The notes under the pieces are model-generated. The model was not told where the DNA came from, did no database searches, and was given only the letters and a program-made list of their open reading frames with translations. The position numbers were made by a program, and so were the translations under genes. A stretch of 33,052 bases of DNA from a virus: IMG/VR virus record IMGVR_UViG_3300030329_002906, positions 1 to 33,052 of that record; one strand, written 5' to 3'. Shown in pieces: positions 1-33,052 of this stretch; within the stretch, counting starts at the first letter, position 1; every line of letters begins with the position of its first letter.

Positions 1-8
1 TTTATTTG

Positions 9-53
9 TTCGAGGTGTTCGAGGTGTTCGAGGTGTTCGAGGTGTTCGAGGTG
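9..53. repeat. Five tandem copies of the 9-mer TTCGAGGTG
   Basis: Five exact copies of TTCGAGGTG are followed by the partial copy TTCGACC. The unit is a multiple of three, so it leaves open reading frames (Phe-Glu-Val on plus, Asn-Thr-Ser on minus), but no ribosome binding site or plausible protein accompanies them. The array looks like non-coding repeat DNA, and its copy number differs from the right-end array. Confidence 0.95.
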
Positions 54-83
54 TTCGACCGTTTAAACCATTGCGCACCACAC

Positions 84-116
84 GATCGTCGCCTGAGTAC
101 TAAGACGATCATTTTT
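84..116 (+). terminator. Hairpin plus T-run, putative intrinsic terminator
   Basis: GATCGTC (84-90) pairs with GACGATC (104-110) around a 13-base loop and is followed by A then T5 (112-116). The orientation would stop plus-strand transcripts entering from the sigma-54-like region across the joined ends. The stem is only 7 bp and moderately AT-rich, so it would be weak. Each arm carries a GATC site, the usual Dam target. The right-end copy has T6. Confidence 0.45.
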
Positions 117-256
117 AAAAATGGGTCGCAGTGCATCGATTGGCCAATAAATCTTGCCGTTTTTATTACCACTGTCACGCGCTCCGCGTTACGATGATTA
201 CATCGGAAACGGGAACAACCAAACAACTTCAACCCCCGTCCGATGGAGCAACCAAA

Positions 257-346
257 ATGACTAAGACTCGACACCTCATTCTATCTGCAATCGCCACACT
301 TGCTGCTGCTGGTTTTGCTCCCTTCATGCTCTCAATTGCAGCATAG
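257..346 (+). CDS. Small hydrophobic membrane peptide (29 aa)
   Basis: The peptide has a short basic start (MTKTRH) followed by one continuous hydrophobic stretch rich in Leu, Ile and Ala, as expected for a single membrane helix or uncleaved signal anchor. The start at 257 is chosen because GGAGC lies about 8 bases upstream. An in-frame ATG at 131 lacks such a site and would add a non-hydrophobic leader. Another tiny membrane peptide follows after 10 bases. The function is unknown. Small phage membrane peptides of this type can be inhibitors, holin-like or superinfection-related, but nothing here decides which. Confidence 0.55.
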   Translation: MTKTRHLILSAIATLAAAGFAPFMLSIAA

Positions 347-356
347 GGGGGCGGAC

Positions 357-437
357 ATGGACTCTATCAAGCGTATTGCTTTTCTATCCATCACCGGCTT
401 CACTGCTATTTCATACCTTTCATTGGTGCTAGTATGA
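357..437 (+). CDS. Small hydrophobic membrane peptide (26 aa)
   Basis: The peptide starts MDSIKR and continues as one hydrophobic segment to the end (…LSLVLV), so a single membrane helix is likely. A G-rich tract (GGGGGG) lies just upstream at a suitable ribosome-binding distance. Its stop overlaps the next start in an ATGA arrangement at 434-437, which implies translational coupling with the 98-residue gene that follows. This coupling is the main evidence that it is a real gene. No function can be assigned. Confidence 0.5.
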   Translation: MDSIKRIAFLSITGFTAISYLSLVLV

Positions 438-730
438 AAATCGAATTTGAAGGTTACACGGTTTACCTTTCTAAAATTGGCAATCATTCACACAGAGCAA
501 TTGTGAACTTGCACCTTGTCGGTTCAGTAGGTGGATTCTCTGTCGAAAGTGATTTGATTCTGATTGATTCAAACTATTCTAAAGCACTGAGAAGCCTATC
601 CTCGAAACTGGACGTGGTGGCGCTAACGCTCGAATACATGTCAAATGAGCCGGCCTGTTCTGATGTCGAGAAATTGAGCGAATCAGTATATTCCTATTCA
701 CTTCAAATTGGAGATTTTGACAATGCTTGA
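434..730 (+). CDS. Hypothetical protein (98 aa)
   Basis: I do not recognise this protein. Its first half is rich in beta-forming residues, with alternating hydrophobic positions (KIEFEGYTVYLSKIG, then FSVESDLILID). The second half looks helical. There are no cysteine clusters, signal peptide or membrane segment. It starts inside the stop of the upstream membrane peptide (ATGA) and overlaps the next gene by 8 bases, so it sits in a tightly packed cotranscribed group. It is probably a cytoplasmic early accessory protein, by inference only. Confidence 0.7.
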   Translation: MKIEFEGYTVYLSKIGNHSHRAIVNLHLVGSVGGFSVESDLILIDSNYSKALRSLSSKLDVVALTLEYMSNEPACSDVEKLSESVYSYSLQIGDFDNA

Positions 731-1019
731 TCTTGTCATGAAAGAAATGAACTTTGAGCTGTTGCGTGCATCTTGTAGCCGCTTGATCTTCTGTCACTGT
801 GGAGCCGTCCTTGACGTGCGTCGGGCTGTACTGGCCTACATTGACTATGATCGAGAGACCGTGGCTATGCATTGCATGTGTGGGGATTGTTGGGACAATG
901 GCAACGGGGCCCGGTTTCAAGGTGCCTACGATAACATCATACAGCGCTTGAGAAGCGGTGAGGCCGCAGGCAAGGATCCGGATCTATTTTCACTTGTGAT
1001 CACAGATGGGCGCGACTGA
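723..1019 (+). CDS. Hypothetical cysteine-rich protein (98 aa)
   Basis: The start at 723 is preferred over an upstream in-frame start at 708 because GGAG lies about 10 bases before it. Two cysteine clusters are visible: CHCG around residues 24-27, and an HCMCGDCW stretch around residues 49-56. Together they resemble a small zinc-binding fold. No DNA-binding or enzymatic motif is otherwise recognisable. It overlaps the preceding gene by 8 bases. A GC-rich hairpin follows directly after the stop. Confidence 0.65.
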   Translation: MLDLVMKEMNFELLRASCSRLIFCHCGAVLDVRRAVLAYIDYDRETVAMHCMCGDCWDNGNGARFQGAYDNIIQRLRSGEAAGKDPDLFSLVITDGRD

Positions 1020-1031
1020 ACCACCCACCCA

Positions 1032-1047
1032 GCCCCCCACGGGGGGC
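1032..1047 (+). other. GC-rich intergenic hairpin
   Basis: GCCCCC and GGGGGC pair around CACG just after a stop codon. No T-run follows, so this is not a standard intrinsic terminator. It may mark an mRNA processing or stability point between the genes at 723 and 1077. Confidence 0.4.
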
Positions 1048-1076
1048 GCAAACAATCCACCATAGGACATAGAGCA

Positions 1077-1370
1077 ATGACCCTTCCGGAGCACATAGAG
1101 ACCATGCAGGACGCAATCCACGAGCTAGGCCTTCAGGAGCAAATATGCGATGAATTGAAAGCAGAGCTTGATTGGATGATTGATAAGATGAACGAAGTTC
1201 TATTTTGTGTTGAGGCGATCAGACCGGGCATGTCCGAGCGCATGCGTGCCGCGATTTCTCAGGACGCAGACGAAAAGATCAAAGGTTCCACGAAACCCAA
1301 CAGATACCTGAGCAGGCTTATCGATGTATTGATGGCTGACAGTCACTTAAGCCCCGATGAACGGCCTTGA
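1077..1370 (+). CDS. Hypothetical helical protein (97 aa)
   Basis: This is a mostly alpha-helical, moderately acidic protein with heptad-like spacing over its first half (HIETMQDAIHELGLQEQ and onward). I recognise no family. It begins after the short GC-rich hairpin region and its start is preceded by AGAGCA, a weak ribosome binding site. It has no membrane segment and only two cysteines. It lies in a run of small plus-strand genes, so it is probably an early accessory protein, but its role is unknown. Confidence 0.6.
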   Translation: MTLPEHIETMQDAIHELGLQEQICDELKAELDWMIDKMNEVLFCVEAIRPGMSERMRAAISQDADEKIKGSTKPNRYLSRLIDVLMADSHLSPDERP

Positions 1371-1382
1371 ATTGTCCCCAGC

Positions 1383-1403
1383 CTACCCGACCTTGTCGGG
1401 TAG
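1383..1403 (+). other. Perfect 9-bp hairpin between genes
   Basis: CTACCCGAC (1383-1391) and GTCGGGTAG (1395-1403) form a perfect stem around a CTT loop. There is no T-run downstream. It sits between the genes at 1077 and 1441 and may be an RNA processing or stability element or a factor-assisted pause site. It is the second such GC-rich hairpin in this operon. Confidence 0.55.
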
Positions 1404-1440
1404 CCTAGATGACTATTCAACCCAACGGAGCAACACGGCA

Positions 1441-1704
1441 ATGACCTATCAACAATTGGCCTACTTCCTACTGGATACCATTAAAGGCGGACCGTACCCG
1501 CTCACCCGCGCGGTACTGGATGAAACGGATCCGGATATCGTGTCGGATATCATGTCGGATATCCTCGACTATGCGGATCGGCGTTCTCAAATTGGGGTAC
1601 CGGTGTTTACTGCCGAGGAATTCTCGCGGGCCCGTGTATTGCAGAATTGGACGAAATACCGAGATCAACCGGCCGCAGCATTCATTGATCGAGGTGCCAA
1701 ATGA
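1441..1704 (+). CDS. Hypothetical protein (87 aa)
   Basis: The start at 1441 is chosen because GGAGC lies about 10 bases upstream and the alternative start at 1357 would place the hairpin inside the gene. The protein is unrecognised. Around residues 31-41 it contains a short internal repeat (DIVSDIMSDILD) encoded by three GGATATC-containing 12-bp units, a local tandem duplication in the DNA. Its stop overlaps the start of a membrane peptide (ATGA at 1701-1704). Confidence 0.65.
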   Translation: MTYQQLAYFLLDTIKGGPYPLTRAVLDETDPDIVSDIMSDILDYADRRSQIGVPVFTAEEFSRARVLQNWTKYRDQPAAAFIDRGAK

Positions 1705-1781
1705 GTACCGTCCTACTGACCCTTGCTTGTGTGCTGCTATCGGCTGCATTCGGCCTATCCCTTTATCTCATGGAGTATTGA
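1701..1781 (+). CDS. Small membrane peptide (26 aa)
   Basis: The peptide starts MSTVLLTLA and is hydrophobic nearly to its end (…SLYLMEY), so one membrane helix is expected. It is coupled to the gene before it through an ATGA overlap, and the next gene starts 5 bases after its stop. It is the third peptide of this kind in the left operon, with those at 257 and 357. The function is unknown. The tight coupling on both sides supports translation. Confidence 0.5.
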   Translation: MSTVLLTLACVLLSAAFGLSLYLMEY

Positions 1782-1785
1782 GCAA

Positions 1786-1971
1786 ATGATGTATAAAGCA
1801 CCACAAGTGCCAGATGAAGCCCCCAACAGTGTAGATCCGGGTATCGTTCGATCGGGACTAGATGAATTGAACCCGGTAGATCGCTTCCATACCGTGTGCG
1901 ACGGGTCAACCCGTGGTCCTGTTATCGAGTTCACTAACCATGGCCAGCCAGATCCGGAGGTGGTCCGATGA
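1786..1971 (+). CDS. Short paralogue of the downstream Gp88-like gene (61 aa)
   Basis: The first dozen residues (MMYKAPQVPDEA) nearly match the start of the next protein (MTYKAPQVPEEA), and the two genes share a 24-bp exact direct repeat (1791-1814 and 1973-1996). The tail of the peptide, GPVIEFTNHG, matches GPVIGFPDHG near the C-terminus of the larger protein. The gene therefore looks like a copy that kept both ends and lost the cysteine-bearing core. It overlaps the larger gene by 4 bases (ATGA) and is in frame throughout. It may be a deletion remnant or a small regulator or competitor of the full-length protein. Confidence 0.6.
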   Translation: MMYKAPQVPDEAPNSVDPGIVRSGLDELNPVDRFHTVCDGSTRGPVIEFTNHGQPDPEVVR

Positions 1972-2684
1972 CGTATAAAGCACCACAAGTGCCAGAGGAG
2001 GCCGCCCTCTGGACGGGAACCACTAACAATACAAAGACAGGACCAGTTCCTACCCTGGCCATTGGTCGCACCCGCGAGGAGAGCAAGGCCTCGTGCGTGG
2101 GTTGCAAGCACCTTACGGACGGCACGTGCTACGCGCAGAACGGTACTGTGGCCATGGGTCACAATGCCATGGTCAAGGCCTATGCGAAAGACCCTGAACC
2201 GGAGCGTAGGTATAGCCTCAAGCGAGCGCTTGCCAATCGTAGGCTATCGGCGAAGATGGTAAGACTGGGCAGTATCGGCGACCCTGGCGCGCTACCCGGT
2301 GGATACCTGGCACGTGTGCTGGATGTCATCAAGGGGGAAGGGCTCGACCCGGTAGGATATACGCATCATTGGCGCGGCCGTCCAGATCTTGCGGGCCTGT
2401 TTATGGCGAGCGTTGACACGCTACAAGAAGCCGATCAAGCTATCCGTGCAGGGTTCCGCGCTGCCGTGGTGCTGCCGTGGGATTGGACTCAGCAACGGTT
2501 CAAGACTCCAGAAGGGAACGCGGGTATCGTTTGCCCTGCAATCCTCAAGCCGGACGTTGTGACGTGCAATACCTGTCGGTTGTGCAATGGGGCGAAAGCG
2601 GGCCCTGTGATCGGCTTTCCTGACCACGGGCCGAAAGTCCGCCATCTGATCCGTAAACTAAAGAGGAGCAATAACAATGAGTAA
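1968..2684 (+). CDS. Gp88-like cysteine-rich phage protein (238 aa)
   Basis: The protein resembles the phage Gene-product-88 family seen in many phages, whose function is not established. Visible landmarks are CVGCKHLTDGTCYA (Cys 43, 46 and 54), an IGDPG stretch near residue 103, GYTHHW at 130-135, MASVDT near 146, and a C-terminal set CPA…CNTCRLCNG (Cys 189, 200, 203 and 206). The cysteine spacing suggests a bound metal or iron-sulfur centre. GYTHHW and the cysteines recall metalloenzymes, but no reaction can be named. It follows a shortened copy of itself and overlaps the next gene by 8 bases. The assignment is from memory of the family pattern. Confidence 0.6.
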   Translation: MTYKAPQVPEEAALWTGTTNNTKTGPVPTLAIGRTREESKASCVGCKHLTDGTCYAQNGTVAMGHNAMVKAYAKDPEPERRYSLKRALANRRLSAKMVRLGSIGDPGALPGGYLARVLDVIKGEGLDPVGYTHHWRGRPDLAGLFMASVDTLQEADQAIRAGFRAAVVLPWDWTQQRFKTPEGNAGIVCPAILKPDVVTCNTCRLCNGAKAGPVIGFPDHGPKVRHLIRKLKRSNNNE

Positions 2685-2871
2685 GATCAACCCAACTAAG
2701 GCATACCAGATCACTATCAAGGGATTCTTAGTCTACCAACCAACCACGGATCAGAAGTGGGACACCGTCCATCACCAGGAAGTCGAGGAACTACTCCGTC
2801 TTATGCTGGCCACAGAGGCCTACCCTGAAGTGGAGATCGTAGAGCTGATCCCGGTAGGGGATGAACGATGA
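2677..2871 (+). CDS. Hypothetical protein (64 aa)
   Basis: A clear ribosome binding site (AGAGGAGC) lies before the start. The small protein has beta-type alternation at its start (AYQITIKGFLVYQ), then a helix, then a short strand (VEIVELIPV). That is a compact alpha/beta layout with no catalytic motif. It overlaps the Gp88-like gene by 8 bases and the next gene by 4 bases (ATGA). The function is unknown. Confidence 0.7.
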   Translation: MSKINPTKAYQITIKGFLVYQPTTDQKWDTVHHQEVEELLRLMLATEAYPEVEIVELIPVGDER

Positions 2872-3140
2872 GAGGTCCAGCCATAGCACTGGTGACAATG
2901 GTTCAATGCTTCAATACCGTCGACGATCCGATCGATGTCTCTACATGGACAAGGGAAGAGCGGATAGCCTTCCTGTATCCGAATGCGTTCTTCTTGATTC
3001 TGCTGGCTGTGATTGCCATCTGGACGTTGGAGAAGATCGTGAACGGTAAGGTAATCATCGATGACCTGGACGCCCTCGAAGAAGAGAACGAACTTCGGCG
3101 CGAGTTGAGGCGTCACTCCAGGTATCGCTATCGCAGGTAG
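2868..3140 (+). CDS. Membrane protein with basic C-terminus (90 aa)
   Basis: A strong hydrophobic segment (AFFLILLAVIAIWTL, about residues 40-54) predicts one membrane helix. The first 15 residues are also fairly hydrophobic and could be a second, weaker segment. The C-terminal third starts with acidic residues (DDLDALEEENE) and ends in arginines (RRHSRYRYRR). It starts in an ATGA overlap and is the last gene of the left operon before the control region. The role is unknown. Confidence 0.65.
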   Translation: MRGPAIALVTMVQCFNTVDDPIDVSTWTREERIAFLYPNAFFLILLAVIAIWTLEKIVNGKVIIDDLDALEEENELRRELRRHSRYRYRR

Positions 3141-3162
3141 TGACTATGCATGGTGCAATATG

Positions 3163-3194
3163 ATCCTGGTGTTCCATCGATGGAGCACCAGGAT
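3163..3194. repeat. 32-bp near-perfect palindrome
   Basis: ATCCTGGTGTTCCATC (3163-3178) and GATGGAGCACCAGGAT (3179-3194) are inverted copies with one T-G wobble. As DNA this is a strong operator-like dyad, and as RNA it is a 16-bp hairpin after the last gene of the left operon. No T-run follows. It contains two head-to-head copies of the 10-mer GTGYTCCATC, which recurs at 3236, 3314 (diverged) and 3369. Confidence 0.85.
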
Positions 3195-3235
3195 AACTTT
3201 GTTCAAACCCTGGATACCGTGTGAAACTGTAGATA

Positions 3236-3390
3236 GTGCTCCATCCTTTACTCCTGGAAGTATGAATAAATAATATTTATAGGGGAAAACTAAAGAGGAA
3301 AGTTTATAGGAAAATGCTCCATGGTTAGAACACTTGAGCCATATCCAAGGATTGAGCGCGACTATGGCGTGTTCCATCAGTGTTCTAACC
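3236..3390. repeat. Further GTGYTCCATC copies and GGTTAGAACAC inverted repeat
   Basis: GTGCTCCATC occurs at 3236-3245, a diverged ATGCTCCATG at 3314-3323 and GTGTTCCATC at 3369-3378. GGTTAGAACAC (3323-3333) is the exact inverse of GTGTTCTAACC (3380-3390), enclosing 46 bases. The repeat family looks like protein binding sites spread over about 220 bases. No gene is evident here, and a minus-strand open frame over the region has no ribosome binding site. Confidence 0.7.
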
Positions 3391-3448
3391 TTTGGGGGGA
3401 TGGTACAGGGTAGAGAGCCCTTGTAGTCCTTGCGGAGGTGCGGATCCT

Positions 3449-3532
3449 ATGGATGGATACCTGGTCATTTGGGGCGCTGAAAAGCTTCGGGATCTCGCGT
3501 GGTTAGGCCTTGACGGGTCTTGTATCGGATGA
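3449..3532 (+). CDS. Possible 27-residue peptide with an ideal ribosome binding site
   Basis: ATG at 3449 is preceded at 8 bases by GGAGGTG, a seven-base match to the usual 16S tail complement. The frame encodes 27 residues (start MDGYLVIWGAEKL) and stops with TGA at 3530-3532. It is not strongly hydrophobic. It lies alone in the control region, so it might be a leader peptide or a short regulatory protein. The ribosome binding site is the only real evidence. Confidence 0.4.
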   Translation: MDGYLVIWGAEKLRDLAWLGLDGSCIG

Positions 3533-3567
3533 ACGAGAAGGGGAATAACGGAGACCTACCGTTCATC
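3528..3567. repeat. Inverted repeat GATGAACG/CGTTCATC
   Basis: GATGAACG (3528-3535) and CGTTCATC (3560-3567) are exact inverse copies 24 bases apart. The first arm overlaps the stop of the small frame at 3449. This could be an RNA stem or a split operator. Confidence 0.55.
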
Positions 3568-3637
3568 TCGAACGGAAAAGCTGAACAAGATCAAGCGCTT
3601 CCATCAAAGATAGTGAACGTATCAACACGAACACGGC

Positions 3638-3800
3638 GGACATTTATTGTCCGTATGGTTTTCAACACGGGCTGAACTTTTGTTCATGGCTCAACCGTCA
3701 AGGCAAGATCTGTTCCGACATTTTTCGTCCGGACATTTTTTGTCCGTATAGTTTTCAACCGGGTGATGGTTGATACGGTCAGTTATTGTCCGTATGATCC
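3638..3800. repeat. Tandem GGACA-T-rich-TGTCC dyads with TTGTCCGTAT repeats
   Basis: GGACATTTATTGTCC (3638-3652), CGACATTTTTCGTCC (3716-3730) and GGACATTTTTTGTCC (3731-3745) share one design: a 5-bp inverted arm around five T-rich bases. The last two are directly adjacent. A similar dyad, GAAC-TTTT-GTTC, lies at 3674-3685. TTGTCCGTAT follows or closes the dyads at 3647, 3740 and 3787, each time leading into a -10-like hexamer (TATGGT, TATAGT or TATGAT). The copies at 3647 and 3740 continue identically with TTTTCAAC. They are probably regulator sites overlapping tandem promoter-like elements ahead of the late operon. Confidence 0.7.
3770..3798 (+). promoter_or_regulatory. Sigma-70-type promoter of the late operon
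   Basis: TTGATA (3770-3775), a 17-base spacer and TATGAT (3793-3798) form a near-consensus promoter. Transcription would start near 3805, about 95 bases before the first late gene at 3900. The third TTGTCCGTAT repeat lies in the spacer and runs into the -10 box, so a protein binding that repeat would affect this promoter directly. Confidence 0.65.
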
Positions 3801-3876
3801 GTGATACGATCGAGAGGTGCCCCCCCTCAGACGTAGGGGTGCCTCACTCTCTGAACTTTCCGCAATTTAAAAGACG

Positions 3877-3888
3877 TTGACGCGTCAA
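3877..3888. promoter_or_regulatory. 12-bp perfect palindrome before the first late gene
   Basis: TTGACGCGTCAA is a perfect palindrome ending beside the AAGG ribosome binding site of the gene at 3900. It lies in the leader about 75 bases after the expected transcript start. It may be an operator or a small RNA stem controlling the first late cistron. Confidence 0.5.
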
Positions 3889-3899
3889 GGACTACCGCC

Positions 3900-4151
3900 A
3901 TGGCTAAAAAGGGAATACGAGCTACAAGGCAAAGACGTAGGACGGGTAAGTCGTCCAAGCGAAACCCAACCAGAAAGGCTCTGGTGAAGTCGCTCAGGGC
4001 TCGGAATAAGAAGGGTGGGAAGTCAAAAGTGTACAACCCTGAAGGTCTTGCGGCTTATATTGGTAGAAGGAAGGTAGGGAAGAAGACGTTTTACAAGCGC
4101 GCATCGGCGGCCCGGAAGCTCGCGAACAAGAGGCGCAGAGGAAAGAAGTAG
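3900..4151 (+). CDS. Very basic small protein (83 aa)
   Basis: About 34 of 83 residues are Lys or Arg and there is only one acidic residue, so the protein almost certainly binds nucleic acid or another polyanion. The basic clusters run through its length (RATRQRRRTGKSSKR near the start, ANKRRRGKK at the end), with a short YNPEGLAAYIGRRKVGKKTFY middle that could fold. It is the first late gene and directly precedes the terminase genes, separated by no bases from the TTG start of the small subunit. DNA condensation, a packaging aid or an RNA-binding regulator are all possible. I do not recognise the family. Confidence 0.8.
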   Translation: MAKKGIRATRQRRRTGKSSKRNPTRKALVKSLRARNKKGGKSKVYNPEGLAAYIGRRKVGKKTFYKRASAARKLANKRRRGKK

Positions 4152-4613
4152 TTGGCTACAGCCCCGAAATTAAAAAACAAGCTCACGCCCAAGCTTATTG
4201 AGAAGCTGGGCATTGCTTTTGAGCTGGGCTTGAAGTCTGCGGATGCTGCGGCCTACGCGGGTTGTACTGAAGCGACATACTACCGGTGGATGGCTCAAGC
4301 GCGGAATGGTGCGGGTGATCCTCGGTTGCAGTTGTTGTTGAAGGTGGTCGGAGAGGCCAAGGCTCGGAATGTAGAGAAGAACTTGGTGCTTGTGCAAGAA
4401 GCGGCCATGAATGGCTCGTGGCAAGCAGCGGCGTGGATTCTTGAGCGCCGTCACGGGTGGCGTAAAGATGGGCCGATTGAAGAAGTGCCGGACGAGTTGG
4501 CTGAGATCAGCAGTGATCTAACTACACTCGAAGGCAGAAGGCAGGTTGTGAAGGCTTTGAAGGAGTTGCCGCCAGAGCTTTTGCACGAGGCGATGGAAGA
4601 AGAGGCTTCGTAA
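4152..4613 (+). CDS. terS: Terminase small subunit-like protein (153 aa)
   Basis: It has an N-terminal helix-turn-helix-like segment (SADAAAYAGCTEATYYRWMAQ, about residues 32-52), typical of DNA-recognising small terminase subunits. A helical central part and a W-rich segment (AAWILERRHGWRKDG) common in phage small terminases follow. The start is TTG at 4152, directly after the previous stop, with AGAGGAA about 8 bases before. Its stop overlaps the start of the large terminase gene by one base. It would select viral DNA for packaging and load the large subunit. The family assignment rests on position plus this pattern. Confidence 0.8.
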   Translation: MATAPKLKNKLTPKLIEKLGIAFELGLKSADAAAYAGCTEATYYRWMAQARNGAGDPRLQLLLKVVGEAKARNVEKNLVLVQEAAMNGSWQAAAWILERRHGWRKDGPIEEVPDELAEISSDLTTLEGRRQVVKALKELPPELLHEAMEEEAS

Positions 4614-6016
4614 TGTTCGATCCTGCTGCGTTTATTATTAATACCGCACGCGGGTATCAGAAGAATGGGCTGGCGAAGTACTGTGGGGAACAACCGGGTC
4701 CAAGAGGTGGAATGTCGCCACCGCAGAAGCGGTTTCACAGGTCGCAAAATAGAAAAAGGGCCTTCATTGCGGCGAATAAGGTGGGGAAGACGTACTGGGG
4801 TGCGGCTGAAGCCTGGTTTCACCTGCTCTCGGACCACCCGTATCGAGAAGTGCCGGACCCTGGCTCTACTGGGTGGGTCTTGTGCTCTGACTTAAGGACC
4901 GGCTGGGAAACTATATCGGAAGTCATGCATGAACTGGAGCCTCCGGGCGTGCTTGATGACTCTTGTAAGTATGTGCCGGGCATTGGGTATCTGTATCGAA
5001 GCCAGAAGATTATTCGGACTATCAATGGTAGCCAGATGGTGGGTAAAGGATGCGAGCAGTCGCTACTTGCGCTGGAATCAAAAAGGGTCCAGTGGGCGTG
5101 GGTCGATGAGCCCCCCAAAGAAAGTCACTGGCACGGCCTAAGAGCACGTTTAACCATGGATATGGCGCCGTACTGGCTAACGCTCACGCCGGTTGGGCGG
5201 CCTGTGCAGTGGTTGCAACATATGCTGGAGGGATCGATTGAAGACAATATTGACCCGGAACCGGGGTGGCACGTCGAACACATCGAGCTTTCCATGGAGA
5301 ATGCGCCGCATCGTAGCGAAGAAGATATCGAAGCGCAGAAACTGGAGTGCTCGCCCTGGGAATACAACCAGCGGATCTTGGCGCAGTGGGAGGGGCTCAC
5401 CAAAGATCGTTGGGTATCGGGCTTTTCGGAGGGCAACTTGTTCGACGACGAAGATGTGCCGAAAGACATCCAGTCCATCGGGCTTGGATTCGACCATGGC
5501 GTGCGTCCCGGTAAGTCGGTCTGCCACCTTGTTGCTTGGGATGGGTTTACTCTTTGGGTTCTCGATGAGCACTCTGATGACGAACTCTCAACCCCCGCGT
5601 CCGAGGCCCGAGCCATAACGGAAATGCTTCGTGCTTGGGGCTTAGAGCTTTCGGATGTTGACGAGGCAAGGGGCGATAGCAACTCTGCGGGCAAAATGGG
5701 CATGGGTTTCAGCCTAAATGACCTATATATGCGTGAATTCGCGCGTATTGCTGGCGCCTCCAAGGCTCCTTTTGAGATCAGGGTGCCATATAAGCGCCGT
5801 GGATCTATCGATGCGCGTGTTCGTATGATGTCGAGTGCTTGTGTCGACGGAAGATTCCGCGTACATAAAGGATGCACCCGATTGATCCATACTTTGCGCC
5901 ACTGGCGTGGTGCCAACGATGACCTTAAAGATCCTTTTGATTCTTGCGGATACATTTCCGAGATATACTTGGCGCCGAGCGGCAACAAGGGTCCGGGACT
6001 CATGCTGATCGGGTAG
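4613..6016 (+). CDS. terL: Terminase large subunit (467 aa)
   Basis: The N-terminal ATPase shows a Walker A motif (AANKVGKT, residues 53-60) and a Walker B motif (VQWAWVDEPP, 159-168). The second half has a nuclease-type strand (GLGFDHG, 290-296) and further acidic positions (DEARGDSNSAGK, about 350-361). This is the motor that drives DNA into the prohead and cuts it, acting at the portal. The length of 467 residues is normal. It overlaps terS by one base and is followed after 10 bases by the portal gene. The Walker A form with N rather than the more usual arrangement is seen in some phage terminases. Confidence 0.95.
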   Translation: MFDPAAFIINTARGYQKNGLAKYCGEQPGPRGGMSPPQKRFHRSQNRKRAFIAANKVGKTYWGAAEAWFHLLSDHPYREVPDPGSTGWVLCSDLRTGWETISEVMHELEPPGVLDDSCKYVPGIGYLYRSQKIIRTINGSQMVGKGCEQSLLALESKRVQWAWVDEPPKESHWHGLRARLTMDMAPYWLTLTPVGRPVQWLQHMLEGSIEDNIDPEPGWHVEHIELSMENAPHRSEEDIEAQKLECSPWEYNQRILAQWEGLTKDRWVSGFSEGNLFDDEDVPKDIQSIGLGFDHGVRPGKSVCHLVAWDGFTLWVLDEHSDDELSTPASEARAITEMLRAWGLELSDVDEARGDSNSAGKMGMGFSLNDLYMREFARIAGASKAPFEIRVPYKRRGSIDARVRMMSSACVDGRFRVHKGCTRLIHTLRHWRGANDDLKDPFDSCGYISEIYLAPSGNKGPGLMLIG

Positions 6017-6026
6017 TGGAGCGCAC

Positions 6027-7604
6027 ATGTACGACATTCCTGGTGATTACCTGCCTCAGTCCGATGAAGACGTTGCTCGTTGGGACGTTCAAAGTTTGCG
6101 TTATCGCATGTTGACGGGACAACACCGGGAAGATGTGATCGAAGAAATACGCGGCATGTTTGCTGCGGAGATCTCCATGGAACTGGAGGTTAATCCTGAC
6201 CTTTCGCGGAACACCTTTCGCATGGTATGGCAGCAGCTATGCAATGCGTACCTTGACGCGCCAATGGTTTCATTGAAAGGTGGCGAGTCCCCGAGCATGA
6301 GTTCGGTTATTACCCACAGATTGTGGCCCCAGCGGCAGACTGCTGATCTTTGGGCGCAGGCTATTCGAGAGTCGCTGTTCCGTTTGGACTGGGTTCCGGG
6401 CGGGAATCACGTCCACTACCGTCCGGTCGCCCCAGACTTGGTTGTTTGTCGGGCTTTGCCTGATGAGCCAGATGTTCCGGGATATGTTTCGGAAGTTCGG
6501 TTGCGCCACCTGCCCAACGGGGAAGAGGTCTGGACCAAAGAGATCTGGGACATCATGTCTCCGACTCCGATTTTTAAGATCTTGACCAAAGCCGGTGATG
6601 TTTGGACCGATGTGACTGCACAGTTTGCGCCCGATTTGGCTGGTGAGTACCCTTATATGGACCGAGAGGGCAAGCCCATCCTTCCATATGAGTTGATCCA
6701 TGCCGAAATCGCCCCACAGCTCTGGTCCTACCATACGGGCGCGGAACTCGTGGCCGGTTCGCTTAGGTTGGCCGCTTTGTGGACCCACTGGGGTGACGGT
6801 TTTACCTCCGCATCTCATCCTCAGCGCTATGCGGTTGACGTTTCTACTCAAGCGGGCATCACCCGGCACTACTCGGGACACAACGTCGAAGTCATCCCGA
6901 CAGATCACAAGTCCATCCTGAGATTCAAGTCGGATGGGCCTACTGGGGCTGTACTTGGGCAGTATTCTGCTGCCATGGACCCTCGAACGGCTGCCGAATC
7001 GCTGCGCATGTATGAGAAAGGCTTGGCTGTTTACGCTGGATTGAACCCAAGCGACCTACAGTTGACCCAGGGGCAGTCAGGGTACGCCATCGTAGTCTCA
7101 AACCAAGGCAAAAGAGCCCAGCAGAAGCGCACAGAACCGGCCAGACGCATGGCTGATCAGCGCATTCTGGCCAAGGCCGCGAAGATGGCCAACGCATACT
7201 CGATGGTGTCTCCAAACCTCCCAGAAGAGCCTGGGGATTATCGTATTGAATACTCGAACGTGGGAACGACGCCCGAAGAGCGCAAGACTCACACTGAAGT
7301 CATCGAAGCAGAGCTGAAGATGGGACTGATCTCCCGTGTTGAAGCGTATCGACGCCTGAATCCGGGTGTTGAGAGCGATGAAGAGGCCGTTCGTCGGCTT
7401 ATTGATATCGATCGGATGACCAAGATCTTAAACCGGAGCCAGCAAGCTCCACAAACCGCAACACCAGCGACACAGGGTGATGACAATGAGCGAAGAAACG
7501 AAGGAGGAGACTCAGAACTCGTCGGGGACGGTACCGAGCTACCGGCTGAGGGAGGAATCGGAGAAGCGGAGGAAAGCGGAGGAGCAGTTATCGAAGATTC
7601 TTGA
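6027..7604 (+). CDS. Portal protein (525 aa)
   Basis: Position directly after terL, length and the general pattern fit a siphovirus portal. There is a long alpha/beta body, a GPTGAVLGQYSAAMDPRTAA-type region near residue 310, and a helical C-terminal stem segment (RRMADQRILAKAAKMANAYS). The dodecameric portal is the DNA channel at one capsid vertex, binding terminase during packaging and neck proteins afterwards. A GGAG site lies before the start. The last 120 bases, encoding an acidic, Gly-rich tail, overlap the start of the next gene in another frame, which is unusual in extent. Confidence 0.85.
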   Translation: MYDIPGDYLPQSDEDVARWDVQSLRYRMLTGQHREDVIEEIRGMFAAEISMELEVNPDLSRNTFRMVWQQLCNAYLDAPMVSLKGGESPSMSSVITHRLWPQRQTADLWAQAIRESLFRLDWVPGGNHVHYRPVAPDLVVCRALPDEPDVPGYVSEVRLRHLPNGEEVWTKEIWDIMSPTPIFKILTKAGDVWTDVTAQFAPDLAGEYPYMDREGKPILPYELIHAEIAPQLWSYHTGAELVAGSLRLAALWTHWGDGFTSASHPQRYAVDVSTQAGITRHYSGHNVEVIPTDHKSILRFKSDGPTGAVLGQYSAAMDPRTAAESLRMYEKGLAVYAGLNPSDLQLTQGQSGYAIVVSNQGKRAQQKRTEPARRMADQRILAKAAKMANAYSMVSPNLPEEPGDYRIEYSNVGTTPEERKTHTEVIEAELKMGLISRVEAYRRLNPGVESDEEAVRRLIDIDRMTKILNRSQQAPQTATPATQGDDNERRNEGGDSELVGDGTELPAEGGIGEAEESGGAVIEDS

Positions 7605-8094
7605 GGAAGTGAAGGGTCTGAAGACCGCACTTTCCGAGGCACATGCGAAGCTCGACACCACTTCGTCCGTACATGAGCAAGATATTGCTTTGATCTCTGC
7701 TGGAATCATCGATGCAGAGGTCCGAGAGTTCGTTCGCGAGCGCTTCAGCAAGGCAAAGGACCCCGGAGACTTTGCAACCTGGATGGCCAATCAGCAGAAG
7801 AACCCATCTGCACTGTTGGCGCCGTTCCTGAAGAAGGAAGAGCCCAAGGCTGAGGCCAAAGTCGAGGCCAAGGCAGAGCCAAAGGTCGAAGAGAAGCCCA
7901 GCCCGGCTGTTGCGCTGAAGGGCAACCCAAATGCAGGCGCAGATCAACCGGTACACAACAACGGTGTGCAGTGGTCGGCCAATGACATCAAAGCAGCGGT
8001 TGCGCGAAACAGGGGTGTTGGTCTTGGGGCATCTAAGGATGCGATTCTGAAGGCTCTTGCGGCAGAAGGACTGATCAAAGCACCTTCTGTTTGA
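7486..8094 (+). CDS. Scaffold-like protein (202 aa)
   Basis: A coiled-coil segment (about residues 20-60, rich in Glu, Lys, Arg and Leu) is followed by a helical region. An Ala/Glu/Lys/Pro linker (EEPKAEAKVEAKAEPKVEEK) and a short C-terminal helix complete the protein. Placement between portal and major capsid protein and this composition fit an internal scaffold that directs prohead assembly. The start at 7486 has AGGG 8 bases upstream. GTG 7477 and ATG 7480 are in-frame alternatives. It overlaps the end of the portal gene by about 119 bases. Confidence 0.75.
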   Translation: MSEETKEETQNSSGTVPSYRLREESEKRRKAEEQLSKILEEVKGLKTALSEAHAKLDTTSSVHEQDIALISAGIIDAEVREFVRERFSKAKDPGDFATWMANQQKNPSALLAPFLKKEEPKAEAKVEAKAEPKVEEKPSPAVALKGNPNAGADQPVHNNGVQWSANDIKAAVARNRGVGLGASKDAILKALAAEGLIKAPSV

Positions 8095-8141
8095 CATGCT
8101 GTAGCGTCAAGAGATAGTTTTGTAGTGTAGCGGTTCCGCCC

Positions 8142-8181
8142 CCCGATAGTGGGTGTCGAAAATCATTTCCTCACTATTGGG
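8142..8181 (+). promoter_or_regulatory. Leader hairpin covering the capsid gene ribosome binding site
   Basis: CCCGATAGTG (8142-8151) pairs with CACTATTGGG (8172-8181), with one G-T wobble. The 3' arm includes the first bases of GGGAG (8179-8183), the ribosome binding site of the capsid gene starting at 8193. The structure could limit or time capsid translation, or serve as an RNase III-type processing point. The interval 8095-8192 is the largest gap in the head region. Confidence 0.6.
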
Positions 8182-8192
8182 AGCCTATTACC

Positions 8193-9137
8193 ATGGCCAA
8201 TGAAGTAAAATTTGGAACTGACGGAGTCGACGGTCTAGTCACCTCCGGTGGTCGCGTTGCGGAGGTTCTTTCCGCGCTTGTTCGTCAACAGCTCTATGAT
8301 GCTACCGATCTACGGAGCGTCATGACCCTGATCCCCTGGAGCGCAGTGGGCTCGGATAAGATGGAGGTAACCCTGGACGCCATTCCTGGAGCCTTCTCTG
8401 CCGCAGCCTCTGAAATATCTGGTGGAACGGCTGTCGCCAATTCCGCGTACAGCACTAGCAAGTTCTCCTTGCAGGTTGCACGCTATGCGAGAGCCTATCA
8501 AGTGACCGATCTGTTCGGCATCACCGGTGGCCCCATCGACATCGACCGCGTTGTGAACAAGCTTGTCGAAGGCGCTGGTCTGACCATGACTGACCTCCTT
8601 TGCAACCTGTTCCCAAGCCTCGCAAGCCAGGTTGGAACCACTACTGTTGACCTTGACGTGGACACCATCTACGATGCGCTGTTCCAGCTCAACAACTCCA
8701 ATGCTTCCGGCCCATATACGGCTGTGCTGCACGCCGAGCAGATGAACGACTTTCGCCAGTCGCTTCGTAGCGAGACTGGAGCTATCCAGTTCCGTGAAGC
8801 TACCGCTGAAACGCTTCAGGCTCGTGGTCCTGGTTATCAGGGCGACTTCCTGGGCATTCGCTTCTACCAGAGCGACAGCGTGACCAAGGTCAACGCAAAT
8901 GCTGACTGGGCTGGCGCAATGTTTGTGGATGGATGCTTCGCATACACCATGGCTCCGGTTCGGTCGCTTCAGGGCTACATTCCTCAAGACAACATTCTTG
9001 TGGATGCTGGAGAGGTTCTGGTCGAGCTTGACCGGGACGCAGACAACGCCATGAGTAAATGTATCGCGAACATGTATCCGGCTGTTGTCGAGGTTGAAGA
9101 CCTTCGCGGTGTAGAGATCATCTCTGACGTGAACTAA
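8193..9137 (+). CDS. Major capsid protein (314 aa)
   Basis: Its position after portal and scaffold, its size and its composition (few Cys, abundant Ala, Gly and Asp, many short strands) indicate the major capsid protein, probably of HK97 fold. A typical mid-region reads TAVLHAEQMNDFRQSLRS. The C-terminal part contains a long beta segment (ILVDAGEVLVELDRDADNAM). A GGGAG ribosome binding site lies 9 bases before the start and is partly within a hairpin. A strong intrinsic terminator follows 8 bases after the stop, as expected for a gene needing the highest expression. Confidence 0.85.
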   Translation: MANEVKFGTDGVDGLVTSGGRVAEVLSALVRQQLYDATDLRSVMTLIPWSAVGSDKMEVTLDAIPGAFSAAASEISGGTAVANSAYSTSKFSLQVARYARAYQVTDLFGITGGPIDIDRVVNKLVEGAGLTMTDLLCNLFPSLASQVGTTTVDLDVDTIYDALFQLNNSNASGPYTAVLHAEQMNDFRQSLRSETGAIQFREATAETLQARGPGYQGDFLGIRFYQSDSVTKVNANADWAGAMFVDGCFAYTMAPVRSLQGYIPQDNILVDAGEVLVELDRDADNAMSKCIANMYPAVVEVEDLRGVEIISDVN

Positions 9138-9145
9138 ATATTTAA

Positions 9146-9180
9146 GGGAGCCTCCTGTTCTGGGGGCTCCCTTTTTCTTT
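9146..9180 (+). terminator. Intrinsic terminator after the capsid gene
   Basis: GGGAGCCTCC (9146-9155) and GGGGGCTCCC (9162-9171) form a 10-bp stem with one G-T pair and a TGTTCT loop, followed by TTTTTCTTT. It would end much of the transcription coming from the head genes and let the capsid gene be expressed above the tail genes, which must depend on read-through or a further promoter. Confidence 0.9.
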
Positions 9181-9192
9181 AAGGAGCAAGAC

Positions 9193-9894
9193 ATGCAGCA
9201 ATCAACAGTGCGACTCACACAACCAAAACGAGAGAAAGCGCACGTTAGGGACTCACATGGTTTACCGCTTAGGCGTGGCGCGAGGCCAGGAAAGCGGTTT
9301 GTGTACGTTCACTACTCGAAGTCATGGGAGTTTGTCAGCCCTGAATGGGGATTTCTACCCATTCCAAAGAAGGTTATCGCCACGCCGGGCTGTAACGGTG
9401 TTGGCAAAAGCGGAGATTTGACTCCAGTAATTGTTGGCGTTTCCCAGAAGGGGGGGACATATATCGATCCCACCGACAGTCGACTTGGTGAATACGAGGG
9501 CTACGTCCAGTATTACGACTGCGAGAATGGGGCGAAGTGGTACTGCGACTTCTGCTCTGAGGCCACGGTGCTTCCTGATGGTCAGATCATCTGGTCATCA
9601 AGGGCCGATGAGTGGAAGGGGTTTCGTAAGCAGCTCAAGGATTCTGGAATTATCCAGCCCCTGATCGCTGAGGTTTACGAAATGATTCTTGCAAAGCAAG
9701 TCACCCGCACCGAGAGGATCGGTTCAAAGATTCATCGGAATCCCCACCTTCAAGAGAAGTATGACGCAGAGATGCAGAAGCTTGAGGATATGAAGAAGTG
9801 CTGGGCTGATATGACTGCGGTGAAGCTCAAGGCAGCCAAGTCCAAGCCAAAGGCATCTCGCAGAAGAGCGGCAGATCCGCTCAAGGAGTCCTGA
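9193..9894 (+). CDS. Hypothetical protein with CDFC motif (233 aa)
   Basis: I do not recognise this protein. It starts with a basic, flexible region, has a central beta-rich part (GEYEGYVQYYDCENGAKWYC) with a CxxC pair (YCDFCSE, about residues 117-123), and ends in a helical segment and a Lys/Arg-rich tail. The ribosome binding site AAGGAG lies right after the capsid terminator. Its position between capsid and decoration-like genes is odd for a cysteine-containing, basic-tailed protein. It might bind DNA or be a minor virion component. Confidence 0.75.
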   Translation: MQQSTVRLTQPKREKAHVRDSHGLPLRRGARPGKRFVYVHYSKSWEFVSPEWGFLPIPKKVIATPGCNGVGKSGDLTPVIVGVSQKGGTYIDPTDSRLGEYEGYVQYYDCENGAKWYCDFCSEATVLPDGQIIWSSRADEWKGFRKQLKDSGIIQPLIAEVYEMILAKQVTRTERIGSKIHRNPHLQEKYDAEMQKLEDMKKCWADMTAVKLKAAKSKPKASRRRAADPLKES

Positions 9895-10037
9895 TGTCTG
9901 GAGAGAAAGGCGGGCGCCGCGAACAGATCGACCGAATGGTTCGACACATGGTCCAGAATGGGGCCAACGCGAGCAAGGCTAAGAAGAAGGCCGTCGAGTG
10001 TGCTGTTCGAGCAGACAGGCGGGAAGATAAGAAGTAG
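9894..10037 (+). CDS. Small basic protein (47 aa)
   Basis: ATG at 9894 overlaps the preceding stop by one base (TGATG) and AAGGAG lies 5 bases before it, a strong case for translation. The 47-residue product is helical and charged (MSGEKGGRREQIDRMVRHM, then an Ala/Lys-rich part ending RREDKK). It has no membrane segment. It may be a partner of the gene before it. Nothing further is recognisable. Confidence 0.65.
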   Translation: MSGEKGGRREQIDRMVRHMVQNGANASKAKKKAVECAVRADRREDKK

Positions 10038-10076
10038 ACTTTAATCCCGTGCCGGGAATATCCGTAGGAGGATGAA

Positions 10077-10439
10077 ATGGCATTTAACGGTTCAAACCCT
10101 TTTAAGATCCCACGACCCCTCGCGCTGCCCGGCGCTTGGAATGCAGAGTCTCTGACAGGTGATAAGACGCTCACCCTGAAGGACTCGATCGCACAGGCAC
10201 TCGATCCGGGTGGCGGCAACAAGTCCGTGATCCTACCCGGCGGGCTCACCAAGGGACGTTTTTACGTCATCGCCAACACGGGTGAAGAGATTCTAATCAT
10301 CTGCCAGCCCAACGGCTCCGCCGAGGTGGGTAGAGCAGATCAGAACGACATGGCCATTGTGTACGCATCTGACGATGTGGCCGCTGGAGCCTCTTCTGGC
10401 TGGTCCTTGTTCTTCATGGTTTCTGGTTCGCCAACCTAA
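10077..10439 (+). CDS. Probable head decoration or fibre-base protein (120 aa)
   Basis: This is a small beta-rich protein with a proline-rich start (NPFKIPRPLALPGAW) and a repeating strand pattern (GRFYVIANTGEEILIICQP). Small Gly-rich beta proteins at this position often sit on the outside of the capsid. A near-ideal TAGGAGG site precedes the start. No enzyme motif is present. The identity is inferred from composition and location only. Confidence 0.65.
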   Translation: MAFNGSNPFKIPRPLALPGAWNAESLTGDKTLTLKDSIAQALDPGGGNKSVILPGGLTKGRFYVIANTGEEILIICQPNGSAEVGRADQNDMAIVYASDDVAAGASSGWSLFFMVSGSPT

Positions 10440-10455
10440 TCAATAGGAGGCCCTC

Positions 10456-11208
10456 ATGTCGGATACTCTTTACAGTGCCCGGTTTCGGGGGCCTACTCTT
10501 ATTGAGCACAACAAGTCTCAGACCATCTCTCTCGATATTGAGAAGGATGGTTCTGCGACCTCCATCACGTCCGGCAAGTTCTACTTGTACGATGCGGGTG
10601 GAAACGCCATTGTAGACGCCCAGACGGCCACTGTAGCCTCTGGGACCATCTCTGGGACTGTTGCTGCTGCCGACACCAGCGGAAAGACTCTGGGGCCATC
10701 CTGGCTTGTCAGATTTGATGCTGTCATCGGTGGCAAGACGTATCGGTTCAACAATGATGCGTGTCTCTGCGTCGCCAGGCTCTATCCACCCATCGGCCAG
10801 ACCGATTTGGTGAATCGCCATTCAGATGTGGCCAACCTGCTCGCATCTGGGGTTACCAGTTGCCAACAGTACATTGATGATGCCTGGAGTGACATCACCA
10901 ATCGTATGTATTCGGAGCAAAGCTACTTCTGGCGACTTCGTACACCGAGCGCTTTTCGCAACGTCATGTTTGCCCGTTCCTTGGCGTTGATATTTCGGGA
11001 TTACGCCACGCTGCTCAATGCAGGCGACCGATACATGCAGCTCTCGGATTATTATGAGCAGCAATATGAGCGGGCGTATTCGAAGCTCCGTAGCAGAATT
11101 GATCAGGATGAAGACAACCAGTTGAGCGATCGTCAGCAGTCTATACCTGCCGTCACTTATCTGACCCCGTTAAGCTATAGGCGGAATCGTACTCGACGGA
11201 ACTACTAA
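10456..11208 (+). CDS. Head-tail adaptor with N-terminal beta domain (250 aa)
   Basis: The first ~95 residues form a beta-sandwich-like domain (LIEHNKSQTISLDIEKDG…). The rest is helical, beginning LYPPIGQTDLVNRHSDVANL and containing AWSDITNRMYSEQSYFW, which resembles the helical adaptor proteins that bind below the portal. The adaptor would form a ring between portal and stopper in the neck. AGGAGG lies before the start, and the stop overlaps the next start by one base. The two-part build may be a fusion. Confidence 0.6.
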   Translation: MSDTLYSARFRGPTLIEHNKSQTISLDIEKDGSATSITSGKFYLYDAGGNAIVDAQTATVASGTISGTVAAADTSGKTLGPSWLVRFDAVIGGKTYRFNNDACLCVARLYPPIGQTDLVNRHSDVANLLASGVTSCQQYIDDAWSDITNRMYSEQSYFWRLRTPSAFRNVMFARSLALIFRDYATLLNAGDRYMQLSDYYEQQYERAYSKLRSRIDQDEDNQLSDRQQSIPAVTYLTPLSYRRNRTRRNY

Positions 11209-11645
11209 TGACTCCCGACTCAGCCCTGACTGCCATCATTGCCAGGCTTGAAGCAGCGGGTTTAGCTAAAGCGGTAAGCCCACTTGGTGTATCCAACGCC
11301 TCGGCTCCGCAGATGAACCGCTCTTTCTCTGTCAAGATGCAGAGTATGTCCCCTGCTTCGAGCCCGGATCGATTCAAGCCAACTGTAGCTGGTTTGCGGG
11401 TTTCTGTTCGGTTCCAGATCGAGCTTGGGCATCGGATCAACCCAAACAGTGGGCAGACCGCGATCAGCCAGGCCCTTCAAGATCTACATACCGCCATTAA
11501 GTACCTCGACGTGAGCGGAACATCCTTGACCCAGGAGGGCTCTATTAACGTTGGAGCATCTACGTCCCAGTACCTGTCTGGTGGTGCCTATTATATACAG
11601 AGCTTTCCGCTCGACGTAGTGTTCAATCTTTCGATGGTGATTTAG
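11208..11645 (+). CDS. Probable neck or tail-terminator protein (145 aa)
   Basis: Position and length fit a tail-terminator or stopper-type protein in the neck. It starts with a helix (DSALTAIIARLEAAGLAKAV), then has alternating beta strands (VAGLRVSVRFQIELGH) and a final strand (YYIQSFPLDVVFNLSMVI). This layout is seen in lambda gpU-like proteins. It overlaps the preceding and following genes by one base each. The family is inferred from layout, not from a diagnostic motif. Confidence 0.55.
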   Translation: MTPDSALTAIIARLEAAGLAKAVSPLGVSNASAPQMNRSFSVKMQSMSPASSPDRFKPTVAGLRVSVRFQIELGHRINPNSGQTAISQALQDLHTAIKYLDVSGTSLTQEGSINVGASTSQYLSGGAYYIQSFPLDVVFNLSMVI

Positions 11646-12076
11646 TGGGAGAAGTGTCGGTTGAAATCCGTCTTAGGTCGATCGATCAGATGGTCAATCG
11701 AATACATGGAAGAGTACGCCCATACACCATTCGAGAACAAAACCTACTGACTGAATACGCATTCAGTCTTATTGAAAAGATTGAAACTGAATGGCCAATA
11801 TTGACCGGATATAGCCTTGTCCGATGGGCTCCTCGATTGGAGACTGTTCCTGGTGATACCCGTTTATATATTGAGAATTCTGCCTGGTATGCGAATTGGG
11901 TGCACGCCAAAGGCACCAGAAGGATTAATAATATCTGGCTTGGAAGGCCGATATATCACGACGTTATCGCGGAAGCGTTCAACCAGGTAAAGCCAAACCT
12001 GTTTCGAGACATGAGAGCCGAAATACAGAGAACGGAGAATAATCGAAAGCCTACTGGTACAGGATTTTTGCAATGA
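11645..12076 (+). CDS. HK97 gp10-like neck protein (143 aa)
   Basis: The sequence has the usual signs of the gp10 head-tail family: a helix of moderate length (EYAFSLIEKIETEWPILTGYS), a Trp-rich strand (LVRWAPRLE) and an aromatic motif near YIENSAWYANWVHAKGTR. It starts with GTG at 11645 overlapping the previous stop, with no strong ribosome binding site, so translation is probably coupled. It overlaps the next gene by four bases. It would lie at the neck and help attach the tail. Confidence 0.6.
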   Translation: MGEVSVEIRLRSIDQMVNRIHGRVRPYTIREQNLLTEYAFSLIEKIETEWPILTGYSLVRWAPRLETVPGDTRLYIENSAWYANWVHAKGTRRINNIWLGRPIYHDVIAEAFNQVKPNLFRDMRAEIQRTENNRKPTGTGFLQ

Positions 12077-12630
12077 AAGCTGTTGTACATTCTACATATT
12101 TGAACTTCGACGACATAGAATTCAGAATTGTTCAGCTCGTTGTAGATGAGATGCACATTATGGCCGATGAGATTCTTGCGGACACTAAGCGAATGTGGTC
12201 TGGCTGGAAGTACAAGGACAGGCCGTCAGGGTATCGAAACATCTCCCAAAAGGCTTGGAAGATTGCGGTAGAGCCAAGCGGAACTGGTGCTGTCATAGTT
12301 CTGAAGAACGACGCTATCGATTGGCGGGCCGATTATTATGCCAGCAAAGGGAAGGGGGGTCTTGCAGCCAAGTATAGGAACCGCCCTTACGTTTTCTCTC
12401 CCGGGGGCAGCCCCCCTATATGGGTATCGAGAAGAAAGATGGGCAACCCCGAGCTTTTCAAGGTTTTGGAGATGATTGAAACCAAGCATTCTCCAGAGTT
12501 GGAAAAGAGAATCGCACAGCGTATAGTTAACGAGTCTAAGAACTCCCCGAGGACCTCTAAGAAGGCTTCCAAGTTCTCTGGCGTCCAGCGTGTTATTGCA
12601 AAACTACTCTCACCATTTAGGAGGTCATGA
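12073..12630 (+). CDS. Second gp10-like neck protein (185 aa)
   Basis: The order of elements parallels the gene before it: an N-terminal helix (IVQLVVDEMHIMADEILADT), a GYRNISQKAWKIAV segment and a central NDAIDWRADYYASKG stretch. Then it diverges into a Pro- and Gly-rich loop (FSPGGSPPIWVSRRK) and a basic C-terminus. It may be a diverged tandem copy or a partner with a related fold. ATGA overlap with the upstream gene suggests coupling. The product likely belongs to the neck or tail completion complex. Confidence 0.5.
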   Translation: MKAVVHSTYLNFDDIEFRIVQLVVDEMHIMADEILADTKRMWSGWKYKDRPSGYRNISQKAWKIAVEPSGTGAVIVLKNDAIDWRADYYASKGKGGLAAKYRNRPYVFSPGGSPPIWVSRRKMGNPELFKVLEMIETKHSPELEKRIAQRIVNESKNSPRTSKKASKFSGVQRVIAKLLSPFRRS

Positions 12631-13118
12631 TGGCCGAATCAACTGTTGTCAAAGTCCGCAGGGACGGAACCATAATCCTCAAAGACGGTGGCAGTAACAC
12701 CTACACCGTCGCGTATGAGAACGGTGATCTATCGTTCGATGGCGGATCCAAGGCGGATCGAATCGTGATCCGAGATCGCGGAACCATTGTCGGCCTACGG
12801 AAGGGCGATGATCCGGTACCATCTCTCTCCTTCACCGTCATGATGCGCGAATTCCACGACAACTCTGCCGGTTCGTTGATTGACTTCTTGGACAACAGTG
12901 GACCAGTGTCGCTCACCTCTTCTGGCGGAACTGGGTACGAGCAGTTCTTGATCGACATCGAGTTTACCGTAGAGGGAACCTCGCATGGTGATGCCAACGA
13001 CCACCGGGCGACTGCTTCAAAGTGCCTCTGCACCTGGAGCTTCAGCGAGGGTGACCCAGACACTATTAGTGTGACCGCCGAGATCTATGGTGGAGTCGCA
13101 TACACCGAGCCTACATGA
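12630..13118 (+). CDS. Major tail tube protein (162 aa)
   Basis: A small beta-rich protein ahead of the tail chaperones and tape measure is the expected place for the tail tube subunit, and its length and composition fit. Features include TIILKDGGSNTYTVAYENG at the start, a strand pair (VPSLSFTVMMREFHD) and a C-terminal beta region ending DTISVTAEIYGG. The start at 12630 is preferred to 12627 because AGGAGG is 5 bases before it but only 2 before the earlier ATG. Confidence 0.75.
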   Translation: MAESTVVKVRRDGTIILKDGGSNTYTVAYENGDLSFDGGSKADRIVIRDRGTIVGLRKGDDPVPSLSFTVMMREFHDNSAGSLIDFLDNSGPVSLTSSGGTGYEQFLIDIEFTVEGTSHGDANDHRATASKCLCTWSFSEGDPDTISVTAEIYGGVAYTEPT

Positions 13119-13135
13119 TTTGAAAAGGAGCAATG

Positions 13136-13540
13136 ATGTTTGAGCAAACACTGAAGATTGGAAAAGAAGAGGTTGGTCTGTCCTTCCCCAACAGCCTTTC
13201 GGCCACGGTAGACCTATGGTTTGCTGTAGCCCAGGCACAGAAGAGGGAGGACAACTCCTCAATTTTTGCGAAGTTATCTGCGGCAGCGATTGGACTCGGG
13301 CTTGACCGGTCCAGTCCCGCCACAGAGTCTGCCCCTGAATACGACATCTCTTCTGGAGACTTCATAGCCTATGGAAACCAGGTCATTGATTGGCTTGGAA
13401 AAAATGGTGTCCGTTGGATGAGAATCCTCAACTTTGGCGCAGACTATTTGAACTGGTGTTCGAAGGAACTCATGGTAGACGAGGAGATCGTCAACATGGA
13501 GGATTTTACAGAAGCAGCCGAGGATCGCTTGACCGGGTAG
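13136..13540 (+). CDS. Tail assembly chaperone, first frame (134 aa)
   Basis: This is the G-like member of the chaperone pair that coats the tape measure during tail assembly. The start at 13136 has AAAAGGAG 5 bases before it. The protein begins with a beta segment (MFEQTLKIGKEEVGLSFP) and is then helical to the end (…EDFTEAAEDRLTG). It is followed, in the -1 frame, by the T-like continuation. The gene lies just before the tape measure, the standard position. Confidence 0.75.
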   Translation: MFEQTLKIGKEEVGLSFPNSLSATVDLWFAVAQAQKREDNSSIFAKLSAAAIGLGLDRSSPATESAPEYDISSGDFIAYGNQVIDWLGKNGVRWMRILNFGADYLNWCSKELMVDEEIVNMEDFTEAAEDRLTG

Positions 13541-13737
13541 CGTTCGCTATTGACCGGTTTTGGGGCAGGGATCCTGGGTGGTATATCGGCCTGGATAGGC
13601 AGATGAAACTCAGGCTTCTTGCCGATTGGCGGCTGCACAACGAGAGCCCAAAAGACGCCAAACTTAAAGAGAAGGCATCGAAGCGAAGGAGATGGGAAAA
13701 GACCCGTCAGCGGTATAATGCACTAGCAGGAGAATGA
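13399..13737 (+). CDS. Frameshifted extension of the tail chaperone
   Basis: A second open frame, -1 relative to the chaperone, runs to 13737 and lacks a good start of its own. From about residue DRVAFAIDRFWGRDPGWYI (near 13531) it resembles the T domain of chaperone pairs, with helix LADWRLHNESPKDAK and a Lys/Arg-rich end. It most likely appears only as a -1 fusion. A AAA AAT at 13399-13405 is the best slippery heptamer in the zero frame, but it would cut away much of the first product. TTTT at 13504-13507 is a weaker site nearer the expected junction. Confidence 0.6.
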   Translation, partial: KKWCPLDENPQLWRRLFELVFEGTHGRRGDRQHGGFYRSSRGSLDRVAFAIDRFWGRDPGWYIGLDRQMKLRLLADWRLHNESPKDAKLKEKASKRRRWEKTRQRYNALAGE

Positions 13738-13738
13738 T

Positions 13739-16351
13739 ATGGCTGACGAAACTGTCGAAATTAAGATTACTGGAGACTCCTCTGATTTAGTCGCAGCGAT
13801 GAATGACGTGGCTAAGAGGGTCGAACTTTTAATCGATGCTCTTTCGGGGACTGCCCAGAAGTTCGGAGAAGTCGGTAAAGGTTCTGAAAAGGCCATGGGC
13901 AAGGTCAAGAAGGCTACCGACAAGGCCAAGAAATCTATCGATCAAGCATCAGAGGCTACCGAGGAGTACACTAAGAAAACCAAAATGCTTGGGCTGGAGG
14001 TGGGCGCCAACAGGAAGAACCTTGAGGCTGTCTCTGACCGAATGGGAAGAGTTGACAGCTCCATGCAGGCGCTTGCGACAATGTCAGACCACCTGTCTGG
14101 TTCTCTCGCCAAGACGGGCAAGTTTATGGCTGAAAACGCCAGGCTTGCGGGCGATGCTGCGGCAGGCATGGAGCAGGTGATTCTTGCAGCAACCCAGGCG
14201 CCTGGGGTTTTTGCCATAGTCACCGCTAGTGTCATGGCCCTCGGTGCCGCGTATCACTTTATCCAAAAGCCTTACGAGGAAACAATCGAGAAAAACGAGA
14301 AGCTCGGAAAGTCCTGGGACAGGCTTGGTAAGAAAATCGCGAAACAGGGCAAGAGGATCCGTGACTACAAGGATCAGTTAAAGCTGTTGACCGGGGAAGA
14401 GAAAGAATACGACCAGCAGCTCCGGGAGAACATCGACGCCCTTAAATCGAGCGAGAAGCAACAGAAGAGGGCTATAGATACGCTTTTTAGAGAGATGAAA
14501 GCTCTCGACAAGAGCACCGAGGGGCGGAAGGAGGCCGAAAGGATCAGGGAGATTGGCCTTAAACGTCTGGAGAGATCAGTAGACATAGAAAGGAAGCTGA
14601 TCCAGCAGCTTTACGAGCACACCAAGGCCCAGCATGAGGCTGCGGAGGCAGATAAGAAGAGAAACAGCTTTCTTGAAAAGAGAGAAATACAGGCGGCAAG
14701 CTGGAACGATGCCATGGAGAGGCAAATTCAGCTAGGCAGAGATGTGGTCACCAGTGCAGCGGATGGGGCCGGCGCCTTCAAAATTTACGTCAAGGAGATG
14801 AACAAGCATGAAAGGGCTGCTGATGGTTCTGCTGGCGCCATGGAGAAGGTTGCCGGAATGTTTAAGCATTCAGAGCGAGAAATCAATCTTGCTGCTCATT
14901 CATTCGTAAATGCTGAAAAAGCTGCCAACAAAAGCGGCACAACGACTGAGAAGGCCACCAAAAGAGCCAAAGATGCGATCGACTTACTGAACATATCAGC
15001 CAGAGAGAGGCTTGGGATTGAGGAAGATCTGCTGGTGATAGCAGAGCGGGGCAGCAGCGTTTATGGGGCGATTAACAAATCGACCGGAGAGACTTTAAAC
15101 CTGTACCAAGTGCTCAATGCGGCCTTGTCGGCGGCTGTTAGGAGGCGCCAGGAAGAGATAGCAGAGCAGGAAAGGATAAACGCCGCCAGTAGGGCCTGGG
15201 TAAGAGAGAGGAACTCTGTTCTCGAAAGTCTGGAGGCCGAGAACGCTGTAATTGATGCGACCTTGAAAGGCCCGATGCAGGAGCTTCAACAGTCCTACCA
15301 GGCTCAAATAGATGGCTTGGATAAGGTAATCGCAAAGTACCAGAAAAGCGCCGAGAATAGTAAAAGAAGCGCTGCTGTAATTGAGGCCGCAGAGCAGAAG
15401 AAAGAGCTACTGACGAGAGTGCTTGCTGTCGAGACAACTGAACTCCTTGATCGGGAAAACAAGCAGAGAGAGAATGACCGTATAAGCTCCATAAATGAGA
15501 TAGAGAAAGCGATTCGAGATATTGAGAACATCTCTATGGGGAGGGTTGCCGAAACACATAAAGAGAAGATGAAGGCCTTAGAGGACTTCAAGCAAAATCA
15601 GCTTGACACGCTGGAGGAGCTTCGCAAGGCTGCGATAAAGCTTGGGGCTGACGAGGTGGAAATCAATCGTTTGGTCGCGGATGAGAAGAGCCAAATAGAT
15701 GCGGAATATTTCCAAAAAAGGTCAGATCTGGAAGATCAGCAAAGTGACGCCATCAAACAGAAAAGGCTTGAGGACATTCAGCACTTCTCAGACGCTAGCT
15801 CCACCCTGCTTCAGGGAACATCTGACGTTTTAATGGCCATATCGCAAAACGTGGACGATCTGACTGCGGAACAGAAGAAGAAGATGTTCTACCTGTCCCA
15901 GGCCGCTGCGATTGGAGAGGTTGCGATCAGCGGAATTGTTGCCATAGCCAATATTTGGGAAGAGCACGCGGCCAACCCGGTGCTGGCCGGTGCCTTGTCT
16001 GCTGGAATGGCTGGAATAACCGCAGCCCAGATGTCCATGTTGGCTTCTGAGAAACCATCATTCGACATTGGTGGCGTAATTAAGGGTGGCGTTATGGCGG
16101 AATCTCCAGATCAGATCGGAGTAAATGTTTTGCCAGGCGAATCTGTGCTCAACCGGGCAGCGACAGAGCGCATTGGAGAGCAGGGTGTGAATGCCTTGAA
16201 TTCAGGCGGAAACATGGGTCAGGAGATTATCGTTGTACCGGCCTACCGACACTTTGATAGATTCATCAAGGATGAATACCGAAAGGGCGGAGCATTTCGC
16301 GGATTCTTCAATGATGCGAGAGAGTATCCAGTCGGACAACGGAGTTACTAA
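13739..16351 (+). CDS. Tail tape measure protein (870 aa)
   Basis: This long, Lys/Glu/Ala-rich, mostly coiled-coil protein follows the tail chaperones and precedes the tip genes. A hydrophobic stretch near residues 150-172 (FAIVTASVMALGAAYHFI) and another near 720-765 (GEVAISGIVAIANIW, AGALSAGMAGI) could insert in membrane during DNA ejection. A typical C-terminal part reads GGVMAESPDQIGVNVLPGES. It sets tail length and is later expelled. At 870 residues the tail would be roughly 130 nm by the usual length rule. The stop overlaps the next start by one base. Confidence 0.93.
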   Translation: MADETVEIKITGDSSDLVAAMNDVAKRVELLIDALSGTAQKFGEVGKGSEKAMGKVKKATDKAKKSIDQASEATEEYTKKTKMLGLEVGANRKNLEAVSDRMGRVDSSMQALATMSDHLSGSLAKTGKFMAENARLAGDAAAGMEQVILAATQAPGVFAIVTASVMALGAAYHFIQKPYEETIEKNEKLGKSWDRLGKKIAKQGKRIRDYKDQLKLLTGEEKEYDQQLRENIDALKSSEKQQKRAIDTLFREMKALDKSTEGRKEAERIREIGLKRLERSVDIERKLIQQLYEHTKAQHEAAEADKKRNSFLEKREIQAASWNDAMERQIQLGRDVVTSAADGAGAFKIYVKEMNKHERAADGSAGAMEKVAGMFKHSEREINLAAHSFVNAEKAANKSGTTTEKATKRAKDAIDLLNISARERLGIEEDLLVIAERGSSVYGAINKSTGETLNLYQVLNAALSAAVRRRQEEIAEQERINAASRAWVRERNSVLESLEAENAVIDATLKGPMQELQQSYQAQIDGLDKVIAKYQKSAENSKRSAAVIEAAEQKKELLTRVLAVETTELLDRENKQRENDRISSINEIEKAIRDIENISMGRVAETHKEKMKALEDFKQNQLDTLEELRKAAIKLGADEVEINRLVADEKSQIDAEYFQKRSDLEDQQSDAIKQKRLEDIQHFSDASSTLLQGTSDVLMAISQNVDDLTAEQKKKMFYLSQAAAIGEVAISGIVAIANIWEEHAANPVLAGALSAGMAGITAAQMSMLASEKPSFDIGGVIKGGVMAESPDQIGVNVLPGESVLNRAATERIGEQGVNALNSGGNMGQEIIVVPAYRHFDRFIKDEYRKGGAFRGFFNDAREYPVGQRSY

Positions 16352-19300
16352 TGGCGTCAGATCTTTCCAAGGCTCAGTTTCGGGGCCTTTTGATCCCGGA
16401 CCCGCGTCTAACCACCATATGGTCAGCTCAGTCTTCTTTCACCCAGGCAGACCCACTACCAGGAATACCAGAAGCTCAGGGCAACTATGACCTGGCCCTT
16501 ACATCAAGTGGGGATCAGCCAGCATCTAAAAGTTATGTGATCCGCACTTCCGAGCCTGGTCACCCATCAAAAACGGGTCCAGCATCTTTCATGTGGAAAA
16601 ATCAGGGAGATGCCTCCACATTATACCGTGGGTGGGATGTTCCAAACGTCATCACTAGCTACCAATCTGTGATCTGGTCAGAAACATCTACCACTGGTGA
16701 ATCTGTAAGACATCCGTCCGTTGTTTCATTGGACGATCAGACGGTAATTTGCGCCTACTATTACAAGGACGCATCTGGAAGTGGAAGTTACTCGATTCGA
16801 ACTCGCACCATGGCAGCAGGCTCCTCAACCTTTGGGTCTGAAGTGGTGGTTTATACACAATCCAACGAACCAAGCGATTCGATTGACGGTGACTTTCATG
16901 TACACCTCCTAAAGCTTCCCGGTGACCGTGTACTCCTCTATTACTTGGCCGAAACCTCATCCGGCCTCGGGAATATCCGGGCTTATGAATCCACCGATAA
17001 AGGCGCAACTTGGACAGTGGCTGCCAGCGCGGTACTTCAAGACCCGATTTCCATCAGCTCCGCTGCGGCAAGCAGTGGTGACACTACGTTTCGGATGCAG
17101 AGAATACGGGCAGCCTACGGGGGCGGTCAGGTATTGATGATGGTTGGGCTTTTAAGCAACAATGATGACTTAACAAATAGGCAGTTATGGAAGCAATACG
17201 CCTCCGACTCTGCCGGGCTGTTCTTTACTAAAGTGGAAGACGCGCCCACCACAGGAGTAGCGTGGGCCAGTGTCTCTGGGTTCGCATATGAATTGTCTAA
17301 GTTCGACGTTGCCTATCAGGCATCGTCCTTCATTGTTACGTCGGTACAGACCGAGTCCGCCAAGGTGGTTACAATCTCGAAGCTTGGCTCCGCATTTCAG
17401 GCGCTTACAACCGCTGAAAGCGTTTCAACCTCCGAGCTGAGTATAGATTTTGCTCCGATTAGTTCAGATCCGTCCAACAATGGAGAATTCACTTCCGACG
17501 TTGAAGCAGATGAGAGTTGCGTAGCGATATCGGACAATGGCCAAATATACATTTACGCCATCGGTAAAGGGACTGTCTCTCCAACTACAACCAGGTTCGG
17601 TGTTTGTTTCGTATCCAGAGATGACGGGGACTCAATTGAGTTCTTAGGTAAATCTGGGATTATCGCTGGGGACTCGACATACTCATCCCCTGCCGGGGTC
17701 TGGTGGGATGGCGGGGACACCAGTACAGCCCCATCCACGTTTGTGACCACTTTTGCTAGGGGTCGGGTGGTCATGATGGGGCTGCATAGGGCTCATCCAG
17801 GAACCCAGGACTACAGCCTATCAATGCTCTCATTAGGCGGAAGCTCTACGGTTACAATGCCAGCCATTGAGGGGTATACCGATGAAACCAAGCGCGGTGG
17901 ATGGGAGTACAACTGGCTCCCGTTCGACTTACCCGGAGACACTGGGTATTGGACTAGGGCCACAGCTTCTACCGGGGCCGGTGTATCGGAAAGCCTTTCA
18001 TCCGGGATGTTATCGATAGCCATAACTGGGGCCACTGAGTATAACCGGTACTCTGCCAACCCCGGTTCTTCTGTGTTTAACGACGGGCTTCTCGTTCGTT
18101 TTTCAATGCTGTGTACTGCCGGACAGGTCGCGAACTTAAATGTTGGCGTTCGAATCCGCTTGGCTCAGAACAGTCCAGATAATGATTACGATGCAACCAT
18201 AGCTTTCGGTTCTACTGCATTTAGGGTTTATGACAATAATGCTTCCGCCCAGATCGGATCGGACGTTTCGATAGATATGACCACCGAGCATGAATTTATT
18301 GTGGCAATGAAGGGCGGCTCGGACGGGAACAATGATGGGGTTTATCAAGTATGGTACCGACCCAAGAACAGCGCGAGCGATAGAGAGTGGACAAAGTCCA
18401 TTGGCAGCACGACTTTGAACAATGATACGTCGAGTGCCGCAACAAACAATGAGATACTGTGGGGAAATATCGCTGTCCCTGCATCAACGGCAATAACGAG
18501 TAGCAAGTGGTCTGAGTTTCATGTCTCTATGGGACAATCTGTTGGTGAAAACATAACTGCGCAAGTGAACCCAACAGACTTGTGGGCAAAAGGCTATTCG
18601 ACCGTTGGTGGTCGCTCTTATGTAGATGCTGGGACTTTTATTACAGCCTACGGTGGCCCTGCACGCAGGGATGATCTATTCCTCGTAAACACTCGATACG
18701 GGTACCCGATAAGTCGGATCATGTTTTCCGAATCCCAGACTCCACGGGTAAAGTGGAGAAGCACAGGTGTTACTCAGCAAACAATCGCCCTTGCCTTGGA
18801 CAATACAATTTTGGGCGATGATGACTCGTTCCCAGGGAATGACGTTATCGGAATTTGCCTACTTGGTATCAATTGGAGGACCGGTGAGCTTCAGGGCTAC
18901 AACTCTGGGACAACGTCCTGGGACACAATAGCTGAGATTGATTCTGCATCGGGCATGACTGACCTGCATTGGACCCGAGAGGGTGGGTCCATTATGCCGA
19001 AGGGAACCGCGTCTGGGAGCCAGTATTTATACACTGCTGAGTTTGAGGGCGGAACTTTCGGGTTGAAAGACGCGACCGGTACAAATCTTAGAAAGATATC
19101 CACCAATACCAGTGGAAAGTGGAAGGGGACCACCACCCAAAAGCTCCCAACTGTTATCTTAGATGGGGCTGCAACCTCCGATAGATCGTCTGGAAATCTT
19201 GGGTACATCATGTCGCCAAGCGTGACTGTGATCGCCAAACTCAATGGTGCCAAGTATGCCGGATATCGACTTATGATTGACGCGCAAAGTACCGTGGATG

Positions 19301-19812
19301 GATACTTTGAAATCGGAAACGTAATAGTCGGATGGGTTGAGGCTTTCGGGCGCCAATATTCCAGGGGCCGCATAATAGAAACCGCTGCAAACACCTCGGT
19401 AGTAGGCAGGACGGATGGAACAACTACATCCAATAACTATGGACCTGCCCAAAGGAAAGTTCAGTTGGCGTGGACCGATGGGGTAGATGTCAGCTCTGTG
19501 CAGGGTTCTTCTCCAGATCCAGACTATATACTTGGTTCGGCAGACGGAAGCGCGGAGCCCATCGCAAGCGTGGGTGGTGTCCCATACCAGATCGAGGGCA
19601 TTGTTCGCATGATGGATGGGCCAGACAAGGCTGTCGTATACCTTCCATCTGTGGACAAGTCGGGAAACACAATCACCCTAAACAGGCGTCACCAGTTTGT
19701 AGCTGGTCGGCTTACATCTCCTGCGCGTCTGGAGAGTGTTGTGGGTGACGAGAACGTGGACCCTGGGGAAGTTTTCAGGGTTGCTTCTGTGAGTATTGAG
19801 GAGATCGTGTAA
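16351..19812 (+). CDS. Large sialidase-like tail protein (1153 aa)
   Basis: A canonical Asp-box (STDKGATW, about residues 214-221) and a degenerate one (SRDDGDS, near 425) mark a beta-propeller of sialidase type across roughly residues 100-520. A second region, about 530-730, is beta-rich and resembles a concanavalin/laminin-G lectin fold. The last 400 residues are also beta-rich. Such proteins bind or hydrolyse surface glycans. It lies between tape measure and tail hub, where many siphoviruses have a much smaller distal-tail protein, so it may replace or extend that piece. No catalytic set can be confirmed from sequence alone. Confidence 0.65.
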   Translation: MASDLSKAQFRGLLIPDPRLTTIWSAQSSFTQADPLPGIPEAQGNYDLALTSSGDQPASKSYVIRTSEPGHPSKTGPASFMWKNQGDASTLYRGWDVPNVITSYQSVIWSETSTTGESVRHPSVVSLDDQTVICAYYYKDASGSGSYSIRTRTMAAGSSTFGSEVVVYTQSNEPSDSIDGDFHVHLLKLPGDRVLLYYLAETSSGLGNIRAYESTDKGATWTVAASAVLQDPISISSAAASSGDTTFRMQRIRAAYGGGQVLMMVGLLSNNDDLTNRQLWKQYASDSAGLFFTKVEDAPTTGVAWASVSGFAYELSKFDVAYQASSFIVTSVQTESAKVVTISKLGSAFQALTTAESVSTSELSIDFAPISSDPSNNGEFTSDVEADESCVAISDNGQIYIYAIGKGTVSPTTTRFGVCFVSRDDGDSIEFLGKSGIIAGDSTYSSPAGVWWDGGDTSTAPSTFVTTFARGRVVMMGLHRAHPGTQDYSLSMLSLGGSSTVTMPAIEGYTDETKRGGWEYNWLPFDLPGDTGYWTRATASTGAGVSESLSSGMLSIAITGATEYNRYSANPGSSVFNDGLLVRFSMLCTAGQVANLNVGVRIRLAQNSPDNDYDATIAFGSTAFRVYDNNASAQIGSDVSIDMTTEHEFIVAMKGGSDGNNDGVYQVWYRPKNSASDREWTKSIGSTTLNNDTSSAATNNEILWGNIAVPASTAITSSKWSEFHVSMGQSVGENITAQVNPTDLWAKGYSTVGGRSYVDAGTFITAYGGPARRDDLFLVNTRYGYPISRIMFSESQTPRVKWRSTGVTQQTIALALDNTILGDDDSFPGNDVIGICLLGINWRTGELQGYNSGTTSWDTIAEIDSASGMTDLHWTREGGSIMPKGTASGSQYLYTAEFEGGTFGLKDATGTNLRKISTNTSGKWKGTTTQKLPTVILDGAATSDRSSGNLGYIMSPSVTVIAKLNGAKYAGYRLMIDAQSTVDGYFEIGNVIVGWVEAFGRQYSRGRIIETAANTSVVGRTDGTTTSNNYGPAQRKVQLAWTDGVDVSSVQGSSPDPDYILGSADGSAEPIASVGGVPYQIEGIVRMMDGPDKAVVYLPSVDKSGNTITLNRRHQFVAGRLTSPARLESVVGDENVDPGEVFRVASVSIEEIV

Positions 19813-21461
19813 TGCCGATCAGGTTTAAGGAAACCAATTATTCTTCGCTGATCTGGCTACTCGAAGTCACTTTTGCGGGGAAGGATTATCGGTTTTCCAC
19901 TAAACCGGTAGATATTTCCAAGGATGATGGATCTTTCATATCTTTCGGTGGGGGACTCGATGATCCTGAGTTTAGTGAGACACTGAGCAGGTTTGACCAC
20001 TCTATTGACCAGCAAGTAATATCGTTAGATTTAGACTTCAAAATCGACGTAGCAAGCCAAATCCAAAAAGGGCATCACCTATCTGGCTCCAAGGCCGAGC
20101 TGTCATGCGTTCTTGTGTCCGATGGCTCTATTGAGCAAACCTATGAGGGCAGAATGATCGTTCTTTCTGGGTTTGTTGGCTCCCCAATGTACGCTTTTCC
20201 AGATCGCCCGAAAGGCATTGTCAGTCTTAGCGTAGAGGCTTCTGCTGCACAGGACAATGGGAGGATTATACCTTCCACCATGTCTATCCAGTCAGAGGTG
20301 ACTACAGCGAGTGAAACGCCGCACGATGGAAAGCCGTATCCATTAGTATTTGGTACTCCGGGCACATACCAAGACTCCGATGGCACATCAAGATATTTCC
20401 CAGGAAGCCCGGCCTACATACTGAACTACACCACATCTGGCTCTGCTGCGGGATCGGCAACCAGACTGTTGATCGCTGGTCATCACGTAAATGCTAAGAC
20501 TGTAATGATAATAAATAACATCGGCGACAAGAAAGACTTCGCCGTTGTCAATGGGACAGATCAGTTAGGACGAAACATAGCCTACTGCGCTGTCACATTT
20601 GATTCTGGGGTCTTCGATAATAGAGAAGAACCGTATTGGGTGAACTGGAGAGATGCCGAGGGGTCGAACTACGGTGGTGGGATTAGGAATCCATGGAGGT
20701 TGAACCAAGACCTGAATGGTGCAGGAGATGTCATTAGGTACGTCTTACAGTTTTCAACACTGGAAGTCGACCATGGCGAGTTTGCGGCAGTATCGGACTA
20801 CTTGAATAAGTTCAAAATATCGGGGTACATCAGTGATTTTGAAGCCAGCCCGTGGGACTGGGTTTCAGAGCTTTCAAAGGTGTTGCCGATATCAATTAGG
20901 AACGGCCCAAATGGGCTCTACCCTATAGTTCACGATGTTCGAGCCCTACAGTCCTATGGGGTTAGCATTACTGCATCTCCAGAGTTTCAACAAATTAGCG
21001 CGGTTCAGGTAGAAGCTGGACTTTCTGAAATATACAACTCGATTAGCATTGGATATGCATTTAATGCGAACGAGAACAGCCCGTGTCGGTATGGGGTTAC
21101 CGGAATTAAGCAGTCTGGCGATCCATCCAGCTTCTCTACTGACGCCACAAGGGCATCTATTGCCAGATATGGTCAAAGATGGAAAAGGGTTGAGAGCGCA
21201 TACGTGTACGATCGAAGCACGGCTCAGAAAATCATTAAATACATCTCGGATACAGAAGCGCTGCCCGCACAAAGCGTAAGATACCTGGCCGCTCCCAGAT
21301 TTGCTTTTCTGATGTTGGGAGATATTGTATCTTTGACCGATAGCAACCTCGGCTTTACGAACCAATCGTGCTTTGTTTCAGCGAAAGCATGGAGCGTGGA
21401 TTCTTGGGTAATTACTCTAACCATTGATAGAATCCCTGATAGGGATACCTACACTTCTTGA
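19812..21461 (+). CDS. Tail hub or tail-associated baseplate protein (549 aa)
   Basis: Position after the tape measure region, size and the beta-dominated body suggest a Tal/hub-type protein. A characteristic motif is GKPYPLVFG (near 175-183), often found in phage tail-tip proteins. The C-terminal half reads DWVSELSKVLPISIRNGPNG and later APRFAFLMLGDIVSLTDS. The protein would close the tail tube and carry fibres. It overlaps the preceding gene by one base. The hub identity is inference from the pattern and location. Confidence 0.6.
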   Translation: MPIRFKETNYSSLIWLLEVTFAGKDYRFSTKPVDISKDDGSFISFGGGLDDPEFSETLSRFDHSIDQQVISLDLDFKIDVASQIQKGHHLSGSKAELSCVLVSDGSIEQTYEGRMIVLSGFVGSPMYAFPDRPKGIVSLSVEASAAQDNGRIIPSTMSIQSEVTTASETPHDGKPYPLVFGTPGTYQDSDGTSRYFPGSPAYILNYTTSGSAAGSATRLLIAGHHVNAKTVMIINNIGDKKDFAVVNGTDQLGRNIAYCAVTFDSGVFDNREEPYWVNWRDAEGSNYGGGIRNPWRLNQDLNGAGDVIRYVLQFSTLEVDHGEFAAVSDYLNKFKISGYISDFEASPWDWVSELSKVLPISIRNGPNGLYPIVHDVRALQSYGVSITASPEFQQISAVQVEAGLSEIYNSISIGYAFNANENSPCRYGVTGIKQSGDPSSFSTDATRASIARYGQRWKRVESAYVYDRSTAQKIIKYISDTEALPAQSVRYLAAPRFAFLMLGDIVSLTDSNLGFTNQSCFVSAKAWSVDSWVITLTIDRIPDRDTYTS

Positions 21462-21483
21462 ATGACTGACTGACGGAGAAGAA

Positions 21484-21852
21484 ATGTCCAATACGGTTAC
21501 TCGAAAGGGCAACGAAATTGTTGTCCAGATCACAGAAACGAGCGCTTCAAGCTCGACCGAAGAAACTATTGATCTGGGCGTCACCAAGGGGAGGGTACTT
21601 CGCCAGACTTGCGTGAAGACATCAGGCAGCGGCTCGACGGTCGATCCGATTCTGACCCGTACCTCTGGTGGAACCGGGGTCAACGTAGTGATGGAGAACG
21701 GCACAGCGGCAGCTACTGTTGATAACCAGGTGACCGGCGGCGTGCCTTTCTACAGCAGCACCGGTAAGCTGTACCATAAATCTTCTCCCGATACGGGCAG
21801 CGATAATGCCATTTCGGCAGAATACTTAATCTCTGTTGGTTGGGGTGAATAA
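21484..21852 (+). CDS. Small beta-rich tail protein (122 aa)
   Basis: The protein is rich in Ser, Thr, Gly and Val with regularly spaced strands (EIVVQITETSASSSTEETID). It lacks hydrophobic segments. It precedes the repetitive fibre gene and overlaps it by one base, and CGGAGAAG precedes its start. It is likely a fibre-associated or tail-tip component. I recognise no family. Confidence 0.6.
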   Translation: MSNTVTRKGNEIVVQITETSASSSTEETIDLGVTKGRVLRQTCVKTSGSGSTVDPILTRTSGGTGVNVVMENGTAAATVDNQVTGGVPFYSSTGKLYHKSSPDTGSDNAISAEYLISVGWGE

Positions 21853-23099
21853 TGGCTGTCTCAAGACCAAGTGTAACGGGTGGTGGTGGTGGAACCATTT
21901 CTGGCGTCACCGCTGGAACAGCTATTTCTGGAGGAGGCACCTCTGGTAGCGTTACGGTAAACCTGGACATCAGCGAGTTGTCTGACGGCGTGATTGCCAC
22001 CGCAGACAAAATGCTTCTGTTGGATTCCGATGGCAGCACTCAGATTGTAGAGTCTGTGGATGATATTGCCGGGAAACTCCCGGCTTTAACAACTGAGGCA
22101 GCAATAGATGTTTCTTCCGATTACATGCTCTTCTTGGATGGCGGCGCGACCGGTACAGCTAAGAAGGAGGCTTTGACAGATCTGGCTTCCGCAATGGCTG
22201 GAACTGGCCTAAGCGCATCGAGCGGCCAGTTGAACTCAAGCGCGACCGGTACTGTGACTAGCATTACTCCAGCAGCCGATGCCGGCTCTGGAAGCGCCAT
22301 TACAAGCTCTGGAACCTTTACTTATTCGGGCGGGACGGGTGTCACTACTTCTGTTTCAGGCACCACTGTAACGATTGATGCAGACAACAACGGAACTGTC
22401 ACCAGCGTCACGGCATCCAGTGATAGTGGCTCTACAAGCGCGATTACGGGATCGGGGACCATTACCTTTGAGGGCGGCACCAACGTTACAACTGCCGCAA
22501 CCGGATCTACGGTTACGATCAATTCGACAGATCAATATCAGGGCACAGTCACCAGTGTCACCCCAGCGGCCGATACCGGGTCCGCTACTGCCATTACATC
22601 ATCTGGCACATTGACTTTTACTGGTGGAACGAATGTCGACACTACCGTAAGCGGCACAACCGTCACCATTGATTCTACAGATCAATATCAAGGTACAGTC
22701 ACAAGCATTACGCCAGCAGCAGATTCTGGTTCTGCTACCGCCATCACAAGCAGCGGAACCCTTACCTTTACTGGCGGAACAAACGTAACTACAAGCGTAA
22801 GTGGAACAACTGTGACCATTGACGCCTCTGGTGGCGGGACAGACCTTGGCGCCCTGACTGAGGCTGCTGTCAATGTCGCAGCGGACTCTTTCGGGTTTGT
22901 TGATGCAGATGACAGTAACAACAGCAAGCGGGACACTATTGCGGATCTTGTCTCTGGAATGGCTGGCACAGGACTCTCCGCATCTAGTGGACAACTCTCC
23001 GTCAGTGGAAGCTCTACAGCCTCAGCGATGACATCAGATGGATCGCTCACGGCCGCAGATGCCGCTCAACAAATTATTGCAAACCAAGTATTCAGCTAG
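21852..23099 (+). CDS. Repetitive tail fibre (415 aa)
   Basis: The N-terminus is Gly-rich. Three related modules follow the pattern 'D-x-hydrophobic-x-hydrophobic-hydrophobic-D…' (DKMLLLDSDG near 52, DYMLFLDGG near 90, DSFGFVDADD near 353), and two of them end in the same AMAGTGLSASSGQL-type segment. Between them lie four tandem repeats of 48-50 residues, each starting GTVTS and containing SGT(F/I/L)T(Y/F), then a GTTVTID-type strand. The repeated Thr/Ser/Gly strands suggest a trimeric beta-helical shaft. It is a host-range candidate because repeat number can change by recombination. Confidence 0.8.
   Translation: MAVSRPSVTGGGGGTISGVTAGTAISGGGTSGSVTVNLDISELSDGVIATADKMLLLDSDGSTQIVESVDDIAGKLPALTTEAAIDVSSDYMLFLDGGATGTAKKEALTDLASAMAGTGLSASSGQLNSSATGTVTSITPAADAGSGSAITSSGTFTYSGGTGVTTSVSGTTVTIDADNNGTVTSVTASSDSGSTSAITGSGTITFEGGTNVTTAATGSTVTINSTDQYQGTVTSVTPAADTGSATAITSSGTLTFTGGTNVDTTVSGTTVTIDSTDQYQGTVTSITPAADSGSATAITSSGTLTFTGGTNVTTSVSGTTVTIDASGGGTDLGALTEAAVNVAADSFGFVDADDSNNSKRDTIADLVSGMAGTGLSASSGQLSVSGSSTASAMTSDGSLTAADAAQQIIANQVFS
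22248..22835 (+). repeat. Four tandem repeats inside the fibre gene
   Basis: Units begin at 22248, 22392, 22542 and 22692, with spacings of 144, 150 and 150 bases. The last two units are closest to each other (ATCAATATCA followed by a GTACAGTCAC-type start). The first lacks the STDQYQ-like linker. This is a recent-looking expansion from the right. Confidence 0.85.
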
Positions 23100-23108
23100 G
23101 GGTTCATT

Positions 23109-23465
23109 ATGGCGACATTCACTAAGGCACATTTAAGCGGAGCCGCTGACGGTTTGGCCGTCAAGGTAGCAGCTACCAGCTCGACGGGAACGACGGTTCA
23201 TACTGCGGTATCAGGAACCACAGACGGGACCTTCGACGAGGTTTGGATATGGGCGACCAATACCAGTGCAGCTTCGGTACAGTTAACGATCGAGTGGGGG
23301 ACCACCACAGCCGCTGATGGGAATATCATTGTAACGGTACCGCCCAAGGAGGGCTTGATGCAGGTAATTCCCGGCTTGATTCTCCACAACACTAAGGTGG
23401 TAACGGCCTTTGCGGCCAGTGCTGACGTAATTTGCCTGCACGGCTTCGTTAACGAGATAGCCTGA
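23109..23465 (+). CDS. Small beta-rich tail-tip protein (118 aa)
   Basis: Alternating hydrophobic strands (SVQLTIEWGTTT, NIIVTVPPKEG, TKVVTAFAASADVI) suggest a beta-sandwich. There is no membrane segment. It follows the fibre gene and overlaps the next by one base. Its general layout resembles the 120-residue protein at 10077 but without clear identity. It is likely a tip or fibre accessory part. Confidence 0.6.
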   Translation: MATFTKAHLSGAADGLAVKVAATSSTGTTVHTAVSGTTDGTFDEVWIWATNTSAASVQLTIEWGTTTAADGNIIVTVPPKEGLMQVIPGLILHNTKVVTAFAASADVICLHGFVNEIA

Positions 23466-24319
23466 TGACTCGTCGCTCACGATTTACTCGCGTTGTTGGG
23501 TTTGAGAACAATCGGCCCCATCTGGCTGGACGGTGGCGCACCATTTGGGATCTAAATCTCAAGGGTAACGACATCTCTACGACTGGGGCTCTAACCGAAA
23601 ACGCCGGTTCCCTGACGACTCTTGAGGGCTTGCAGTACCATTTATTTATGGGTACTGCGGCGGATCAAAGCTGGACCGTGACGGCTGATACGGGGATAGT
23701 TGTAGACTTCGCAAGCTCAAGCTCAGCAGAATCTCGATTGGACCTAAAAATTCCTCACGTACCCAGGCTTTCAGATGGTGGGTTTCCACGTCTACGGGTC
23801 AGCGTGGCTTTTAGTGGTTTAGTCGTGAGCCACAATGCTGACTTTGTTGGGGCCGGAATTGGTTCTTACTGGAGGAAACATGCCGCTAGCCCAAATCCTG
23901 CTGCTTGGACTGTATACGACTGCATAAACACGACTCCTGCTTATCAGTGGATTTCAAGGACGATTAAGGACACGCTCGGAGATGGCACTCCGACCGGAAC
24001 AGAATCTTCAGGAAGTGCAGCCGACCCCAACGACGCAAACAATGGAGTCATAGTAATAGAGGACGCCGGGCAAGGTGTTTGGATTTCTAAAGGAGACTCG
24101 AACACGACAGATATTATTACTGGATCGGGCACCACTCACACGTATCGGGCTCAAAACAGCACGCAAGGATACACGGGCTATACAAACTCGCAGAAGGCCA
24201 TTTTCTGGCGAAGTAACGCCGATTATGATGGACCCTATGTGCAGCTCAGAACCAAGTCAGGAAACGACGGTTCGCAGGCGATTACCTGGGAGCGTATTGT
24301 CGTGGAGGCATTTCTGTAA
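23465..24319 (+). CDS. Tail-tip or fibre protein (284 aa)
   Basis: A basic start (MTRRSRFTRVVGFENN) leads into a long beta-rich body with many Ser, Thr, Gly and Asp, including DTLGDGTPTGTESSGSA and a TYRAQNSTQGYTGYTNSQK stretch. Its composition and location among fibre genes fit a carbohydrate-contacting tail component. It overlaps neighbours on both sides by one base. No enzyme motif is visible. Confidence 0.6.
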   Translation: MTRRSRFTRVVGFENNRPHLAGRWRTIWDLNLKGNDISTTGALTENAGSLTTLEGLQYHLFMGTAADQSWTVTADTGIVVDFASSSSAESRLDLKIPHVPRLSDGGFPRLRVSVAFSGLVVSHNADFVGAGIGSYWRKHAASPNPAAWTVYDCINTTPAYQWISRTIKDTLGDGTPTGTESSGSAADPNDANNGVIVIEDAGQGVWISKGDSNTTDIITGSGTTHTYRAQNSTQGYTGYTNSQKAIFWRSNADYDGPYVQLRTKSGNDGSQAITWERIVVEAFL

Positions 24320-24525
24320 TGAAAGATATTATGTACATAGCGGGAGCCCGAACAGCAAACTACCAGCAGTACAATGATGATGGCAGTGCCACAGATTTTA
24401 TGGATGGCTATGTGGTAGAGGTGTTTGTTCCCGAGTCCAGGGTAGAGGATATCGATCGAAATGACACCTTAAGAAGAGAGGTTACCTCTAAGATTAAGGC
24501 AGCCATTGAAAGCCTCGGAGAGTAG
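24319..24525 (+). CDS. Hypothetical protein (68 aa)
   Basis: This is a compact acidic protein with no cysteines or membrane segment (start MKDIMYIAGARTANYQ). It is partly beta (DGYVVEVFVPES) with a C-terminal helix (TSKIKAAIESLGE). It lies between the fibre genes and the lysis region and is coupled by a one-base overlap to the gene before it. The function is unknown. It may be a fibre chaperone or tip component. Confidence 0.6.
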   Translation: MKDIMYIAGARTANYQQYNDDGSATDFMDGYVVEVFVPESRVEDIDRNDTLRREVTSKIKAAIESLGE

Positions 24526-24527
24526 TC

Positions 24528-24752
24528 ATGCCAGACGCCCAGATTGCATCCATTCAAAACAGCCTGACTGAGATCAAGATTTACGTTGCGCGTCTTGATG
24601 AGCGCGCTGCTGCGCGTGAAAAGCTGATGGAGGTGCAGTCAACTCGGCTAGATTTCCTTGAGCGCAAGGTTTCAACTTTGGACAAGAAGATCGTCGGGGC
24701 CATGGGTGGTGTGACCATTATCGCCTACATGCTTCAGCTTCTTGTCCCGTAG
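24528..24752 (+). CDS. XhlA-like membrane protein, possible holin partner (74 aa)
   Basis: The N-terminal two thirds form an amphipathic coiled coil (NSLTEIKIYVARLDERAAAR and on), and the C-terminus is one hydrophobic helix (VGAMGGVTIIAYMLQLLVP). This is the architecture of hemolysin XhlA-type proteins that act with phage holins at the cytoplasmic membrane. It sits directly before the endolysin, and GGAGAG precedes the start. A holin role is inference from layout and context. Confidence 0.65.
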   Translation: MPDAQIASIQNSLTEIKIYVARLDERAAAREKLMEVQSTRLDFLERKVSTLDKKIVGAMGGVTIIAYMLQLLVP

Positions 24753-24760
24753 GAGAGCAT

Positions 24761-25345
24761 ATGAGACTTCCCCCTATTCTTGAACAAGTAGAAGCCCTCG
24801 GTCATAAGGTGTTTTCCAATGGGGATTGGGACATGAACATCATTGGCATGCGTTCTAAGGAGCGCAAGGCTGGGAAATTTGATGATCGAATCTTTCTGAT
24901 CTACAAATGCCAAGGCCAGTGGCGCCAGCACATGTGGGCTTGTACCACAGATCCAGGCACCTATTACCTGAAGACAGCATCGAAGGACTGGCACGATAAG
25001 GGAACGGCAATCACAGCCCCTGGACAGTACAGAGGCAGTCATTCGATTGGGACGCACAAGTCCTACACCGCGTTGGTCCAGACTGGAAAGATGAAGTGCT
25101 TTCGGGACAAAAATATGGATGAAATTATCGATATGGATCCTGAAACTATCGAGGAGGGCAGGTTCTCCTTAAATATTCACCGTTCATCTGCGACCAAGAT
25201 CTCCAAGAACAACTACAAGTGGTCTGCCGGGTGTTGCGTGTTTGCTGATCCTGCGGGATTCGATGAGTTTATGAGGCTTTGCCATAAACAAGTCCGACAA
25301 CGCGGCTGGAAGAGCTTTACATACACATTGATCGAGGAGAAGTGA
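24761..25345 (+). CDS. Putative endolysin with L,D-transpeptidase-like motif (194 aa)
   Basis: A His (140, in FSLNIHRSS) followed 15 residues later by SAGC (155-158) matches the His…Ser-x-Gly-Cys catalytic signature of the L,D-transpeptidase (YkuD) fold. Upstream segments GTYYLKTASKDWHDKGTA and GQYRGSHSIGTHKSYTAL fit a peptidoglycan-binding beta fold. Transpeptidase-like phage proteins are thought to cut or remodel peptidoglycan crosslinks. Position in the lysis region supports an endolysin. The second Cys (159) next to the catalytic one is unusual. No signal peptide is seen, so export would depend on a holin. Confidence 0.6.
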   Translation: MRLPPILEQVEALGHKVFSNGDWDMNIIGMRSKERKAGKFDDRIFLIYKCQGQWRQHMWACTTDPGTYYLKTASKDWHDKGTAITAPGQYRGSHSIGTHKSYTALVQTGKMKCFRDKNMDEIIDMDPETIEEGRFSLNIHRSSATKISKNNYKWSAGCCVFADPAGFDEFMRLCHKQVRQRGWKSFTYTLIEEK

Positions 25346-25566
25346 TGGCGATCAAAAACAGAGAAGAGCGGAGGGCACGTCGCCGCCGAATTTTCAGGGC
25401 TGCGGTTCGCCTGGCCCATGAATTGTTCCCAGAAGACGAGGGAGCCCGAAAGAAGTGGCTTGTAGAGACAATCGCGGGCAAAATTGATATCCCGATGCTT
25501 AATGAGAGAACAGAAGAGAAGGTTCTCTACGCTATCATTGATTTAATTGAAGACTTGGTGGACTGA
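25345..25566 (+). CDS. Small hypothetical protein in the lysis region (73 aa)
   Basis: The start is ATG 25345, overlapping the endolysin stop, because GAGGAGA lies about 5 bases before it, while GTG 25342 would be too close. The N-terminus is strongly basic (MAIKNREERRARRRRIFR) and the remainder is helical and acidic at the end. There is no membrane segment. It may bind RNA or regulate lysis, but no family is recognised. Confidence 0.6.
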   Translation: MAIKNREERRARRRRIFRAAVRLAHELFPEDEGARKKWLVETIAGKIDIPMLNERTEEKVLYAIIDLIEDLVD

Positions 25567-25850
25567 TGGACAAGAAGATTGCTGGAGGAGTTGCGGCCGT
25601 TGTGGGAGCCCTAATGTATGGCGGGGCTCAACTTCTCGACATGGAGGAGCGCATCGCTGTCATTGAGGGGCTGCATCCTGAGATTGAACAAGAAGAATTA
25701 AACGAGAAGGCTGAAGAGCTGAAAGAAGAGCCTCAGAAGCCCTCTGAAGAGCCGGAAGAAGCCAAAGAGGACAAGGAGCAGGAAGAGAAGCCTGAAGAAG
25801 CTCCAGAGGCCCCTGAAGGCGAAGAAGCGGCAGATCCAATCGAGGAGTAG
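25566..25850 (+). CDS. Membrane-anchored acidic protein (94 aa)
   Basis: A hydrophobic N-terminal helix (GGVAAVVGALMYGGAQLL, about residues 7-24) is followed by an extremely Glu- and Pro-rich tail (repeats of EEPEE, KEEPQKPSEEP, EEKPEEAPEAPEGEE). The helix could anchor it in the inner membrane, with the acidic part as a long flexible arm. Holin, antiholin or inner-membrane spanin-like roles are possible. The low-complexity tail prevents family assignment. It overlaps the previous stop by one base. Confidence 0.6.
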   Translation: MDKKIAGGVAAVVGALMYGGAQLLDMEERIAVIEGLHPEIEQEELNEKAEELKEEPQKPSEEPEEAKEDKEQEEKPEEAPEAPEGEEAADPIEE

Positions 25851-25852
25851 TT

Positions 25853-26209
25853 ATGGATCCGATGGCCGTCGCAGGGGATTGGTCATCGTTAGGCCTGATC
25901 CCATTCCTGATCTACATGCATCTCAAGGCAGAGAAGCGTCAAGACAGGCAGGAAGCCAAGATAGACGGGCAAAGAAGAGATTCCGATCAAAGATTTGAGA
26001 TGATGGCCAAAACCTGGCAAAAGCAGCTCAACGACATGATCGAAAAACATGAAGCCAAAGAAGAAGCGGTTCGCGATAGGTATGATGGCGTTGTGGCAAA
26101 GCTTGATCGAGAACGTAAAGAGGGTGTCGACAGGCTTTTGGAAGAGATGCGACAACTCCAAATTAAAGTCGATGATATGGTTCGATTTATCGCTCGACCA
26201 ATGAGGTGA
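25853..26209 (+). CDS. Membrane-anchored coiled-coil protein (118 aa)
   Basis: The first 25 residues include a hydrophobic segment (SSLGLIPFLIYMHLKAEK). The rest is a long highly charged coiled coil (heptads through DSDQRFEMMAKTWQKQ and on to DRLLEEMRQLQIKVDDM). This fits a BhlA/UviB-like small holin or an inner-membrane spanin subunit, both common near phage endolysins. It is the last late gene before the convergent operon end. Confidence 0.6.
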   Translation: MDPMAVAGDWSSLGLIPFLIYMHLKAEKRQDRQEAKIDGQRRDSDQRFEMMAKTWQKQLNDMIEKHEAKEEAVRDRYDGVVAKLDRERKEGVDRLLEEMRQLQIKVDDMVRFIARPMR

Positions 26210-26238
26210 CCCCAGATGCTCACCCAAAGCACCTGGGG
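26210..26238. terminator. Hairpin at the convergence of the two operons
   Basis: CCCCAG (26210-26215) pairs with CTGGGG (26233-26238) and an inner TGCT/AGCA pair adds four base pairs. It begins one base after the last late stop and faces the vapE stop at 26276. There is no T-run on either strand, so termination would be inefficient or need a factor. The gap 26210-26275 holds nothing else I can see. Confidence 0.45.
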
Positions 26239-26275
26239 CCTGCACTAAGCAGTTCCCTCCAAGGACTACTCAGCA

Positions 26276-27541
26276 CTATTCTCCTTCCTTTCCTTTACCC
26301 GCTTTGAGCCACGGGTACGCCATTCTACCATTAATCCGCTTCCTCTTCCCCTTTATGCATCCAAGACTGCGAAGGATAGCAGCGGCCCGCATACAATCGG
26401 ACTTCGTTTGGCTGTGGGCTTCTTTCCCGATGGCTTTCTCCAGGATCTCCCAGACAGTGAAGGCGTGGTCGTTTCTGATAAGCCAGGAAGATATTGCCAT
26501 CTCCCAAGAGTCCTGCTGACGAAACTCCTGCTGGATGATTTCCAACTCTTGCGATGCGCTGGCATCCAGCCACCATCTCTCATTGTTGCGGTACAAAGTT
26601 ACAGCCTCAGCCCAAAGCTGATCGATGTCTCTCTGGAGCTTTGGGATGCTTACTCTTCCACATTTGATGACATGCCACCTACGGTTGCCGGTGTTGTCAC
26701 TAAGGAACTCTGCTTCATTGGTGGTTCCAGCGAAGACGGTCTGGCGCTTCCGGGTGACCATGTTTCTTCCGTATGACGGGCGGAAGCGGTCTTGTCTTGA
26801 GCTTAGGAATGCCTTTACGGTTTCAGCCTCTCTGGGCCGGATAGACGCAAGCTCTGCAAGCTCATAAATCCAGATCCCTCCACTTAGAGCTTGGTAGCAG
26901 TCTTTTGACCGCATATCGAGGGCGGAATCGCTGAACCATTCGTCCTTTACCGCCATCGTCTTCAGGGCTGTGCTTTTCATGATCCCCTGGGGTCCAGCAA
27001 GAATGACTACCGTGTCGACCTTGCACCCAGGTTCAAATATCCGCGCCACCATACCGATCATCCAGCGCTTACCGATCTCCTGGTACAGTTCATTCTGGCC
27101 GCACCCGAAATACTCCTGGAACAAGTTGTCCACCCTTGGGGTGCCGTCCCAATAAACTCCGTCAAGATATTCTCGTACCGGGTGCCACTGGTTCTTCCTG
27201 GCCACATATCTGACTGCTTCTGCCACCTTGTTGGTAGGCATCTCAAGCTGGTAGACCCGGTCCAGCCACATCGCGATTCCAGTCTCGTTCTCGTCGATGA
27301 TCTCTTCGCCATCCACGTCGACAGTGTTGGCGAACTCGTTGTACTTGATCCGATCTTGCCATCTGGAATCATTGCTCAAGACCTTCACGGCATTGGTCAC
27401 CTTCGAGTAAGGCTTCCCCATCTCGGTGACGTTTCCGTCCTTATCTACCCGGTCCCTCTTGCGGTCCAGGGTTTGCCATACGTCCATCTCGAACAGGTCT
27501 GAACGTACCTTGCAGATCTCAGCTATCTTATTCAACTCCAT
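26276..27541 (-). CDS. vapE: VapE-type helicase (421 aa)
   Basis: Diagnostic segments are HPVREYLDGVYWDGTPRVD (about 120-138), a Walker A motif GPQGIMKST (173-181), a Walker B-like stretch GIWIYELAEL (222-231) and FAGTTNEAEFLSDNTGNRRW (270-289). These define the virulence-associated-E / D5-like superfamily 3 replicative helicases used by satellites and some phages at their origin. It would act with SSB and host polymerase in genome replication. It is the last gene of the minus operon. The start at 27541 has only a weak ribosome site and is overlapped by a short leader frame. Confidence 0.9.
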   Translation of the reverse strand: MELNKIAEICKVRSDLFEMDVWQTLDRKRDRVDKDGNVTEMGKPYSKVTNAVKVLSNDSRWQDRIKYNEFANTVDVDGEEIIDENETGIAMWLDRVYQLEMPTNKVAEAVRYVARKNQWHPVREYLDGVYWDGTPRVDNLFQEYFGCGQNELYQEIGKRWMIGMVARIFEPGCKVDTVVILAGPQGIMKSTALKTMAVKDEWFSDSALDMRSKDCYQALSGGIWIYELAELASIRPREAETVKAFLSSRQDRFRPSYGRNMVTRKRQTVFAGTTNEAEFLSDNTGNRRWHVIKCGRVSIPKLQRDIDQLWAEAVTLYRNNERWWLDASASQELEIIQQEFRQQDSWEMAISSWLIRNDHAFTVWEILEKAIGKEAHSQTKSDCMRAAAILRSLGCIKGKRKRINGRMAYPWLKAGKGKEGE

Positions 27542-27587
27542 CGGGTAGCCTCACATAGGTTATGATGGCGATGCCCCTTGTGGGCAT
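27528..27587 (-). CDS. Possible 19-residue leader peptide ahead of vapE
   Basis: On the minus strand an ATG at 27587 opens a 19-residue frame (start MPTRGIAIITYVRLPDG) that ends at TAA 27530-27528, overlapping the vapE start by 14 bases. It carries the GAGCAATG context seen at other starts in this operon, though without a clear GGAG. A 9-bp hairpin, GCGATGCCC/GGGCATTGC in plus-strand terms (27568-27590), covers its start. Translational coupling to vapE is plausible but unproven. Confidence 0.3.
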   Translation of the reverse strand: MPTRGIAIITYVRLPDGVE

Positions 27588-27606
27588 TGCTCAAAGTCAT
27601 TGCTCT

Positions 27607-27646
27607 GGGGGTGGGGGTCGGGTTGTCCCCCATCCCCTTTTCTTTT
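27607..27646 (+). terminator. Plus-strand intrinsic terminator inside the minus operon
   Basis: GGGGGTGGGGG (27607-27617) pairs with CCCCCATCCCC (27627-27637) with one G-T wobble, giving an 11-bp stem followed by TTTTCTTTT. The polarity is plus, opposite to the genes here. No plus-strand gene is evident upstream for 1.4 kb, so it would stop late transcripts that pass the convergence hairpin and cross vapE antisense. It ends right at the stop codon of the gene at 27645. Confidence 0.75.
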
Positions 27647-27890
27647 AGCAGTCTACGTCTTTAGTGGCCCAGCGACCAAAACAAACGACAACATCATAGG
27701 CTGCATCCTTCCCAGTAGCGCAGACCGCCACAGGCATCTTCTCGATTTCAAGAACGATCAGACCCTCGCGTGGGAGTAGGCGTAGGCGCCCTGCTGAGTA
27801 CCCCTCCAAACGCTCCCTGAGCTTGTATGCGTCGTTCCACGTCTGGACATATTCTGAGAAGGATGCAGCCATCTTTGTATTAACCGGCAT
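27645..27890 (-). CDS. Hypothetical protein (81 aa)
   Basis: The protein has a helical start and a beta-rich second half (LRLLPREGLIVLEIEKMPVAV, AYDVVVCFGRW), with three cysteines. It has no recognisable family. Its start overlaps the ssb stop (TGATG), which supports coupled expression with SSB. The stop lies at the edge of the plus-strand terminator. A role in replication or recombination follows only from the neighbours. Confidence 0.65.
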   Translation of the reverse strand: MPVNTKMAASFSEYVQTWNDAYKLRERLEGYSAGRLRLLPREGLIVLEIEKMPVAVCATGKDAAYDVVVCFGRWATKDVDC

Positions 27891-28264
27891 CAGAACGGCA
27901 TCTCATCGGCAACGCTCGTAGAAACCGGGCGCGCCTGCTGTTTGGGCGATTGGTTGTCGCCGGATGCAGTGAAGTGCCAGTCATCAACTTTAACATTGAG
28001 ACTCATTTTATCTACACCGTCCCGAGATTGATATGATCGGGTTGACAGGTCACCACTTATCCAAAGCTGCTTACCTTTCGTTGCATACTTCTGTAGGCTC
28101 TCACCCCTTTTGCCGAAGCAGGCACAGTCGAAATAGGTGGTGGTCTTGTTATCTCCCCATCCGCTATTGGACGCCATAGAGAAACTGGTAACAGTTCCCT
28201 TCGATGTCTCTCGCGTTTCAGGATCTCGCGTGAGTCTTCCTAAGATGTTTACTTTTGCGGGCAT
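27890..28264 (-). CDS. ssb: Single-stranded DNA-binding protein (124 aa)
   Basis: It has an OB-fold pattern (NILGRLTRDPETRETSKGT, then SFSMASNSGWGDNKTTTYFDC, then LWISGDLSTRSYQSRDG) and a short linker. The acidic C-terminal tip is DEMPF, close to the bacterial SSB docking tail DDIPF, so it should recruit host repair and replication proteins. AGGAGAG precedes the start. It follows the Erf gene in the same operon, where it would coat single strands for annealing and replication. The length is shorter than the E. coli protein, typical for phage SSBs. Confidence 0.92.
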   Translation of the reverse strand: MPAKVNILGRLTRDPETRETSKGTVTSFSMASNSGWGDNKTTTYFDCACFGKRGESLQKYATKGKQLWISGDLSTRSYQSRDGVDKMSLNVKVDDWHFTASGDNQSPKQQARPVSTSVADEMPF

Positions 28265-28273
28265 TGCTCTCTC

Positions 28274-28996
28274 CTATTTAGAGTTTTTGTAGTTCTTGAT
28301 TGCTTCTCTGCCTTTAGGGCTCATTAGCCACTCCAGCATTCGAGAGTGTTCTGATGTTGTCATCTCGTCTGGCATCTTGGCCCCACGCATTTGACAGTAC
28401 GAGTTGATTACATCTTGTGTGTACCCATACCCCTTAACTGTTATCCAGAACTCCCTAATGTTGTCTTCCTGGGTTGGTCTTGGCTTGTTGTAGGTCTTCT
28501 TCTTCTCTGTACTGCTCCACTTGGTGTGATCCATGTCGTCAGTTGGGTTCACGCGGGGGGCAATGAGCAAATCACGGATCAGATACCCCAAGCTCGAAGT
28601 TCGGGCGCTGGCTATGGCTTTATCCAGTGGCTTTCCTTTTCCAGTAACTACGGGCCACTCCATCGTTAGTGTCCGGTCTTCACCGCAAAGGTGACTAAGA
28701 AGCCATGTCGTAACCAGGGTTGGCGGATCTCCTGGCGTGTATCTGATATTCAACTCAAGTGGAAACAGTGATAGCCCGTGCTCTCCACTCAGCTCTGTCC
28801 ACATAGACATCATGCTTTCAGCACTGGTGTAGTCGTAGTTGCTGAAGGTGTTCTTAGAGTCTTTATCGATCCGCTTTGCCCTCCACTGTGCAGCATGAAG
28901 CGCGGCAACAAGTCCACCATGCTTCTCTTTTGGTGGCGGCGGTACAGGCACGCCTGTGTCGTCTGACTTTTGAGTTGATTTCTTCTTTGCTGGCAT
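28274..28996 (-). CDS. erf: Erf-family single-strand annealing protein (240 aa)
   Basis: The N-terminal part shows a motif set of the ERF family: DSKNTFSNYDYTSAESMM, a Gly-Leu-Ser-Leu-Phe-Pro strand (GLSLFPLELNI), and KPLDKAIASARTSSLGYLIR with the conserved Ala, Ser and Tyr. ERF proteins anneal homologous single strands and promote recombination and circularisation in phages such as P22. The C-terminal domain is basic and helical. The ribosome site AGGAG precedes the start. SSB is encoded directly after it and RusA in the same operon. Confidence 0.85.
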   Translation of the reverse strand: MPAKKKSTQKSDDTGVPVPPPPKEKHGGLVAALHAAQWRAKRIDKDSKNTFSNYDYTSAESMMSMWTELSGEHGLSLFPLELNIRYTPGDPPTLVTTWLLSHLCGEDRTLTMEWPVVTGKGKPLDKAIASARTSSLGYLIRDLLIAPRVNPTDDMDHTKWSSTEKKKTYNKPRPTQEDNIREFWITVKGYGYTQDVINSYCQMRGAKMPDEMTTSEHSRMLEWLMSPKGREAIKNYKNSK

Positions 28997-29005
28997 TGCT
29001 TTCTC

Positions 29006-29719
29006 CTAATTTATTGCTCTTGCGAGGTCATAAAGCGACCCCCAGTATCCGCATGAGTTCTGATGATTGCATCGGGCTGTGGTCATGCGGTCCACGTCGA
29101 TATAGAACCAAATGCTCTTCTTTCCACAACGCGGGCAGACGACGCCAGATGCTTTCGGTGGCTCCCCAGACACCTTTGCCCCAAGCTCTCTGGCCATCGC
29201 CGCCCTGACAGCGGGCTCCCTTCTAAGCCGCGCCATCATTTCCCTCTCATAGTTGCTGGCATCCACGTCCAATGGTGGTGGAGCCTGTCTTCTCCGCCTC
29301 TCTCTTTCCTCCTGTTGCTCTTTGGCGATCCGTTCATACGTCTTGGCCTTAAGCCCCTCTTGAAGCCTTTCACGGGCGTTTCCGGGCGTTCCCGCAGTTG
29401 TCCATTTCTGTGGCTTTACTCCCCGTCTTACCCATCCAATGACGTTGTGACAGACCGCTTCCAGTTCATCGCACTCTGTGGCGATGCAAGTTGTGATGAT
29501 CTCCCCCATCACTTCCGCATCATGCTCTGATCTCTTTCCCTCCGGGTCATCGAGTCGAGGTGCCCCATTGATCAAGAATGCACCTTCAGAAGCTAATGCG
29601 TGCATAAGATCCAGTGCGTTCTCCCATAAACCAGTTTGCTCCAATAAGATAGTGTATTTAACAAGTTCCCTTGCCTCCTTCTCGTTGATAACTTCCAGTA
29701 GCTTCCTTCCTTCTGTCAT
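29006..29719 (-). CDS. Zinc-ribbon protein, possible primase-like domain (237 aa)
   Basis: The start is ATG 29719, overlapping the methyltransferase stop (ATGA). An upstream extension would be the methyltransferase read in a wrong frame. The C-terminus carries a zinc ribbon (Cys 195, Cys 198, then Cys 217 and Cys 223 near CNHQNSCGYW), a form found in primase and topoisomerase zinc domains. The middle is charged and helical (KEQQEERERRRRQ). With VapE it might supply a DNA-binding module for replication. No catalytic primase motif is visible. Confidence 0.7.
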   Translation of the reverse strand: MTEGRKLLEVINEKEARELVKYTILLEQTGLWENALDLMHALASEGAFLINGAPRLDDPEGKRSEHDAEVMGEIITTCIATECDELEAVCHNVIGWVRRGVKPQKWTTAGTPGNARERLQEGLKAKTYERIAKEQQEERERRRRQAPPPLDVDASNYEREMMARLRREPAVRAAMARELGAKVSGEPPKASGVVCPRCGKKSIWFYIDVDRMTTARCNHQNSCGYWGSLYDLARAIN

Positions 29720-30216
29720 TTTGGAATCTCGCAACCCCGAAACGTGGGGCCAAACACTTCCCACCACCCCCAAACAACCAAAGCAGATGGTGCTGGTGCT
29801 GAGTTTCCAGGGACTCCATCTGGTCCCACAAACCTGATCCTTCCCTTGATCAGGTATACGCATGCCGCTTTCATGCACCAGTCATGCCACCACCGGGTGT
29901 CAGTTCTGGCCATTATTAATGCCGTTACAATCTTTCCCTTGCGTGCCTCGTTGTGGCACTTCTTCATCCACTCTCCCAGTCCCCTGCCATACGGCGGGTT
30001 CAGCCAAACGCTTCGTACTCCTGGGTGTGATAGATCCCACTCCATACTAAGTGCGTTTTGCTCTGGTGTGATGTACCTCTTGCACTTGGTATTCTCTGCC
30101 GTTGCGGCAGCGTCGAGTTCATACTTGTACAAGCTATCGAAGTAGTCGAAGACATGTTGTGGCGTTCGCCAGTCATGCTTCTTCGATGCGAATAGTTGGT
30201 CACCGTTCCAGCTCAT
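29716..30216 (-). CDS. dam: Phage N6-adenine DNA methyltransferase (166 aa)
   Basis: It has the phage Dam-like family pattern: DWRTPQ near residues 15-20, ELDAAATAENTKC near 33-45, and a catalytic NPPY motif (WLNPPYG, 73-76 of this start). It would transfer methyl groups from S-adenosylmethionine to adenine, probably in GATC. ATG 30216 overlaps the upstream stop and has AGGA 9 bases before it. In-frame starts at 30225 and 30234 are alternatives. Methylation may protect viral DNA from restriction or mark replicated DNA. Confidence 0.85.
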   Translation of the reverse strand: MSWNGDQLFASKKHDWRTPQHVFDYFDSLYKYELDAAATAENTKCKRYITPEQNALSMEWDLSHPGVRSVWLNPPYGRGLGEWMKKCHNEARKGKIVTALIMARTDTRWWHDWCMKAACVYLIKGRIRFVGPDGVPGNSAPAPSALVVWGWWEVFGPTFRGCEIPK

Positions 30217-30452
30217 TTTTGCCATCCTGGGCACTCAATTGTTGAGTCTTTCCCTTCATTTCTCCACATGCTCTGAAGGAATATGACAATGCCTGTTGAC
30301 AGGTCTTCTGCCGCGTACTGCATTTCACTTGATAAGTTCGGGAACACGTTGTCGATCTTCAACATCCTTTGGCAACCGCTCTGCCCAGCGTGGGGGAAGA
30401 GTCTTCCGTCTGGATTCGGGCCGTGACGGCATGTGTCGCATTGTTTCGCCAT
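30213..30452 (-). CDS. Small cysteine-rich protein (79 aa)
   Basis: ATG 30452 has a strong GGAGG ribosome site 7 bases before it, which sets the start. The product has a CDTCRHG pair near the beginning, CQ near residue 27 and another Cys near the end, so metal binding is possible. It overlaps the preceding gene by 128 bases in another frame and the next by 4 bases (ATGA). The function is unknown. Such small zinc-finger proteins are common in phage early operons. Confidence 0.65.
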   Translation of the reverse strand: MAKQCDTCRHGPNPDGRLFPHAGQSGCQRMLKIDNVFPNLSSEMQYAAEDLSTGIVIFLQSMWRNEGKDSTIECPGWQK

Positions 30453-30600
30453 AGTTTTCCTCCATCTTCCTAATAGACAACTGCGCCTTAAAGTCTGCAA
30501 CTCTTCGCGTTAGGCCCCCGTCGAACTCCATTATCGCAGACCGTTCCAAATACAGGGCTGTCCAGTCGTCATCCCATTGCCAAACGTCAACTGGCAGCAT
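30325..30600 (-). CDS. Hypothetical protein overlapping its neighbour (91 aa)
   Basis: The start at 30600 lies 14 bases inside the rusA end, with AGAGG before it. The first half is aromatic and acidic (MLPVDVWQWDDDWTALYLER) and looks like a genuine fold. The second half is basic (RPESRRKTLPPRWAERLPK) and lies over the start of the next gene in a different frame. Either both are translated or the true end of this gene is altered by a base error. A third copy of CTAATAGACAAC lies within it. Confidence 0.5.
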   Translation of the reverse strand: MLPVDVWQWDDDWTALYLERSAIMEFDGGLTRRVADFKAQLSIRKMEENYGETMRHMPSRPESRRKTLPPRWAERLPKDVEDRQRVPELIK

Positions 30601-31057
30601 TCCAAACCTCTACGTCGACCTGCACAAATGGCAGCTCAGATGTCTTGTCTTTGCGCTCACCCTTGATTGCACCAAGCCATTTGGTAGCCCTGATCTCTGA
30701 CACCTGGGCGTCATCGGTCCAGAGGCAATCCAAACCATCGCCGACACTCTTGATCAGGTTGTCCAAGTCGCTTTTAGTCGTCTTGAGCATCCTCCCTGCC
30801 GGGTCTTTCTTCCTAAACTTTGTCTGGGGCCTCTTATAGACAGCAGTGATGGTCACCCTCACAGGCGTGGCGCGAGCTATTGGCACGTCCAGACCCCACG
30901 ATGCCTTCTCTGCAATATCGGAAACCAACTGTAGATACCTGCGGGTTTTGCTTGGAAGCCTCGCACCACCGGTGTACCGGTTGAAACGGGGCCTTCCCAT
31001 GGCTACACCTTCTCCTGGTAGTTTCAGAGATATGAAATGTTCCCAACTACCCTCCAT
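30587..31057 (-). CDS. rusA: RusA-type Holliday junction resolvase (156 aa)
   Basis: The catalytic block KSDLDNLIKSVGDGLDCLW followed by DDAQV and a downstream Lys (about residues 95-126) is the RusA signature. Its acidic residues bind the metal ion for junction cleavage. The N-terminus shows GEGVAMGRPRFNRYTG. It would resolve recombination intermediates produced with the Erf protein and SSB, and may trim replicative forms before packaging. The start at 31057 is preferred because GGAGG is 4-5 bases before it; ATG 31069 is the alternative. Confidence 0.88.
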   Translation of the reverse strand: MEGSWEHFISLKLPGEGVAMGRPRFNRYTGGARLPSKTRRYLQLVSDIAEKASWGLDVPIARATPVRVTITAVYKRPQTKFRKKDPAGRMLKTTKSDLDNLIKSVGDGLDCLWTDDAQVSEIRATKWLGAIKGERKDKTSELPFVQVDVEVWNAAS

Positions 31058-31313
31058 TGCTCCTCCCATACGGGCCGCGTTTGCTGCCGGTATTGGGGTT
31101 TACCCATTCAGTAGAGATATTCTGCTCACACCAGCGGGCATCGTAGTCTTCTGCAAATGCCATCGCATCGTGTAGCTCAGTGAAGTTCCCAAGGACCACA
31201 GACCCATCGCATACCGTGTAATCAAAGTCACCGATGTATACGATTAGATCTGTAGCCGATAGCACGTGTGCGAAGAACCCACAGTCGTTTACGTCCAAAG
31301 TCTCCCATGCCAT
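31047..31313 (-). CDS. Hypothetical protein (88 aa)
   Basis: This is an aromatic, acidic protein (start MAWETLDVNDCGFFAHVLSA) with beta segments near VLSATDLIVYIGDFDY and a flexible Gly/Asn/Arg-rich end that overlaps the start of rusA. AAGGAGTAAGAGCA precedes the start. I recognise no family. It lies between the HTH gene and RusA, so a role in regulation or DNA metabolism is possible. Confidence 0.65.
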   Translation of the reverse strand: MAWETLDVNDCGFFAHVLSATDLIVYIGDFDYTVCDGSVVLGNFTELHDAMAFAEDYDARWCEQNISTEWVNPNTGSKRGPYGRSNGG

Positions 31314-31325
31314 TGCTCTTACTCC

Positions 31326-31595
31326 TTAGTCGTCTACGATTGCCCAGTACGCAACCAACTTGCCCATGTTGGCCTGCACGATTCCCAATGCCCCAGCAAG
31401 TTGCCAGACCTGCACAACATTTGGCGTGCGTCGTCTGGATTCCCAGCCCGCGATAGTCGAGCCAGATACTTGGCACCGCTCACCGAGTGCCCTACACGAC
31501 AAACCAAGGTCGAGCCTGAGCTTCTTGGGGTTGATATACCTGGTTCCCATAATGGCGTTCATACCCAGTTTGTGTGGTTTGAATTTGAGATTCAT
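31326..31595 (-). CDS. Helix-turn-helix (XRE-like) DNA-binding protein (89 aa)
   Basis: The start at 31595 overlaps the upstream stop (ATGA). A longer frame exists but would run into that gene. Residues about 25-75 fit an XRE/Cro fold: LRLDLGLSCRALGERCQVSG as helices 1-2, STIAGWESRRRTPN as the recognition turn, then VVQVWQLAGALG. It probably binds one of the dyad sites near the origin or the late promoter. It is short, with no additional domain, as expected for a Cro-like regulator. The target is unknown. Confidence 0.75.
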   Translation of the reverse strand: MNLKFKPHKLGMNAIMGTRYINPKKLRLDLGLSCRALGERCQVSGSTIAGWESRRRTPNVVQVWQLAGALGIVQANMGKLVAYWAIVDD

Positions 31596-32101
31596 TTCTT
31601 CTCCAGTTGTTGTTGTTGCCAGTAGAGGAATCCATCCTCTGCTATCTCTCCCCATTCCTCCGAATGCATGCCGTTTTCCTCCCTGAAAAGGGTGATTGCC
31701 ATCTCAACCGACATCCCCTCGGGTGTGCAAGTGGCTGAGATGACCTCTGCGCCCACTTCAAGCTCATGCTCCTCCATCCATAGCTTATAGACAACATGCT
31801 CCCCGAGTGTGTAATACAGATCTTCGACCCTCATTCCCGGTAGTTCCACGTGAAACCTGTGTCCTGGGTCCGGTGTGTTCCACTCTGCTGAACGGTAGAC
31901 CGTCCCATCCACCTCGGTATCTACCAGTTCGTACATGTTTATTTCGTCGTAAGCCCATGCCTCGACCAATAGCTGACACCTCTTCTCAAACTCGCATATG
32001 ATGTCTTTACGGTAGGTCGGCATCTTGTCTGGCGATATGTTGTAGAAGTCATAGCCAGCGCCTACAAGCGTATTGATGATCTGTTCCATGCTCAATGTCA
32101 T
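31592..32101 (-). CDS. Hypothetical protein, first gene of the minus operon (169 aa)
   Basis: The product is strongly acidic, with helices (MTLSMEQIINTLVGAGYDF) and a central beta region around a TVYRSAEWN segment. It ends with a Gln/Lys tail (YWQQQQLEKK). No family is recognised. TGGAG lies 6 bases before the start. As the first gene after the origin-like region it would be made earliest. The acidity is compatible with a DNA mimic or anti-restriction protein, which is only a suggestion. Confidence 0.65.
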   Translation of the reverse strand: MTLSMEQIINTLVGAGYDFYNISPDKMPTYRKDIICEFEKRCQLLVEAWAYDEINMYELVDTEVDGTVYRSAEWNTPDPGHRFHVELPGMRVEDLYYTLGEHVVYKLWMEEHELEVGAEVISATCTPEGMSVEMAITLFREENGMHSEEWGEIAEDGFLYWQQQQLEKK

Positions 32102-32138
32102 TATTGCTCCAGAGGTTGCTCACCAATAGAGTTAACCA

Positions 32139-32155
32139 TGTCGCGGTGCGCGACA
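32139..32155. promoter_or_regulatory. 17-bp palindrome in the minus operon leader
   Basis: TGTCGCG (32139-32145) and CGCGACA (32149-32155) are perfect inverse arms around GTG. It lies about 40 bases before the first minus gene, in its leader or promoter. It could be an operator for the HTH protein or an RNA hairpin. I cannot identify convincing -35/-10 boxes for this operon. Confidence 0.6.
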
Positions 32156-32187
32156 ACCTATAAACATTCACCATTCGTTGAAAGTTT

Positions 32188-32198
32188 AGGTTGAACCT
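32188..32198. promoter_or_regulatory. AGGTT-G-AACCT dyad
   Basis: This 11-bp perfect dyad is shared, apart from the centre base, with AGGTT-C-AACCT at 32753-32763 at the far end of the iteron array. Many of the 38-bp units contain a diverged form at their junction. It lies upstream of the minus operon, so one protein could bind both the iterons and the operon promoter. Confidence 0.6.
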
Positions 32199-32236
32199 TG
32201 AAAACTTTTTTTAATTTTTATTTTATTTTTATTCGG
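32199..32236. other. AT-rich stretch, candidate DNA unwinding element
   Basis: Nearly all bases from 32200 to 32234 are A or T, with long T-runs (TTTTTTTAATTTTTATTTTA). It adjoins the iteron field, the usual arrangement of a replication origin where the helix first opens. It could also serve as an UP-like element or curved DNA for the minus operon. Confidence 0.55.
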
Positions 32237-32303
32237 AACGACGGCGCAACTGCTCTCATCGCGCAAGTTAAGCTCTGATTTGGCTCCAAATTGCCAAGAT
32301 GGC

Positions 32304-32342
32304 CTAATAGACAACATCGAAATTGCTCTAATAGACAACATC
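32304..32342. repeat. Two copies of CTAATAGACAACATC
   Basis: The 15-mer occurs at 32304-32318 and 32328-32342, 24 bases apart. Twelve of its bases (CTAATAGACAAC) recur at 30470-30481 inside a minus-strand gene. It may be a protein site next to the origin. Confidence 0.7.
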
Positions 32343-32370
32343 ATTTTCTCCATTTTTTTCGAAAAGCAAG

Positions 32371-32775
32371 GTTTAAACTACCTTTTCGAGGAGTCTCGAC
32401 GATAATATAGGTTAAAACTACCTTTTCGATGACTCTTCGATAACCTACTTAGAACCTACCTTTTCGATGACCTGTCGATATTGCAGTTAGAACCTACGTT
32501 TTCGATGACTATTTGATAACGTGCTTTGAACCTACCTTTTCGTTTACCGTCCGATAATGAAGGTTTGACCTACGTTTTCGTTTACCGTCTGATAATGCAC
32601 ATTGAACCTACCTTTTCGTTTACCGTCTGATAGTGTAGTTAGAACCTACCTTTTCGTTCGCTGCTTTATAATAACGGTTAAACCTGCGTTATCGTTGACC
32701 GTCTGATAGTAACGGTTTAACCTACGTTATCGGTTAGTGTGCTCGATAATGTAGGTTCAACCTATGATATTCCGG
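32371..32775. repeat. Ten to eleven 38-bp iterons, candidate replication origin
   Basis: The conserved core C(C/G)TT(T/A)TCG recurs at 32381, 32421, 32459, 32497, 32535, 32573, 32611, 32649, 32687 and 32725, with a decayed unit near 32765. Spacing is 38 bases except the outermost, which are 40. Each unit has GATAAT or a variant about 20 bases after the core start and a GGTTnnAACCT-like junction. Such regular arrays bind replication initiators. With the AT-rich stretch beside it and VapE in the genome, a P4-like origin is the most likely meaning. Confidence 0.75.
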
Positions 32776-32800
32776 ACTGTACCCAATACGGCCGTCAAAC

Positions 32801-32901
32801 TTGGCACGGTTCGTGCAAGGCGCGTAACTTGGCACGGTTCGTGCATGCGTTTAAGTCGGCACGGTTCGTGCATAGTGCGTAAACTTGGCACGACAATTGC
32901 A
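32801..32901 (+). repeat. Four-copy TTGGCACG-N4-GTGCA array
   Basis: Copies lie at 32801-32817, 32829-32845, 32856-32872 (TC for TT) and 32885-32901, spaced 28, 27 and 29 bases. The first three are TTGGCACGGTTCGTGCA or close to it and contain the dyad GCACG-GTT-CGTGC. The fourth reads TTGGCACGACAATTGCA and loses the dyad but gains a full sigma-54 match. Confidence 0.85.
32886..32901 (+). promoter_or_regulatory. Consensus sigma-54 (RpoN) type promoter
   Basis: TGGCACGACAATTGCA with the preceding T fits every defined position of the -24/-12 consensus YTGGCACGrNNNTTGCW. Transcription would start near 32912 and run towards the terminal repeat and, if the ends are joined, to the left operon at 257. 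Sigma-54 promoters need a distant activator site; the iterons lie 110-520 bases upstream, a suitable range. Function is unproven. Confidence 0.5.
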
Positions 32902-32919
32902 ATTACGCGCGTACGTTCC

Positions 32920-33052
32920 TTTATTTGTTCGAGGTGTTCGAGGTGTTCGAGGTGTTCGAGGTGTTCGAGGTGTTCGAGGTGTTCGACCGTTTAAACCATT
33001 TCGCACCACACGATCGTCGTCTGAGTACTAAGACGATCATTTTTTAAAATGG
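32920..33052. repeat. Right copy of imperfect terminal direct repeat
   Basis: This copy matches 1-124 but has six copies of TTCGAGGTG (32928-32981), T for G after the TTTAAACCATT segment, T for C in the hairpin loop, and T6A4 for T5A5 near its end. It includes the hairpin GATCGTC (33012-33018) / GACGATC (33032-33038) with T6. Confidence 0.9.
33012..33045 (+). terminator. Right-end copy of the hairpin plus T-run
   Basis: The same 7-bp stem as at 84-110 is followed here by A and T6 (33040-33045). It lies about 100-135 bases after the expected sigma-54 start, so a transcript from there could end here as a short RNA. Confidence 0.45.

Follow-up and report, generated by a model that had tools for sequence, protein, structure and literature searches.

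Organization of the locus

The stretch of DNA analysed here, hereafter the window, is the whole of IMG/VR record IMGVR_UViG_3300030329_002906 (33,052 bases, positions 1-33,052). Its plus-strand genes extend from approximately 256 to 26209, beginning with a block of small genes (256-3140) that includes a DUF7227/phrog_2554 gene (1968-2684) and continuing with terminase, portal, capsid, and tail genes. A replication operon on the minus strand (26276-32101) encodes a VapE-like helicase, SSB, Erf, a Dam-like methylase, a protein that is RusA-like by inspection, and a cI/Cro-like HTH protein (31326-31655, minus strand). The two ends of the window, 1-124 and 32929-33052, are direct repeats of each other with 94% identity across 124 bases and contain the 9-bp tandem TGTTCGAGG. 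This repeat makes it probable that the virus is circular or has terminal redundancy; because the repeat is inexact, the record is classed as linear. If the contig ends are joined, an array of four sigma-54-like sites at 32801-32901 lies between the minus-strand replication operon, behind it, and the plus-strand small-gene block, ahead of it, and points at the latter.

Several other features surround the array. An iteron-like array of about ten 38-bp repeats (AACCTACCTTTTCG...) at 32401-32742 is separate from the sigma-54-like sites and is a candidate replication origin. Similar repeats also adjoin the replication operon in the closest near-complete relative, IMGVR_UViG_3300029787_000194 (L010/L012; approximately 77% DNA identity in structural genes). 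The sequence CTAATAGACAACATC occurs twice within 32300-32345, has the counterpart GTGTTGTCTATTAGAG in L012, and is a possible operator of the replication operon. Six units of the 9-bp tandem, together with a weak terminator-like hairpin (33016-33037) with a T-run, occupy 32917-33052 on the plus strand. Upstream of the small-gene block, a 13-bp dyad, ACGCG-CTC-CGCGT, with a -10-like TACGAT (178-196, plus strand) may constitute a regulated sigma-70-type promoter of that block. A consensus scan missed this candidate; a dyad beside a -10-like box was also found upstream of the block on reading the sequences of L012, L009, and L007. The leader RNA was predicted to be no more stable in structure than its shuffled counterparts.

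The array comprises four sigma-54-like sites

The sequence-only reading had described four evenly spaced copies, and re-reading the sequence confirmed start-to-start distances of 28, 27, and 29 bp. All four are on the plus strand: copies 1 (32801-32817) and 2 (32829-32845) consist of the same letters, TTGGCACGGTTCGTGCA, copy 3 (32856-32872) is TCGGCACGGTTCGTGCA, and copy 4 (32885-32901) is TTGGCACGACAATTGCA. In each of them GG and GC are separated by ten bases. The claim that copy 4 carries the full sigma-54 -24/-12 consensus (mrNrYTGGCACG-N4-TTGCWNNw; PMC2725144) was borne out, as it matches YTGGCACGN4TTGCW perfectly; if this copy fires, the transcript is predicted to start near 32911. Copies 1-3 had been described as dyads that depart from the consensus at the T of the -12 element. 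They are indeed 5+3+5 dyads, GCACG-GTT-CGTGC, with 10 of 13 positions symmetric, but the differing base is at -15 (TTGC to GTGC), and the T at -14 and the GC are intact. Copy 3 also departs from the consensus at the T before GG, beginning with TCGG and not, as first read, with TTGG. Copy 4 is not a dyad (6 of 13 positions symmetric).

Across the window, YTGGCACGN4TTGCW yielded one perfect site and two sites with one mismatch, all three inside the array. Dinucleotide shuffling (100 replicates) produced on average 0 perfect sites and 0.13 one-mismatch sites; a perfect site appeared in no replicate, nor did any replicate contain three sites with one mismatch or fewer. As tandem duplicates, the four copies cannot be counted as independent; the most surprising feature of the array is the full consensus match of copy 4.

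We then scored both strands of the window (66,072 positions) with a matrix built from 135 ChIP-mapped Escherichia coli sigma-54 sites (PMC4591121). The four copies ranked first to fourth, with scores of 19.5 for copy 4, 16.6 for each of copies 1 and 2, and 14.4 for copy 3. These correspond to the 99th, 91st, 91st, and 61st percentiles among the bound sites of E. coli (leave-one-out median of real sites, 13.9). G at -15 is found in 5 of the 135 bound sites, CTGGCACGCGATGTGCA and the hydN promoter among them, and copies 1-3 therefore count as sigma-54-like too. Positions 3, 4, 14, 15, and 16 of a sigma-54 site seldom deviate (PMC4591121); numbered on the 17-mer these are GG, T, G, and C, all of which are kept in copies 1-3. 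The predicted specificity of the array for RpoN is strongly supported by its sequence; occupancy, firing, and an activator are inferred.

Tandem sigma-54-like arrays recur in unrelated viruses

A pattern scan of viral contigs for two tandem sigma-54-like sites returned at least 120 stretches, compared with 10 for a control pattern whose internal spacer was one base longer, which indicates that the length of the internal spacer matters across this class. Among the matches listed, 119 usable loci sorted into 64 groups that share no DNA similarity with each other; the membership of one group was 39. The period of these 119 loci peaks at 26-28 bp and broadly covers 25-29 bp, compared with 27-29 bp in the window. 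Positions that the search had left free are still sigma-54-like in the viral matches listed (T before GG, Y, R, and W), and most of these matches have no dyad. GTGC and TTGC copies are mixed within one array, as in the window, at four loci (L018, L019, L022, and L288). With at least two sites, a period within 23-35 bp, and, if the ends join, a divergent intergenic location, the window array belongs to this class. When a similar pattern was run over bacterial and archaeal genomes (257 Gb), it had only 70 matches, which on inspection were for the most part hairpins or repeats within coding sequence; as the two search patterns differ slightly, the comparison with the viral count is rough. In a set of related viruses (L110, L112, L115, L122, L142, L147, and L151), sigma-54-like sites are interleaved on both strands with a period of 46-47 bp.

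Searched as DNA against named phages, the window array gave no match, and other arrays gave only weak, short ones; the plasmid search gave a single weak Streptomyces match. Relatives of the early genes were examined in four named phages, one of them uncultured, and no array was seen near those genes. We found no report of such arrays in the open literature, subscription papers and preprints being outside this search. Sigma-54 is encoded by none of 49 array viruses, and a search of the same 49 for the activator domain (AAA+) gave one match only, a phage-encoded activator being otherwise absent.

Gene context across the class was obtained with a simple codon-usage gene caller, which gave plausible genes when run on the window. 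For 111 intergenic arrays among the matches listed, the gene behind the array is on the opposite strand in a ratio of 84:7 and the gene ahead is on the same strand in a ratio of 66:15. We rejected these counts as proof of promoter direction, as they show divergent placement alone. It is instead the gene content that indicates that the arrays point mostly from late to early genes: in the matches listed, terminase, endolysin, or peptidase (lysis) genes lie behind the arrays, and GP88, DUF7227/phrog_2554, ArdC, primase, or helicase genes lie ahead. At L199, L106, and L120 the array is followed on its own strand, after 1-1.4 kb, by a DUF7227 gene, with a small opposite-strand gene in between at L106 and L120. 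A downstream terminator was considered as a class feature and rejected, with 16 of 91 at that position against 12, 8, and 8 at the other three.

The arrays are distant from start codons

Sigma-54 control of a phage operon had been proposed from the sequence. The site reading on which this proposal was based is well supported for all four copies, given the four top ranks in the window, the GG-N10-GC class, and the period, but the distance expected of a promoter was not found: none of the four sites lies within 15-65 bp of a start codon, and the first gene is hundreds of base pairs away. Among the matches listed, class arrays are likewise separated from the next start codon by no less than 114 bp. 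Sigma-70-like promoters between array and gene exceed shuffled expectation on both sides of the class arrays (36 of 61 versus 12.8, and 52 of 71 versus 21.4).

Compared with bacterial RpoN -24/-12 elements, the phage arrays share the GG-N10-GC geometry, YTGGCAYR-N4-TTGCW, the flank preferences, and scores within the E. coli range, but differ in being clustered in tandem with a 25-29 bp period, in divergent regions, and far from start codons. In the E. coli table of PMC4591121, intergenic sense sigma-54 sites appear as single entries, usually at 20-100 bp from the gene.

Three viruses of the same class and with the same motif as the window (G019, G057, and G020) differ from it in that single sigma-54-like sites in the sense orientation precede start codons by 22-61 bp. 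In the interval 15-65 bp ahead of starts, sense sites number 11, 7, and 3, respectively, versus 1.4, 0.6, and 0.3 expected, and, judged by sequence and position, they are what working sigma-54 promoters would be expected to look like. Many other sites in G019 are antisense to the genes they sit between. All three (G019, L243-L245; G057, L246-L247; G020, L263-L265) contain many dispersed sense sites, a pattern that would suit sigma-54 control of many of their genes.

The array is absent from the closest relative

L010/L012, the sole relative that covers the array region, lacks the array, and the array is thus not essential to this phage lineage. Unrelated viruses share the asymmetric consensus and not the dyad. 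The small-gene block (256-3140) is inverted relative to its counterpart in L010/L012 (L012 1620-4984), which has a GP88 gene, and the sequences upstream in L007 and L009 point to the same inversion. Given the missing array and the opposite orientation of the block, the array may have arrived together with a rearrangement. A host search by protein similarity gave mixed hosts with no single answer, and a search for the capsid in bacterial genomes returned no relative.

Interpretation of the array

Phage transcription is usually described in terms of sigma-70 promoters, phage polymerases, and phage sigma factors. For the window, the most likely interpretation of these letters is that the array binds host sigma-54 RNA polymerase, and we consider it quite probable that class arrays in general are bound by it. 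Beyond binding, we lean slightly towards the window array being a cluster of RpoN sites from which the small-gene block receives additional, conditional transcription. Host sigma-54 polymerase would occupy the copies, copy 4 best, and an active host enhancer-binding protein would elicit transcription from near 32911 into the block with its DUF7227 gene, adding to that from the block's own sigma-70-type promoter. A copy-number effect, in which sigma-54 polymerase is held or titrated, may coexist with this.

The main rival is that such trapping is itself the function: RpoN polymerase would be held as closed complexes that seldom open, at sites multiplied by the replicating genomes, and sigma-54 would be drawn from host stress, nitrogen, and phage-shock promoters, or polymerase would be held between the divergent operons. 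Multiple near-consensus sites at a period of 25-29 bp, which is close to the size of one bound sigma-54 polymerase complex, are consistent with a trap, as are the long distances to starts, the lack of a cognate activator gene, and the mixed orientations and antisense single sites of some viruses. However, a trap does not need most arrays to point from late to early genes, the sense sites at promoter distance in G019, G057, and G020 argue against it, and each genome copy brings four sites only. We regard this alternative as unlikely.

Rather improbable is an operator array, in which a phage regulator such as the HTH protein would bind GCACG-GTT-CGTGC and the likeness to sigma-54 sites would be accidental, a chance resemblance that the sequence-only reading had also raised. 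Phage repressor/Cro-type operators likewise form arrays of short dyads in divergent control regions, and the perfect dyads of copies 1-3, the nearby cI/Cro-like gene, and the similar-sized dyad at the small-block promoter all fit. This reading nevertheless fits less well overall: the dyad is not in every copy, as copy 4 lacks it and yet is the best sigma-54 site; most related arrays are not full dyads either, the asymmetric consensus being what unrelated viruses have in common; and the sites are not kept with the regulator, as L012 has an HTH protein 75% identical to that of the window and no array, though another regulator is possible. Finally, it is very improbable that the array is part of a replication origin or of a partition site (iterons) and plays no role in transcription: although the array adjoins the 38-bp repeats and the 9-bp tandem in a single intergenic region, L012 keeps the 38-bp repeats without a sigma-54-like array, and the class adjoins terminase and early operons of unrelated viruses.

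If host sigma-54 polymerase does use these sites as we favour, infection would be tied to the nutrient and stress state of the host without a phage-encoded sigma factor or activator, and the hosts of array phages must have rpoN. We suggest more tentatively, and at a little below even confidence, that many mostly uncultured phages share a regulatory device in which host sigma-54 sites are clustered at the boundary of late and early genes, either to poise sigma-54 polymerase or to titrate sigma-54. Dozens of unrelated phages would then sense the nitrogen, envelope-stress, and surface programmes of their hosts, or disturb them, and the arrays hint at a little-studied link between phages and a host regulator of stress and nutrition.
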